Shown here: in pieces, positions 1 through 64,000 of the stretch
Layout: every line of letters begins with the position of its first letter
Position numbering within the stretch: the stretch's first letter is position 1
From: Azotobacter beijerinckii
GTDB taxonomy: Bacteria > Pseudomonadota > Gammaproteobacteria > Pseudomonadales > Pseudomonadaceae
Reading direction: 5' to 3'
Length of the DNA: 64,000 bases
Assembly (NCBI RefSeq): GCF_900110885.1
Contig: NZ_FOFJ01000019.1
Location: 1 to 64,000 of the forward strand
Notes under the pieces: generated by a model
Seen by the model: only the letters and a program-made list of their open reading frames with translations
What the model was told of the DNA's origin: nothing
The model's database searches: none
Translations under genes and position numbers: made by a program

Positions 1-61
1 CGCCAGTCGTTGTGCAAAGTGCCGGCGCACCGCTTGCGCGGGCGCCGGTCGGTGCATGACC

Positions 62-667
62 TCAGAAGTCAAAGAACACCGTTTCCCCTTCGCCCTGGAT
101 GCGGATGTCGAAGCGGTAGGCGGTCTTGCCGTCCACTTCGCAGCGCTTGGCGATCAGGGTCTTGCGACGCTCCGGCTGCTCGATCAGGTTCAGCACCGGA
201 TCGACGGCATTGGCTTCGACTTCGTCGTCGAAGTAGAGGCGGGTCTGCAGCTGGATGTTGATGCCGCGGGCGAACAGCGACACGCTGATGTGCGGCGCCA
301 TCGGTTTGCCGGTGGCGTTCTTCACCACGCCCGGCTTGACGGTCTTCACCGTCCACTCGCCGGCATCGAAGGTGGTCGCGGTGCGGGCGAAGCCGTTGAA
401 GGACTTCTCCAGGTCGTAGGCGGTGTCGTAGACGCCTTCGTGGTTGGCCTGCCAGAGCTCCAGGTAGGAGTCGCGGACCAGGTGGCCGTTACCGTCCAGG
501 ACCTTGCCGATCAGGACGATGTGCTCGCCCGGCGCACCCTCCTTGGCCATTTCGTTCCAGATTTCCTGTTCGCGGGTCGGGTTGCCGGCGGCGGCGCCGG
601 CCAGGCCGATGTGCACGTAGGGACCAGCGGTCTGCGAGGGGGTTTCCGGCAGCAGTTCGTATTTCAT
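62..667 (-). CDS. pcaG: Protocatechuate 3,4-dioxygenase, alpha subunit
   Basis: This 201-residue protein is the alpha subunit of the intradiol dioxygenase that cleaves protocatechuate with O2 to 3-carboxy-cis,cis-muconate in the cytoplasm (beta-ketoadipate pathway). It starts MKYELLPETPSQTAGPYVHIG, typical of PcaG, and carries the beta-sandwich core (GKVLDGNGHLVRDSYLELWQA near residue 75). As expected for the alpha chain it lacks the Tyr/Tyr/His/His iron site, which PcaH supplies. The length matches the family (about 200). The ATG at 667 follows an AAGGAG ribosome site. It is the second gene of a pcaHG operon, 17 bp after pcaH, and the window ends its left side 61 bp beyond the stop. Confidence 0.97.
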   Translation of the reverse strand: MKYELLPETPSQTAGPYVHIGLAGAAAGNPTREQEIWNEMAKEGAPGEHIVLIGKVLDGNGHLVRDSYLELWQANHEGVYDTAYDLEKSFNGFARTATTFDAGEWTVKTVKPGVVKNATGKPMAPHISVSLFARGINIQLQTRLYFDDEVEANAVDPVLNLIEQPERRKTLIAKRCEVDGKTAYRFDIRIQGEGETVFFDF

Positions 668-684
668 GGTCGGCTCCTTCTCAC

Positions 685-1404
685 TCACTGATTTTCGAAA
701 CAGGTCTGGCGCTGGCCACGCAGCACGATGTTGAAACGGTACGCCAGGCAGTCCATGGGCACGTTGCTGCTCAGGTCCAGGCGGCCGATCAGGGTCTCGA
801 TGGCGTCCGGGTTGGCGATGGTGCGGACGATCGGGCACTTCGGAATCAGCGGGTCGCCCTCGAAGTACATCTGGGTGATCAGTTTGGTGGAGATCGACGG
901 GCCGCTGATCGACACGTGGATGTGCGACGGACGCCACTCGTTCGGGCCGTTGCGCCACGGGTAGGGACCGGGCTTGACGGTGCGGAAGTAGTAGTAGCCG
1001 TTCGCGTCGGTCAGGGTACGGCCGACCCCGCCGAAGTTGGGGTCCAGCGGCGCCAGGTAGCTGTCGTTCTTGTGACGGTAGCGGCCGCCGGCGTTGGCCT
1101 GCCACATTTCCACCAGGGTATGCGGAACCGGATTGCCGTACTGGTCGATCACCCGACCGCACATGATGACGCGCTCGCCGACCGGCAGACCGCCGTGGTT
1201 GAAGTTGAGCAGCAGGTCGTTGTCGTACTTGCCCATCTTCAGATGGGTGAAGTCCGGACCGGTGGTCTCCGAGAGGGACTGCGGAATGCTGACCAGGGCC
1301 TGGCTCGGCGAGCGGGCGATGGTGGTCTTGTAATCCGGGGTATAACCTTTCGGCTGCCAATTCCGGTCACGGGCGACGAAACGGCGGGTATCGAGCTCGG
1401 ACAT
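685..1404 (-). CDS. pcaH: Protocatechuate 3,4-dioxygenase, beta subunit
   Basis: This is the iron-binding, catalytic beta subunit of protocatechuate 3,4-dioxygenase (239 residues, normal size). The non-haem Fe(III) ligands are visible: Tyr109 in GGRYRHK, Tyr148 in KPGPYPW, and His161 and His163 in RPSHIHVS. Arg158 just before them corresponds to the residue that stabilises the intermediate. The ATG at 1404 has an AAGGAG site eight bases upstream. It heads the pcaHG operon; no other pca gene is present nearby. A PcaQ-type operator lies about 115-130 bp upstream of the start, so induction by a LysR-family PcaQ regulator encoded elsewhere is likely (inference). Confidence 0.97.
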
Positions 1405-1517
1405 CTCAGGCTCCTTGTTCTTGGGATTGTGGAGTCGCTAGAACCGCAAGGCGGCTACGCGAGACGAAGTGTCACACCCGGGAGCCTGGATGGAAATTGA
1501 AAAGGACGCTCGCACAC

Positions 1518-1533
1518 ATAACCATATGGTTAT
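1518..1533. promoter_or_regulatory. PcaQ-type operator upstream of pcaH
   Basis: A perfect 16-bp palindrome, ATAACC-ATAT-GGTTAT, stands alone between pcaH and the convergent end of the binding-protein gene. It matches the site described for the LysR-type activator PcaQ (ATAACC-N4-GGTTAA) in all but the last base. Its place about 115 bp upstream of the pcaH start fits a LysR recognition site. The regulator gene itself is not in the window. Confidence 0.7.
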
Positions 1534-1631
1534 GCATACCCTTCCCCTGCCAGGCTCCTTGCTCCCGTGCCGCAAACGTCATCCGTGCTGCGGGCTCGCC
1601 GTCCGCACCCGGGTTGGCAGCCAGGCGCCGC

Positions 1632-2690
1632 TCACGGCAGGGGCGGCAGTCCGGCCAGGATGCGCTGCGCCTCCTCGCGCGACAGCGGGTAGTCGAAGAA
1701 GCGTGCGTAGAACTCCAGGGTGCGCCCGGCCATGTCCTGCTGCGGGAACAGCGCCGGGTGCAGTTGGCCGGCCGCCCACTGGATCTGCAGGGCGACTTCG
1801 GTGCCGTAGCGATCCCAGGGAAAGACCCCGGCGGGATTGCGCAGGACGCGACCGCGCCTGACCGCCTCGGTGTGCTTGAGCAGGGCCGCGTCCGGCGCCG
1901 AGTCGAGCGAGCCGGCATCGGCGGCGAGAATCAGCACGTCCGGCTGCCAGGCCAGCACCTGTTCGGCGGAAACCGCCTGGAGGTTGCCACGCAATCCGAG
2001 CGCCGCATTGCGACCACCCGCCACGCCGATCCAATCGTCGATCAGGGTGTCCGCACCATCGACCTTGAGGGGGTTCAGCGAGGCGATGTGCAGTACCCGC
2101 GGCCGCTGCTCCGCGGCGAGCGACCCGGTGACGGCGCGGACCTGGCGCAGGCTGTCGTCGAGATAGGCGTTGTAGTCCGCCGCGCGCCGCGCGGCCTCTT
2201 CCGTGCCGAGCAGCCGGGCGGTGCTCGCCAGGCAATCCTGCAACGAGCGCAGGTCGGTGAAGCGCATCCGCGCCACCGGAATGCCCGCCTGCTCCAGGGC
2301 CAGGGCATTGCGGTCGCCCGCCGAGACGAAGGCCAGGTCCACCCCGGCGACCAGCAGCGCCTCGACGTTGAAGGCCGTCCCGGAGGCCGCCAGCGCCCGG
2401 TGCAACGCCGGCTGGACCCGGAACATCCAGGGTCGGCTCTGCGCATGGTTCACCGTGGCCACGATGCGCGGACCGGCACCCAGGGTCATCAGCAGCGCAT
2501 GGTGGGCGTACCAGGCGTCGGCGACCCGCTCCACCCGGGCCGGCACCAGGATCTGCTGGCCGGTGTCGTCCGCGACGCGGCGCGACGGCTCGGCCGAGGC
2601 CTGGGCCATGCCCAAGGCGAGGCCCAGCCCGGCGGCGCACAGCCGGGCCAGCGGGCGGCGGGGGCCGCGAAGGTCCGTCACGGCGCTCAT
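1632..2690 (-). CDS. Periplasmic binding protein of a FecB/BtuF-type ABC importer
   Basis: This 352-residue protein is a class III periplasmic binding protein (iron-siderophore, B12 and metal-oxyanion group). Its N-terminus has a basic stretch and a hydrophobic stretch ending near ASAEP, a Sec signal peptide. The mature part begins with the usual TGQQILVPARVERVAD strand, followed by a long central helix and a C-terminal lobe containing DVLILAAD. Its ATG overlaps the TonB-receptor stop by four bases (ATGA), so the two are translationally coupled. It is last in a permease-ATPase-receptor-binding-protein operon. The ligand cannot be read directly. The NHAQSRPWMFRV and FNVEALL segments recall MolA-like oxyanion binders more than classic siderophore binders, but that is an impression, not a test. 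Confidence 0.88.
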   Translation of the reverse strand: MSAVTDLRGPRRPLARLCAAGLGLALGMAQASAEPSRRVADDTGQQILVPARVERVADAWYAHHALLMTLGAGPRIVATVNHAQSRPWMFRVQPALHRALAASGTAFNVEALLVAGVDLAFVSAGDRNALALEQAGIPVARMRFTDLRSLQDCLASTARLLGTEEAARRAADYNAYLDDSLRQVRAVTGSLAAEQRPRVLHIASLNPLKVDGADTLIDDWIGVAGGRNAALGLRGNLQAVSAEQVLAWQPDVLILAADAGSLDSAPDAALLKHTEAVRRGRVLRNPAGVFPWDRYGTEVALQIQWAAGQLHPALFPQQDMAGRTLEFYARFFDYPLSREEAQRILAGLPPLP

Positions 2691-4840
2691 AGATCCACCT
2701 GCACGGAAGCCTGGAACATCCGCGGCCGCCCCAGGTCCGCGCTGGCGTTGCCCGCGCCGCTGTAGCCGTTCAGGCCGCCCGGCACGATATTGGTCCAATA
2801 GTGGCGGTCGGTGAGGTTGGTCACTTCCAGGCGGTACACCGTGCTGCGCGCCCACATCTTGGTGGTGTAGCGGGCGCCGGCGTCGAAGGTGCTGTAGGCG
2901 CCGACCCAGTTGTCGTTGGTATTGTCGGTCGGGCGGCGACCGACATGGCGCGCGTTCAGGTTGACCGTGAAACCGGGCAGCTGCGGCAGGCTGTACTCGG
3001 TCAGCAGGTTGGCGGTGATCCGCGGCAGGCCGACGATGCGCTGGTCCTCGGTGGCCGCGGAGGCGGTGTCGAGCAGTTTCGGATCGAGCCAGCTGACCCC
3101 GCCGAACATCCGCAGGTTCGTGGTGAGATGGCCGTCGACCATGAACTCGACGCCACGGTTGCGCTGCTCGCCGGCGACGGCGAAAACGCCGTCCTCCTGG
3201 GTATAGGCGAACGGCCGCTTGATCTGGAAGGCCGCCAGCGACAGCCGGACGCCGCCGAGGGCCAGCTTGCCGCCGACCTCCCATTGCCGGCTGCGGAAGG
3301 GCGAAAGCACGGTGCCGACGTTGGCGCTGCCGGTGGGCGCCGTATCGCCCTGCTGCATGCTGTCGGCGTAGGTCAGGTACAGGGTCATGTCGTCGATCGG
3401 CTTGTACATCAGGCTGCCTGCCGAACTCCAGCCCTTGTCCACCGAGTCGCCGGTACGTCCGGCGGTCTTGCTGTAGCTGGCCGAGGTCATCCGGCTCCAG
3501 CTGCCGGTCACCATCAGGCTCCACTGCGGCGAGAAGGTCAGGGTGTCGCCGAAGATCAGCGACGACTGGGTCGTCGCCGCACTGCGGTAGCGGTCGGTGA
3601 AGTCCGGGTAGTTGGGCTCGGCGAATTCCGCCGGGTCGGCGAGATTGCCCGAGCCGACGGTCTGGGTCCCACCGTCGACCGGGTTGTAGTTCTTCCAACT
3701 GAAACCGCTGAGGCCGAAGGTCAGGTCGTGGCTCAGGAAGCCGGTCCGTACGCGCCCATTGAGGTTGGCCAGGTAGCTGTTGATGGTGAAGCGGCTGGCC
3801 GTGGCGGTGGACACCGTGGTGCGGTAGTCGCCCTTTCCGTTGATCAGCGTATTGGTGACGGCGGTGCTCTCGCGGTCGGCGATCTGCCGCAGGGCGCCGA
3901 GATCCAGCTTCCAGTTGCCGTCGAAATCGTGCTTGAAGTGGACGTCCACGGTACTGGTCTCGTTGTCGTCCCCCGCGTAGCTCTGGCCCAGGTTTTTCTT
4001 GGTCGGATCGAGAGCATGCGGCAGGGATACGCCGCTGGCCAGGGCGAATTTGCCCGGCAGGCCGCGGCTCAGGTAGTTGTAGCGACTGCCCGTGACCTCG
4101 ATCACGCTGCGCTCGCCGAGCTGGAAATCCAGCGCCAGGCTGCCCAGCTGGCGGCGGATCTTGCCGTCCGAAACGTAGGTCTGCTCCTGGTCGTCGAGCA
4201 GGTTCACCCGGTAGCGGATGCGTCCGCCGTCGTCCAGCGGACCGCTGAGGTCGGCGGCCTTGAGCCACGACACCCCGGTGCCGGCCCCCATGGTGATGCG
4301 GTTGCGGGTGAACTCGGTGGGCCGCTTGGAGATGAAGTTGAAGGTCCCGGCGGGGTTGGCCGGGCCATACAACGAGCCGGCCAAACCGTTCATGACCTGG
4401 ATGTTGTCGAACTGCTCGGCCGGATAGTCGGTGGTGGATACCGCGTTGAGGCCGTCGATCCGGCTGTTCTGCACCACGCTGCCCTGCAGGCCACGAGTCT
4501 GCGGGCGAGTCCCGTCGCCCTGCACCGAGGGGATGTAGCGGATGATGTCCTTCACGCTCTTGACCTGCTGATCCTTGATCAGGTCGTACGGCACCACGTT
4601 CATCGAGTACGGGGTGTCCAGCAGCCTGCGCTCGCCCAGCGGGCCGAAGCTGGCGGTCTGCTTACGCGCCCGCTCGGCCTGGGCCTCCGCCACGTCGGCC
4701 TCGGTCTCCTCGTGATCGACGACCTCCAGGGCGTCGAGCCGGACGGGCGCAGGGCTGGAATCGTCGGCCTGGACAAAGCCTGCGGCGACGGCAAGCAGCA
4801 GCGGCGCCCACGAGGGGCGCGCAGGTCTAACAACTGACAT
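2687..4840 (-). CDS. TonB-dependent outer-membrane receptor, metal or metallophore type
   Basis: This is a 717-residue outer-membrane beta-barrel receptor. It has a signal peptide ending near AAGFVQADD, a TonB box-like VRLDALEVVD, a plug domain (LLDTPYSMNVVPYDLI to roughly residue 190) and a barrel ending in the aromatic C-terminus expected for outer-membrane insertion. It has no N-terminal signalling domain of the FecA/FpvA kind, so no partner sigma/anti-sigma pair is expected and none is seen. The plug resembles ferric-siderophore receptors. It lies between the ATPase gene (14 bp gap) and the binding-protein gene (4-bp overlap), so all four genes form one transport operon. Substrate unknown. 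Confidence 0.92.
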   Translation of the reverse strand: MSVVRPARPSWAPLLLAVAAGFVQADDSSPAPVRLDALEVVDHEETEADVAEAQAERARKQTASFGPLGERRLLDTPYSMNVVPYDLIKDQQVKSVKDIIRYIPSVQGDGTRPQTRGLQGSVVQNSRIDGLNAVSTTDYPAEQFDNIQVMNGLAGSLYGPANPAGTFNFISKRPTEFTRNRITMGAGTGVSWLKAADLSGPLDDGGRIRYRVNLLDDQEQTYVSDGKIRRQLGSLALDFQLGERSVIEVTGSRYNYLSRGLPGKFALASGVSLPHALDPTKKNLGQSYAGDDNETSTVDVHFKHDFDGNWKLDLGALRQIADRESTAVTNTLINGKGDYRTTVSTATASRFTINSYLANLNGRVRTGFLSHDLTFGLSGFSWKNYNPVDGGTQTVGSGNLADPAEFAEPNYPDFTDRYRSAATTQSSLIFGDTLTFSPQWSLMVTGSWSRMTSASYSKTAGRTGDSVDKGWSSAGSLMYKPIDDMTLYLTYADSMQQGDTAPTGSANVGTVLSPFRSRQWEVGGKLALGGVRLSLAAFQIKRPFAYTQEDGVFAVAGEQRNRGVEFMVDGHLTTNLRMFGGVSWLDPKLLDTASAATEDQRIVGLPRITANLLTEYSLPQLPGFTVNLNARHVGRRPTDNTNDNWVGAYSTFDAGARYTTKMWARSTVYRLEVTNLTDRHYWTNIVPGGLNGYSGAGNASADLGRPRMFQASVQVDL

Positions 4841-4854
4841 CGGGGGATTACTCG

Positions 4855-5637
4855 CTAGCTGGGAACGAAAAAACGGTGGGGCAGGACTTCGATCTGGCGG
4901 ACTTTCACCTGGTAAAGCTGGTCGATGAGGCCGGCATCGATCACCGCGCGCGGCGCGCCGTCCGCCAGCAGGCGGCCCTGATGCAGAACCAGCGCGCGGT
5001 TGGCCGACTCCAGGGCGTGCTCGGGGCGATGGGTGGTGGCGAGGATGCCGTAGCCCCGCTCCGCCAGGCGTTGCAGGTGGTCGAGCAGACGGCGCTGATG
5101 GCCGTAGTCCAGGCCGGTGATGGGCTCGTCGAGCAGGATGAGCCGGGCCTGCTGGGCGAGCGCCCGGGCGATCAGCACGCGCTGCCGCTCGCCGCCCGAC
5201 AGTTCGGTGTAGACGCGCCCGGCCAGGTGTTCGATGTGCATGTCGGCGAGCGCCTGGTTCACCGCCCGCCAATCGTCCGCCCCGGGAGCCCGGCCCAGCC
5301 CGGTGAACGGCAGGCGCCCCTGGCCGACGATCTGCGTCACCGTGAAGGGAAAGCTCGGCGTATGGCTCTGCGGCACGTAGGCCAGCTGCCGGGCGACCTC
5401 GCGCCGGCCCAGCCCGGACAGGGGCGCGCCGTCGAGCAGGACCTCCCCGGCCTGGGGCCTGAGCAGGCCGAGCAGGATCTTCAGCAAGGTGCTCTTGCCG
5501 GCGCCGTTGGCGCCCAGCAGGGCGATGCAGTCGCCGGGACGCACGCGCAGCGAGATGTCGTCGAGGATGCTCCGCGGGCCGAGCGCATAACGCAGCCCTC
5601 TGGCCTCCAGAACGGGGCCGCTTGCCGACGCGCTCAC
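4855..5637 (-). CDS. ABC importer ATPase, FecE/BtuD type
   Basis: This is the 260-residue ATP-binding subunit of the metal-complex importer. Walker A is GANGAGKST (residues 42-50), the signature is LSGGERQR and Walker B is LILLDEP, with a switch His in TTHRPEH. The GTG start at 5637 overlaps the permease stop (GTGA), which fixes the start and implies coupling. The length fits FecE/BtuD/MolC proteins (about 250-260). It works with the permease just upstream, probably as a 2:2 complex as in BtuCD. Confidence 0.92.
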   Translation of the reverse strand: MSASASGPVLEARGLRYALGPRSILDDISLRVRPGDCIALLGANGAGKSTLLKILLGLLRPQAGEVLLDGAPLSGLGRREVARQLAYVPQSHTPSFPFTVTQIVGQGRLPFTGLGRAPGADDWRAVNQALADMHIEHLAGRVYTELSGGERQRVLIARALAQQARLILLDEPITGLDYGHQRRLLDHLQRLAERGYGILATTHRPEHALESANRALVLHQGRLLADGAPRAVIDAGLIDQLYQVKVRQIEVLPHRFFVPS

Positions 5638-6704
5638 AGCCAGCCCCTCCGCACCCGGTTCAGCACCAGCACGAAGGCGATGGCGCCAAGCAATTCGGTG
5701 AGAATGCCGAGGGGAATCTCGCCGCGGGTCAGGGTACGGGCGAGATCGTCGGCGACCAGTAGGAAGAGCCCTCCCAGGCAGGCACTCATCGGCACCAACC
5801 GGGCGTTCGCCGGGTCGACCAAGAGGCGCGCGAGGTGCGGAATCAGCAGGCCGACCCAGCCGACCATGCCGGCGATGCTCACGGTCAGGGCGGAAATCAG
5901 CGTCGCCAGGGCGATGATCCCATAGCGCAGCCGTCGCACCGGCACACCGAGACTGAGGGCCTCCTCGTCGCTCAGGGACAGCGCATCGATGGCCCGCCCC
6001 AAAAGGCACATGGCCAGGATGGCGAGCGCCAGCAGGGGCGCCGTCCAGGCAAGGACAGCGCTATCTACGGCGCTCAGACTGCCGAGCATCCAGTAGACGA
6101 TCGAGGGCAACTGGTCCAGCGGGTCGGCCAGGTACTTGACCACCGACAGCAGCGCGTTGAACAGCGCATTGCTGACGATCCCGCCGAGCACCAGGATGAG
6201 AATCGACGAGTTGCGGAACAGGCCGGCGATACCCACGCCCACGGCCACCGCCAGCAGGCCGGTGACGCCTCCCAGCAGCGGAATCCAGGCCCCGCCCAGC
6301 CCCAGCACCATGCCGAGCGCCGCGCCGAAGGCGCAGCCGCTGAGCACGCCGAGCAGCCCCGGCGACACCAGTGGGTTGCGGAATACCGCCTGATAGGCCG
6401 CGCCCGAAACGGACAGCCCGGCGCCCACCAAAATCGCCGCCAGCACCCGCGGCAGCCGGACCTCGACGACCAGGCTGTGGAGCAGCGCATAACGCTCATG
6501 CGGGAAATCACCCGACCCGAGCCAGGCGCCGAGGAACTGCAGCAGTTCGGCAAGCGGCACGGCATAGCGGCCCAGGGCGAGCGAAAGGATCGTGGTCCCC
6601 AGCAGCAGCAACGCGCCCCCCCAGAACCAGCGAGTACGGAAGTCGGCCCGGGACGGCTGCCGGCAGTCGGCGCGAAGGGAGGCGGGCGTGGAAAGATCGT
6701 TCAT
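5634..6704 (-). CDS. ABC importer permease, FecCD/BtuC family
   Basis: This 356-residue inner-membrane permease has about ten predicted membrane helices and the FecCD-family hallmarks VRLPRVLAAILVGAGLSVSGA near residue 84 and GWVGLLIPHLAR in the C-terminal third, the loop that contacts the ATPase. It is a single permease gene, so a homodimer is expected (BtuC/MolB arrangement rather than FecC plus FecD). It is the first gene of the operon, and the promoter region with the AT-rich palindrome lies just upstream. There is no Fur-box-like sequence in front of it. Confidence 0.92.
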   Translation of the reverse strand: MNDLSTPASLRADCRQPSRADFRTRWFWGGALLLLGTTILSLALGRYAVPLAELLQFLGAWLGSGDFPHERYALLHSLVVEVRLPRVLAAILVGAGLSVSGAAYQAVFRNPLVSPGLLGVLSGCAFGAALGMVLGLGGAWIPLLGGVTGLLAVAVGVGIAGLFRNSSILILVLGGIVSNALFNALLSVVKYLADPLDQLPSIVYWMLGSLSAVDSAVLAWTAPLLALAILAMCLLGRAIDALSLSDEEALSLGVPVRRLRYGIIALATLISALTVSIAGMVGWVGLLIPHLARLLVDPANARLVPMSACLGGLFLLVADDLARTLTRGEIPLGILTELLGAIAFVLVLNRVRRGWL

Positions 6705-7160
6705 GGCGGAAATTTAGTTAGCTAGCTTTATATATATTCAACTGTATATATAAATATCTTGTAAAGCCTTTCCGTACAGAAAAACGCCCAGAAAAAACGC
6801 CTTCTCCCTACTGAGACCACGACAAACACGGCCGCCGACAGGCGCCGGAACGCCTGCCCAAGCAAATCATAAAACCCCAGCAATTACGTCAAAAAACAAG
6901 CAAATATCAGGGGAAAAATAGTTAAAAAACAAATACTCGACGCCATCACGATACCGACGAAACCAGGCAAAGCGCGACGAGTCGACCTGGTAAAGACGCC
7001 TCCAGCGCTGGAGACCGATTTTCCAGGCACGAGACAGCGAGTCCGCTTCAGGCTATAGCCAGCCCAACATAATTATATAAATGGTTATACATAAGGCAGA
7101 GAAAGTTATGGATCGCGGGCGGGAGCGAGCGGAACCCGCTCCGGCTGTCCGGCTCGGGGC
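6705..7160. other. AT-rich intergenic region between importer operon and MFS gene
   Basis: This 456-bp gap is much richer in A+T than its flanks and contains no credible gene. The part next to the permease start holds the palindrome annotated separately. The remainder has several A-runs. Near 7065-7090 there is another AT-rich stretch containing ATAATTATAT, just past the MFS stop codon. It is the promoter region for the leftward importer operon and the 3' flank of the MFS gene. Confidence 0.6.
6727..6754. promoter_or_regulatory. AT-rich palindrome upstream of the importer operon (ModE-like)
   Basis: Perfect 10-bp arms TTTATATATA and TATATATAAA are separated by an 8-bp spacer (TTCAACTG), 23 bp upstream of the permease ATG. 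ModE molybdate-repressor sites have the general form TATATA-N6-8-TATATA inside GTTAT/ATAAC flanks. The inner parts agree, while the outer G/C pairs are missing here. It is therefore a candidate ModE-type operator; a simple AT-rich promoter element remains possible. Confidence 0.4.
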
Positions 7161-8369
7161 CTAGAAACGGCCCCGCCAGAGAATCGCCAGGGTGGCCAGC
7201 ACGACGCACACGGCCAGTCCCTGCATGGCCGGCAGCAGGCCGATGACGTCGACCAGCGCGCCGATGCCGAGGATGCTCAACGCGCTGCCCAGGTAGCCCG
7301 ACACGTAGAACAGCGAACTCAGGGAGCCACGGTGCTGCGCCGGGGCGATGGCGGCCAGGCGGCCCATGGCGCCGACGAACGAGGCGCCGTAGCCGACGCC
7401 GGTGAGCAGGGTGAACAGGCAGAATCCCCAGGCCTGGCCGAACGCCAGGCTGAGAGTGCAGCCGGCCCAGCTGGCCGCCAGCAGAGCGCAACCGACGCGG
7501 ATCGCCTGCCCGGCGGGCATCCGCCGGCAGAGGAACTGGGTGGCGCCGGCGGCGATCTGGAAGGCGGCGACGATCAGCCCGGCGGCAGCCAGGGCGCCGG
7601 CTGGCAACAGGGAGGCCAGCATGGTGGTGCCCAGGGCGATGAACAGCGAGCCCACTGCCCAGCCCAGCACCAGCACCGCGCAGACCATGGCGAACGCCGG
7701 CCACAGCGAGCCCATGGCCTGCGCCAGCGGCTGGCGCGCGGCCGGGCTGTCGGAGGATGCCGGCGTCTTCGCCGGTTTCGGCCAGTTGCCGAAAACCAGC
7801 CCCAGGCCAGCGAGCAGTGCCAGCGCGGCGATCAGCAGGAAGGGCGAGCTGCGCGGCCAGAAATCCAGGTACAGCGCCGCCGAGCTGATCACCGGCCCCA
7901 GCGCCGCACCGCCGGTGAAGGCGAGGCTCGCCAGGCTGGCCGCGCGGCGCTGCCGGTCGAGGTTGTCGAAGTCCATCAGCGCGGCGTTGGCGCTGCCGGT
8001 CAGGGCACCGGTGCCGAGGCCGGCCAGCAGGCGGCCGAGGAACAGCGCCTGCAAATCGTCGGCGAAGCCGAAGAGCAGCGCGCCGAGGCCGACCACGGCG
8101 AGAGCCGGCAGGAGCAACAGGCGGCGGTCCGGCAGGCGGTCGGACAGCCGGCCGAATGCGGCGAGGGACAGCAGCACGCCGAAGGCGTAGACCGCATAGA
8201 GGGCGCTCAGGGTGACCGAGGGAAACCCCCAGAGCGCCTGATAGAGCCCGTACAGCGGCGAAGGGGTGGTGCTGCCGAGCAGGGCGCTGACCAGCGCCAG
8301 GGCGAGAAAGGCCCGGGGGATCGCCAGGCGGCTCTGTAGCGGCGCGGACGGGGGCAGCGAAGCGTTCAC
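7161..8369 (-). CDS. MFS transporter
   Basis: This is a 402-residue major facilitator superfamily permease with twelve predicted helices and the conserved loop between helices 2 and 3 (FGRLSDRLPDRR). The GTG at 8369 (VNASLPPS) was chosen because everything upstream in frame is Arg/Pro-rich and unlike protein; an ATG further upstream would overlap the flavoprotein gene. It is the last gene of the flavoprotein/AroE-like cluster, 196 bp downstream, so it may import the substrate or export a product. The subfamily resembles drug/sugar-efflux MFS proteins, but the substrate cannot be inferred. Confidence 0.8.
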   Translation of the reverse strand: MNASLPPSAPLQSRLAIPRAFLALALVSALLGSTTPSPLYGLYQALWGFPSVTLSALYAVYAFGVLLSLAAFGRLSDRLPDRRLLLLPALAVVGLGALLFGFADDLQALFLGRLLAGLGTGALTGSANAALMDFDNLDRQRRAASLASLAFTGGAALGPVISSAALYLDFWPRSSPFLLIAALALLAGLGLVFGNWPKPAKTPASSDSPAARQPLAQAMGSLWPAFAMVCAVLVLGWAVGSLFIALGTTMLASLLPAGALAAAGLIVAAFQIAAGATQFLCRRMPAGQAIRVGCALLAASWAGCTLSLAFGQAWGFCLFTLLTGVGYGASFVGAMGRLAAIAPAQHRGSLSSLFYVSGYLGSALSILGIGALVDVIGLLPAMQGLAVCVVLATLAILWRGRF

Positions 8370-8565
8370 GGCAAGGGTCTCGGACGGGCTGCGGCCGGGG
8401 CGGGCCGCAGGCGGTGGGTGGGCGAGGCTGCAGCGTTGTCGTCGCTCTCGCGGCGGAGGCGGCAGCGGGCGAGGTTTTCGAACGGCCATCTTCGCTGCCG
8501 GAACCCCGCGGCAGAAGGCACTTTCTCCGCAAGAGCCCGGACATTCCCACCCCTGCCCGCACCGG

Positions 8566-10329
8566 TCAAGCGCTGGCGAAGTGCGCTGCAGGCGCTGCCG
8601 CAACCTCCTGCGTCGGCCGCGCCGCCAGGGCCTGGCCGACGATGTAGCCGAAGGTCATGCCCGGCCCCAGGGTGATGCCGCCGCTCGGGTAGTGGCCGTT
8701 CATCACGCTGGCCATGTCGTTGCCCACCGCGTACAGGCCGGGAATCGGCGCACCGCCATCCCCCAGCACCCGGGCGCCGGCATCGGTGCGCAGCCCGGCG
8801 AAGGTGCCGAGGCTGCCGGGCACCAGCTTGATCGCGTAGAACGGGCCCTGCCTGAGCGCGCCCAGCGACGGGTTCGGCCCGTGCAGCGCCTCGCCCTGGG
8901 CCTTGTTGTAGGCTGAGGCGCCGCGCTTGAACTCGGGGTCGACGCCCTGTTCCGCGCCGGCATTGAAGGCCGCCACCGTGGCCTCCAGCTGGCGGGCGTC
9001 GATGCCGCACTGGCGGGCCAGCTCGGCCAGGCTGTCGGCCTGGTGCAGATAGCCCTTGCGCACCCAGGGCCGGGTCGGGAACGGGAACGGCCGCGCCCAG
9101 CCGAGGCCGTAGCGGCGCTGCGCCTTGTGATCGCAAATCAGCCAGGCCTGCGCCACCTCGCCTTCCGGCGTGGCGGCGAACAGGGCGTTCATGAAGTCGT
9201 GATAGGAGTCGGCCTCGTTGACGAAGCGCCGGCCATCGCGACGCACGGCGATGAAGCCGGGCTTGGCGCGTTCGAGCAGATGCGGGAAACCGCTGAAACC
9301 GCCGTCGGCACGCGGCACCCGGGACACCGGCGCCCAGGCCGCGGGGCTGGCCAGATCCTCGGCGACCCGCCCGCCGACGCTCTCGCCCAGGCGCAGGCCG
9401 TCGCCGGTGTTGCCCTTGGGCGCCGCCGAGAGGTGCTCGGTGCCGTTCGGCGCATGGGCGAACAGCTGGGCGATGCGTTTCTGGTCATGGGGGAAGCCGC
9501 CGCAGGCCAGCACCACCCCGCGGCGGGCGCGGATCTCGACCAGCGCCCCGCCCCGCTCGACCCGCGCGCCGACCACCGCCTCGCCCTCGCGCAGCAGACC
9601 GCGCACCGGGGCCTCGGTGAACAGGCTCACCCGGCGGTCCAGGGCGCTTTTCAGCAGCCGCGCCACCAGCGCATTGCCGTTGACCAGATGCAAGCCGCGG
9701 CCATGCGCCAGCAGATCGCGGAAATGCCGCAGCAGGCGCTTGCCGGCATACAGCGCCGAGCGCGGCGAGCGACGGGCGTTGAAGAAATGCGCCAGGTCCG
9801 CGCCGCCGGCGATGCCCATCCCGGCCAGGCTGATCAGGTCCAGCGGCGGGCGCAGCCTGTCGATCCAGGGACCGAGCTGGCGGCCGTCGAACGGCTGGGC
9901 GCAGAGCGAACGGCCGCCGCGGACGAAGCCCGGCGAGTCGTGAAAGTCCGGCATCGTGCTGCCGGAGAAGAACTGCACGGCGGTACGGCGCTGGAAGAAC
10001 TCGACCATCCGCGGGCCCTCTTCCAGAAAGGCCTCCATCCGCGCGTCCAGGGTATCGGTGTGCAGCTCGCTGCGCAGGTAGCTGCGCGGCTGTTCAGCCT
10101 CCTCGACGAGGCCCTCGGCGACCGCCAGCGGGTTGCGCGGAATCCACAGCCAGCCGCCCGACCAGGCGCTGGTGCCGCCGAGAAACGGCTCCTTCTCCGC
10201 CACCACGACCGTCAGGCCATGCTCGGCGGCGGTCACCGCCGCGGCGAGGCCGGCGGCGCCGGAACCGACGACGAGCACATCGCAACTGTCGGGTAGTGGC
10301 TGGCTGTCGACAGCGTTGGGGGTGTGCAT
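8566..10329 (-). CDS. FAD-dependent dehydrogenase, KstD/fumarate-reductase family (paralogue 1)
   Basis: This 587-residue flavoprotein belongs to the FAD_binding_2 family, which includes 3-ketosteroid Delta1-dehydrogenases and fumarate reductases. The N-terminal dinucleotide fold VVGSGAAGLAAAVTAAEHG (about residues 20-38), the following GGTSAWSGG and the C-terminal GGITLGPGMTFGYI FAD contacts are all present. Such enzymes introduce or remove a C=C bond next to a carbonyl. It is similar along its whole length to the second flavoprotein at 10730-12520 in the same operon. It lies 111 bp after the NIPSNAP gene. There is no signal peptide, so it is probably cytoplasmic. A steroid substrate is unlikely, since no steroid gene is nearby; a cyclic ketone or hydroaromatic acid is more plausible (inference). 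Confidence 0.88.
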   Translation of the reverse strand: MHTPNAVDSQPLPDSCDVLVVGSGAAGLAAAVTAAEHGLTVVVAEKEPFLGGTSAWSGGWLWIPRNPLAVAEGLVEEAEQPRSYLRSELHTDTLDARMEAFLEEGPRMVEFFQRRTAVQFFSGSTMPDFHDSPGFVRGGRSLCAQPFDGRQLGPWIDRLRPPLDLISLAGMGIAGGADLAHFFNARRSPRSALYAGKRLLRHFRDLLAHGRGLHLVNGNALVARLLKSALDRRVSLFTEAPVRGLLREGEAVVGARVERGGALVEIRARRGVVLACGGFPHDQKRIAQLFAHAPNGTEHLSAAPKGNTGDGLRLGESVGGRVAEDLASPAAWAPVSRVPRADGGFSGFPHLLERAKPGFIAVRRDGRRFVNEADSYHDFMNALFAATPEGEVAQAWLICDHKAQRRYGLGWARPFPFPTRPWVRKGYLHQADSLAELARQCGIDARQLEATVAAFNAGAEQGVDPEFKRGASAYNKAQGEALHGPNPSLGALRQGPFYAIKLVPGSLGTFAGLRTDAGARVLGDGGAPIPGLYAVGNDMASVMNGHYPSGGITLGPGMTFGYIVGQALAARPTQEVAAAPAAHFASA

Positions 10330-10440
10330 GGCAATCTCCCGTCTTGTTCTTGTGATCGAGGGGCAAGCCGACCCCCTGCCCGCACGCGACGGGCATGGGA
10401 GTCTTCCGGGTGCTTCGGCCCCGCTAGCGGAGCCGGGCCC

Positions 10441-10761
10441 TCACTGCAGCGGCGAGAAGTCGGTCGGGCGCATCAGCCGCGAGTCGAGGCTCATCACCGC
10501 GTCCAGTTCCTTGTTCTTGCGGCTGAACTCCAGCCAGCGCGGGTCGGCGGCCATCCGCGTGCGACGGGCCTGGCGGTCGTCCAGGCTCTCGTAGGCCCAG
10601 ATGTGCACCACCTGGTTGGCGCCGCCGAACTCGGTGACGAAGAAGCCGACCAGATTACCGAGAACCTCCGTCTGCAGCGGCAGCGCGTCGCTCTTGTAGA
10701 GGGCCAGCCAGTCGGCCAGCTTGGTCGGCTTAATGGTGTAGGTGCGCAGTTCGTAGTACAT
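10441..10761 (-). CDS. NIPSNAP family protein
   Basis: This 106-residue protein has the NIPSNAP ferredoxin-like fold signature: MYYELRTYTIKPTKLADWL at the start and VVHIWAYESLDDRQARR in the middle. Bacterial members often occur in catabolic operons, sometimes fused or paired with oxidoreductases, with unclear biochemical roles. Its first 32 bp overlap the end of the upstream flavoprotein gene in a different frame, pointing to tight co-expression. It separates the two paralogous flavoproteins. No catalytic residue can be named. Confidence 0.88.
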   Translation of the reverse strand: MYYELRTYTIKPTKLADWLALYKSDALPLQTEVLGNLVGFFVTEFGGANQVVHIWAYESLDDRQARRTRMAADPRWLEFSRKNKELDAVMSLDSRLMRPTDFSPLQ

Positions 10762-12520
10762 GTTCTTCTCCAGGTGGGGTTGCGTTCGTTGTGCCGTCGC
10801 CCAGGCGTTCGGCGATATCGCTGGCAGCAATGTAGCCGAAGGTCAGGCCCGGACCGAGGGTGATGCCGGGGCCCGGATAGGTACCGTCCATAATCGAGTT
10901 CATTTCGTTGCCGGCGGCGTACAGACCGGCGATGGGCTGGCCGGCAAGATCCAGCACATTGGCCCGGGCGTCGGTCAGCAGGCCGCGCGCCGAGCCGAGA
11001 TCGCCGGTGTCGACGCGGATCGCGTAGTACGGCGCCTTGGCGAGCGGCGCGATACAGGGATTGGGCGTATGCAGCGGGTCGCCCATGTAGCGGTTGTAGG
11101 CGTTGCCGCCCTTGCCGAATTCCCGGTCGAGGTTCTGCCGGGCGTCGGCGTTGTAGCGCTCGAGGGTCTGCTGCAAGCCCGCGGCGTCCACGCCGGTGCG
11201 GCGCGCCAGCTCGAGGATGCTCTCGGCGCGGTGCAGGTAGCCGGCTTCGACCAGCGCCGCGTTGTCCACCGGCTTGGGCCGGGCCAGGCCCATGCCGTAC
11301 TTGTTCATCGCCTCGGCGTCGCAGATCAGCCAGCACGGCGCGTTGGCGCCGCCCTCGGCGAACATCGCCTCGACGAAACTGTGGTAGGAGTCGGACTCGT
11401 TGACGAAGCGCCGGCCGGCACGGTTGACCGCGATCATTCCCGGCTTGGCGCGGTCGGTGACCAGGTGCGGGAAGCGCTCCAGGCTGCCGTCCGGCTTGCG
11501 CAGCACCGAGACCGGCGCCCAGAAGAAGCTGGCGGCCATGCCCTCGCCGGTCGCGGCATTCACCGCGGCGGCCAGGCTCAGGCCGTCGCCGACGTTGGTC
11601 TCCGGCGACATGCTCCAGTGCTCGGCATCGGTCTTCGGCCGGTAGGCGGCGGCCTGCGGACCGGCGGCGAAGCCACCACTGGCCAGCACCACCCCGCCGC
11701 GGGCCAGCACGTGCCGGCGCTGGCCGGCATGCTCGATCAGCATGCCCTTGACCCTGCCGTCCTCGACGATCAGCGACTCGCTGCGGGCATCGAGCCAGAG
11801 CTCCACACCCTTGGCGAAGGCGGTGGTGGCCAGGCGCGCGATCAAGGCGTTGCCGACCGTCAGGCGGGTGCCGCGCGGGTGCCTCAGGCGGTCGACGCCG
11901 TAGCGTGCCAGCAGCTTCAGGCAGTGCCAGAGCGATTTGGGCGAGCGCTTGATGCCGAGAAAATGCTGGATGTCGACGCGGTTGACCATCATCCCGCCGA
12001 ACAGCAGCATGCCGTCCGGCGGCCTGCGCAGGTCCTTGAAGCGCGCGCCGAGGCGGCGCCCGTCGTATTCGGCGATTTCCAGCGCGCGACCCGTATCGGT
12101 GCCGCCGGGCAGGTCCGGGTAGTAGTCCGGGGAGAGCGGCCGCAGGCTGTACTTCAGCTCGCTGTGGCGCTCGAGAAAGCTCAGCGCCTCGCGCCCGCGC
12201 GCGATGAAGGCGTCGACCCGTGCGGGCCGGTAACCCTTGCCGATGACGCCCTTCAGGTAGGTGCGCGTCTGCTCGGCCGGGACATGGATGCCGGCCGCCC
12301 GCGCCTGGTCGCTGTCATGAATCCACACGGCGCCGCCGGAAATCGCCGAGGTGCCGCCGAAGGTGGCGGCCTTTTCCACCAGCAGGACCTTCAGACCCCG
12401 ACAGGCGGCGGTGACCGCCGCGGCGAAGCCCGCGGCGCCGCTGCCGAGCACGATGACGTCATAGGTCAGCGCGAACGCGTCCGCCGAGCCCGCGGAAGGC
12501 CGGTGCGTAACTGTGTTCAT
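10730..12520 (-). CDS. FAD-dependent dehydrogenase, KstD/fumarate-reductase family (paralogue 2)
   Basis: This 596-residue flavoprotein is paralogous to the one at 8566-10329. It shows the FAD fold VIVLGSGAAGFAAAVTAACRG (residues about 22-42), GGTSAISGGAVWI, a central FVNESDSYHSF motif and the C-terminal PGITLGPGLTFGYIAASD. It begins MNTVTHRP at an ATG 40 bp after the AroE-like gene; a longer in-frame start would run into that gene. Two desaturase-type flavoproteins in one operon suggest two successive dehydrogenations of one ring, as described for aromatisation of 4-oxocyclohexanecarboxylate. That analogy is inference only. Confidence 0.88.
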   Translation of the reverse strand: MNTVTHRPSAGSADAFALTYDVIVLGSGAAGFAAAVTAACRGLKVLLVEKAATFGGTSAISGGAVWIHDSDQARAAGIHVPAEQTRTYLKGVIGKGYRPARVDAFIARGREALSFLERHSELKYSLRPLSPDYYPDLPGGTDTGRALEIAEYDGRRLGARFKDLRRPPDGMLLFGGMMVNRVDIQHFLGIKRSPKSLWHCLKLLARYGVDRLRHPRGTRLTVGNALIARLATTAFAKGVELWLDARSESLIVEDGRVKGMLIEHAGQRRHVLARGGVVLASGGFAAGPQAAAYRPKTDAEHWSMSPETNVGDGLSLAAAVNAATGEGMAASFFWAPVSVLRKPDGSLERFPHLVTDRAKPGMIAVNRAGRRFVNESDSYHSFVEAMFAEGGANAPCWLICDAEAMNKYGMGLARPKPVDNAALVEAGYLHRAESILELARRTGVDAAGLQQTLERYNADARQNLDREFGKGGNAYNRYMGDPLHTPNPCIAPLAKAPYYAIRVDTGDLGSARGLLTDARANVLDLAGQPIAGLYAAGNEMNSIMDGTYPGPGITLGPGLTFGYIAASDIAERLGDGTTNATPPGEEHVLRTAHLHH

Positions 12521-12560
12521 TGCGTATCGCCTGTTGAAAGGACGGCAAGCGCCGGGGACT

Positions 12561-13370
12561 TCAGATTTCCAGGGGCGTGACGCCCATGAAGTGGCCGAGG
12601 TTGCCGACCTGGGCAAACGCCATCTCCGGGCCGGTCTGCACCGTGCAGCCCATCCGCCGGGCGAAGGCGAGCAGCGGGGTGATTTCCGGCGAGGTCACCA
12701 CATCGGCGACCAGGCAGTGCTTCGACAAGGTTTCCAGCAGGCTTTGCGGCAGCGGCAGCTCGCCGGTATCGCCCATGCCCACCGGCGAAGCGTTGACCAC
12801 CAGGTCGAAGTCGGCGAGCGAGGTGTATGCGCCGCCGATGTCGATCGCCGGGAAGGCCTGGCGCAGCAACGCGCAGAGGCTCTCGACGCGCTCGGCGCTG
12901 AGGTCGGCGATGGCCAGCCGGGTCACCCCGCCCTGGCACAGGGAATAGGCGATGGCACTGCCGACGCCGCCGGAACCGACCACCAGGGCGCGCTTGCCGC
13001 TGGGGTCGAAGCGGTGCTTGCGGGCAGCATTGAGGAACCCCTCGCCGTCGACGATATCGCCGACCAGGCGGCCGTCCGCCTCGCGGCGGATCACGTTGAC
13101 CGAACGCAGTGCGGCCGAGCGTTCGCTGACCGCATCCAAGCGGCTGGACAGGACCTGCTTGTAGGGCACGGTGACCACGCAACCGCGCAGATTCTTCCAG
13201 CCACGCAGGGCGGCGAGGAAACCCTCCAGCGCCGGCTCCTGCAGGTCGATGGCGATCATCGCCAGGTCCCGGCCATGCTCGGCGAACCAGGCGTTGAAGT
13301 TTTCCGGGGATTTGACCTGGGCGATCGGCGAACCGACGATGCCGACCAGTTCGGTTGAACCACGAATCAT
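12561..13370 (-). CDS. Shikimate/quinate dehydrogenase-like protein with altered substrate pocket
   Basis: This 269-residue NAD(P)-dependent dehydrogenase has the AroE architecture: an N-terminal substrate domain, then the Rossmann motif VVGSGGVGSA (about 130-139). Catalytic Lys71 (VTVPYK), Asn92 and Asp108 are kept. However, the first serine of the usual SKS motif is Val19 (AQVKSP) and the NTDG motif is IVDG, so residues that hold the shikimate carboxylate and ring differ. It is therefore probably not the biosynthetic aroE but an AroE-like catabolic enzyme. It is the first gene of the leftward operon and divergent from the IclR gene, with a PcaR-like operator between. Confidence 0.85.
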   Translation of the reverse strand: MIRGSTELVGIVGSPIAQVKSPENFNAWFAEHGRDLAMIAIDLQEPALEGFLAALRGWKNLRGCVVTVPYKQVLSSRLDAVSERSAALRSVNVIRREADGRLVGDIVDGEGFLNAARKHRFDPSGKRALVVGSGGVGSAIAYSLCQGGVTRLAIADLSAERVESLCALLRQAFPAIDIGGAYTSLADFDLVVNASPVGMGDTGELPLPQSLLETLSKHCLVADVVTSPEITPLLAFARRMGCTVQTGPEMAFAQVGNLGHFMGVTPLEI

Positions 13371-13466
13371 GGGAGCCTCCAGCTGCTGCTATTGGATTTG
13401 TTGTGGCTCGATCCTGCGCCCCGGCAATTTCCGGAACAAGGTTCCCGTTCGTCATTCTAGTTGTTA

Positions 13467-13492
13467 ATCGCATGGACACTGCGATAATCGCA
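13467..13492. promoter_or_regulatory. IclR/PcaR-type operator in the aroE-like/iclR divergent promoter
   Basis: Three copies of one half-site occur here: ATCGCA at 13467-13472, its inverse TGCGAT at 13480-13485 and ATCGCA again at 13487-13492. The last two form a perfect 13-bp palindrome TGCGAT-A-ATCGCA. The core CGATAATCGCA is shared with the 15-bp PcaR site reported for Pseudomonas putida (GTTCGATAATCGCAC). It lies 28 bp upstream of the iclR start, in the 150-bp divergent promoter region, so it could control both directions. Confidence 0.65.
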
Positions 13493-13520
13493 TCAAATCG
13501 GCAAAATACTTCCCGCGTCC

Positions 13521-14288
13521 ATGAAACAGCCCGTCATCCACTCCCGCGACCTGATCGCCGGCCTGCAGAAGGGCCTGGCCCTGATGCAGCTGTTCTCCGA
13601 GCGCCATCCGCGCCTCAGCGTGCCGCAGGCGGCCAACCTCTCCGGGCTGACCCCGAGCGCGGTGCGGCGCTTTCTGCTGACCCTGGTCCACGACGGCTTC
13701 GCCGAAACCGACGGGCGCCACTACTGGCTGACCGCCAAAGCCCTGCGCATCGGCCAGGCCTACGTGGATTCGGCGCAGCTGCCGCGCATGTTGCGGCCGA
13801 TCGTCGAGCAGGTCGCGCGCAGCACCCAGGAACACGTCTCGGTGGGCGTGCGCGACGGCGACGACATCGTGCACATCGTGCGCAGCCGCTACAGCCACGT
13901 CGCCTCGCTGTCGATCCGCCCCGGCTCGCGGGTGCCGATGTACTGCACGGCGAGCGGCCGGCTGTGGCTGGCCGCGCTGGACGCGGCAGAGCTGGACGCC
14001 TATTTCGCGCGGGTCGAGCTGCGCGCCCTGACGCCCTACACCCAGAGCACGGAAGCGGAAATCCGCGCCGAACTCGCCCGGATCGGCGCACTCGGCCATG
14101 CGCTGGTCGACCAGGAATACGAGGTGGGCATGCGCGTGCTGGGCGTGCCGCTGCGCGACCGCGAGGGGCAACTGAAGGCCAGCCTGACGCTGACCACCCA
14201 TGCCGCGCGGATGAGCCCGGAGGAGATGCGCGAGCGTTACCTGCCCGCCTTATATGAAGCCCAGGCCCTGCTCAGGCCGATTCTCTGA
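13521..14288 (+). CDS. IclR-family transcriptional regulator, PcaR/PobR-like
   Basis: This 255-residue protein has an N-terminal winged helix-turn-helix (GLALMQLFSERHPRLSVPQA to LTPSAVRRFLLTLVHDGFAE, residues about 18-62) and a C-terminal IclR effector domain. PcaR, PobR and CatR of aromatic-acid catabolism are of this type, and the sequence resembles the PcaR/PobR branch (GSRVPMYCTASGRLWLA). It is divergent from the AroE-like/flavoprotein operon and has a PcaR-like operator in its own promoter, so it probably regulates itself and that operon in response to an aromatic or hydroaromatic acid. Confidence 0.9.
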   Translation: MKQPVIHSRDLIAGLQKGLALMQLFSERHPRLSVPQAANLSGLTPSAVRRFLLTLVHDGFAETDGRHYWLTAKALRIGQAYVDSAQLPRMLRPIVEQVARSTQEHVSVGVRDGDDIVHIVRSRYSHVASLSIRPGSRVPMYCTASGRLWLAALDAAELDAYFARVELRALTPYTQSTEAEIRAELARIGALGHALVDQEYEVGMRVLGVPLRDREGQLKASLTLTTHAARMSPEEMRERYLPALYEAQALLRPIL

Positions 14289-14340
14289 CGTCCATCGCCC
14301 GGGAGTCGCCGGCAGGCGGCCGGCGCTCCCCTCCGGCGAA

Positions 14341-14532
14341 TCAGGGACGCAGCTTGCTCGCCGGTTCGCCGGCGATGCCGAAGTCGGTCTTGGGAATCTC
14401 GTGGATGATTATCCGGATCCGCTCCAGGGGCGAGTCCAGCGAGCGGGAGATGGCCTGGCTGACTTCGCGGATCATGGTTTCCTTCTGCTCGCGGGTGGGG
14501 CCTTCGATGAGGTGCACATGGACGATGGGCAT
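14341..14532 (-). CDS. 4-oxalocrotonate tautomerase-like protein
   Basis: This 63-residue protein (62 after Met removal) is close in length and sequence to 4-oxalocrotonate tautomerase (PIVHVHLIEG, EVSQAISRSLDSPLERIRIII). Counting from the catalytic Pro1, Arg39 and Phe50 are conserved, but the substrate-binding Arg11 of 4-OT is Pro11. It may thus act on a different keto-enol substrate or have another activity of the superfamily. The gene converges with the IclR gene (52 bp between stops) and starts at an ATG with a GGAG sequence upstream. A role in the neighbouring catabolic cluster is likely but unproven. Confidence 0.85.
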   Translation of the reverse strand: MPIVHVHLIEGPTREQKETMIREVSQAISRSLDSPLERIRIIIHEIPKTDFGIAGEPASKLRP

Positions 14533-14704
14533 AGGATGTCTGCTCCAGAAAGGCTGCCGTTTCGCCATGAGCGACGGTGCGAGGCAGCCCGGGTTATGAG
14601 GGAAGCGAGGCGTGTTGCCCGCGCTGGCAAGCCGGTATCTTTGTGCCGGCCACAAGCAGCCTCCAATGAGATACGATGTCTGTCAACTACTGGATATCGA
14701 TGGA

Positions 14705-14728
14705 GCTTATGGCGGACTCGCCATAAGC
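14705..14728. promoter_or_regulatory. Perfect inverted repeat in the gap upstream of the AEC transporter gene
   Basis: In the 314-bp gap 14533-14846, which holds no gene, there is a perfect 10-bp inverted repeat (GCTTATGGCG and CGCCATAAGC) with a 4-base spacer, 118 bp before the transporter start. It could be an operator or, if transcribed, a very stable hairpin. No T-run follows, so it is not a standard terminator. Nothing else in the gap could be identified. Confidence 0.5.
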
Positions 14729-14846
14729 GTTCGCTAAACGCACACTAAGGGGGCTTCCTTTGACGCAACGGCTTGAACCGCTCAGTACACTCTGCGAGCG
14801 CCTCCCGAGCTTGCCCTCCTCGCCCATCCCACCAAGGTAGTCCGCC

Positions 14847-15782
14847 GTGCTGCAGATCCTCTCCATCACCACGCCCATCTTCATCCTGATCGGGCTGGGC
14901 TTCTTCGCCGTCCGCTTCGAGGTGGTCAGCCGCGAGCAGATTCGCGGCCTGGGCAGCTTCGTCATCACCTTCGCCCTGCCGGCACTGGTGATCAAGGCGC
15001 TGTCGAACAACCACTTCCAGGAGGTGATGAACTGGCAGTACCTGCTGGCCTACTGCGTGGGTTCCCTGGCGGTCTACCTGTTCGGCCTGGTCTTCGCCCT
15101 CAAACTGCGCCGGGAACCCCTGGACACCGGCGCCATCACCGCGCTGGGCATGGCCGTCTCCAACAGCGGCTTCGTCGGCTACCCGATCGTCGCCATGCTG
15201 CTCGGCCCGGCGGCGGCCATCGGCCTGGCGCTGAACATGCTGGTGGAGAACCTGCTGATCATCCCCTTGAGCCTGATCCTCGCCGAGGCCGGCCGGCAGC
15301 AGGGCTCCGCCGCCAAGGTGTTGCGCGAGACGGCCAAGCGCCTGGCCAAGACCCCGCTGATCATCGCCATGCTCGTCGGCCTGCTGCTCTCCCTGCTGGA
15401 GGCACGCCTGCCGGCGATTCCGGACAAGGTGGTGGACATGCTCGCCTCGGCGTCGGCGCCGGTCGCCCTGTTCGTGATCGGTGGCTCCCTCTACGGCCTG
15501 AAGCTGAACGGCCTGTTCGCCGAACTGCGAATGATCGCCGTGGGCAAGCTGATCCTCCACCCGCTGGCGGTCTTCCTGCTCTTCTCGCTGCTGCCGAACG
15601 TGGACCCGGTACTGATGGTGGCCGGGGTGATGTTCGCCAGCTCGCCGATGCTGAGCATCTACCCGATCTTCGGCCAGCGCTTCGGCGTCGAGGGCCGCTG
15701 CGCTGCCGCCCTGCTGTTCACCACGGTGATGTCCTTCTTCACCATCAGCCTGCTGATCGGCGTCATGAAGCCGCACCTGTAG
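14847..15782 (+). CDS. AEC-family (auxin efflux carrier-type) permease
   Basis: This is a 311-residue inner-membrane protein with about ten hydrophobic helices of the AEC/bile-acid transporter superfamily. It has the helix-crossing segments NSGFVGYPI near residue 110 and the corresponding second-repeat region ASSPMLSIYPIFG near 270. Bacterial AEC proteins move dicarboxylates such as malate or malonate, or unknown organic acids. The ATG at 14847 was chosen by family length. It may belong to the catabolic neighbourhood as an organic-acid carrier, but the direction and substrate are unknown. Confidence 0.88.
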   Translation: MLQILSITTPIFILIGLGFFAVRFEVVSREQIRGLGSFVITFALPALVIKALSNNHFQEVMNWQYLLAYCVGSLAVYLFGLVFALKLRREPLDTGAITALGMAVSNSGFVGYPIVAMLLGPAAAIGLALNMLVENLLIIPLSLILAEAGRQQGSAAKVLRETAKRLAKTPLIIAMLVGLLLSLLEARLPAIPDKVVDMLASASAPVALFVIGGSLYGLKLNGLFAELRMIAVGKLILHPLAVFLLFSLLPNVDPVLMVAGVMFASSPMLSIYPIFGQRFGVEGRCAAALLFTTVMSFFTISLLIGVMKPHL

Positions 15783-15796
15783 CGCTCTCCGGGGCA

Positions 15797-15829
15797 CCGG
15801 CCGTCCCGCCCGCCGCCGGGACGGGCCGG
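15797..15829 (+). terminator. Stem-loop after the AEC transporter gene
   Basis: A GC-rich inverted repeat (CCGGCCGTCCCG against CGGGACGGGCCGG, one bulged base, 8-base loop) begins 15 bp after the transporter stop. There is no U-rich tail, so termination is plausible but unproven. Confidence 0.4.
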
Positions 15830-15945
15830 CAAAGCCCCCACAGGAAGACGAGGCACTCCTGCCGGAAGCCAAGGGCGCGTCATGGGCGCTGGCCTAAGCT
15901 TTTGCCTGTCCGCTTCGGACAATCGTCACTCAGGAGGGATTCGAA

Positions 15946-16479
15946 ATGGCCGACACCGAAAAACAGGTTCCCGCCAGCAGCGCGCCGGAGAGCAGGAGCC
16001 CCCTGGAAAACTGGCACCCGCTGGACCGGCTGCGCCGGCAGGTCGATCACCTGTTCTCCGACTTCAGCCGCAAGGCCCTGCGCACCCCCTTCCCCCGCAA
16101 CCTGTTCGACAGCGAGCCGCAGTGGTCGCGGGAGCTGTTCGGCCAGGGCATGCCGGCGGTGGACATCAACGACAAGGGCACCGCCTACGAGATTTCCGCC
16201 GAACTGCCCGGCATGGACGAGAAGGACATCGAGGTCAAGCTGTCCAGCGGCTGCCTGACCATCAAGGGGGAGAAGAAGGAAGCACGCGAGGACAAGAAGA
16301 AGGACGCCTACGTCGCCGAACGCTACTACGGCGCCTTCCAGCGCAGCTTCGCCCTGCCCCAGGAAGTCGACGCCGAGCGCATCGAGGCGAACTTCAGCAA
16401 GGGCGTGCTGACCCTGAGCCTGCCGAAGAAGCCGGAAGCCCTGGCCGACGAGAAGACCATCGAGGTCAAGACCGGCTGA
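15946..16479 (+). CDS. Small heat-shock protein, Hsp20/alpha-crystallin family
   Basis: This 177-residue ATP-independent chaperone binds unfolding proteins. The alpha-crystallin domain runs from about residue 68 (MPAVDINDKGTAYEISAELPGM) to 165, ending in the family hallmark GVLTLSLPK. The N-terminal region is longer than in E. coli IbpA, and the protein ends IEVKTG with a weak version of the C-terminal I-x-I motif. The start follows a strong AGGAGG at the right distance. It is a single-gene unit; no heat-shock promoter could be recognised with confidence. Confidence 0.93.
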   Translation: MADTEKQVPASSAPESRSPLENWHPLDRLRRQVDHLFSDFSRKALRTPFPRNLFDSEPQWSRELFGQGMPAVDINDKGTAYEISAELPGMDEKDIEVKLSSGCLTIKGEKKEAREDKKKDAYVAERYYGAFQRSFALPQEVDAERIEANFSKGVLTLSLPKKPEALADEKTIEVKTG

Positions 16480-16513
16480 GCGGCCCCGCCTTCCCTGCTC
16501 GCCCCGGGCGGGC

Positions 16514-17419
16514 TCATCGGCAGGCGTCGGGACTCAGCGCGAGACGACTGTCGAAACGCCTTTCCCGCCCGTTCAGGGGATCGACGAAGCTCAGGCTCTG
16601 CGCCAGCAGCTGCAAGGGCCGGCGATGGTCGTCGATCTCCCGCCGGGCGCGTTCGAGCAGGTGCGGATAGAGCGGATCGTTGCAGATCCCCGCGCCCAGC
16701 GCGGCCATGTGCACGCGCAACTGGTGGGTCTTGCCGGTGACCGGATAGAGCACGTAGCGCCAGTGTTCCCCGAGACGTTCGCCGACCTCGACGCGGGTCT
16801 CGCTGTTCGGCTCGCCTTCGGTTTCGCGCATCAGGAAGAACGGCTCGCCCTTGACCAGCCGGGTCCGGCGCAGCAGCGGGAAGCTCTGCCCAGGCAGCGC
16901 AGGCGCGATGGCCGAATAGACCTTGCGGATCTGCCGCTCGCGGAACAGCGCCTGATAGCGCCCGCGGCTCGCCGGATTGCAGGAGAACAGCACCAGCCCG
17001 GCGGTGAGCCGGTCGATGCGGTGCAGCGGCACCAGATCGGGGTTGCCGAGGCGGCGCACCAGGCGCGCCAGCAGGGTCTGCTCGACGTACTCGCCGACCG
17101 GGGCGACCGGCAGGAAATGCGGCTTGTCCGCCACCACCAGGTGCTCGTCCGCGTGCAGCACGCCTTCGGCGAAGGGAATCGGCGTCTCCGCCGCCACCTC
17201 GCGGAAATAGTGGACGCGTAGCGCCTCGCGGTAGGGATGCTCGGGACCCAAGGTGTTCCCCTCGCCATCCAGCACCCGGCCGCGGGCCATGCGCTCCAGC
17301 CAGATGTCCCGACCGATCGCCGGAAAGTGCGCGCAGAGGCAGTCCAGCACGGTGCGCCAGTCGCCGCGCGGCAGATGCAAGACGCTGGGACGAAGGCTGG
17401 CGGCGAAAGCGTGGGTCAT
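16514..17419 (-). CDS. RluA-family pseudouridine synthase
   Basis: This 301-residue protein isomerises uridine in RNA. The RluA motif II HRIDRLTAGLVLFS holds the catalytic Asp136. A second motif, YPVTGKTHQLRVHMAALG, lies near residue 235. There is no N-terminal S4 domain, so it resembles TruC or the short RluA group rather than RluC/D; the target RNA cannot be decided. The start at 17419 gives the usual length; the in-frame sequence beyond it overlaps the opposite-strand phosphatase gene and is not protein-like. Confidence 0.9.
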   Translation of the reverse strand: MTHAFAASLRPSVLHLPRGDWRTVLDCLCAHFPAIGRDIWLERMARGRVLDGEGNTLGPEHPYREALRVHYFREVAAETPIPFAEGVLHADEHLVVADKPHFLPVAPVGEYVEQTLLARLVRRLGNPDLVPLHRIDRLTAGLVLFSCNPASRGRYQALFRERQIRKVYSAIAPALPGQSFPLLRRTRLVKGEPFFLMRETEGEPNSETRVEVGERLGEHWRYVLYPVTGKTHQLRVHMAALGAGICNDPLYPHLLERARREIDDHRRPLQLLAQSLSFVDPLNGRERRFDSRLALSPDACR

Positions 17420-17536
17420 GGCGGGCGGACTCCGGCGGCGGGAGCGCATTAGGCCCCAGCAACGGCCTGCCGTCAAAGGAGCGGCCGGTGTCATAATGCC
17501 CGGCTTCGCCGCCGGCGCCCGGGCGCGGCACCGACC

Positions 17537-19600
17537 ATGAACCGCACCAACGGGAGCGAGGGAGCGCCCCGTGCTGCACGGATCGACACCTTCGCCATGC
17601 CGACAGACCTGCCCCGCCCAGCCGACACCTCCGCCCTGCCCCCGGTCCTCGCCGGCCCGCTGCTGCGCCGGCTGACGCCGCAGCGCCTGGTCCTCTGGCT
17701 GGTCGGCTCGCGGCCCCTGAGGCTGTCGCTGCAGCTGGTCTTCGCCGGCTCTCAGCCACGCCTCATCGCGCTCGACGGGGCGCGCTGCCGGCGCCTGCGC
17801 ATCGGCGCTCACGCCTGGCTGCACCTGCTCGACGTGGCGCTGGACGAGCCGTTGCCCACCGATACGCCGATCGAGTACGACCTGCTGCTGGAGGAGGACG
17901 GCCGGCAACGCGGGATCGCCGACTGGGCGCCGCACCTCTTGTACGAGGGGGCGAAGCGACCGGATTTCCTGCTCAAGTCGCGCCTCGACAACCTGCTGCA
18001 CGGTTCCTGCCGCAAGCCGCACTTTCCCTCCGCGGACGGCCTGGCCAGGGCCGACGCCCTGCTCGCCGGGCTGCGCGAACGGCCGCAGGCGCGCCCGGCG
18101 CTCTTGATGCTGAGCGGCGACCAGATCTACGCGGACGACGTGGCCGGGCCGATGCTGGTGGCCATTCACGCGCTGATCCGCCGCCTCGGCCTCTACGGCG
18201 AAGCGCTCGAAGGCGCGCTGGTCGCCGACAGCGACGCGCTCTACGCCCACCCGGCGACCTACTACCGGCGCGAGGACCTGCTGCCCGCCTTCACGTCCAA
18301 CGCGGCCCTGCGCGAGCGCTTCTTCGGCGGCGTGGAAAAACCGATCTTCACCAGCGCCAGCGCCCACAATCACCTGATCACCCTCGGCGAGGTGCTGGCG
18401 ATGTACCTGCTGGTCTGGTCGCCCGTGCCCTGGACGCTGATCCGCCCGCAGCCGCCGGCGCTGGAGGCGCCCTGCGGCGAACGCTACGCCGAGGAACAGG
18501 CCGCCCTCGACGAGTTCCGCGCCCAGCTGCCGCAGGCCGCCCGCACCCTGGCCCACCTGCCGAGCCTGATGATCTTCGACGACCACGACATCACCGACGA
18601 CTGGAACCTCTCGGCGCACTGGGAGGAAACCGCCTATGGCCATCCCTTCTCCCGACGCATCGTCGGCAATGCGCTGCTCGCCTACGCCCTGTGCCAGGGC
18701 TGGGGCAACGACCCGGACGCCTTCGCCGGGCTGCTGGGCCAGGTCGAGGCGCTGCCGGTGGACGCCGACGGCCGCCTCGACGACCGCGCCCAGGACCGCC
18801 TGATCGGCGAACTGCTGAGGTTCCGGAACTGGCATTACCGGCTGCCGACCACCCCGGCGCTGATCGTGCTGGATACCCGCACCCGCCGCTGGCGCAGCGA
18901 AAGCCACCCGAGCCGCCCCTCCGGGCTGATGGACTGGGAAGCGCTCTGCGAGCTGCAACAGGAGCTGCTCGACGAGCAGGCCGCGGTGATCGTCTCGCCG
19001 GCGCCGATCTTCGGCGTCAAGCTGATCGAAGCCGTCCAGCGCCTGTTCACCCTGGCCGGGCATGCGCTGTTGGTCGACGCCGAGAACTGGATGGCCCACC
19101 GCGGCGCGGCGCAGGTGATCCTCAACATCTTCCGCCACTCGCGGAGCCCGGCCAGCTACCTGATCCTTTCCGGCGACGTGCACTACTCCTTCGCCTACGA
19201 CGTGCAGATCCGCCACCGCGAACGCGGGCCGCGGATCTGGCAAGTCACCAGCAGCGGCATCAAGAACAAGTTCCCCGCGTGCCTGCTGGAAAGCTTCGAC
19301 CGCCTCAACCGCTGGCTCTACGCGCCCTGGTCGACGCTCAACTGGCTGACCAAGCGGCGCCAGATGGAGGTGGTGCCGCGCATTCCCCACCGCGGCCGGC
19401 GCGGCGAACGCCTGTGGAACGGCGCCGGCATCGGCCAGGTGCTGCTCGATGCCCTGGGCCGCCCCACCGCCATCCTCCAGCACAACGCCGACGGCTCGGC
19501 GCCGACCCGCTTCGTCCGCCCGGCGGAACTGCGCCGGGCCGCCGCGCCGGCCGAGACCGGCGAAGCGGAACTTGCCAGGCTGCGCCGCGGAACGGAGTGA
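17537..19600 (+). CDS. PhoD-like metallophosphatase family protein
   Basis: This 687-residue protein contains the PhoD-type metallophosphatase core: LSGDQIYADDVAGPML near residue 195, FDDHDITDDWN near 350 and SGDVHYSF near 550, which together bind a binuclear metal site. It has no signal peptide, unlike secreted PhoD, so a cytoplasmic phosphodiesterase or phosphatase is more likely; the substrate is unknown. The ATG at 17537 gives the longest protein. An ATG at 17597 (MPTDLPRP) is an alternative start, and neither has a clear ribosome site. Confidence 0.85.
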   Translation: MNRTNGSEGAPRAARIDTFAMPTDLPRPADTSALPPVLAGPLLRRLTPQRLVLWLVGSRPLRLSLQLVFAGSQPRLIALDGARCRRLRIGAHAWLHLLDVALDEPLPTDTPIEYDLLLEEDGRQRGIADWAPHLLYEGAKRPDFLLKSRLDNLLHGSCRKPHFPSADGLARADALLAGLRERPQARPALLMLSGDQIYADDVAGPMLVAIHALIRRLGLYGEALEGALVADSDALYAHPATYYRREDLLPAFTSNAALRERFFGGVEKPIFTSASAHNHLITLGEVLAMYLLVWSPVPWTLIRPQPPALEAPCGERYAEEQAALDEFRAQLPQAARTLAHLPSLMIFDDHDITDDWNLSAHWEETAYGHPFSRRIVGNALLAYALCQGWGNDPDAFAGLLGQVEALPVDADGRLDDRAQDRLIGELLRFRNWHYRLPTTPALIVLDTRTRRWRSESHPSRPSGLMDWEALCELQQELLDEQAAVIVSPAPIFGVKLIEAVQRLFTLAGHALLVDAENWMAHRGAAQVILNIFRHSRSPASYLILSGDVHYSFAYDVQIRHRERGPRIWQVTSSGIKNKFPACLLESFDRLNRWLYAPWSTLNWLTKRRQMEVVPRIPHRGRRGERLWNGAGIGQVLLDALGRPTAILQHNADGSAPTRFVRPAELRRAAAPAETGEAELARLRRGTE

Positions 19601-19959
19601 TCCGGCAGGCTCCCGGCAATGCCTGCGCAGCCGGCGAAAAGCGACCAAAACCGCTCGAAAGACTCGTCTAAAGCCGGCGCAAGCTGTACTTTAGTCAAAC
19701 CCCATCCTCGCCACGCCAGTGCCGGGGGACTGAATCGGGGCCTGCCCGCGCGGAGCAAATTCGCCGGGCGCCAGAACAACAATCAGGCGTGCCGGCCTCG
19801 GTACGGCGCGCCACTGGTCATCGGAAACCTTGGTTTCGGATGGACCCTTACGCACCCCGCTGCGACAACCAAAAAGCTCGGCACCCCAGGCTAACCGCCC
19901 GGGGCTGACCAGGGCGCAGATAAAAAAGACTACCCAAACCGCCTTTCAGGAGTTTTTCT
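19601..19959. other. Intergenic region with imperfect inverted repeat
   Basis: This 359-bp gap holds no gene. At 19816-19846 there is an imperfect inverted repeat with arms CATCGGAAACC and GGTTTCGGATG around a 2-base centre (one mismatch), extended outward by GGTC and GACC with a one-base bulge. It lies about 115 bp before the next start and could be an operator or a leader hairpin. A CAGGAG ribosome site precedes the next gene. Confidence 0.5.
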
Positions 19960-20826
19960 ATGACCATCGCTTCTCAGCACGATTTGAGACGGCAATTCCG
20001 AGCGTTGCTGGAGTCCCGGGCCTGCTACGACGCTGCATCGGTATTCGACCCGATGTCGGCGCGCATCGCCGGCGACCTGAATTTCGAGGTCGGCATTCTC
20101 GGCGGCTCGGTCGCCGCCCTGCAGGTGCTCGCCGCCCCCGACTACGCGCTGATCACCCTCAGCGAATTCGTCGAGCAGGCCACCCGCATCGGTCGCGTGG
20201 CCAGCCTACCGATTATCGCCGACGCCGACCATGGCTACGGCAACGCGATCAACGCCATGCGTACCGTGGCCGAACTGGAGCGCGCCGGCGTCGCCGCGCT
20301 GACCCTGGAGGACACCCTGCTGCCGCCCAAGTACGGGCACAAGACCACCGACCTGATCCCGCTGGACGAGGCCGTCGGCAAGATCCGCGCCGCCCTGGAG
20401 GCGCGCATCGATCCGCAGCTGAGCATCATCGCCCGCACCAACGCCGAGCAGCTCACCGTCGAGGAGACCATCGAGCGCGCCAAGGCCTACCAGGCCGCCG
20501 GCGCGGACGGCATCTGCATGATCGGCATCAAGGACTTCGAGCACCTGGAGTCCATCACCCGGCACCTGCCGGATACCCCGCTGATGCTGATCACCTACGG
20601 CAATCCGAAGCTGCGCGACATGGCCCGCCTGGCCGAGAACGGCGTGCGCATCGTGGTGAACGGGCACGCCGCCTACTTCGCCGCGATCAAGGCCACCTAC
20701 GACTGCCTGCGCGAACAGCGCGGCATCGGCCCCTCGGACCTGAACGCCAAGGAACTCTGCACCAAGTACTCGACCCTCGACGAGTATCGCGTCTGGGCCC
20801 GCGAGTTCATGAACGTCCAGGAATAA
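19960..20826 (+). CDS. Oxaloacetate decarboxylase, isocitrate lyase/PEP mutase superfamily
   Basis: This 288-residue cytoplasmic enzyme is of the PA4872 type, which converts oxaloacetate to pyruvate and CO2. It keeps the superfamily Mg2+ and substrate residues in [16 protein letters not shown] (about 87-102) and LEDTLLPPK (about 115-123), and lacks the KKCGH-type loop of isocitrate lyase. The length equals that of the Pseudomonas enzyme (287). It is a single-gene unit with a strong terminator 18 bp after the stop. Methylisocitrate lyase or carboxyphosphonoenolpyruvate mutase are the alternatives within the superfamily. Confidence 0.85.
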
Positions 20827-20843
20827 CGACACCCTGAAAGACC

Positions 20844-20881
20844 AAGCCCCGGCCTCCCATCAGGGAGCGCCGGGGCTTCTT
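20844..20881 (+). terminator. Rho-independent terminator
   Basis: Perfect 10-bp stem AAGCCCCGGC/GCCGGGGCTT, followed by a pyrimidine-rich TCTTCT, between the convergent oxaloacetate decarboxylase and gltX genes. The A-rich side also lets it serve gltX in the other direction. Confidence 0.85.
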
Positions 20882-20910
20882 CTATCCGGAACGGCTTGCC
20901 CGTTCACGAT

Positions 20911-22395
20911 CTAGCAGGCGATCTCGCCCAGCAGCTTTTCCCAGTCCTTGGTTTCCTTCTTCGACACCCCGCCGAGCAGCTCGATGGCCTGGCGCAGGCG
21001 GAAGCGGGTCAGGTCGGCACCGAGGATCTCCATGGCATCGAGCACCGACACCGAGCTGGCGTGGCCGGTGATCGCCGGGAAGATCAACGGCATGGCGTCG
21101 CGCAGCTTGTAGCCGAGGTGCTCGCTGGTCTTCTGGATGATCGCGGTGATGTTGTCCTTGTTCCACTGGCGCAGCGCTTCCAGCTTCCAGAGGATCAGTT
21201 GCAGCAACTGGCGGACCTGGTCGGGCGAAAGCTTCTTGTGCTCGAACAGCCTGGCGTCCAGTGGCACGCCGCCGGCGAAGAAGAAGCCGGCCAGCGGGGC
21301 GATCTGGCTGAAGGTTTCCACCCGGCCCTGCACGTGCGGAGCAATCTGCATCAGGTATTCGGGGTTGAACGCCCACTTGTGCACTTCGGCGGCGAAGGCC
21401 TCGACCGACAGCTCGCGCAGCCACTGGCCGTTCAGCCAGGAGAGCTTCTCCATGTCGAAGATCGGCCCGCCGAGGGACACGCGCTGGATGTCGAAGTGCT
21501 CGATCATCTCGTCCAGGGTGAACTTCTCGCGCTCGTCGGGCATCGACCAGCCCATGCGTCCCAGGTAGTTGAGCATCGCCTCGGGCAGAAAGCCCATGCG
21601 CTGGTAGAAGGTGATCGAGGTGGGGTTCTTGCGCTTGGACAGCTTGCTCTTGTCCGGATTGCGCAACAGCGGCATGTACACCAGCTTGGGCTGCTCCCAG
21701 CCGAAATACTCGTAGAGCTTGATCAGCTTGGGCGCCGAGGGCAGCCATTCCTCGCCGCGCAGCACGTGGGTGATGCCCATCAGGTGGTCGTCGACCACGT
21801 TGGCGAGGAAGTAGGTGGGCAGGCCGTCGGCCTTCATCAGCACCTGCATGTCCATGCGGTCCCAGGGGATCTCGACGTCGCCGCGCAGCAGGTCCGGCAC
21901 CGTGCAGACGCCTTCGCTCGGCACCTTCATGCGCACCACGTGGGACTCGCCGGCGACGATGCGCTGCTGCGCCTCTTCAGGCGCCAGGTGCATGCAGTGG
22001 CCGTCGTAGCGCGGGGTTTCCTTGTTGGCCATCTGCCGCGCGCGCACTTCGTCGAGCCGCTCGGCGCTGCAGAAGCAGGGGAAGGCATGGCCCTTGGAGA
22101 CCAGCTCGTCCGAGTACTGCTTGTAGATCGCGCCGCGCTCGCTCTGCCGGTACGGGCCGTGCGGGCCGCCGACGTCCGGGCCCTCGTCCCATTCGATGCC
22201 CAGCCAGCGCAGGGCGTCGTAGATCTGCTGCTCCGACTCGCGGGTCGAGCGCAGCTGGTCGGTATCCTCGATGCGCAGGATGAACTGGCCGCCGTGCTGA
22301 CGGGCGAAGCACAGGTTGAACAGGGCGATGTAGGCGGTGCCGACGTGCGGATCGCCGGTCGGCGACGGCGCGATGCGGGTGCGGACGGTGGTCAT
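20911..22395 (-). CDS. gltX: Glutamyl-tRNA synthetase
   Basis: This class I aminoacyl-tRNA synthetase (494 residues) attaches glutamate to tRNA-Glu. The HIGH-like motif is [13 protein letters not shown] (residues 10-22) and the KMSKS-like motif is KLSKRKNP. The four-cysteine zinc region of E. coli GltX is reduced here to [10 protein letters not shown] and later residues. Length and start are normal. It is followed at a short distance by uvrB, with a REP-like repeat in the gap, the same gene neighbourhood as in Pseudomonas. Confidence 0.98.
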
Positions 22396-22474
22396 GCAGA
22401 CTCCCGGAAAGAGGGACGAACAGAAGGATGAAAGGCGCGAATGTTAGCAGGCGCGGCAGCAGGGGCTCCAGCCT

Positions 22475-22544
22475 GGCAGGGCGGGTGAAACCCGCCGCTT
22501 CCCGGTGGCAACCGGCGATTTCCGGCGGGCCTCACCCGCCTTGC
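22475..22544. repeat. REP-like palindromic element, copy 1 (gltX-uvrB gap)
   Basis: A 70-bp dyad begins GGCAGGGCGGGTGA and ends TCACCCGCCTTGC, with a second inner pair of GC-rich arms (CCCGCCG and CGGCGGG). It ends four bases before the uvrB stop codon. The same outer sequence, GGGCGGGTG...CACCCGCC, recurs at 55057-55125 and 60515-60583, so it is a dispersed element rather than a gene-specific terminator. This copy is the most diverged of the three. Confidence 0.75.
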
Positions 22545-22548
22545 GGCA

Positions 22549-24558
22549 CTAAACCTGCAGCAGCCGCTCGCGCAGCGCCTGGATCTCGTCGCGCAACTGC
22601 GCCGCGGCCTCGAACTCCAGGTCGCGGGCCAGTGCGTACATCTTCTCCTCGAGCTGACGGATGCGCTTGGTGATTTCGCTCGGCGAGCGCAGCTCGGCGG
22701 CGTAGCGGGCGCTCTCCTCCGCGGCCTTGGCCACCCGCTTGCGGCTGCGCGCACCGGGCACCACGGCGCCCTCGAGGATGTCCTGGACATCCTTCTTCAC
22801 GCCCCGGGGCACGATGCCGTGGGCTTCGTTGAAGGCGATCTGCCTGGCGCGGCGCCGCTCGGTCTCGTCGATGGCGCGCCGCATCGAGCCGGTGACGTTG
22901 TCGGCATAGAGGATCGCCCGGCCGTTGAGGTTGCGCGCGGCGCGGCCGATGGTCTGGATCAGCGAGCGCTCGCTGCGCAGGAAGCCCTCCTTGTCGGCGT
23001 CGAGGATCGCCACCAGCGACACCTCGGGCATGTCCAGGCCCTCGCGCAGCAGGTTGATCCCCACCAGCACGTCGAAGGCGCCAGTGCGCAGGTCGCGGAT
23101 GATCTCCACCCGCTCCACGGTGTCGATGTCCGAGTGCAGGTAGCGCACCCGCACGTCGTGGTCGGCCAGGTAGTCGGTGAGGTCTTCGGCCATGCGCTTG
23201 GTCAGGGTGGTGACCAGCACGCGCTCCTCGGCGACCACGCACTTGCGGATCTCCGAGAGCAGGTCGTCGACCTGGGTGGTGGCCGGGCGCACCTCGAGCT
23301 GCGGGTCGACCAGGCCGGTGGGACGCACCACCTGCTCGATCACCCGCCCGGCATGCTCGGCCTCGTAGGGGCCGGGAGTGGCCGAGATGAAGAGAGTCTG
23401 CGGGCTGATCCGCTCCCATTCGTCGAAGCGCATCGGCCGGTTGTCCAGCGCCGAGGGCAGGCGGAAGCCGTACTCCACCAGGGTTTCCTTGCGCGAGCGG
23501 TCGCCCTTGTACATGGCGCCGACCTGCGGGACGGTGACGTGGGACTCGTCGATCACCAGGATCGCGTTGCCCGGCAGGTAGTCGTAGAGGGTCGGCGGCG
23601 CCTCGCCCGGGGCGCGGCCGGAGAGGTAGCGGGAGTAGTTCTCGATGCCGTTGCAGTAGCCCAGTTCGAGGATCATCTCCAGGTCGAAGCGGGTGCGCTG
23701 CTCCAGGCGCTGGGCCTCCACCAGCTTGTCGTGCCCGCGCAGGTAGTCCAGACGGTCTTTGAGTTCGGCCTTGATCTGCTCCACCGCCTCCAGGAGCGTC
23801 TCGCGCGGGGTGACGTAGTGGCTCTTGGGGTAGAAGGTGAAACGCGGCAGCTTCTTGATCACCTCGCCGGTCAGCGGATCGAAGGCCGACAGGCTCTCCA
23901 CCTCGTCGTCGAACAGCTCGACGCGGATCGCCTCCAGCTCGGACTCGGCCGGGTAGATGTCGATCACGTCGCCGCGCACACGGAAGCTCGCACGGGCGAA
24001 GTCCATGTCGTTGCGGGTGTACTGCAGCTCGGCCAGGCGACGCAGCAGGGCGCGCTGGTCGAGTTTGTCGCCACGGTCGATGTGCAGCACCATCTTCAGG
24101 TAGCTGGCCGGATCGCCCAGGCCGTAGATCGACGACACCGTGGCGACGATGATCGCATCCGGCCGCTCGAGCAGCGCCTTGGTCGCCGACAGGCGCATCT
24201 GCTCGATGTGGTCGTTGATCGAGGCGTCCTTCTCGATATAGGTGTCGGAGGACGGCACGTAGGCTTCCGGCTGGTAGTAGTCGTAATAGGAAACGAAGTA
24301 CTCCACCGCATTGTTCGGGAAGAAGCTCTTGAACTCGCCGTAGAGCTGCGCCGCCAGGGTCTTGTTGGGCGCCAGCACCAGGGCTGGGCGCTGCACCCGG
24401 GCGATCACGTTGGCGATGCTGAAGGTCTTGCCGGAGCCTGTCACCCCCAGCAGGGTCTGGTGCGACAGGCCGGCCTCCAGCCCCTCGACCATCTGGCGGA
24501 TCGCCTCGGGCTGGTCGCCGGCGGGCTGGAAGCGGGTCACCAGCTGGAATTCGGACAT
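22549..24558 (-). CDS. uvrB: Excinuclease ABC subunit B
   Basis: UvrB (669 residues) is the damage-verifying helicase-like subunit of nucleotide excision repair. It loads with UvrA and then recruits UvrC. Walker A is GVTGSGKT (38-45), the beta-hairpin is the Tyr-rich [12 protein letters not shown] (about 92-103), helicase motif VI is QTIGRAARN, and the C-terminal UVR domain ([23 protein letters not shown]) binds UvrC. The MSEFQLV start agrees with family length; the in-frame extension upstream is not protein-like. No LexA box could be recognised in the 262-bp divergent region shared with the aminotransferase. Confidence 0.98.
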
Positions 24559-24820
24559 GCAAAACCTCTCTCGACGCGGCAGGCGGACGGCTCCATCGGG
24601 GGAGTCGGCGAGCAGCCGGCCGACGCTTCCGCCTTCGACAAATGGTTGACAGAAAACCCTTGACAGCATATCGCAGGCGACCGGCATGGCCGCTATACTA
24701 GCGCCCCGATTCTGCATGCCCCCTGCGCATACCGTCGCCCCTTCCGGTCGATGGCCCGTCTGCCTGCGTGTGGGGTAGTAGTCTGGCCTTCCACCCCCTT
24801 CTTCTTCGAGCACCTCGACC

Positions 24821-26017
24821 ATGAGCTTGTTCTCTGCCGTAGAAATGGCACCGCGTGACCCGATCCTTGGCCTCACCGAAGCCTTCAATGCCGATACCCG
24901 CCCGACCAAGGTCAACCTCGGCGTCGGCGTCTACTACAACGAAGAGGGCCGGATTCCCCTGCTGCGTGCCGTCGCGGAGGCCGAGAAGGCCCGCATCGCC
25001 GCCCATGCGCCGCGCGGCTACCTGCCGATCGAAGGCATCGGCGCCTACGACCAGGCCGTGCAGAAGCTGCTGTTCGGCAACGACTCCGCCCTGCTCGCCG
25101 ACGGCCGCGTGGTCACCGCCCAGGCCCTGGGCGGCACCGGCGCGCTGAAGGTCGGCGCCGACTTCCTCAAGCGCCTGCTGCCGGATGCGGTGGTCGCGAT
25201 CAGCGACCCGAGCTGGGAGAACCATCGCGCCCTGTTCGAATCCGCCGGTTTCCGCGTGCAGAGCTACCGCTACTACGACGCCGCCAGCCACGGCCTGAAC
25301 CGTGCCGGCATGCTCGAGGACATCAAGGCCCTGCCGGCCCGCTCCATCGTGCTGCTGCACGCCTGCTGCCACAACCCGACCGGCGTCGACCTCTCCGGCA
25401 ACGACTGGAAGCGGGTGCTGGAAGCGATTCGCGAAGGCGGCCACGTGCCCTTCCTCGACATCGCCTATCAGGGCTTCGGCGACGGCATCGAAGAGGACGC
25501 CGAAGCGGTGCGCCTGTTCGCCGAATCGGGCCTGCCGTTCTTCGTCTCCAGCTCCTTCTCCAAGTCCTTCTCCCTCTACGGCGAGCGCGTCGGCGCCCTG
25601 TCCATCGTCACCGCCTCGAAGGACGAGGCCGCGCGCGTGCTGTCGCAGGTCAAGCGGGTGATCCGCACCAACTACTCGAACCCGCCGACCCACGGCGCCA
25701 GCGTGGTTGCCAGCGTGCTCAACAGCCCGGAGCTGCGCGCCCTGTGGGAAGCCGAACTGGCCGAGATGCGCGGCCGCATCCGGAGCATGCGCCAGGCGCT
25801 GGTCGAGCAGCTGGCCGCCCAGGGCGCCAAGCGCGACTTCGGCTTCGTCGCCCAGCAGCGCGGCATGTTCTCCTACTCCGGCCTCAGCGCCGAGCAGGTG
25901 GAGCGACTGCGCAGCGAGTTCGGCATCTACGCCGTCGCCACCGGCCGCATCTGCGTCGCCGCCCTGAACCAGCGCAACCTCGCCAGCGTTACCCAGGCCA
26001 TCGCCCAGGTGCTCTGA
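24821..26017 (+). CDS. Aspartate/aromatic amino acid aminotransferase
   Basis: This is a 398-residue PLP-dependent class I aminotransferase of the AspC/TyrB subgroup (Ia-gamma). The PLP lysine is Lys248 in [16 protein letters not shown]; Asp213 and Tyr216 ([12 protein letters not shown]) bind the cofactor and an Arg in [11 protein letters not shown] binds the alpha-carboxylate. The same gene stands divergent from uvrB in Pseudomonas aeruginosa. It converts aspartate or aromatic amino acids and 2-oxoglutarate; the preferred substrate cannot be told from sequence. A TATACT hexamer at 24694-24699 is a possible -10 element. A terminator follows the gene. Confidence 0.95.
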
Positions 26018-26082
26018 CCTCCTGCCTGGGGCGGCCCTCCCGGCGAGAGCCGCCCCAGGCAGAACGAAGCGCGGACAAAACA

Positions 26083-26115
26083 AAAAAGGCCTGATCTTCC
26101 GATCAGGCCTTTTTC
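26083..26115 (+). terminator. Bidirectional rho-independent terminator
   Basis: A perfect 14-bp stem (AAAAAGGCCTGATC/GATCAGGCCTTTTT) with a 4-base loop lies between the aminotransferase gene and the oppositely oriented tRNA-Asn. The T-run on both strands lets it end both transcripts. Confidence 0.93.
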
Positions 26116-26119
26116 AATC

Positions 26120-26195
<76 letters not shown>

Positions 26196-26325
26196 ATAAC
26201 GGCTCGTATCCTACTGATAGTGAAAGGAAAGTCAACTCCCCCAGAATCAGCGGCGACGAATCGGCCCGGCGGGCCGCGCTCGAAAAGAGGCTGGCGCAGG
26301 GCCGGCCTCGACTACGGTAACGGGA

Positions 26326-26685
26326 TCAGTTGGCGCTCAAGCGGGCGCGGTTCTTTTCCAGCGTCGCCGTGCCGATTCCCTTGACCTCCAGCAACTCGTC
26401 CACCGACGCGAAAGGCCCATGGGCCTGACGGTAGTCGACGATGGCCTTGGCCTTGGTGGCGCCGATTCCCAGCAAGTCGCGTTCGAGCGTCGCCGCATCG
26501 GCCGTGTTGAGATCGACCTTGACCGGAGCGGCAGCCTGGGCGGGCTGGGTGGCCTGGACAGGCTGGACGGGCTGGGTCGCGACCGGCTTGGCGGTTTCGG
26601 CCTTGGGCGGCTCCGCGGCCGAAGCGGCGATGGAAACGCTGGCCAGCAGGGCAAACAGGAGGGAGGAAAACGGACTCTTGCGCAT
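26326..26685 (-). CDS. ComEA-like helix-hairpin-helix protein
   Basis: This 119-residue exported protein has a signal peptide (cut near ASAAEP), an Ala/Pro/Gln-rich linker of about 30 residues and a C-terminal double helix-hairpin-helix DNA-binding domain (VDLNTADAATLERDLLGIGATKAK then FASVDELLEVKGIG). ComEA proteins bind incoming DNA in the periplasm during natural transformation, which Azotobacter and some pseudomonads perform. No other competence gene lies close by. The length is typical for the short gammaproteobacterial form. Confidence 0.9.
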   Translation of the reverse strand: MRKSPFSSLLFALLASVSIAASAAEPPKAETAKPVATQPVQPVQATQPAQAAAPVKVDLNTADAATLERDLLGIGATKAKAIVDYRQAHGPFASVDELLEVKGIGTATLEKNRARLSAN

Positions 26686-26855
26686 GGGTGCACTCCTTGT
26701 GTCGTTAAGCGCGGGGTTCCATGACCACGCATCGCCACGATAGCGGGCACCTACGGGAGATCAATTTGCCCCGCTCCCGAACCCGAAACGGGCTCACAGA
26801 ACCGACGAATTCATGCCCGATTTTTGCGGACGATCCGGCACGGCCGACACGCCCC

Positions 26856-27113
26856 CTATTCCGCCTTCTTGCGAATCCAGTACAGGTAGGCTCCGCCCTC
26901 TTCCTGCTGCCCGAGCAGCTCATGGCCGAGGAAGATGCAGAACTTGGGGATGTCGCGACGGGTCGAGGGATCGGTGGCGATCACCTTGAGCAAGCCGCCG
27001 GCCGCCAGGTCGCGGACCTTGTTGTGCAGCAGCATCACCGGCTCGGGACAGTTGAGGCCGGTGGCATCGAGAATCGCGTCGACGGCCAGGCTGGCGGGAT
27101 CGGGCTGGGACAT
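26856..27113 (-). CDS. TusA-like sulfur-carrier protein
   Basis: This 85-residue protein of the TusA/SirA fold has the sulfur-accepting cysteine in LNCPEPVM (Cys near residue 22) and the typical [21 protein letters not shown] segment. TusA relays sulfur for tRNA 2-thiouridine and other sulfur transfers. It lies 64 bp downstream of rlmM on the same strand, as in Pseudomonas. Its length and the second half fit TusA better than the shorter YedF group. Confidence 0.9.
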
Positions 27114-27177
27114 GGCTAACTCCAGAAAACCGGTGGGGGCATTGTCGCCGAAGCAGTGGGCCAGGTCACGCCGGGGC

Positions 27178-28227
27178 CTACAGCCGGCGCAGATGGCAGG
27201 TCACTTCCTCGCGATCGTGGTAGAGCTGCCGGCAGGCGATGGAGGCCTTCACGCCACGCGCCGCTAGGCCATCGCCGATGCGCTCGAGCAGGCGGCGCAC
27301 TTCGGCGTAACGCTGCTTCATCGGCAGCTTGAGGTTGACCACCGCCTCGCGGCAAAGCCCCTCGCCGAGCCAGGTCTCGATCAGTGCGGCCGTGCGGGCG
27401 GGCTTCTCGACGATGTCGCAGACCATCCAGTCGACCGGCCGGCGCGGGCGGAAGACGAAACCGTCGGATCGGACGTGCTCGACCAGCCCGGAATCCATCA
27501 GGCTCGGCGCCATCGGCCCGTTGTCCACCGCGGTCACCTTGATATGCCGGTTGACCAGCTGCCAGGTCCAGCCGCCGGGCGCGGCGCCGAGGTCCACGGC
27601 CGTCATCCCCGGCGCGAGGCGCAGGTCCCAGGCCTCGCGCGGGATGAACTGATGCCAGGCCTCCTCCAGCTTGAGGGTCGAACGGCTCGGTGCCGCGCGG
27701 GGAAACTTCAGGCGCGGAATGCCCATCGGCCAGGCGGCCGAGTTGTTCGCTTCGGCCAGGCCGAGGAAGACCTCGCGGCCGCTCTTGAAGGTCAGCAGCA
27801 AGCGCGGCTTGCGCGGATCGTCCTCCAACCGGCCGGCCTTGAGCAGCGCCTTGCGCAGCGGCACTTCGAACTTGCGGCAGAAGGTCGACAGCTCCTTGCC
27901 TTCGTTGGTGTCCAGCACTTCCAGCCAGAGACTGCCGCAGACCGGATAGTCGGCCAGCCGCTCGAGCAGGACGCCGATGCGCTCGCTTTCCGGCAGCTCG
28001 ACGAAATCGCCGCGCGCCCACTGGCGGGGAAAGATCAGCCCGGCGAAGCGCAGCCCGCGCATCAGCCGCTCGGCGCCGCCCGGCTCGCTGCAGACGAACT
28101 CGGCATGGGCGCTGTTCGGCCTGGCCCGGGCATAGCCGGCCACGTTCAGACGCCCGGCGTGTTCGCCGAACTCGGCGCAGACCTCGCCCTCGAAACCGGG
28201 ACGGCAATGCAACAACAGGCTGTTCAT
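27178..28227 (-). CDS. rlmM: 23S rRNA 2'-O-ribose methyltransferase (C2498)
   Basis: RlmM methylates the 2'-hydroxyl of C2498 in 23S rRNA with S-adenosylmethionine. The protein has an N-terminal THUMP-type region and a C-terminal Rossmann methyltransferase domain with [14 protein letters not shown] (about 211-224), plus the K-D-K-E tetrad segments around [10 protein letters not shown] and [10 protein letters not shown]. The ATG at 28227 ([11 protein letters not shown]) was chosen over an upstream in-frame start because this N-terminus and the 349-residue length match the family. Confidence 0.95.
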
Positions 28228-28406
28228 GGTCGGCATTTTTCCTCGAGAAATCCCAGCGCCTTCAGGGGCGCGCATGATAGCCAATTCGGCCGCCGCGGAC
28301 CTGCCCGGCAGTCCATTCGACTGGCAGGCCCCAGCCGACGGAACTAGCTTGAAGAATTACCCCCCCTCAAGAAGCCCGCTCCGCCGGACGCCCCGGAGAA
28401 ACGCCG

Positions 28407-31090
<2,684 letters not shown>

Positions 31091-31094
<4 letters not shown>

Positions 31095-31432
31095 AAACGC
31101 CAGACCGGCGTTCCCCTGAAACGGGCAGCCGGCTGCTGCGCCGGGTGGTCGGTAGGCCGATGGGTATCCCCTACCAGTTGCCCGGCGACCTCGGCAGAGG
31201 CCGGCACCCCCCATTGCGGGTTGGGTGCCCACTGGCGGTCACCGTCAGCACCGAGCACATCGGCACTCACGTGGATGAGACCCTTGGTTTTTTGCAGCTT
31301 CGCTGGCGTGCCTGTTACATCCGTACGCTCTCCCTCCGCGGCAACCGCGTTGAGTAGCAGCCAGCAACAGGCCATACCCATGACGAGCACAGCATGCCCC
31401 CCCTTCGTCCCGAAGATTGAATGCCAACCCAT
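31091..31432 (-). CDS. Hypothetical exported protein
   Basis: This is an uncertain 113-residue reading frame on the strand opposite acnA, beginning [13 protein letters not shown] hydrophobic stretch ([23 protein letters not shown]) resembles a signal peptide with a cut after AVAA. The rest has no recognised domain and ends FRGTPVWRF. No clear ribosome site was seen. Its stop overlaps the acnA stop by a few bases. It could be a real small secreted protein or chance coding at the edge of a gene-poor region. Confidence 0.35.
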
Positions 31433-32440
31433 AGCGCCTCCTGTCCATCGCTTTGCATGCCGTCTGGCTGAACCGAGACAGCAGTGAATCCATTCGACCG
31501 AGTGCCCCGCAGGCAAGAAGAAATCGCTCGACCATTCTGCGGAGACAGGCGGCTACCGAAGAGAGAGGCACGCGTCCCATATGCCAGCCTCAAGGTGAAC
31601 TCGCTAACCAATCAGCGCCGCCACGTCCGCAACCGTTGTCGAATGATCGGACGATGCCGCCGAGGTAAAAAGCCGGATGAAACAATCGCCCGCGCCCGGA
31701 AGTCGACTAACCGGATGAAACTGCCAAAAGCCAAAAGTCTGCGGCGGATAAAACATGACACGGCATCCGATTGCCTCCTTGCAATGAGGCAACCACTCGA
31801 TAAAACACTGGCCGCACTTGATATTGAAACGGGCACGGCCAAATCCCTTACCATCCCTCATTAAAATAAAAAGATATATCCAGCACAAAACAGCCCTAAT
31901 GATATATGCCGCAAAGTCATGGGCAATCCAACGCCGGCATCGATCCGCCGGAGACGACATGAATAGACATGAACCTCATCATCGCTGCCGGCATGCCTGC
32001 TCTGCAGATGGCGCAGGGCGCCCGCAGCCACACAGTGTCGGCACGTTGCGTCAGGCCAGCCCGGTACATGGCCACAACAGCACGGTCCGCCCACGTACTC
32101 TCGAATGTACCTGTCACTCAGGATAGCCGGAAGTTGCCATAGCAACATGCCATGAACTACTGACGAATCCCCGAATGCAATCGACCGTGAGTAATCAACG
32201 TGCCGACAACTACTCAACGCACTGAAATAGCATGGGCGTACTAAACGAAAATTCATCATCGCTACGAAATTACCCAAGCTACCCAAGCGGAACCATAGAC
32301 CTATTTGAGAATGATGGCCAGTCCACTCATGCTCATATCAGATAGCCATAAATGCTTGCTGACGAATGGATCGATCGAACAGTGCATAGTTGAACACTGG
32401 CAATACTGGACAGTGACCAACCAGACCCGGTCGAGAAAGA
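31433..32440. other. Low-GC, gene-poor region
   Basis: About 1 kb between acnA and the hydrolase gene has visibly lower GC than the rest of the window, most clearly from 31,680 to 32,440. The short reading frames in it look random (Arg/Cys/His-rich, without domains or ribosome sites). No transposase, tRNA, att-like repeat or clear promoter was recognised. It may be a decayed insertion or a region of transferred DNA. Confidence 0.5.
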
Positions 32441-33142
32441 TCAGCGATCCCGACCAGGGAGCTGCAGGAACCCTGCAACGGCATCCGCAGCCGCATCGAG
32501 ATGCCGTTCGTGGGTCATACCGGAAGCCTTGAGCGGTTTCAGGTCGTGGTCGGCCGCAGCCAGCCAGTACAGGCATATCGCCGCAGACAAGGGATACCCC
32601 ATAACCGTAGCCCGATTGCCCATGGCGTCCCGCTCTCCCTGAACGATCAGGGTCGGCGTTGCGGTCTCCGCCAGGTGGGCCGTCCTCGGACTGTCCATCT
32701 TGCCGGCAGGATGAAAGGGATAGCCCAGGCAGACGAGCGCATCGGTCTCCAGTTCGTCCGCCAGCAGACTTGCCATGCGCCCGCCCATGGACTTGCCGCC
32801 GATCGCCAAGGGGCCGGAGATCCGCTCGCGCAACAGGCCATAGGTTTCGCGCCAGCAGTCCAGCAAGCGGACCTGTGGGTCCGGGGGCCGCCTGCCAGCG
32901 CCATGCCGCCGTGCTGCCATATAAGGGAACTCGAATCGCACCACCGCAATCCCGCGGGCAGCAAGGCGCTCGGCCATGCTCGCCATGAACGCGCTATCCA
33001 TAGGTGCGCCGGCGCCATGGGCCAGAATCAGAGAGGCGCGAGGCGGAGAATCCAGGGGACGGTTCCATAGCCACTGCCCAATCTCATTAGCGCCCTGCGG
33101 GCATTGACCTAAGTCAATACAGACCCCCTGCCCATTCACCAT
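32441..33142 (-). CDS. Alpha/beta hydrolase, KANL3/Tex30-like family
   Basis: This 233-residue predicted serine hydrolase has an alpha/beta-fold core with the oxyanion strand ASLILAHGAGAPMDS (about 36-50) and the nucleophile elbow GGKSMGGRMAS (Ser near residue 119). ADHDLKP supplies a candidate catalytic His near 208. Members of this family are of unknown substrate. It is divergent from ccoNOQP. An Anr/FNR-type box lies inside codons 9-13, so either the box serves the divergent cco promoter or the true start is further downstream; no alternative ATG precedes the conserved core. Confidence 0.8.
   Translation of the reverse strand: MVNGQGVCIDLGQCPQGANEIGQWLWNRPLDSPPRASLILAHGAGAPMDSAFMASMAERLAARGIAVVRFEFPYMAARRHGAGRRPPDPQVRLLDCWRETYGLLRERISGPLAIGGKSMGGRMASLLADELETDALVCLGYPFHPAGKMDSPRTAHLAETATPTLIVQGERDAMGNRATVMGYPLSAAICLYWLAAADHDLKPLKASGMTHERHLDAAADAVAGFLQLPGRDR
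33104..33117 (+). promoter_or_regulatory. Anr/FNR-type box upstream of ccoN
   Basis: TTGAC-CTAA-GTCAA matches the FNR/Anr consensus TTGAT-N4-ATCAA with both half-sites changed symmetrically. If it acts at -41.5 on the rightward cco operon, the transcript would start near 33152, about 360 bases before the ccoN ATG. No other such box occurs in the gap. It lies inside the beginning of the divergent hydrolase gene. Confidence 0.65.
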
Positions 33143-34950
<1,808 letters not shown>

Positions 34951-34951
<1 letters not shown>

Positions 34952-35559
34952 TGAAGCACGAAGTACTCGAAAAGAACATTGGCCTGCTGGGCCTGTTCAT
35001 GGTCGCCGCCGTCAGCATCGGCGGCCTGACCCAGATCGTTCCGCTGTTCTTCCAGGACGTCGTCAACGAGCCGGTGGAGGGCATGAAGCCCTATACCGCC
35101 CTGCAGCTGGAGGGGCGCGACATCTATATCCGGGAAGGCTGCGTCAGTTGCCACTCGCAGATGGTTCGCCCGTTCCGCGCCGAAACCGAGCGTTACGGCC
35201 ACTACTCGGTTGCCGGCGAAAGCGTCTGGGACCACCCGTTCCTCTGGGGATCCAAGCGTACCGGCCCCGACCTGGCCCGCGTGGGCGGTCGCTACTCCGA
35301 CGAATGGCAGCGCGCGCACTTGATGAATCCGCGCAACGTGGTGCCGGAGTCGAAGATGCCCGCCTACCCCTGGCTGGTCGAGCACGAGCTGAACGGCATG
35401 CATACCGCCGGCAAGATGGAGGCCATGCGCACCCTCGGCGTGCCCTACACCGACGAAGACATCGCCGGCGCCAGGGAGGCCGTCAAGGGCAAAACCGAAC
35501 TGGATGCCCTGGTGGCCTACCTCCAGGTACTCGGCACCTCCATCAAAACCAAACGGTAA
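34951..35559 (+). CDS. ccoO: Cytochrome cbb3 oxidase subunit II (monohaem c)
   Basis: This is a 202-residue membrane-anchored cytochrome c subunit with an N-terminal membrane helix ([17 protein letters not shown]) and one haem c motif, CVSCH (in [15 protein letters not shown], about residues 64-68). A methionine in the C-terminal half (ESKMPAYPW) is the likely sixth ligand. It passes electrons from CcoP to CcoN. Translation is coupled to ccoN by a one-base overlap. Confidence 0.97.
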
Positions 35560-35565
35560 CGCATC

Positions 35566-35751
35566 ATGGATATCGGGACTCTTCGCGGGCTGGGCACCGC
35601 TCTGGTGCTGATCGCCTTCGTGGGAATGCTGATCTGGGTCTTCAGCAGCAAACGCCAAAAGGGCTTCGACGAAGCCGCCAATCTGCCCTTCGCCGATGAG
35701 CCCGAGTCCGGGAAGCGTGACGACAAAGCGTCTAGGAGCAAGAACGAATGA
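35566..35751 (+). CDS. ccoQ: Cytochrome cbb3 oxidase small subunit CcoQ
   Basis: This 61-residue single-helix membrane protein ([19 protein letters not shown]) has a charged C-terminal tail. CcoQ stabilises the association of CcoP with the CcoNO core. It sits 6 bp after ccoO, and its stop overlaps the ccoP start by four bases (ATGA). Confidence 0.93.
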
Positions 35752-36677
35752 CTTCATTGACTTCATTCTGGAGTTCGTACATCACCCTGCTGACCCTCGG
35801 GACCATCGTCGCCGTTACCTTGCTGCTGTTCGCGACCCGCAAAGGCGAGCGCAAGGGCAGCACCGATCAGACCATGGGACACTCCTTCGACGGGATCGAG
35901 GAGTATGACAATCCGCTGCCCAAGTGGTGGTTCTGGTTGTTCCTTGGCACCGTGATCTTCGCGGTCGGCTACCTGGCCCTCTACCCGGGACTGGGCAACT
36001 GGAAAGGCGTGCTGCCTGGCTACGAAGAAGGCTGGACCGGCGTGAACCAGTACCGGAAGGAAATGGCCAAGGCCGAGAAGCAATACGGCCCGCTGTTCAA
36101 GAAATATGCCGCCATGCCGATCGAGGCACTCGCCAAGGACGAGCAGGCGCTGAAGATGGGCGGTCGCATCTTCGCCTCCACCTGCTCGGTGTGCCACGGC
36201 TCCGACGCCAAGGGCGCCCATGGCTTTCCCAACCTGACGGACAACGACTGGCTGTACGGCGGCGAACCGGCAACCATCGAGACCACCATCATGGAGGGCC
36301 GCAAGGCTGCCATGCCGGCCTGGCTTGAGGTGATCGGTGAAGACGGCATCAAGAACACCGCCGCCTACGTCCGCAGCCTGTCCGGCCTGAAGCAGGCGGA
36401 AGACGCCCGGGTCAACCTTGCCGAAGGCCAGAAGATCTTCCAATCCAACTGCGCGGTCTGCCACGGCCCCGAGGGCAAGGGTCAACATGCCATGGGGGCG
36501 CCCAACCTGACCGACAGCGTGTGGCTCTATGGCTCGAGCCTCGCCAACGTTCAGCAGACCCTGCGCTATGGACGCAACGGCAACATGCCGGCTCACAAGG
36601 AGTTCCTGGGCAACGACAAGGTCCACCTGGTAGCAGCGTACGTGTACAGCCTGTCGAACAAAGCCACGGGGAAATGA
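35748..36677 (+). CDS. ccoP: Cytochrome cbb3 oxidase subunit III (dihaem c)
   Basis: This 309-residue protein has two N-terminal membrane helices (residues about 7-25 and 58-78) and two haem c motifs, CSVCH (about 145) and CAVCH (about 230), each followed by an axial-ligand Met. It is the electron entry subunit of the cbb3 oxidase. The length is that of the two-helix pseudomonad form. A long stem-loop follows its stop codon before ccoG. Confidence 0.97.
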
Positions 36678-36681
36678 TCGC

Positions 36682-36712
36682 CTGCAGGAGCGACCAGCGG
36701 TCGCACCTGCAG
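36682..36712. repeat. REP-type stem-loop between ccoP and ccoG
   Basis: Arms CTGCAGG-A-GCGACC and GGTCGC-A-CCTGCAG pair over 14 positions with one A-A mismatch and a 3-base loop. The GGAGCGACC core resembles the GTAGGAGC-type REP sequences of Pseudomonas. There is no T-run, so it more likely protects the ccoNOQP mRNA end or partly separates it from ccoGHIS. Confidence 0.65.
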
Positions 36713-36806
36713 TCGACCCGCCAGGCTTACAATCTACCAAAAGGTAAACTGATTCCGGCCGATCCCGCATCGGCCGGATCACCCTCCAACGCCGTGGTAA
36801 GCATTG

Positions 36807-38219
36807 ATGAGCGAGCAAATTCCCGTTCGAGACGACACCCCAAGGGCCCAAGACAGCGACAGCGTCGACCTCTACGCCCAGAGCGAAAAAATCTACACCC
36901 GCGCCTTTACCGGCCTGTACCGCAACCTGCGGCGCGTCGGCGGCCTCGTGCTCTTCATACTCTTTTTCGGCACCGCCTGGCTGAGCTGGGATGGCCGCCA
37001 GGCCGTGTGGTGGGACCTGCCGGAGCGCAAGTTCTACATCTTCGGCGCCACCTTCTGGCCGCAGGACTTCATGCTGCTGTCCTGGCTGCTGATCATCTGC
37101 GCCTTCGGCCTGTTCTTCGTCACCGTCTTCGCCGGGCGCGTCTGGTGCGGCTACACCTGTCCGCAGAGCGTCTTCACCTGGGTCTACATGTGGGCGGAGA
37201 AGGTCACCGAAGGTGACCGCAACCAGCGCATGAAGCTGGACAAGGCCGCCATGAGCGGCCGGAAAGCCCTCCGCAAGATGGCCAAGCACGGTATCTGGCT
37301 GGGGGTCGCCCTGCTCACGGCGATCACCTTCGTCGGCTACTTCACCCCCATTCGCCAGCTGGTTCCAGATCTGCTGAGCCTCGCTGTCGGCGGCTGGGCC
37401 CTGTTCTGGATCGCTTTCTTCACCCTGGCCACTTATGGCAACGCCGGCTTCCTGCGGGAGCAGGTATGCATCTACATGTGTCCCTACGCCCGCTTCCAGA
37501 GCGTGATGTTCGACAAGGACACGCTGATCGTCTCCTACGATCCGACCCGCGGCGAAAAACGCGGCCCGCGCAAGAAAGGCATCGACTACCGAGCCCGGGG
37601 CCTGGGTGACTGCATCGATTGCACCCTGTGCGTCCAGGTCTGCCCCACCGGCATCGACATCCGCGACGGCCTGCAGTTCGAGTGCATCGGCTGTGCCGCC
37701 TGCGTCGACGCCTGCGACTCCATCATGGAGAAGATGAGCTACCCCAAGGGGCTGATCAGCTACACCACCGAACACAACCTGTCCGGCCAGGAAACCCACC
37801 TGCTGCGTCCGCGCCTGATCGGCTACGCCATCGCCCTGATCGCCATGATCGGCCTGTTCGGTTACGCCCTGTCCGCCCGCTCGCTGGTCGAGCTGGACGT
37901 GCTGAAGGACCGGGTACTCTTCCGCGAGAATAGCGAGGGACGCATCGAGAACGTCTATACCCTGAAAATCATGAACAAGGCCCAGCGCGACCTCACCTTC
38001 GTGATCGACGCGGCGGGCCTGGACGGTCTGATCTACGAAGGCCAGCGCGAAGTGAAGGCCGCTGCAGGCGAAATCCTGTCGCTCCCGGTGGAGCTGTCCA
38101 TCGACCCGGAGAAGCTGCCCTCCAGCACCAACGAGATCGTTTTCAAGGTACAGTCCGCGGACGATCCGAGCATTCACCAAGACGCCGAAAGCCGCTTCAC
38201 CGGCCCCAGCGTCCGCTAG
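36807..38219 (+). CDS. ccoG: Cytochrome c oxidase assembly protein CcoG (RdxA/FixG)
   Basis: This 470-residue membrane protein has about five helices and an internal dicluster ferredoxin domain (CIDCTLCVQVCPTGID near 272-287 and CIGCAACVDACDSIM near 295-309). A further GYTCPQSVFTW motif lies in the membrane part and an Ig-like CcoG domain at the C-terminus. CcoG reduces Cu(II) to Cu(I) for cbb3 assembly. The ATG at 36807 is preferred to an adjacent TTG. It is first of ccoGHIS, 129 bp after ccoP. Confidence 0.96.
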   Translation: MSEQIPVRDDTPRAQDSDSVDLYAQSEKIYTRAFTGLYRNLRRVGGLVLFILFFGTAWLSWDGRQAVWWDLPERKFYIFGATFWPQDFMLLSWLLIICAFGLFFVTVFAGRVWCGYTCPQSVFTWVYMWAEKVTEGDRNQRMKLDKAAMSGRKALRKMAKHGIWLGVALLTAITFVGYFTPIRQLVPDLLSLAVGGWALFWIAFFTLATYGNAGFLREQVCIYMCPYARFQSVMFDKDTLIVSYDPTRGEKRGPRKKGIDYRARGLGDCIDCTLCVQVCPTGIDIRDGLQFECIGCAACVDACDSIMEKMSYPKGLISYTTEHNLSGQETHLLRPRLIGYAIALIAMIGLFGYALSARSLVELDVLKDRVLFRENSEGRIENVYTLKIMNKAQRDLTFVIDAAGLDGLIYEGQREVKAAAGEILSLPVELSIDPEKLPSSTNEIVFKVQSADDPSIHQDAESRFTGPSVR

Positions 38220-38231
38220 CCAAGGTAACGC

Positions 38232-38735
38232 ATGTACTCGACAAACAGCGAAATCAGCCGGTGGTACACGCAGTTCTGGGCCTGGTTCGTCATCGCGCTC
38301 CTCCTCTGCTCGGTGGTTCTGGGGACCAGCCTGCTGGTGATTTCCATCCGCGAGGCGGACAGCCTGGTGGTGGACAACTACTACGATGCCGGCAAGGGCA
38401 TCAACACCTCGCTGGAGCGGGAACACCTCGCTCGTCGCCTGGGCATGCGGGCCCGGCTCGTGCTCCATGAAGAGAGCGGTGTCGCCGAGATCCACTTGAC
38501 CGGCAACAGCCGCCCTCCTCAGTTGCTCCTCAACCTGGTCTCCCCGACCCAGCGGGACAAGGACCGGCGCATCGTGCTGCAGCCGCAGACCGGGGAACTC
38601 TATCGGGGACAGATGCAGGACCCGGTGCAGGGACGCCGCTTCGTCGAGATCCTCGGCCAGGAAGGCGGACAGGACTGGCGCCTGTTCGAGGAGAGAACCC
38701 TCGAATCCGGCGTCCCCTCCGAGCTGGGCAACTAA
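38232..38735 (+). CDS. ccoH: cbb3 oxidase assembly protein CcoH (FixH family)
   Basis: This 167-residue protein has one N-terminal membrane helix ([21 protein letters not shown], residues about 17-37) and a periplasmic domain beginning with the FixH signature [13 protein letters not shown]. It associates with the maturing cbb3 oxidase and is needed for its stability. It lies 12 bp after ccoG. Confidence 0.93.
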
Positions 38736-38813
38736 GCCGATGCGACGGCAGACACCTGCCGTCGCATCGGCCGCGACCCGGCATCCCACCCTGCAGCTCG
38801 GCGACCTCCGTCC

Positions 38814-41216
38814 ATGGCCAGCCTCACCTCCTGCTACCACTGCGGCCTGCCGGTTCCTGCCGGCAGCCGCTTCCAGGCCCACGTACTGGGCGAACCCCGC
38901 GAGATGTGCTGCCCCGGTTGCCAGGCCGTGGCCGAAGCGATCGTTGCCGGCGGCCTGGAGAGCTACTACAGGCACCGCAGCGAGAACGCCGCCAACCCCG
39001 AGGCCCTGCCCCAGGCGCTCAGCGAGGAGCTGGCACTCTATGATCGCGCTGACGTTCAGCAGCCCTTCGTCCAGCACGAGGGCGAGCTGGCCAGTACCTG
39101 CCTGCTGATCGAGGGCGTCAGCTGCGCTGCCTGCGGCTGGCTGATCGAGAAGCACCTGCGCAGCCTGGACGGCGTTGTCGAGGCCACCTTCAACCTCTCC
39201 AACCACCGCCTGCACGTCCGCTGGAAGGATAGCCAGGTGCCCCTCAGCAACCTGCTCGAAGCACTGCGCCGGATCGGCTACGCCGCCCACCCCTATCAGC
39301 CGGACCGGGCCGCCGAGCAGTTGGCCCGGGAAAACCGCCGTGCGCTGAGACAGCTGGGCGTCGCCGGCCTGCTGTGGTTCCAGGTGATGATGGCCACCAT
39401 GGCCACCTGGCCGGAGTTCAACCTCGACCTCTCGGCGGGAATGGACAAGCTCCTCCGCTGGGTCAGCCTGATCCTCACCACCCCCATCGTCTTCTACAGC
39501 AGCGTCGACTTCTTCAAGGGAGCCTGGCGCGACCTGCGCACGCGCCACCTGACCATGGACGTGTCCGTCAGCCTGGCGATCGGCGGCGCCTATGCGGCCG
39601 GCATCTGGTCGACCCTGACCGGCCAGGGAGAACTCTATTTCGACGCCGCCGGCATGTTCGCCCTGTTTCTTCTCGCCGGGCGCTTTCTCGAGCGCCGAGC
39701 TCGCGAGCGCACCGCCGCGGCCACCGCGCAACTGGTCAACCTGCTGCCGCCCTCCTGCCTGCGTCTCGATCATGAAGGACGCAGCGAACGCATCCTGCTC
39801 AGGGAACTCGGAGTGGGCGACCGCGTGCTGGTGCCACCGGGCAACCTGCTGCCGGCTGACGGCCGTATCATCGCAGGGCAGTCCAGCGTCGACGAGTCGC
39901 TGCTGACCGGCGAATATCTGCCGCACCCCTGCGCCCCGGGCGACACCGTCACCGCCGGAACACTGAACGTGGAAGGCCCGCTGACCATCGAGGTCCAGGC
40001 ATTGGGCGACGATACCCGCCTCTCGGCGATCGTTCGCCTGCTCGAGCGCGCCCAGGCCGACAAACCCAGGCTCGCCGAACTGGCCGACCGGGTGGCGCAG
40101 TGGTTCCTGCTCGCCGTGCTGGGCGTGGCCACGCTGGTCGGCCTGATCTGGTGGCAGATCGATGCGGAGCGGGCCTTCTGGGTCGTACTCGCCCTGCTCG
40201 TCGCCACCTGTCCTTGCGCCCTGTCGCTGGCCACCCCCACGGCCCTCACCGCGGCCACCGGCAACCTGCACAGGCTGGGCCTGCTGCTGACCCGCGGGCA
40301 CGTGCTGGAAGGTCTGAACGGTATCGACACGGTGGTCTTCGACAAGACCGGCACCCTCACCGAAGGACGCCTGACCCTGCGCGAGGTGCATCCTCTGCGC
40401 GAACTGGACGGCAACGCCTGCCTGGCGCTGGCCGCCGCGCTGGAAAACCGCTCCGAACACCCGATCGCCCGCGCCTTCGGCCGCGCGCCCCAGGCGGCCG
40501 AACGGGTCGACAGCACGCCGGGGAAAGGTCTGGAAGGGCTCGTCCAAGGCCGGAACCTGCGCATCGGCCAGCCTGCCTTCGTCGCCACGCTCTATGGCCA
40601 GCCGGCACCGCCGATTCCCGGCGAGCAGGGCCAATGGCTGCTGCTGGGCGACCGACAGGGAGCACTGGCCTGGCTGGTGCTCGACGACCGCCTGCGCGAA
40701 GATGCTCCCGCCCTGCTCGAGGCCTGCCGCGCACGCGGCTGGCGGACCCTGCTGCTCTCGGGCGACAGCTCGCCGATGGTCGCCGAAGTGGCCCAGCGGC
40801 TGGGTATCGACGATGCCCGAGGCGGCCTGACGCCGGATGCCAAGCTCGCCGTGCTCAGGCAGTTGCACGCACAAGGGCATCGCGTCCTGATGCTCGGCGA
40901 CGGGGTGAACGACGTTCCGGTGCTGGCCGGCGCGGACATCAGCGTGGCGATGGGCTCGGCCACCGACTTGGCGAAGACCAGTGCCGATGCCATCCTGCTC
41001 TCCAATCGCCTGGACACGCTGGTACAGGCCTTCGCCCTCGCCCGCCGCACCCGCCGCATCATCATCGAGAACCTGGCCTGGGCCGGCCTGTACAATGGCC
41101 TGGTTCTGCCCTTTGCCGCCCTCGGCTGGATCACCCCGCTCTGGGCCGTGATCGGGATGTCGCTGAGCTCCCTGCTGGTGGTTCTGAACGCTCTGCGGCT
41201 GACCCGCGGCGCCTGA
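38814..41216 (+). CDS. ccoI: Copper-translocating P-type ATPase CcoI/FixI
   Basis: This 800-residue P1B-type ATPase exports Cu(I) across the inner membrane for delivery to CcoN. Domains in order: a Cys-rich N-terminus (SCYHCGLP and CCPGCQAV, residues 6-36), a heavy-metal-associated domain with GVSCAACG (about 99-106), eight membrane helices with the CPC motif (CPCALSLATP, about 465), the phosphorylation site DKTGTLTEG (about 507), SEHP and GDGVNDVPVL (about 695). Its place between ccoH and ccoS marks it as the FixI/CcoI type rather than a copper-detoxifying CopA. Confidence 0.96.
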   Translation: MASLTSCYHCGLPVPAGSRFQAHVLGEPREMCCPGCQAVAEAIVAGGLESYYRHRSENAANPEALPQALSEELALYDRADVQQPFVQHEGELASTCLLIEGVSCAACGWLIEKHLRSLDGVVEATFNLSNHRLHVRWKDSQVPLSNLLEALRRIGYAAHPYQPDRAAEQLARENRRALRQLGVAGLLWFQVMMATMATWPEFNLDLSAGMDKLLRWVSLILTTPIVFYSSVDFFKGAWRDLRTRHLTMDVSVSLAIGGAYAAGIWSTLTGQGELYFDAAGMFALFLLAGRFLERRARERTAAATAQLVNLLPPSCLRLDHEGRSERILLRELGVGDRVLVPPGNLLPADGRIIAGQSSVDESLLTGEYLPHPCAPGDTVTAGTLNVEGPLTIEVQALGDDTRLSAIVRLLERAQADKPRLAELADRVAQWFLLAVLGVATLVGLIWWQIDAERAFWVVLALLVATCPCALSLATPTALTAATGNLHRLGLLLTRGHVLEGLNGIDTVVFDKTGTLTEGRLTLREVHPLRELDGNACLALAAALENRSEHPIARAFGRAPQAAERVDSTPGKGLEGLVQGRNLRIGQPAFVATLYGQPAPPIPGEQGQWLLLGDRQGALAWLVLDDRLREDAPALLEACRARGWRTLLLSGDSSPMVAEVAQRLGIDDARGGLTPDAKLAVLRQLHAQGHRVLMLGDGVNDVPVLAGADISVAMGSATDLAKTSADAILLSNRLDTLVQAFALARRTRRIIIENLAWAGLYNGLVLPFAALGWITPLWAVIGMSLSSLLVVLNALRLTRGA

Positions 41217-41241
41217 GCCGCCGCAAGACAGGAGCACGTAT

Positions 41242-41454
41242 ATGGCTGCGCTCTATGTAATGATCCCGGTCGCCCTGGTCGTGGTCGCCCTGGCCATCTG
41301 GCTGCTTTTCTGGGCCATCGACAATGGCCAGTACGACGACCTCGACAGTCCGGCCCACAATATCCTCTTCGACGACGAGGACCCCTCGCACAAGGCCGGG
41401 CAGGCCGAAGCCGAGACCCCAACCAAGCGGGACGAGGAACCCCCACGTGCCTGA
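41242..41454 (+). CDS. ccoS: cbb3 oxidase assembly protein CcoS
   Basis: This 70-residue single-helix protein begins MAALYVMIPVALVVVALAIW and continues FWAIDNGQYDDLDSPAHNILFDD, the CcoS hallmark. It is required for cofactor insertion into cbb3 oxidase. Its last 8 bp overlap the GTG start of the next gene, so the two are coupled. Confidence 0.95.
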   Translation: MAALYVMIPVALVVVALAIWLLFWAIDNGQYDDLDSPAHNILFDDEDPSHKAGQAEAETPTKRDEEPPRA

Positions 41455-42208
41455 ACTGCTTCCGCTGCTCGTCTCGGCCACGATCCTCGGGCTTTTGGGC
41501 GGCGGGCATTGCCTGGGCATGTGCGGCGGCCTGATGGGTGCCCTGACCCTGGCCATTCCGCCCGAGCAGCGGAGTCGCCGCCTGCGGCTGCTGCTGGCCT
41601 ACAACCTCGGGCGAATCCTCAGTTATGCCACGGCGGGCCTGCTGATCGGCCTGGGAGGCTGGGCCGTAGCCAACAGTCCGGCGGCCTCCGCCCTGCGCAT
41701 CGTCGCTGCCCTGCTGCTGATCGCCATGGGCCTCTACCTGGCCGGCTGGTGGAGCGGACTGACCCGTCTCGAAGCCGTCGGCCAGGGACTCTGGCGCCAT
41801 CTCCAGCCGGTCGCCTCCTGCCTGCTACCGGTCGACAGCCTACCCCGCGCCCTGCTGCTCGGCGCACTCTGGGGCTGGCTGCCCTGCGGACTGGTCTACA
41901 GCACCCTGCTCTGGGCGGCGAGCCAGGGCAACGCCCTGGACAGTGCCCTGCTGATGCTTGCCTTCGGCCTCGGCACCTGGCCGCTGCTGCTCGCCACCGG
42001 TCTGGCCGCCGAACGCCTGACCGCCTGGCTCCGCCGGCGGCATGTGCGGATCGCCGGTGGCCTGCTGGTGATCCTGTTCGGTTTCTGGACACTTCCCGGG
42101 CCTCACCAGACGTGGCTGACAGGACACCACCGTCATGGCGCAACCCACCCGATGCCAGCACCATCGCCGCACTTCAGCCCGGCGACGACAACCGACAACC
42201 GTGGTTGA
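41447..42208 (+). CDS. TauE/SafE-type membrane protein of the cco cluster
   Basis: This 253-residue membrane protein of the sulfite exporter TauE/SafE superfamily has six to seven helices and the family's GGGHCLGMCGGLMGAL segment near residues 18-33, where the His/Cys/Met residues suggest metal handling. The same gene follows ccoS in Pseudomonas and is thought to help copper supply to cbb3 oxidase; its exact substrate is not settled. The GTG at 41447 was chosen because VPELLPLLVSATILGLL gives a normal N-terminus, whereas upstream codons lie inside ccoS. Confidence 0.88.
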   Translation: MPELLPLLVSATILGLLGGGHCLGMCGGLMGALTLAIPPEQRSRRLRLLLAYNLGRILSYATAGLLIGLGGWAVANSPAASALRIVAALLLIAMGLYLAGWWSGLTRLEAVGQGLWRHLQPVASCLLPVDSLPRALLLGALWGWLPCGLVYSTLLWAASQGNALDSALLMLAFGLGTWPLLLATGLAAERLTAWLRRRHVRIAGGLLVILFGFWTLPGPHQTWLTGHHRHGATHPMPAPSPHFSPATTTDNRG

Positions 42209-42218
42209 TACAAATCAA
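42205..42218 (+). promoter_or_regulatory. Anr box of the hemN promoter
   Basis: TTGAT-ACAA-ATCAA is a perfect FNR/Anr consensus. If it is centred at -41.5, transcription starts near 42253, and a TAGACT -10 element stands at 42242-42247, almost exactly where class II geometry predicts. The leader before the hemN ATG would be about 28 bases. Confidence 0.88.
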
Positions 42219-42280
42219 GATGCTTTCCGGCAGCATTCTTTTAGACTCCCCCCACAGTCTGCCCATACCGGAATACCCCT

Positions 42281-43657
42281 ATGCCTGCTCCGATCAAATG
42301 GGATACCAACCTGATTCGCCGCTACGATCAGGCGGGCCCGCGCTACACCTCATACCCCACGGCAGTGCAATTCCAGCCTGGTGTGGGCTCCTTCAAGCTG
42401 CTCAACGCCCTGCGCGAAAGCCGCCAGGCCAAACGCCCTCTGTCGCTCTACATACACGTCCCGTTCTGCGCACACGTCTGCTACTACTGCGCCTGCAACA
42501 AGGTCATCACCAAGGATCGCGGCCGCGCCCTGCCCTATCTCGAGCGCCTGGAAAAGGAAATCGACATCGTCAGCCGCCACCTGTCCCCGCAACAGCAGGT
42601 CGAGCAATTGCACCTGGGCGGCGGCACCCCGACCTTCCTCAGTCACGGCGAGCTGCAGCGGCTGATGGAGTTTCTTCGTCAGCGCTTCAGCTTCGCCGAA
42701 AACGGCGACTTCAGCATCGAGATCGATCCCCGCGAAGCCGACTGGTCGACCATGGGGCTGCTCCGCGAACTGGGCTTCAACCGCATCAGCCTGGGCGTAC
42801 AGGACCTCGACCCCGAAGTCCAGCGGGCGGTGAATCGCCTGCAGAGCCTGGAGGAAACCCGCGCCATCGTCGAAGCCGCGCGGACCCTGGAGTTCCGCTC
42901 GATCAACGTCGATCTCATCTACGGCCTGCCCAAGCAGACCCCGGAAACCTTCGCCCGCACCGTCGAGGAGATCATCGCCCTGCAGCCCGATCGGCTGTCG
43001 GTGTTCAACTACGCCCACCTGCCGGAGCGCTTCAAGCCGCAGCGGCGAATCAGTGCCGCAGACTTGCCAGCCCCCGCCGACAAGCTGAGCATGCTGCACA
43101 ACAGCATCGAACAGCTGACCACCGCCGGCTATCAGTACATCGGCATGGACCATTTCGCCCTTCCGGACGACGAGCTGTCCATCGCCCAGGAGGACGGCAG
43201 GCTGCAGCGCAACTTCCAGGGCTACACTACCCATGGCCATTGCGACCTGATCGGTCTGGGGGTTTCGTCCATCAGCCAGATCGGCGACCTCTACAGCCAG
43301 AACGAGAGCGACATCGACGCCTATCAGGGCCGCCTCGACAACGACCAACTGCCGACCGCCCGCGGTCTGCAATGCAATGCCGACGACCGGATCCGCCGCG
43401 CGGCCATCCAGAAGCTCCTCTGCGACTTCCAGTTGGACTTCGCCAGCATCGAGCAGCAGTTCGGCATCGTCTTCCGGGACTATTTCGCCGACCTCTGGCC
43501 ACAGCTGCAGAGCATGACCCGCGACGGGCTGATCGCCCTGACCCCGCAAGGCATCGAAGTCCTGCCTGCCGGGCGCCTGCTGGTTCGCTCGATCTGCATG
43601 CTCTTCGACTATTATCTGGTCGAACATAACCGCCAGCGCTTTTCCCGTATCATCTGA
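42281..43657 (+). CDS. hemN: Oxygen-independent coproporphyrinogen III dehydrogenase
   Basis: This 458-residue radical SAM enzyme oxidatively decarboxylates coproporphyrinogen III to protoporphyrinogen IX without oxygen. The 4Fe-4S cysteines are Cys63, Cys67 and Cys70 in VPFCAHVCYYC, followed by a fourth Cys in CAC as in true HemN. GGGTPTFLS follows near residue 108. The length matches E. coli HemN (457), unlike the shorter HemW. A perfect Anr box lies 63 bp upstream, linking haem synthesis at low oxygen to the neighbouring oxidases. Confidence 0.97.
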   Translation: MPAPIKWDTNLIRRYDQAGPRYTSYPTAVQFQPGVGSFKLLNALRESRQAKRPLSLYIHVPFCAHVCYYCACNKVITKDRGRALPYLERLEKEIDIVSRHLSPQQQVEQLHLGGGTPTFLSHGELQRLMEFLRQRFSFAENGDFSIEIDPREADWSTMGLLRELGFNRISLGVQDLDPEVQRAVNRLQSLEETRAIVEAARTLEFRSINVDLIYGLPKQTPETFARTVEEIIALQPDRLSVFNYAHLPERFKPQRRISAADLPAPADKLSMLHNSIEQLTTAGYQYIGMDHFALPDDELSIAQEDGRLQRNFQGYTTHGHCDLIGLGVSSISQIGDLYSQNESDIDAYQGRLDNDQLPTARGLQCNADDRIRRAAIQKLLCDFQLDFASIEQQFGIVFRDYFADLWPQLQSMTRDGLIALTPQGIEVLPAGRLLVRSICMLFDYYLVEHNRQRFSRII

Positions 43658-43802
43658 GTCACGCCGCTCCGGGACACATCTATACCTCCCGGAACGGTGT
43701 TCTGAGGACGATGATTTCCCGGGTTAAGACTTTTTGTCAGTTGACTGAGGCCTGGGGTATGATCCTCGGGCAAAGAGCATCACAAGTAAGAGAAAGTTGC
43801 CC

Positions 43803-44537
43803 ATGTCGGATAAATCCAAGGTACGCCCCGTGCATCATATCCGCTGTCAGGACTGCAGTCTGGCGGCCTTGTGCCTACCGATTTCGCTCAACTTCGAGGA
43901 CATCGATGCCTTGAACGAGATCGTCAAACGCGGCAAGCCGATCAAGAAGGGCGAATTCCTCTTCCGCCAGGGCGACGGCTTCGGCTCGGTGTTCGCCGTG
44001 CGCTCCGGCTCGCTCAAGACCTTCAGCGTCAGCGACAACGGCGAAGAGCAGATCACCGGCTTCCATCTGCCCAGCGAGCTGGTCGGACTTTCCGGCATGG
44101 ACAGCGACAGCTGCCCGGTTTCCGCACAGGCACTGGAAACCACCTCGGTCTGCGAAATCCCCTTCGAACGCCTGGACGAGCTGGCCTTGCAACTGCCCCA
44201 GCTACGTCGCCAGCTGATGCGGGTCATGAGCCGGGAGATTCGCGATGACCAGCAGATGATGCTGCTGCTCTCGAAGAAAACCGCGGACGAGCGCATCGCC
44301 ACCTTCCTGATCAACCTTTCCTCGCGCTTCCGGGCACGCGGCTTCTCCGCCAACCACTTCCGCTTGGCGATGTCGCGCAACGAAATCGGCAATTATCTGG
44401 GGCTGGCCGTCGAAACCGTGTCGCGCGTATTCAGCCGTTTCCAGCAGAATGAGCTGATTGCCGCGGAAGGCAAGGAAGTGACCATTCTCAATCCCATCGA
44501 ACTCTGCTCCCTGGCAGGCGGAAACATGGAAGCCTGA
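43803..44537 (+). CDS. anr: FNR-family oxygen-sensing regulator Anr/CydR
   Basis: This 244-residue CRP/FNR regulator has the N-terminal cluster cysteines Cys15, Cys18 and Cys24 ([11 protein letters not shown]) plus Cys104 (DSDSCPV). Together they bind the oxygen-labile 4Fe-4S cluster. The C-terminal helix-turn-helix contains [10 protein letters not shown] with the E-x-x-S-R residues that read TTGAT. The length equals Pseudomonas Anr. It stands between hemN and cydPABX; in Azotobacter vinelandii the protein at this place is called CydR and controls cytochrome bd. The ATG at 43803 is chosen over a TTG two codons upstream. It probably acts on the boxes at 33104, 42205 and 44895. Confidence 0.97.
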
Positions 44538-45010
44538 CCCTTCAGGAAGACACGCACCAACGCCTCTCCAGCCCCTCTGCAAACCGAATGCGGAGGGAGC
44601 TTCGAACCCCCATGCCTCGCTCCAGCGTATCCAGCCCCGACACCTCCGCCCAACATCGCTTGCCTCCTCCCCAAGACCCTTTCCGGAAAACCACCACACC
44701 CCGCATCTGCACGCCCGCAAAAGGCCACTGCTTTGCCTTTATGTCGCACCCCCTACCAAAGGCTTAAACGCACGCCAGTACAGAAAAGTCAATATGCAAC
44801 ATTTAGCTTATTTATCATATACTTATAGCGCCTGATCGAGGCGTCTGGCCCCCTCCAAATACCCCCTCCAAACAGCAAAAACGGACAACTTTCATTGACC
44901 TGCGTCAATTGGTCACTACCGACCGCCGCAAAATCTTGATTTATTTGACATGGATCAACGTGCCGACCCCTCGTCGACCGTTGGCCGACCAGCCTTTTGG
45001 AGCTGCCCAC
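44538..45010. other. Promoter region of the cytochrome bd operon
   Basis: This 473-bp gap has no gene. From about 44760 to 44890 it is AT-rich, with a possible -10 element TATACT at 44818-44823. The CydR/Anr box at 44895-44908 follows. In-frame codons upstream of cydP (from 44909) are not protein-like and are rejected as coding sequence. Confidence 0.6.
44895..44908 (+). promoter_or_regulatory. CydR/Anr box of the cyd operon
   Basis: TTGAC-CTGC-GTCAA is a symmetrical variant of the FNR consensus, of the same half-site type as the box before ccoN. It is centred about 109 bp upstream of the cydP start. Since CydR is known to repress cydAB in Azotobacter vinelandii, the site may serve repression rather than activation; the sequence alone does not decide this. 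Confidence 0.75.
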
Positions 45011-45223
45011 ATGTCTCAACCGCCCAAATCTTCGCCCTGGCGTATTCCTCTGGTTCGGGAGCTCGCTGTCATCCTCGCGATCAAGCTGGGAGTGATACTC
45101 GGCATCAAGGCACTCTGGTTCACGGAACCGATGATGCCCAAAAACGGTACCGAGAAGGTCAGCGAGCGACTGTTTGGCAGTGTGGCAGTGCAACATCAAT
45201 CCCCGACCGAGGAGAGTCCCTGA
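45011..45223 (+). CDS. cydP: Cytochrome bd-associated small protein CydP
   Basis: This 70-residue protein has one membrane helix ([21 protein letters not shown]) and a short charged tail, the pattern of CydP, a small protein encoded directly before cydA in some proteobacteria. The ATG at 45011 has a GGAG site upstream. Its TGA overlaps the cydA ATG by one base (TGATG). The role is inferred from position: assembly or stability of the bd oxidase. Confidence 0.85.
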
Positions 45224-46830
45224 TGATCTCGGAATCCGTCGTAGACCTATCGCGTCTGCAGTTCGCCATGACGGCGCTGTACCACTTCCTGTTCGTACCA
45301 CTAACCCTAGGGATGACTTTCCTGCTTGCCATCATGGAGTCGGTCTATGTAATGACCGGCAAGCAGGTCTACAAGGACATGGTGAAGTTCTGGGGCAAGT
45401 TGTTCGGTATCAACTTCGCTCTCGGTGTCACCACCGGCCTGACCATGGAATTCCAGTTCGGTACCAACTGGGCCTACTACTCCCACTACGTGGGTGACAT
45501 CTTCGGTGCGCCGCTGGCCATCGAAGGTCTGATGGCCTTCTTCCTGGAATCCACCTTCATCGGCCTGTTCTTCTTCGGCTGGGATCGCCTGTCCAAGATC
45601 CAGCACCTGTCGGTGACCTGGCTGGTAGCGCTCGGTTCCAACCTGTCCGCCCTGTGGATTCTGGTGGCCAACGGCTGGATGCAGAACCCGGTCGGCGCGG
45701 AGTTCAACTTCGAGACCATGCGGATGGAGCTGGTGGACTTCGGTGCTCTGCTCCTCAACCCGGTAGCCCAGGTCAAGTTCGTCCATACCGTCGCCTCCGG
45801 CTACGTGACCGGCGCCGTGTTCGTACTGGCCATCTCCAGCTACTACCTGCTGAAAAAACGCGACCTGGGCTTTGCCCGCCGCTCCTTCGCCATCGCTTCT
45901 GCCTTCGGCATGGCCTCCATCCTCTCGGTCCTCGTGCTCGGCGACGAGTCTGGCTACGAAGTCGGCGAGGTCCAGAAAGCCAAACTTGCCGCCATCGAAG
46001 CCGAGTGGGACACCCATCCGGCACCGGCCAGCTTCACCCTGTTCGGCTTCCCGAACGAGGAAACGCAGCATACCGACTTCGCCGTCAGGATCCCGTTTGC
46101 CCTGGGCATCATCGCCACCCGCTCGCTGGATGAACAGGTCATCGGCATCAAGGACCTGATCATCGAGAACGAAGCCCGCATCCGCAACGGCATGGTCGCC
46201 TACGGCCTGCTGGAAGAGCTGCGCGCTGGCGACAAGACCCCGGAAAAGATCGCGGCCTTCAACGAGGTCAAGGAAGATCTGGGCTACGCCCTGCTCCTGA
46301 AGAAGTACACCCCGAACGTGGTCGATGCTTCCGAAGCGCAGATCAAACAGGCTGCCAAGGACACCATCCCCAGCGTGTTCAGCATGTTCTGGACCTTCCG
46401 CGCCATGGTTGCCTCCGGCCTCTTGATGCTCGTCCTGTTCGCCTGCGCCTTCTGGGCCTCGGCTCGCAAGAACGAGGAGTCCAAGCCTTGGCTGCTCAAG
46501 TTCGCCCTGTACAGCCTGCCGCTGCCGTGGATTGCCACCCAGACCGGCTGGTTCGTGGCCGAGCATGGCCGTCAGCCCTGGACCATCGGTGGTGTACTGC
46601 CCACCCACCTCTCCGCTTCCAGCCTGACCACCAACGACCTCTGGGGCTCGCTGTTCGCACTGATCGCGTTCTACACCGTGCTGCTGGTGGTCGAGATGTA
46701 TCTGATGATCCGCTTCGCCCGTCTCGGCCCGTCGAGCCTGCACACCGGTCGCTACCACTTCGAGCAACCGGGTAATGCACTGCACGGCGGCCAAGCCCAC
46801 GGGGAAGGCCATCAATCGGTAAACGCCTAA
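45223..46830 (+). CDS. cydA: Cytochrome bd ubiquinol oxidase subunit I
   Basis: This 535-residue quinol-oxidising subunit carries haems b558, b595 and d. His21 ([12 protein letters not shown]) is a haem ligand, and the conserved [12 protein letters not shown] lies near residue 445. The Q-loop is of the long, E. coli type ([15 protein letters not shown] to [13 protein letters not shown]), so this is canonical CydA, not the short-loop cyanide-insensitive CioA common in pseudomonads. Its GAGGAGA ribosome site lies inside cydP. In Azotobacter this oxidase gives respiratory protection to nitrogenase. Confidence 0.98.
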
Positions 46831-46840
46831 GGAAAACGCC

Positions 46841-47980
46841 ATGTTTGATTACGAAACACTAAAATTGATCTGGTGGGGCTTGATCGGTGTGCTGCTGATC
46901 GGCTTTGCCCTGACCGACGGCTTCGACATGGGGGCCATGGCGATCATGCCCTTCGTCGCCAAGACCGATAACGAGCGCCGCGTCGCGATCAACACCATTG
47001 CTCCCCACTGGGACGGCAACCAGGTGTGGTTCATCACCGCCGGTGGCGCCCTGTTCGCCGCCTGGCCGCTGGTTTACGCCACGGCCTTCTCCGGCATGTA
47101 CTGGGCCCTGCTGCTGGTGCTCTTCGGTCTGTTCTGCCGCCCTGTGGGTTTCGACTACCGCAGCAAGCTGGAGAACAAGAAGTGGCGCGACATCTGGGAC
47201 TGGGCGCTGTTCGCTGGTGGCGCTCTGCCGGCCCTGCTGTTCGGGGTGGCGTTCGGCAACCTGTTCCTCGGCCTGCCGTTCCGCTTTGACGAGACGATGC
47301 GCTCTCACTTCGAAGGCTCCTTCTTCAGCCTGCTACATCCCTTCGCGCTGCTGGCCGGCGTCGTGAGCCTGAGCATGCTCAGTGCCCACGGCGGTTCCTG
47401 GCTGATGCTGCGTACCGAAGGCGAGCTGTACGAGCGTTCGTGCAAGGCTACCCGGCTGTGCGCCATGGTGTTCCTCGGCGGCTTCTTCATCTGCGGCGTC
47501 TGGCTGCTGCTGGGCATCGACGGCCTGAACCTGGTCGACAACTTCGATCCCAACGCCGCACTGAATCCGCTGGTCAAGCAGGTCACCCTGGATAACAGCG
47601 GCTGGCAGACCAACTACGTGCGCTACCCCCTTACCCAGTTCGCTCCGCTGCTGGGTCTGGTTGGCGGCGCGCTGGCCCTGATGGGTGCGCAGACCAAGCG
47701 CAACGGCCTGGCCTTCCTGGGTACCAGCCTGGCGATCGTCGGCGCCATCCTCACCGCAGGCTTCGCCCTGTTCCCGTTCGTGATGCCGTCGGCCATCGAC
47801 CCGGTCTCCAGCCTGACTGTCTGGGATGCCGTATCCAGCAAGAAAACCCTGGGGATCATGCTGATCGCTGCCATCATCTTCGTGCCGATCATCCTGGGCT
47901 ACACCCTGTGGTGCTACTGGCACATGTGGGGCAAGCTGAACGACCAAACCATCGAGGCCAACCCGCACGGCCTGTACTGA
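46841..47980 (+). CDS. cydB: Cytochrome bd ubiquinol oxidase subunit II
   Basis: This 379-residue polytopic partner of CydA begins MFDYETLKLIWWGLIGVLLIGFALTDG in the typical manner, includes HWDGNQVWFITAGGALFAAWP near residue 57 and is the same length as E. coli CydB. It lies 10 bp after cydA with an AAGGA ribosome site. Two stem-loops separate it from cydX. Confidence 0.98.
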   Translation: MFDYETLKLIWWGLIGVLLIGFALTDGFDMGAMAIMPFVAKTDNERRVAINTIAPHWDGNQVWFITAGGALFAAWPLVYATAFSGMYWALLLVLFGLFCRPVGFDYRSKLENKKWRDIWDWALFAGGALPALLFGVAFGNLFLGLPFRFDETMRSHFEGSFFSLLHPFALLAGVVSLSMLSAHGGSWLMLRTEGELYERSCKATRLCAMVFLGGFFICGVWLLLGIDGLNLVDNFDPNAALNPLVKQVTLDNSGWQTNYVRYPLTQFAPLLGLVGGALALMGAQTKRNGLAFLGTSLAIVGAILTAGFALFPFVMPSAIDPVSSLTVWDAVSSKKTLGIMLIAAIIFVPIILGYTLWCYWHMWGKLNDQTIEANPHGLY

Positions 47981-47988
47981 CCGGAACC

Positions 47989-48043
47989 GGCGCGGACCCT
48001 GTCCGCGCCACCCCCAATCGAGATGCCCGTCCCATGGGCGGGC
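47989..48043 (+). other. Two consecutive stem-loops between cydB and cydX
   Basis: The first is a perfect 9-bp stem (GGCGCGGAC/GTCCGCGCC, loop CCT) at 47989-48009. The second is an 8-bp stem with one G-T pair (GCCCGTCC/GGGCGGGC, loop CAT) at 48025-48043. The AGGAGG site of cydX follows three bases later. No T-run is present, so they more likely affect mRNA stability or cydX translation than end transcription. Confidence 0.65.
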
Positions 48044-48055
48044 CTAGGAGGTAAC

Positions 48056-48172
48056 ATGTGGTACTTCAGTTGGATTCTCGGCATCCTGCTGGCCTGCGGC
48101 TTCGGCGTCATCAACGCCCTGTGGCTCGAAACCACCATGAAAATGGATGAGGGTCTGGCGGGTGACGACTGA
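48056..48172 (+). CDS. cydX: Cytochrome bd small subunit CydX
   Basis: This 38-residue single-helix subunit reads MWYFSWILGILLACGFGVIN followed by ALWLETTMKMDEGLAGDD. The MWYF start, the helix and the acidic end are the CydX hallmarks. It stabilises haems b595 and d in CydAB. A near-ideal AGGAGG lies five bases before the ATG. Confidence 0.95.
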   Translation: MWYFSWILGILLACGFGVINALWLETTMKMDEGLAGDD

Positions 48173-48455
48173 AAAGCGTCTTCTGCAGCGTTGGCCGCTC
48201 CGCACCCTGTCACTGCTGCTGGCCTCGCCCCTCGCGCTGATCCTGCTGATCCATCCCTCGATGATCGTGGATCCCGAGGCCGGCTACAGCCACAGCCTGC
48301 TGATGCTGGTGATGCTGGGAATCTCCAGCGGCTTCATCCACGGCGTCGGCTTCGACCCGCGCGGCCTGGTCTGGCGCATCCTCTTCCACCCCGTGGGTGG
48401 CTGGGTGCTGATGGGATTGGGTTACGCGGTTCTGCGCAAGGTGCAGATGGGGTGA
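48162..48455 (+). CDS. ybgE: Cyd operon protein YbgE
   Basis: This 97-residue membrane protein with three hydrophobic helices is of the YbgE family, encoded after cydX in E. coli. The segment HPSMIVDPEAGYSHSLLMLVMLGISSGFIHGVGF is family-typical, function unknown. The GTG at 48162 was chosen because GAGGG stands eight bases upstream; an in-frame ATG at 48147 lacks a ribosome site. It overlaps cydX by 11 bp. A terminator follows. Confidence 0.85.
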   Translation: MTTEKRLLQRWPLRTLSLLLASPLALILLIHPSMIVDPEAGYSHSLLMLVMLGISSGFIHGVGFDPRGLVWRILFHPVGGWVLMGLGYAVLRKVQMG

Positions 48456-48464
48456 CCCCACCTG

Positions 48465-48495
48465 GAAGGCCCCGCAAGGGGCCTTCTGCTTTTCT
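48465..48495 (+). terminator. Rho-independent terminator of the cyd operon
   Basis: A perfect 9-bp stem GAAGGCCCC/GGGGCCTTC with a GCAA loop, followed by a T-rich tail (TGCTTTTCTCC), ten bases after the ybgE stop. Confidence 0.93.
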
Positions 48496-48552
48496 CCTTC
48501 GCCCTCCGCACATCCTCCCTCCTGGCAGACAGACCCCACCCAGCGGTCACAC

Positions 48553-49152
48553 TCACAAACTGATCGGCTTGCGCCCGGCCAAAGCGTGGGTCAGGGTACC
48601 GCCATCCACCAGCTCCAGCTCGCCGCCCAGCGGCACACCGTGAGCGATGCGGGAAACCGTGACGCCCCTGGGTACCAGAACCTGGGCGATATAGTGAGCG
48701 GTGGCTTCGCCCTCCACGGTCGGGTTGGTAGCGATGATCACCTCGTCGAAGGTGCCATGCTCGACCCGCACCAGCAGTTCGGGAATGCCGACGGCCTCAG
48801 GGCCGAGACCGTCCAGGGGAGACAAATGCCCCTTGAGCACGAAATAACGGCCGCGGTAGCCGGTCTGTTCGATGGCGAATACGTCCACCGGTCCCTGCAC
48901 CACGCAGAGCAGGCCATCGTCGCGGCGCGGATCGGCGCACTGCGGACAGAGCTCCTCCTCGCTCAAGGTCCGGCACTGCCGACAATGACCGACGCGCTCC
49001 AGCGCCTGGATGAGCGTCTGGGCCAGACGCATCCCACCGCGGCGGTCGCGCTCGAGCAGATGCAGGGCCATGCGCTGGGCGGTCTTCTGCCCTACCCCGG
49101 GGAGGATGCGCAGGGCGTCGATGAGTTGGCGGATCAGCGGACTGAAGCTCAT
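48553..49152 (-). CDS. recR: Recombination mediator protein RecR
   Basis: This is the 199-residue RecFOR-pathway protein that helps load RecA at gaps. It shows an N-terminal helix-hairpin-helix ([15 protein letters not shown]), a C4 zinc motif (Cys57, Cys60, Cys69, Cys72) and a Toprim domain starting [15 protein letters not shown]. The length and the order dnaX-ybaB-recR are standard. Confidence 0.98.
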
Positions 49153-49259
49153 GGGTGAGAACCGGAAGAGGTAGACGGCAGGACGGGCCGCCCGCGAGAA
49201 CGGCCCGTCGGCACGCTCTCCCGCTTGCGGGAGAGGAGCGGGGAAAGCCGGGGAAATGC

Positions 49260-49586
49260 TCAGAACGGCATCTTGAAGCCCGGCGGCAGGCCCATGCCGG
49301 CGGTCATTCCGGCCATCTTGTCCTGATTGTTCTGCTCGATCTTGCGCACCGCATCGTTGACGGCGGCGGCGATCAGATCCTCGAGGACCTCCTTGTCCTC
49401 CTGCATCAGGCTGTCGTCCAGGGTAACGCGCCGCACGTCATGGCGACCGGTCATCACCACGCTCACCAGACCGGCGCCGGACTGGCCGGTCACCTCGGCG
49501 CTGGCCAGCTCCTCCTGCATCTTCTGCATTTTTTCCTGCATCAGCTGGGCCTGCTTCATCAGGCCGGCCATGCCACCTTTCATCAT
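49260..49586 (-). CDS. ybaB: Nucleoid-associated protein, YbaB/EbfC family
   Basis: This 108-residue DNA-binding protein begins [20 protein letters not shown], with an amphipathic N-terminal helix, and contains the family [21 protein letters not shown] strand region. The ATG at 49586 was chosen because GAGGTGA stands six bases before it; the GTG nine bases further upstream is rejected. It sits 10 bp after dnaX. Confidence 0.95.
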
Positions 49587-49596
49587 GGGAGTCACC

Positions 49597-51666
49597 TCAG
49601 GTATTCAAGGGTTCGATGGTACCGTCGCGGATCACCGCGGCGAACTGTTGGATCATCTGCCGAATCAGCGGATCGGCCTGGATGGACGCCTCGGCCTGGC
49701 GCTGGCGCTCGGCACGCTGCCGCGCCGCCGCCTGGGCCGGGGTTTCCTGTTCCGGCTTGCGCAATTCGATGTCCAGCTTGAGCGCGCGGCCATGATACTG
49801 GTTCAGGGCCTCGTTCAGGCGCCGCTGCTGGGTACCGTTGAACAGCGCAGCCTGCGCCGGGTCCAGATGCAGCAACCAATGGTTGCCCTCGACCCTCGCC
49901 AGGGTACAGTTGGCGGCGATGTTGGCGGTCATGCCGGCCAGTCCCAACTGCTGGAAGAGCTCCAGCCATTCGGCTGCAAGGCCGGTGGCCGGCGCCGCCG
50001 CCGGTTCGGCCTGGGGCTCGGGTTCAGGCCTCGATGGAGCCGGCACCTCGACGGGAAAGGCCTCGAGATAGGCATAGGCCTCGACATCCACCTCGTCGCC
50101 ATCCACCTCATAATAGTCATCGTCCGCCGGCGGCGGCTCTTCTGCCACGACCGGCGCGGACGGCCTTTCCGGCGAGCGATCGCCGACCGGAAGTGCCGCA
50201 ACCTCCCGAGCCGGCGGGCTCTGACGCTCCAGGGCGGTGCTTTCGGGAGCCGTCTCCGCTTCCTCCGGTGCAGGAGCAGCATCAATGCCTCCCACCAGCA
50301 TCGCCGCGGACTCCGAAACGGGAGTGCCGGCAACCTGCATCGGCTCATCCCAGGGCAGATCGGAAGCCCCGGCCGGCAACGCGGGCAGCTCCTGCGACGG
50401 CATCGGCTCGGGCGATGCGCTGACTGCCGACGGAGGAGACATCGCCAGACTTTCGCCCAGCGCCGCACCGGAAGCGGCAGGCGCCACCGTCTGGCCATCC
50501 GCCACGGAAGCGGAGGAGGAGTCAGCCGTGGCCGTGCAGACTCCCAAGTCCTTTAGCGGCCTATCCGGCGCTCCACCGGCATCCGCCGGACGAAACGCCA
50601 GCATGCGCAGCAGCACCATCTCGAAACCGCCGCGCGGGTCCGGCGCCAGCGGCAGGTCGCGGCGACCGATCAGGCCCATCTGGTAATAGAATTGCACATC
50701 CTCGGCCGGCAGCGCCTGCGCGAGCGCCAGCACCCGTTCGCGGTCGCCATTGCCGTTGTCCACCGCTTCCGGCAACGCCTGGGCGATGGCCACCCGGTGC
50801 AGCACATTGAGCATCTCCGCCAGCACGCCGCTCCAGTCGGGCCCCTGCTCGGCCAACTGGCGCACCGCCTCCAGCATGGCCCGGGTATCGCCCTCCAGCA
50901 GGGACTGCAACACACCATAGACCTGGCCGTGATCGAGGGTGCCGAGCATGGCACGCACATCGGCGGCGAGCACCCTGCCCTCGCCGAAGGCGATGGCCTG
51001 GTCGGTCAGACTCATGGCATCGCGCATCGAACCGTCGGCGGCACGGCCGAGCAACCAGAGGGCATCCGCCTCGAAAGGAATGCCCTCCGCGCCGAGCACA
51101 TGGGTCAGGTGCTCGACCACCCGCTCCGGCGGCATGCTCTTCAGGGCAAATTGCAGACAGCGCGACAGGATGGTCACCGGCAGCTTCTGCGGATCGGTGG
51201 TCGCCAGCAGGAACTTGACGTGGGGCGGCGGCTCCTCGAGGGTCTTCAGCAGGGCGTTGAACGAGTGACTGGAGAGCATGTGCACTTCGTCGATCAGGTA
51301 GACCTTGAAGCGCCCCCGAGTCGGCGCGTACTGCACGTTGTCGAGCAGCTCGCGGGTGTCCTCCACCTTGGTGCGGCTGGCCGCGTCGACCTCGATGAGA
51401 TCGACGAAGCGCCCCTCGTCGATCTCCCGGCAGACCGAACACTGCCCGCAGGGCGTCGAGCCGATGCCGGTCTCGCAGTTCAGGCACTTGGCGATGATCC
51501 GCGCGATGGTGGTCTTGCCCACCCCGCGGGTGCCGGTGAACAGATAGGCGTGGTGCAACCGCTGGCTGTCGAGGGCGTTGATCAGCGCCTTGAGCACATG
51601 GGTCTGGCCGACCATTTCGCGGAACGAGCGCGGACGCCATTTACGTGCAAGAACCTGATAACTCAT
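49597..51666 (-). CDS. dnaX: DNA polymerase III subunit tau/gamma
   Basis: This is the 689-residue clamp-loader subunit. Walker A is GTRGVGKTT (45-53), the zinc ligands are Cys64, Cys73, Cys76 and Cys79, and Walker B is YLIDEVHML. The C-terminal half after about residue 370 is an acidic, Pro/Ala-rich linker, followed by the tau-specific alpha-binding domain ([17 protein letters not shown] to the end). The [12 protein letters not shown] start is the family standard. No A-AAA-AAG slippery site was recognised, so production of a gamma form is uncertain. Confidence 0.97.
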
Positions 51667-51821
51667 CGATACCGTCGCAGCAGGAAAGCAGAGAGCGGCA
51701 ATGCTAGCGGAGCAGGATGCAAATTGCATCCGCCTTGCGGACTCGCGCGGGGCAAGGGCCAGGGGGGAAGCCTGTCCGGCTTTGGGAAAAAGGAAAGAGA
51801 GGGGAAAGGCTGGAAACTGGA

Positions 51822-51932
51822 GGTGATCCCACCAGCCACACCCCGGCACACGATGTCACCGCTACGGCTGCTCCCTTCCGGGCCTGACCGGGTTCACGGC
51901 TGATCGTTGCGGGGGGACCGGCAGGACCACCA
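51822..51932 (-). ncRNA. ffs: Signal recognition particle 4.5S RNA
   Basis: The complement contains the conserved SRP tip GGTCAGGCCCGGAAGG followed by GAGCAGCC (the Ffh-binding internal loop and tetraloop). The flanking halves pair into one long hairpin (GGTGGTCC near the 5' end with GGATCACC near the 3' end). It lies upstream of dnaX on the same strand, as in Pseudomonas. The ends are approximate. Confidence 0.95.
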
Positions 51933-52158
51933 TAACGACACCCGCCAGACGGCGAGCCGCGCCATTGTACCGGCTTGTTCGCAAGTTACAACTGCCGCAT
52001 GAGCGAAAAGCGTTTGGCGACAGTCACTTGCTGCCACGGGACTGATCGCTTGTACAACCAGCGCCCCACAAGCATCGCTCGCAAGCGGGCGTGTAGCCCT
52101 ATGGTTGAATCCCTCGGGGTGACGGGGCAAAGGCCTTTTCTCACACACCGGAAATCGA

Positions 52159-52896
52159 TCAGAGCGCCAGCCCCACCAGCACCCCGCACTCCACCAGCTC
52201 CAGCAGCGCCCCCGCGGTGTCGCCGGTGGTGCCGCCGAGGCGCGCTAGCAGGCAGTGGCGCAGCCAGAGAAACAGCGCCGCCGCCAGCAATAGCGCCCGA
52301 GCGCCGGCACCGCCGAACAGCAGCGGACAGGCCGCCGCCGTGCCCAGCAGCACCCGGCGGGCCGCCTTGCGCGGCAGGTGCTCGGCGAGGGCCTGGCCGA
52401 GGCCGCCGGGACGCACGTAGGGGGTGACGAGAAACAGCGCCAGCAGCGCGCCGCGCCCGAGCAGCGGCGCCAGCAGCAGCGCCGCGCCCGCGCCCTCTTC
52501 CAGCAATGCCAGCAGCGCGGCGAACTTCAGCAGCAGCACGACGACCAGCACCACCACGGCGATCGGGCCGCTGCGCGGGTCCTTCATGATCGCCAGAGTG
52601 CGTTCGCGGTCGCCGAAACCGCCGACCCAGGCGTCGGCGCTGTCGGCCAGGCCATCCAGGTGCAGCGCCCCGCTCAGGCCGACCCAGGCGGCGAGCAGCA
52701 GCGCCGCGTGCAGCGGCGCCGGCGCCTCGCCGAGCAGCCCGTGCACAGCAACCAGCAGCAATCCGAGCAATAGCCCCACCAACGGATACCAGAGCAGCGA
52801 GCGGCCCAACTGCTCCGGTGCCGGCATGCCGGGCAGGCGGATCGGCAGACGGGTGAGGAACTGCAGGGCGATCAACAGGGGCAGCGGCATCCTCAC
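52159..52896 (-). CDS. cobS: Adenosylcobinamide-GDP ribazoletransferase (cobalamin synthase)
   Basis: This 245-residue, multi-helix inner-membrane enzyme joins adenosylcobinamide-GDP to alpha-ribazole (phosphate), the last assembly step of cobalamin. The conserved HLDGLADSADAWVGG motif (about 79-93) holds the metal-binding acidic residues; TRLPIRLP near the N-terminus and LGRGALL are also typical. It is the last gene of the operon and overlaps cobC by four bases. It is called cobV in the Pseudomonas denitrificans nomenclature. Confidence 0.95.
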   Translation of the reverse strand: MRMPLPLLIALQFLTRLPIRLPGMPAPEQLGRSLLWYPLVGLLLGLLLVAVHGLLGEAPAPLHAALLLAAWVGLSGALHLDGLADSADAWVGGFGDRERTLAIMKDPRSGPIAVVVLVVVLLLKFAALLALLEEGAGAALLLAPLLGRGALLALFLVTPYVRPGGLGQALAEHLPRKAARRVLLGTAAACPLLFGGAGARALLLAAALFLWLRHCLLARLGGTTGDTAGALLELVECGVLVGLAL

Positions 52897-53462
52897 AGCT
52901 CCCGCCAGTCCGGCCCGTCCAGGCGCAGGCGGTGCAGTGCGCCGTGGGCCACCGTCACCTGCAGCAAGTGCTCGCGCGGCAAACCGCGGGCGCGGGCCAG
53001 CAGCAGGCGCATCACCCCGCCGTGGGTGACCAGCAGCAGGCGGCGGCCGGCGCAGTCGCGGCGCAGCCGCTCAGCGGCGCCCAGCACCCGCGCCTCGAAG
53101 TCAGCCACCGGCTCGCCGTCCGGCGGGGTGAAGGCGTAGGGATCGTCCCAGAAACGCCCGAGTCCCTCGGCGTCGCTGTACATCAACTCGCTGGCGTTGC
53201 GGCCTTCCCAAGCGCCGAAGTGCAGCTCGCGCAAGTCTGCCTCCACTTGCAGCGGCAGGCCCTGCGCGGCGGCCAGCTCAATGGCGAAATCGGCGCAGCG
53301 GCGCAGCGGCGAGCTGACCAGCCGATCCCAGGGACCGGCTTCGGCCGTCGCCGCCCGCATTTGCGCCCAGCCCGCCGCGGTCAGCGCGTCGTCCAGGCTG
53401 CCGCGGAAGCCGCCGCCGCATTCGGTTTCGCCGTGGCGCAGCAGATCGAGATGGAGGGTCAT
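52893..53462 (-). CDS. cobC: Alpha-ribazole-5'-phosphate phosphatase, histidine phosphatase family
   Basis: This 189-residue enzyme has the phosphohistidine signature LLRHGETE (about 8-15), with partner residues in [17 protein letters not shown] and THGGVMR. CobC removes the phosphate from alpha-ribazole phosphate or adenosylcobalamin phosphate. The four-base overlaps with cobT and cobS support the cobalamin role over a general phosphoglycerate-mutase-like enzyme. Confidence 0.92.
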
Positions 53463-54517
53463 CGGCCAGCATCCGCCACGGCTGCTTCGGCGAAGGTGGC
53501 CATCTCGCCGTGCAGCCGGCAGGCCAGTTGCAGCAGCGGTACCGCCAGCGCCGCGCCGCTGCCCTCGCCCAGGCGCAGGCCGAGTTCCAGCAGCGGCTCG
53601 GCGCCTAGCGCCTCGAGGACCCGGCGGTGGCCCGGTTCGGCGCCGCAGTGGGCGAACAGCAGCCAGTCGCGGCAGGTGGGATTCAGACGCACGGCGAGCA
53701 GCGCCGCCACGCTGCAGATGAAGCCGTCCACCAGCGCCGGCAAGCCCTCCTGGGCGCAGGCCAGGTAGGCCCCGGCCAACGCGGCGATCTCGAAACCGCC
53801 GAGGCACCACAGGATCTCCAGCGGCTCGCCGGCCTGCGCGCCGTGCAGCGTCAGGGCACGCTCGATAACCGCAACCTTGCGCGCCACTCCGGCGGTATCC
53901 AGCCCGGTGCCGGGTCCGACCAACGCCGTCGCCGGACGGTCCAGCAGGGCGCAGGCCAGGGCGCTGGCCGAACTGGTGTTGGCGATGCCCATCTCGCCGC
54001 CGATGTACAGCTGCGCACCGGCTGCCGTCGCGCGCCGCACGCTGTCGCGCCCGGCTTCGAGGGCGTCGCGGCCCTGCTGGGCGCTCATCGCCGGTCCGCG
54101 GAGGAAATTCGCCGTGCCGCGCCCCAGGCACAGGCGGCGCACGCCGGCCGGCGGCGGCTCCAGCGGCTCGGCCGTGCCGAGATCGATCAGTTCCAGCTCG
54201 GCGCCCAACTGACGGGCCAGCACGCTGATCGCCGCACCGCCGGCGGCGAAGTTGCGCAGCATCTGCCCGGTCACCGCCTGCGGATAGGGCGATACCCCCT
54301 CCGCCGCCACGCCGTGGTCGCCGGCGAAGATGGCGATCCACAGACGCTCGACGACCGGCCGCTCGCGGCCCTGCAGTCCGGCCAGGTGGATCGCCAACTG
54401 CTCCAGGCGGCCCAGCGAGCCGCGCGGCTTGGTCAGTTGCTGCTGGCGGACGCCGGCCAGGGCGCGGGCCGTCTCGTCCAGCGGTCGGGCGGCAGACTGC
54501 CACCAATCGTGGTTCAT
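53459..54517 (-). CDS. cobT: Nicotinate-nucleotide-dimethylbenzimidazole phosphoribosyltransferase
   Basis: This 352-residue enzyme transfers phosphoribose from nicotinate mononucleotide to 5,6-dimethylbenzimidazole to make alpha-ribazole phosphate. The catalytic Glu lies in [11 protein letters not shown] near residue 315; [11 protein letters not shown] near 170 and [11 protein letters not shown] near 68 are family motifs. The length is standard. Its partner substrate is made by BluB in the same operon. Confidence 0.97.
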
Positions 54518-55035
54518 AGAGGATCTCCCTTGAGGGTCATGGGCAGGCCGGCGACGCAGAACAGCACCCGGGCGCAGCGTTCGGCCAGGGCCTGGTGCAG
54601 CCAGCCGGCCTCGTCCACGTAGCGCCGGCTCAGCTCGCCCAGCGGCACCACGCCGAGACCGGTCTCGTTGCTGACCAGGACGATCCGTCCGGGCAATTTC
54701 GGCAGGCACTCGAGCAGCGCGACGCGCTCGCGTGCCAGGCGCGCCGGGTCGTCGGCCAGCAGCAGGTTGGTCAGCCACAGGGTCAGGCAGTCGACCAGCA
54801 GGCAGCGCTCCGGCCCGGCCTGCTCGCGCAGCACCCGGGCCAGCGCCAGGGGCTCCTCGACCAGCGCCCAACCGGCCGGCCGCCGCTGGCGGTGATGGGC
54901 GATACGCGCGGCCATCTCGCCGTCCAGCGCCTGGGCGGTGGCGACGTAGGTCACTTCCAGCCCGGACGCCGCGGCCAGGCGCTCGGCCAGGCGGCTCTTG
55001 CCGGAGCGGGCACCGCCGAGGATCAGTTCGTGCAT
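54514..55035 (-). CDS. cobU: Adenosylcobinamide kinase/guanylyltransferase
   Basis: This 173-residue bifunctional enzyme (CobP in Pseudomonas) phosphorylates adenosylcobinamide and adds GMP. The P-loop [12 protein letters not shown] is at residues 7-18, followed by [12 protein letters not shown], the [10 protein letters not shown] segment with the guanylylated His, and [11 protein letters not shown]. It lies 115 bp after cobQ, with two REP-like elements in the gap, and overlaps cobT by four bases. Confidence 0.97.
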
Positions 55036-55056
55036 CGTGATGTCTCTCGATTCGTT

Positions 55057-55125
55057 GTAGGGCGGGTGCAACCTGCCGGGGTCGGTGAGGCCTTTGCCGT
55101 GTCTGGCGGGTTGCACCCGCCCTAC
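55057..55125. repeat. REP-like palindromic element, copy 2 (cobQ-cobU gap)
   Basis: A 69-bp element with perfect outer arms GTAGGGCGGGTGCAAC and GTTGCACCCGCCCTAC, and an inner, less regular dyad. It closely matches copy 3 at 60515-60583. Where copy 3 has GTGAAAC/GTTTCAC, this copy has GTGCAAC/GTTGCAC, a paired change that keeps the stem. Confidence 0.85.
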
Positions 55126-55130
55126 CGGCT

Positions 55131-55155
55131 GATCGCCAGCAAGCTGGCTCCTACA
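55131..55155. repeat. Pseudomonas-type REP unit overlapping the cobQ stop
   Basis: The minus strand reads TGTAGGAGCCAGC-TT-GCTGGC-GATC, the common GTAGGAGC-type REP of Pseudomonas with a 6-bp stem. The TAG of its GTAGGAGC is the stop codon of cobQ. It follows copy 2 of the GGGCGGGTG element after five bases. Confidence 0.7.
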
Positions 55156-56602
55156 AGCCACAAAGTTCGCGCAGCCGCGCCGTGTCCAGATGCGCCTCGA
55201 CCAGATCGGCCAGGCGCTCGATGTCGCGCTCGCGCAGGGCGTGGTAGTCGGGGGTGACCACCACGTGCAGGCCGGCCCAGCGCAGCAGCGCGCTGCACGC
55301 GGCGGGCGACTCGAACAGGCCGTGCAGGTAGGTGCCGAACACCTGGCCGTCCGCGCTGATCGCCCCGTCGCCGCGGCCGTCGTCGAGCCGCACCGCCGGG
55401 CGCTCGAGACCGGCGCCACGGCTGACGCCGGCATGGATCTCGTAGCCGCTGACCTCCGCGTTCTCCAGCGCCAGCCGGCCGCGCACGTTGCGCAGCTGCT
55501 TGTCGGCCTCCAGCACGGTGTCCAGCTCCAGCAGGCCGAGGCCCCGGCTGGAACCTGGCGCGCCCTCCAGCCCCAGCGGGTCGGCGATCTCGCTGCCGAG
55601 CATCTGCAGTCCGCCGCAGATGCCGAGCACCCTGCCGCCGTAGCGCAGGTGACGGCGGATCGCCGCCTCCCAGCCCTGCTCGCGCAGATGGGCCAGGTCG
55701 GCGCGCACGCTCTTCGAGCCGGGCAGCACGAGCAGGTCGGCCGGCGGAATGCGCTGGCCGGGGCCGACGAAGGCCAGTTCCACCTGCGGATGCAGGCGCA
55801 GCGGGTCGAAGTCGGTGTGGTTGCTGATCCGCGGCAGCACCGGCACCACCACCTTCAGGCGCTCGCCGGTCTTGGCCACCTGGCGGGCGTCGATGGCGTC
55901 CTCGGCCTCCAGGTGCAGGTCGTGCAGGTAGGGCAGCACACCCAGCACCGGCTTGCCGGTGTGCGCCTGAAGCCAGTCGAGGCCCGGCTGCAGCAGGGCG
56001 ATGTCGCCGCGGAAGCGGTTGATCACGAAGCCCTGCACCCGCGCCTGCTCACTGGCCGAGAGCAGCGCCAGGGTGCCGACCAGATGGGCGAACACCCCGC
56101 CCCGGTCGATGTCGGCGATCAGGATCACCGGGCAGTCGACCGCCTCGGCGAAGCCCATGTTGGCGATGTCGTTGGCGCGCAGGTTGATCTCCGCCGGCGA
56201 ACCGGCGCCCTCGACCATCACCACGGCGTACTGCGCGGCGAGGCGCCGGTGCGAGACGAGCACCGCCTCGCGGGCCACACGCTTGTAATCGTGATAGGCG
56301 GCGGCGTCCATGCAGGTGACGGCGCGGCCGTGGACGATCACCTGGGCGCCGGTGTCGGTATTGGGCTTGAGCAGCACCGGGTTCATGTCGGTGTGCGGCG
56401 CGAGCCCTGCCGCCTGCGCCTGCACCGCCTGGGCGCGGCCGATCTCGCCGCCATCAGCGGTGACGGCGCTGTTCAGCGCCATGTTCTGCGGCTTGAACGG
56501 CGCCACCGCCACGCCCTGGCGCGCCAGCCAGCGGCACAGCGCGGTCACCAGAGTGCTCTTGCCGGCATCGGAGGTGGTGCCCTGCACCATCAGGGTAGTC
56601 AT
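55151..56602 (-). CDS. cobQ: Cobyric acid synthase (amidase)
   Basis: This 483-residue glutamine- and ATP-dependent enzyme amidates four carboxyl groups of adenosyl-cobyrinic a,c-diamide. It has an N-terminal synthetase domain with [13 protein letters not shown] (7-19) and a C-terminal type 1 glutamine amidotransferase domain with the nucleophile Cys in [12 protein letters not shown] and a His in TYLHGLFE. The four-base overlap with the preceding decarboxylase gene fixes the start. Its stop codon lies within a REP sequence. Confidence 0.97.
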
Positions 56603-57597
56603 GCGGATTCCTTCTGATAGTCGTCCAATGCCCGGGCCAGCCGCTGCCAGCCGGCCTCGTCCGCCGGCAGGCCGAAGCGCAGGCTGGCGGGCTGATCGAA
56701 GCGCCGCACGAGAATGCCGCGGCGGGCAAGAAAGTCGTGCCACTGCACCGCGGCGGGCGTGCAGACCCATTGGAACAGCGCAGTGCCGCCGGCTGGGGGC
56801 AAGCCCTGCATATGTAACAGCTCGGCCAGCCGCTCTCCTGCCGCCTGCAACTCACGGGCACGTCGTTCGCGCGCCGCGCCACTGGCCGGCCCCAGTGCCT
56901 GCAGGCCCAGTACCCGCGCCGGGCCGCCGACCGTCCAGGGCCCGAGGCGCCCGTGCAGGCGCGCCAGCAGCGCCGCCTCGGCCAGCACGAAGCCCAGGCG
57001 GATGCCGGCCAGGCCGAAGAACTTGCCGAACGAGCGCAGCACGATCAGCCCCGGCCGCTGGCTGTAAGCCGCCAGGCTGTAGTCGGGCGTGCAGTCCATG
57101 AAGGCCTCGTCGACCAGCAGGCAACCGCCGCGCTGTTCGAGCCGAGCCTGCCAGTCGAGCAGTTGGCCGGGCTCGAACCGCTCGCCGGTGGGGTTATTGG
57201 GATTGGCCAGCACCAGCACGTCGAGCGTATCGAGCTGCGCCTCGATGTCTCCGGCGACCAGGCGGACCAGCCGGTGACCGGCCCGTTGCCAGGCCTGGGC
57301 GTGCTCGGCATAGCTCGGCTCCAGCACGCCGATCCGCCCCGGTGCGAACAGTTGGGGCAGCGCCTGGATCGCCGCCTGGCTGCCAGCCACCGGCAACGCC
57401 TGGGCGGCGCCGTAGCAGGCGCAGGCGGCCTCGGCCAGACCGTCGTCGTCCTCCGGCAGACGCGCCCAGGCATCGAGCGGGATGGATGGCACGGGCCAGG
57501 GCTCGGGGGCGAGGCCGGTGGACAGGTCGAGCCAGTCGCTCAGGGGAATGCCGTAGCGCTGCGCCGCGGCACGCAGCCGGCCGCCGTGCTCAAGCAT
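56599..57597 (-). CDS. cobD: Threonine-phosphate decarboxylase
   Basis: This 332-residue PLP enzyme of the aminotransferase I/II fold decarboxylates L-threonine-O-3-phosphate to aminopropanol phosphate, the linker of cobalamin. The PLP lysine lies in [15 protein letters not shown] near residue 205, and ANPNNPTGE near 150 is typical. Pseudomonas nomenclature calls it CobC; it should not be confused with the phosphatase at 52893. It overlaps cbiB by 8 bp and cobQ by 4 bp. Confidence 0.94.
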
Positions 57598-58498
57598 GCA
57601 GCCAGCCTCCGAGCAGGATCAGCGCCAGCCAGAGCAGCACGCCGCGCTGGAGCAGGCGCCAGGCCGCGGCGATGGTCCCGGCATCGGCCGGGCCGCCGGC
57701 ACCGAGGGTCGGGCGCTCGTGCCGCGCGCCGTGGTAGACCGCCGCGCCGCCCAGCTCGACGCCCAGCGAGCCGGCGCCAGCGGCCATCACCGGGCCAGCA
57801 TTGGGGCTGTCCCACAGCGGCGCCTGGTGGCGCCAGCAGGCCAGGGCGAGGCGCGTCTTGCCGAGCAACGCGTAGGTCAGCGCTACGAGGCGCGCCGGAA
57901 CATAGTTGAGGACATCGTCGATCCGCGCCGCGGCCCAGCCGAAGCGCTCGAAGCGCGGCGTGCGGTAGCCCCACATGGCGTCCAGGGTGTTGGCCAGCCG
58001 GTGCAGCACCACCCCCGGCGCGCCGGCCACGACGAACCAGAACAACGTGGCGAACACCGCGTCGCTGCCGTTCTCCAGCAGCGACTCGCTGGCGGCGCGG
58101 GCCACGCCGCCAGCATCCAGCGCCGAAGTGTCGCGACTGACCACCCGACCCACGCCACGGCGCGCCGCCGCCAGATCGCCGCGCTGCAGCGCCTCCAGCA
58201 CCGGCCGGGCGTGTTCGCCCAGGCTGCGCAGGCCGAGCGCGGCGTAGAGGGCAAGGATCGCCAGCAGCTCGCCGACCAGTGGCAGTTGTGCCAGCAGGCC
58301 GGCGAGCAGGGTCGGGGGCAACACCGCCAGGGCCCAGGCGAGCAGACCGTCGAGGCGCCCGCCGCGCCCCGCCGCATTGAAGCGCGCCTCCAGGGCAGCG
58401 GCCAGCCGGCCGAAGCCGACCAGCGGATGGAAACGCCGCGGCTCGCCGAGGACCGCATCCAGCGCCACGCCGGCGAGCAGGCTCAGTCCCAGGCTCAC
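57590..58498 (-). CDS. cbiB: Adenosylcobinamide-phosphate synthase
   Basis: This 302-residue inner-membrane protein attaches aminopropanol (phosphate) to adenosylcobyric acid. Typical motifs are [18 protein letters not shown] (about 14-31), [20 protein letters not shown] near 135, [11 protein letters not shown] and [11 protein letters not shown]. The GTG at 58498 overlaps the bluB stop (GTGA), which decides the start against a much longer in-frame extension. It is called cobD in Pseudomonas nomenclature. Confidence 0.95.
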
Positions 58499-59145
58499 GG
58501 ACGCACCCCCCAGCGGTTCTCGAAGAGCAGCTCGGCCAAAGGCTTCTCCTCGGCCCAGCCCTGCTCGACCAGCATCGGCCGCGAGTAGAAGCCCTCCACC
58601 GGGCCGAGACAGAGCAGCGCCACCGGCTCGGCGCCGGCCGGCAGGCCGAGCAGCTCGCCGAGCGCCCGCGGCTCGAACAGCGACACCCAGCCCATGCCCA
58701 AGCCTTCGGCACGGGCGGCCAGCCAGAGGTTCTGGATGGCGCAGGACAACGAGGCCAGGTCCATCTGCGGCAGGGTGCGGCGGCCGAAGACGTGCGCCTC
58801 GCGGCCGTCCATCAGCGCGCCGACCAGCAGTTCGGCGCAGTCGCCGATGCCCTCGACCTTCAGGCGCATGAACTCGTCGGCGCGCTCGCCGAGGGCTTCG
58901 GCGGTGCACAGCCGCTCGGCCTCCACCAGATCCTTGATGTGCCGGCGCAGCTCCGAATCGGTGATGCGGATGAAGCGCCAGGGCTGCATCAGGCCGACGC
59001 TCGGCGCCTGGTGGGCGGCGTTGAGCAGCCGCGCCAGCAGCTCCGGCGCCACGCTGCCGGCGCTGAAATGGCGCATGTCGCGGCGTTCGGCGATGGCGCG
59101 GTAGACCGCGGCGCGCTCGGCGTCGCTGAAGGCGTGGGGGTTCAT
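58495..59145 (-). CDS. bluB: 5,6-dimethylbenzimidazole synthase
   Basis: This 216-residue nitroreductase-fold enzyme cleaves reduced FMN with O2 to make 5,6-dimethylbenzimidazole, the lower ligand of B12. The N-terminal [13 protein letters not shown], the [15 protein letters not shown] segment and the [13 protein letters not shown]-terminal part are characteristic and separate BluB from ordinary nitroreductases. Its oxygen requirement fits an aerobic host. It lies 27 bp after cobB. Confidence 0.96.
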
Positions 59146-59172
59146 CGCAATTCCTGTGGGTTCACCCGCACC

Positions 59173-60465
59173 TCAGGGTCGCAGCAGCGCGGCGGCCGCC
59201 TGCGGCGCCGAGGGCAGATAGAAGTGGATGTAGCTGGCGGTCAGCCGGCCGCGACGGTAGACCGCCTCGGCGGTGCGCCGGTAGTTGGGGCATTCGCCGT
59301 GGGCGATAGGCGTCAGCGCGCAGGCCATCGTGGAATGGTGGTAGCTGTGCCCGCGCAGGCGCGCGCCGTCCAGCTCGACCTCCTGCAGCGCCAGGGCGGC
59401 CAGCTTCGGCTGCATCCAGGCCTCGCCGGGCAGCAGGCCGAGCATAGCCTCGCGCCGGCCGTCCAAGTCGGTCAGGGCATCGAGCAGGTAGAGCATGCCG
59501 CCGCACTCGGCGAGGATCGGCTTGCCGGCCTCGTGGTGGGCGCAGATCGCCGCGCGCAGCGGCGCGTTGCCGGCCAGCCGGTCCAGATGCAGTTCGGGAT
59601 AGCCGCCCGGCAGGTAGAGGCTGTCGACCGCCGGCAGCGCGGCATCGGCCAGCGGCGAGAAGAACGCCAGCTCGGCGCCGAGCCGTTCGAGCAGCTCCAG
59701 GTTGGCCTGGTAGAGGAAAGCGAAGGCGGCGTCGCGCGCCACGCCGATGCGCACCCCGGCGAGCAGCGGCTCGGGCGCCGCCTGTGCGGGCGCGGCGAAG
59801 GCCAGCGACGGCGGCAGGTCGGTGCCGGCGCTGGCGGCCAGGGCCTCGGCGGCGGCGTCCAGGCGGGCGTCGAGATCGGCCAGCTCGCCGGCCTGGACCA
59901 GCCCCAGGTGGCGGCTCGGCAACTCAATGTCGGCGCTGCGCGGCAGCGCGCCGTACCAGGGCAGATGCGCCGGCAGGCTGTCGCGGAGGATCTCGCCGTG
60001 GCGGGCGCTGCCGACCCGGTTGGCCAGCACCCCGGCGAACGGCAGGTCGGCCTGGAAGGTGGCCAGGCCGTGGGCAACGGCGGCGAAAGTCTGCGCCATG
60101 GCCGCGGCGTCGATCACCGCCAGCACCGGCACGCCGAAGCGCCGCGCCAGGTCGGCGGCGGACGGCGCACCGTCGAACAGGCCCATCACCCCCTCGACGA
60201 GGATCAGGTCGGCCTCCCCGGCCGCCTCCCAGAGCAGGCGCCGCGACTCGGCCTCGCCGACCATCCACAGGTCGAGCGGGTGGACCGGCGCGCCGCAGGC
60301 GCGGGCGAGGATCATCGGGTCGAGAAAGTCCGGGCCGCACTTGAACACCCGCACGCGCCGGCCCCGGCGGACGTGATGGCGGGCCAGGGCGGCAGTGACG
60401 GTGGTCTTGCCCTGGCCGGAAGCCGGGGCGGCGATCAGCAGGGCCGGACAGCGGCGCTCGTTCAT
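59173..60465 (-). CDS. cobB: Cobyrinic acid a,c-diamide synthase
   Basis: This 430-residue ATP- and glutamine-dependent enzyme amidates side chains a and c of (hydrogeno)byrinic acid. The P-loop is APASGQGKTTV (13-23), KCGPDFLDP follows, and the C-terminal amidotransferase domain has the nucleophile Cys in ILAECGGMLYLLD and a His in LRGHSYHHS. MNERRCPAL at 60465 is the start; upstream in-frame codons run through the repeat element. Only this corrin-ring amidation gene and cobQ are present; ring-building genes are not in the window. Confidence 0.96.
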   Translation of the reverse strand: MNERRCPALLIAAPASGQGKTTVTAALARHHVRRGRRVRVFKCGPDFLDPMILARACGAPVHPLDLWMVGEAESRRLLWEAAGEADLILVEGVMGLFDGAPSAADLARRFGVPVLAVIDAAAMAQTFAAVAHGLATFQADLPFAGVLANRVGSARHGEILRDSLPAHLPWYGALPRSADIELPSRHLGLVQAGELADLDARLDAAAEALAASAGTDLPPSLAFAAPAQAAPEPLLAGVRIGVARDAAFAFLYQANLELLERLGAELAFFSPLADAALPAVDSLYLPGGYPELHLDRLAGNAPLRAAICAHHEAGKPILAECGGMLYLLDALTDLDGRREAMLGLLPGEAWMQPKLAALALQEVELDGARLRGHSYHHSTMACALTPIAHGECPNYRRTAEAVYRRGRLTASYIHFYLPSAPQAAAALLRP

Positions 60466-60514
60466 CGGCGCCTCCCGACGTTCGGGATCGCGAACGAATC
60501 CGCGCCTGCCTGGC

Positions 60515-60583
60515 GTAGGGCGGGTGAAACCCGCCGGGTTCGGTGGGGTCTTCGCCATATCTGGCCGGTTTCACCCGCCCTAC
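60515..60583. repeat. REP-like palindromic element, copy 3 (cobO-cobB gap)
   Basis: A 69-bp element with perfect outer arms GTAGGGCGGGTGAAAC and GTTTCACCCGCCCTAC, in the 145-bp gap between cobO and cobB. It is the same length as copy 2, with most differences in the inner part. It has no T-run, and the cob operon presumably continues through it. Confidence 0.85.
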
Positions 60584-60610
60584 GCGAGCCATATACATCC
60601 ACTCGCCGCA

Positions 60611-61222
60611 TCAGAACTCGATCCCCTTCTGCGCCTTCACCCCGGCCTGGAAGGCGTGCTTGACCAGGGTCATCTCGGTCACCGTGTCGGCCGCCTCGAT
60701 CAGTCCGGGCGGGGCGCCGCGGCCGGTGACCACCACATGCTGGTGCAGCGGCCGCGCCTGGATGTCGGCGAGCAGCGGCGCAAGCTCCAGGTAGCCGTAC
60801 TTCAGGGCGATGTTCAGCTCGTCGAGCAGCACCAGGCCGATCGACGGATCGTCGAGCAGTTCGCGGGCCACCGCCCAGGCCTCGCAGGCCTTGTCGATGT
60901 CGCGCTGGCGGTCCTGGGTTTCCCAGGTGAAGCCCTCGCCCATCACGTAATAGCGCACCTGCTCGGGAAAGCGCCGGAAGAAGGCCTCCTCGCCGGTGCT
61001 GGCGGCACCCTTGATGAACTGCACCACGCCGACCCGCAGGCCATGGCCGAGGGCACGGGCAGCCATGCCGAAGGCGGCGCTGCTCTTGCCCTTGCCGTTG
61101 CCGGTGTGCACCAGCAGCAGGCCGTGCTCGTCGGTGGCCTGGGCGATCTTCCCGTCGACCACCGCCTTCTTGCGCTGCATGCGCGCCTTGTGGCGGGCGT
61201 CCCGCTCCGGCGACTCGCCCAT
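60611..61222 (-). CDS. cobO: Cob(I)yrinic acid a,c-diamide adenosyltransferase
   Basis: This 203-residue CobA/CobO-type enzyme transfers adenosine from ATP to cob(I)alamin or corrinoid precursors. The P-loop is HTGNGKGKSSAAFG (39-52), with VVQFIKG, GEGFTWETQD and LDELNIALKYGYL as further family motifs. The length matches the family. Its first base overlaps the stop of the upstream membrane-protein gene. Confidence 0.97.
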   Translation of the reverse strand: MGESPERDARHKARMQRKKAVVDGKIAQATDEHGLLLVHTGNGKGKSSAAFGMAARALGHGLRVGVVQFIKGAASTGEEAFFRRFPEQVRYYVMGEGFTWETQDRQRDIDKACEAWAVARELLDDPSIGLVLLDELNIALKYGYLELAPLLADIQARPLHQHVVVTGRGAPPGLIEAADTVTEMTLVKHAFQAGVKAQKGIEF

Positions 61223-61803
61223 CAGCGGGTTTCCGACGAGCGCAGCGCCTTGAGACGGGCACCGAAGCCGGCGTAGAGCACGGCGGCGAGGCCCACGTAG
61301 AGCGCCAGGCTACCCAGGTAGCGCGGGTAGTAGGTCAGCACGCGCTGCACGAAATCGGCGAACGTCGGCTCCGGATAGCGGCCGGAGAAGAAGTAGAAGC
61401 CGCCGCCGGAGAACAGGTAGCAGACGAAGGCGCTGAAGACCACCGCCAGGCCGAGCACGGCCAGGCTGTCCAGCCGGTCCAGGCTGTCGCGCTGCAGGAC
61501 GGCGAAGATCCGCCCGCCCAGCCACAGCGAGCCGTAGGCTGGGAGCAACAGCCAGTAGGCCGGCGACACGCACCAGTCGCTCACGCCCATCCAGCCGGTG
61601 GCGACGAGGTCGAGCAGCGAGGCTTCGAGGAACAGCGCCGGGAACACCCAGCGCGGGCTCAGCAGGGCGCCGGCGAGGAAGAACACCGCCCAGGAGGCGC
61701 TCGGTAGATTGAGGGTGGCGAAGTGCTGGCCACGGGTCATGACCATCAGCAGGGCCAGCGCCACGCCGGCGACCAGCTGGCTGCGGGGGGACAGGTTGAG
61801 CAT
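61222..61803 (-). CDS. Membrane protein of the cobalamin operon, function unknown
   Basis: This 193-residue integral membrane protein has five to six hydrophobic segments (for example SQLVAGVALALLMVM, AVFFLAGALLSPRWVFPALFL and YLGSLALYVGLAAVLYAGF). It has no catalytic or ATP-binding motif. An AGAAGGAG site precedes the ATG at 61803. It lies between the TonB receptor and cobO, under the cobalamin riboswitch, so a role in corrinoid or cobalt passage across the inner membrane is plausible. It has no similarity that I recognise to BtuC or CbiM. Confidence 0.8.
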   Translation of the reverse strand: MLNLSPRSQLVAGVALALLMVMTRGQHFATLNLPSASWAVFFLAGALLSPRWVFPALFLEASLLDLVATGWMGVSDWCVSPAYWLLLPAYGSLWLGGRIFAVLQRDSLDRLDSLAVLGLAVVFSAFVCYLFSGGGFYFFSGRYPEPTFADFVQRVLTYYPRYLGSLALYVGLAAVLYAGFGARLKALRSSETR

Positions 61804-61853
61804 GCTGCGTTCTCCTTCTTCTGGGGGATTCCGGCCCGCCGGCCGGCGGCGCC

Positions 61854-63707
61854 TTACAGCGCCTGATAGCGGACGGTGAAGTACACCGCCTGCCCCGGCT
61901 GGTTGTAGCCCAGGGCGGTTTCGTAATCGGCGTTCAGCAGGTTGGCGACGCGCCCCTGCAGACGCCACTCGGGGGTGATACGGTATTCGCCGCGCAGGTC
62001 CAGGGTGGCATAGCCGGACAGCTCGTTGTCGTTGGCCACGTCGTCGTAGCGCTGGCCTTCGGCGTGCAGCGTGGCTCCGACGGCGAAATCGCCGATGTTC
62101 CGGTCCAGGTCCAGGTTGAACATCTGCGAGGCACGGCGCGGCAGCTCGTTGCCGTGGTTGGCGCCCGAACCGCTGTTCTCCGGCTCAAGCAGACTGTAGT
62201 TGGCGCTCCAGTCCCAGCCGAACGAGCGACTGCCGACTTCCAGTTCCAGGCCGCGGATACGTGCCTCGTCGAGGTTCGCCGGCCCCTGGATGGAAGAATC
62301 GTAGACGATCAGATCCTTCACCTTGGTGCGATAGGCGTTCAGCGACCAGTGACCCCAGCCATGCACGCCGGACAGCCCGAACTCCAGGCTGCGGGAGGTT
62401 TCCTCCTTGAGGTCGGGGTTGCCGTAGAACGGATAGTACAGCTCATTGAAGGTCGGTGCCTTGAAGGCACTGCCGTAACTGACCGTGGCGCGCAGGGCGT
62501 CGGTCAGGGCGTAGCCGTAGGCGATGTTGCCGGTCTCGTGCTGGCCGAACTGCTCGTTGTTGTCGCGGCGCAGGGATACCTGCCAGTCGTGGCGGCCGTA
62601 TCCGCCGAGGTACTGGATGAAGGCGCCGTTGTTCTCGCGGGAATCCTCGTCGTAATCGGTGGTGCCGTTGGCCTCCTCGCGCTGGTAGTCGACCCCCAGG
62701 GTGAGGGTATGACCTTCGGCCAGGGTCAGGTCGTTCTGCCAGCTGGCGCTGTCGCGGCGGCTGTCGAAACGCGAGTAGAAACTGCCGTCCTGGTAGGTGT
62801 CGGACTTGTCCTCGTTGCGCCCGGCCTGCAGGGTGACCTGCCAGAAGCCCAGCGGGCTGAAGCGGGCGCGACCGCTGACCACGTTCTGCTCGCCATGGGC
62901 GTGGGCGGAGAAGCCTGTGGTGCGCCGGCTATTCACCTGGTCGTACTGGTTGCGCGACTTGGCGCGCAGGAAAGTGCCCTCCAGCTCGAGGCCGCTGTCG
63001 AAGCGCCAGCCGGCGCGCAGCGAGGCGGAATGGTTGCGGTAGCCGTCGGCGTCGCTCTCGTAGCCGCTGGTCCCATGGCTCTTCACGTTGATGCCGTCGG
63101 TGTCCAGGCCGCTCAGGGCCAGGCTGTACCAGCCGTGGGCGTTGCCGCCGGAAACCCCGGCGCTGCCGGTGTAGGTGTCGTGGGTGCCGTAACCGGCGGA
63201 GAAGAACGGCTTGGGCGCGCCGTCGCCGCCCTTGCGGGTGAAGATCTGGATCACCCCGCCGATGGCTTCCGAGCCGTACAGGCTGGAGCGCGGCCCGCGG
63301 ACCACCTCGATGCGCTCGATCATCTCCACCGGCAGGTCCTGCCAGGCAGCGGTGCCGGTGGTCACCGAGCCGACCCGCACGCCGTCGATCAGCACCAGCA
63401 CATGGTCGGACTCGGTGCCGCGCAGGTAGACGGAAGTGGTCTTGCCCGGCCCGCCGTTGTTGGCGATAGACACCCCCGGCAGCCGCTTGAGCAGCTCCGG
63501 CACCGATTGCGCCTGGCTGCGCTCGATGTCGTCGCGTTCGATCAGGCTCACTGCGGCGAGGCTGTCGCGCAGGGTCTGGGCGTTGCGTGCGGCGGTCACC
63601 ACCATTTCGTCGAGGGCAAGGGTGTCGTCGGCCGCCTGGGCCGGGGAAAGGGAAAAGAGGCCCAGCAGCGCGGACGCCGCCGGCCCGAAACTGGGCTTGC
63701 GAATCAA
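61854..63707 (-). CDS. btuB: TonB-dependent cobalamin receptor
   Basis: This is a 617-residue outer-membrane receptor, BtuB size. It has a signal peptide (cut near PAQAAD), a TonB box in LALDEMVVTAARN, a plug domain (LLKRLPGVSI, YLRGTESDHVLVLIDGVRV, VVRGPRSSLYGSEAIGGVI) and a 22-strand barrel ending VYFTVRYQAL. The cobalamin riboswitch directly upstream identifies the substrate. It is the first gene of the long minus-strand B12 operon. Confidence 0.95.
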   Translation of the reverse strand: MIRKPSFGPAASALLGLFSLSPAQAADDTLALDEMVVTAARNAQTLRDSLAAVSLIERDDIERSQAQSVPELLKRLPGVSIANNGGPGKTTSVYLRGTESDHVLVLIDGVRVGSVTTGTAAWQDLPVEMIERIEVVRGPRSSLYGSEAIGGVIQIFTRKGGDGAPKPFFSAGYGTHDTYTGSAGVSGGNAHGWYSLALSGLDTDGINVKSHGTSGYESDADGYRNHSASLRAGWRFDSGLELEGTFLRAKSRNQYDQVNSRRTTGFSAHAHGEQNVVSGRARFSPLGFWQVTLQAGRNEDKSDTYQDGSFYSRFDSRRDSASWQNDLTLAEGHTLTLGVDYQREEANGTTDYDEDSRENNGAFIQYLGGYGRHDWQVSLRRDNNEQFGQHETGNIAYGYALTDALRATVSYGSAFKAPTFNELYYPFYGNPDLKEETSRSLEFGLSGVHGWGHWSLNAYRTKVKDLIVYDSSIQGPANLDEARIRGLELEVGSRSFGWDWSANYSLLEPENSGSGANHGNELPRRASQMFNLDLDRNIGDFAVGATLHAEGQRYDDVANDNELSGYATLDLRGEYRITPEWRLQGRVANLLNADYETALGYNQPGQAVYFTVRYQAL

Positions 63708-63817
63708 GGTTGGTTCTCCGCCGCGCCACCCGCACGACCTGAAAGCTGCGAAAGCGGGCAGAAAATCGGACAGGCAGCGAACCTGCCTGCAACGCCCTCC
63801 GCGCCGCCATGGAACGC

Positions 63818-64000
63818 GACAGGCCGGTCTCCGGACTCACGAGCGAAGCGCCATGCGGCGGCTTCCGAAACCACGCCTTCCCGTGCCCGTGGGGCACAGT
63901 GGCCTTACTGCGGTTTCGCGACTCGTCTACCGTTGCGGGGGCAGCGCCGGCCTTGCGCCGCGAATCGTCGCGGCACGCACCGGCTTCCCTGTTTCACCTT
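63818..64000 (-). promoter_or_regulatory. Cobalamin riboswitch
   Basis: The minus strand shows the adenosylcobalamin-riboswitch landmarks in order: AAGGTGAAACAGGGAAGCCGGTG at the window edge, GCTGCCCCCGCAACGGTA, the near-invariant GCCACTG, GGGAAGG, and the closing GAGTCCGGAGACCGGCC. It ends about 110 bp before the btuB start. High B12 should reduce expression of the operon. The 5' end may extend slightly past the window. Confidence 0.96.

Follow-up and report, generated by a model that had tools for sequence, protein, structure and literature searches.

The window, a stretch of 64,000 nucleotides of Azotobacter beijerinckii DNA (positions 1 to 64,000 of contig NZ_FOFJ01000019.1), carries a four-gene operon on the minus strand at positions 1632-6704, in which all the genes are present and intact. 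The genes, and the features of the promoter upstream of them, are as follows.

5634..6704, minus strand, FecCD-type permease (MolB-like); PF01032, 252 bits; best solved match MolB
4855..5637, minus strand, ABC ATPase; PF00005
2687..4840, minus strand, TonB-dependent outer-membrane receptor; TIGR01783, 258.5 bits; best solved relative FemA
1632..2690, minus strand, periplasmic substrate-binding protein (Peripla_BP_2); PF01497
6727..6754, no strand assigned, perfect palindrome TTTATATATA-N8-TATATATAAA, candidate divergent ModE operator; its position is that of the ModE boxes of the orthologues
6728..6751, minus strand, best 24-mer ModE frame, ATATATACAGTTGAATATATATAA; 7.9 bits, weak

Domain profiles found the receptor, the single FecCD-type permease, the ATPase and the binding protein that the original prediction had named, all of them intact. 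The four genes are tightly packed, with 4-bp overlaps at two junctions, one between the ATPase gene and the end of the permease gene and the other between the binding-protein and receptor genes. The receptor has a plug (PF07715) and a barrel (PF00593) and passes the TIGR01783 model for TonB-dependent receptors of the siderophore type (258.5 bits against a curated cut-off of 223.5). The GC content of the operon, 69%, is similar to that of the flanking DNA, and thus gives no sign of a very recent arrival.

The best match of the permease among solved structures was 2nq2_A, HI1471 or MolB (E 3.7e-58, 200.6 bits), followed at E 1.3e-45 and 159.3 bits by the next best. The MolB match lies 41 bits above the permeases for haem, hydroxamates and vitamin B12, with BtuC, FhuB and HmuU all worse, and the NCBIfam models for B12 and haem importers, including the BtuCDF equivalogs, gave matches that were all below the cut-off. 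Molybdate is imported by MolBC-A, and the ligands of MolA are molybdate and tungstate (PMC4031551). The nearest solved relatives of the receptor carry ferric siderophores, the best of them being FemA. A profile of the binding protein, made from seven orthologues, had as its top solved matches 4ovk, 4hn9 and 4pag, three entries without an assigned ligand; MolA (HI_1472) was the fourth solved entry, at 58.7 bits, with YiuA close behind. An AlphaFold model of the binding protein, of mediocre quality (pLDDT 69), had the same neighbours in Foldseek as in the profile search, with YiuA and MolA ranked together, and MolA at rank 10 showed 18% identity in the structural alignment. The structure of YiuA contains iron and DHB-Arg-Ser, a catecholate fragment; Arg64 of its basic triad corresponds to an alanine in the window protein, as read from the profile alignment and not from a structure. 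His63, Trp88, Arg294 and Tyr295 of the binding protein are invariant and could line its pocket. These neighbours place the binding protein in a group that handles either an oxyanion or a metal-chelate, and its sequence does not choose between the two. With YiuA and MolA ranked together in a model of pLDDT 69, the ligand was not decidable from the fold either.

The clade of the window binding protein is well supported (100/99), and its sister is a protein of Limosilactobacillus fermentum (99/97). The locus of the sister protein comprises a FecCD permease, moaB, moaC, moaD, moaE, moeA, mobA, narH, narJ and narK, the last coding for a nitrate transporter, and this Moco and nitrate-reductase context would point to molybdenum. 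CP033372 (loci L100 and L102), filed as a 760-kb "plasmid" of L. fermentum and carrying suf, nar and moa clusters, is more likely a fragment of the chromosome than a plasmid.

Distant paralogues of the binding protein are found in genome G044, at loci L017 (35% identity) and L019 (30%), in TonB operons that have sigma-54 and VnfA1 motifs. The Avin_39890 operon, activated by VnfA1 only without Mo and V, is reported to have a NifD-like gene downstream (PMC9542535), and so does L019. The matching of L017 to Avin_30860 is based on the motifs and the map position only. MolA was the best solved match of the L019 binding protein, the ORF used being longer at its N-terminus than the protein probably is. 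In the same genome, a moderate ModE-like site (L018 5774-5797, 12.2 bits) and a VnfA1 motif lie upstream of an A. vinelandii-like paralogous operon, whose genes code for a receptor, a methyltransferase, a binding protein, a permease and an ATPase.

The palindrome that had been predicted in the promoter of the window operon is 28 bp long and perfect, and lies 22 bp, not 23 bp, from the ATG of the first gene at 6704. Shuffles of the window gave an expectation of 0 matches to it. No second copy was found in the whole genome with up to three mismatches allowed, which ruled out the palindrome as the box of a wider regulon. Its likeness to ModE sites, also part of the original prediction, proved to be incomplete. 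In the published ModE consensus, ATCGNTATATA-N6-TATATANCGAT, TATATA arms stand six bases apart and are flanked by an outer CG (PMC545781). In the palindrome, by contrast, eight bases (N8) separate the arms and there are no outer CG pairs; its best 24-mer frames have 6-7 mismatches to the consensus and score at most 7.9 bits with a ModE matrix. The matrix was derived from modE promoters of Pseudomonadaceae, with 11 independent sites that do not include the window operon. The score of 7.9 bits is not significant, being reached by 30 of 500 dinucleotide shuffles of the window promoter (p about 0.06). The predicted lack of a Fur box was confirmed: the best match to the 19-bp box within 450 bp upstream of the operon had 9 mismatches, and control by Fur was rejected on this ground. 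Control by VnfA1 and sigma-54 was likewise rejected, as neither the VnfA1 motif GTWC-N6-GTAC nor a -24/-12 promoter was found in the 500 bp upstream. A search with Rfam gave no match at all, and thus no cobalamin riboswitch, and a sigma-70 scan of the window promoter found nothing. A second perfect palindrome, ATAACCATATGGTTAT, is present at 1518-1533, upstream of protocatechuate-dioxygenase-like genes (62-1404, minus strand); the IclR-like regulator encoded at 13521-14288 may perhaps use it as its operator, and a half-site near 7080, ATGGTTAT, resembles it.

Orthologous operons that have these four genes in an identical order are present in Rahnella laticis, in Pseudomonas graminis, Pseudomonas sp. 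CFBP 13711 and P. silvicola T1-3-2, and in a genome of the same family as the window genome, G010. Shorter versions, with the receptor and the binding protein or with the binding protein alone, were found on large plasmids of Pantoea and Chimaeribacter. Directly upstream of each orthologue, the top match of the ModE matrix was a box of the 24-bp E. coli type. The box is CGTTGTATCATTTGGTACATAACG in Rahnella (20.3 bits) and CGCTGTATAGTTTTTTACATACCG in the P. graminis group (16.4 bits; the scores of the group are 16.4, 10.9 and 16.4); it scores 12.5 bits in the P. silvicola chromosome, 17.3-28.7 bits in the Pantoea and Chimaeribacter plasmids and 21.1 bits in a distant operon on a Cronobacter plasmid, whose binding protein is 33% identical. 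The scores of the orthologues were reached by 0-1 of 500 dinucleotide shuffles, and in the 613 kb of the same loci outside those promoters only two matches reached 15 bits, and none reached 18 bits. Each of the five orthologue genomes whose contigs were searched encodes one ModE above the curated cut-off. The orthologous group thus has both marks of a ModE regulon, the 24-bp box upstream and, in these five genomes and the window genome, modE. No clear Fur box was seen in the orthologues of the operon; in at least one paralogue, L024, a Fur-like box is present and a ModE box is lacking.

The window palindrome gains meaning only because it is situated where the orthologues carry real ModE boxes. 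The box of G010 is TA-rich and of intermediate score (10.2 bits), which makes drift of the operator in the branch of the window a reasonable reading. The window genome itself encodes a ModE above the family cut-off, modE adjoins ModABC, and classical ModE boxes are found at modE-modA (20.8 bits), at modC (15.8 bits) and upstream of a gene for a NifA-like activator of the anfA/vnfA type (25.7 bits). That classical boxes are kept at these molybdenum genes shows that the ModE regulon is present, and the site of the window operon would be a divergent member of it at best. A perfect ModE box (L096 3059-3082; G000:C115:67558) also precedes a NifU-like gene and the gene for an activator of the NifA family, in agreement with the sites for ModE that have been described in A. 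vinelandii at the promoters of vnfUA1 and anfA (PMC9542535).

Judged from these comparisons, we lean towards the view that ModE controls the operon in the window genome. It is also possible, if rather less probable, that this control has been lost here, the palindrome then being bound by a different regulator or having arisen as a chance TA repeat; molybdenum could still be taken up in that case. Such a loss would agree with a matrix score that 30 of 500 shuffled sequences reach, with the retention of classical boxes at modE, modC and the anfA-like gene and with the uniqueness of the palindrome in the genome. Against it stand the shared position of the palindrome and the orthologous boxes, the intermediate box of G010 and the lack of a regulator gene adjacent to the operon.

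As for the cargo, the operon could code for an importer of a ferric siderophore of the catecholate type that also binds Mo, with iron as the main cargo and ModE only adjusting the system to the Mo status. Catechol siderophores are known in Azotobacter (PMC10669500), the receptor is nearest to FemA and other siderophore receptors, and the binding protein is similar to YiuA, whose structure was determined with iron and DHB-Arg-Ser. We nevertheless regard this as unlikely, given that the permease is nearest to MolB, that the Gram-positive sister locus lies amid Moco and nitrate-reductase genes, that the window promoter has no Fur box, and that ModE boxes stand in the orthologues where Fur boxes are lacking. 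Uptake selective for W or V instead of Mo appears more doubtful still: the binding of both molybdate and tungstate by MolA (PMC4031551) and the response of the paralogous A. vinelandii operons when Mo and V are both lacking (PMC9542535) would allow for it, whereas the context of the sister locus points to Mo; sequence cannot separate W or V. An importer of vitamin B12 or haem, similar to BtuCD or HmuUV, is very improbable, since the shared ABC superfamily and the sub-threshold matches to NCBIfam models have to be set against the lack of a cobalamin riboswitch and the clearly poorer matches to BtuC and HmuU than to MolB.

We conclude that the main role of the operon is probably the uptake of a Mo (or W) compound by a TonB-linked importer of the MolBCA type. 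The proposal of Mo, W or metallophore uptake made in the original prediction thus draws its strength from the ModE boxes of the orthologues, the MolB-like permease, the Moco and nitrate-reductase genes of the sister locus and the induction by Mo and V starvation reported for paralogous operons of A. vinelandii, and not from the palindrome, which in itself is weak. Counting against a Mo importer are this weak palindrome, the likeness of the receptor to those for ferric siderophores, that of the binding protein to YiuA, and the ModABC that the window genome already has beside modE. Genes other than those of Mo importers can also be under ModE. In the mechanism that we propose, the receptor would bring a Mo compound across the outer membrane in a TonB-driven manner, the binding protein would capture the ligand in the periplasm, and the MolBCA-like ABC transporter would deliver it to the cytoplasm. 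Under sufficient Mo, the orthologous operons would be repressed by Mo-bound ModE, and Mo limitation would open them; in the window, the operator may have drifted. Here we infer the ligand, the transport across either membrane, the binding and repression by ModE and its contact with the palindrome. That the operon codes for a dedicated molybdophore importer, which would take up an intact Mo-chelate (an own or foreign catecholate, or similar) by a ModE-controlled, TonB-dependent route, is a possibility to which we give a little less than even weight. Bare molybdate can pass porins, and for this reason a Mo-chelate is favoured as the cargo. Judged from YiuA, a carrier of ferric catecholates to which the binding protein is structurally related, a metal chelate is as plausible as bare molybdate.

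The system has features in common with several known ones. With MolBCA of Haemophilus influenzae (HI1470-HI1472) it shares one FecCD permease, the ATPase and a Peripla_BP_2 protein, the permease being nearest to MolB, but it adds a TonB receptor and, in the orthologues, a ModE box, and the similarity between the two binding proteins is remote (18%). MolBC-A is of low affinity, and its regulation is poorly understood (PMC4031551). The VnfA1-dependent TonB/ABC operons of A. vinelandii (Avin_30860, Avin_39890 and Avin_47130) also have a TonB receptor, a related binding protein and a link to Mo scarcity; they are, however, under sigma-54 and VnfA1/VnfA3 (PMC9542535) and not under a ModE box, and the window has neither motif. 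YiuABC/YiuR of Yersinia has the binding-protein fold and TonB-linked uptake of a metal chelate in common with the window operon, but is an iron-siderophore system, and differs at Arg64 of YiuA, an alanine in the aligned window protein. The combination of Mo uptake with ModE control, the role proposed for the operon, is also that of ModABC with ModE, which the window genome possesses. ModABC, however, belongs to another class of importers; its binding protein is unrelated, and a TonB receptor is not part of it.

Among the compounds secreted by Azotobacter are catechols, which bind Mo and V. We found no paper in the open-access literature that names an outer-membrane receptor for such complexes, and no report in open-access papers of a TonB receptor under the control of ModE. 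A receptor with ModE boxes across Pseudomonas and Enterobacterales offers a concrete gene and regulator for tests. If the proposal is correct, there would be a TonB-dependent, ModE-controlled route for a metal whose entry is usually ascribed to passage of the free oxyanion through porins; the ModE regulon would extend to active outer-membrane transport, and a group of genes whose present annotation is that of siderophore receptors would be reclassified.

Orthologues with more than 60% identity were found among 198 sampled genomes of the family only in the window genome and G010; the sample held three more genomes of the window's genus, and these have none. A search of the genus around G165 gave no orthologue, and in a class-wide sample the window genome alone carries the system (1 of 369), which is therefore sporadic. 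That a TonB-linked Mo route would suit a diazotroph, as suggested before, is in line with the two nifH-type genes of the window genome, but plant-associated Pantoea and P. graminis carry the system too. On the Pantoea-type plasmids, permease and ATPase are missing beside the genes, and none of these plasmids has a permease orthologue at E 1e-60, a poor fit to a self-contained transporter there. Several of them (L063, L064, L065, L067 and L068) code either for both receptor and binding protein or for the binding protein only, with a strong ModE box upstream, and on a Chimaeribacter arupi plasmid two ModE boxes (L061 8819-8890; 21.0 and 18.0 bits) lie between divergent receptor and binding-protein genes. 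Two plasmids filed as Acinetobacter venetianus (L068, CP060162) and Pseudomonas silvicola (L070, CP093281) carry the Pantoea-type replicon rep_cluster_1232 and look misassigned or contaminated; the binding protein of L068 has the same sequence as the one in Pantoea sp. PSNIH1, and in L070 the genes are fragmented.
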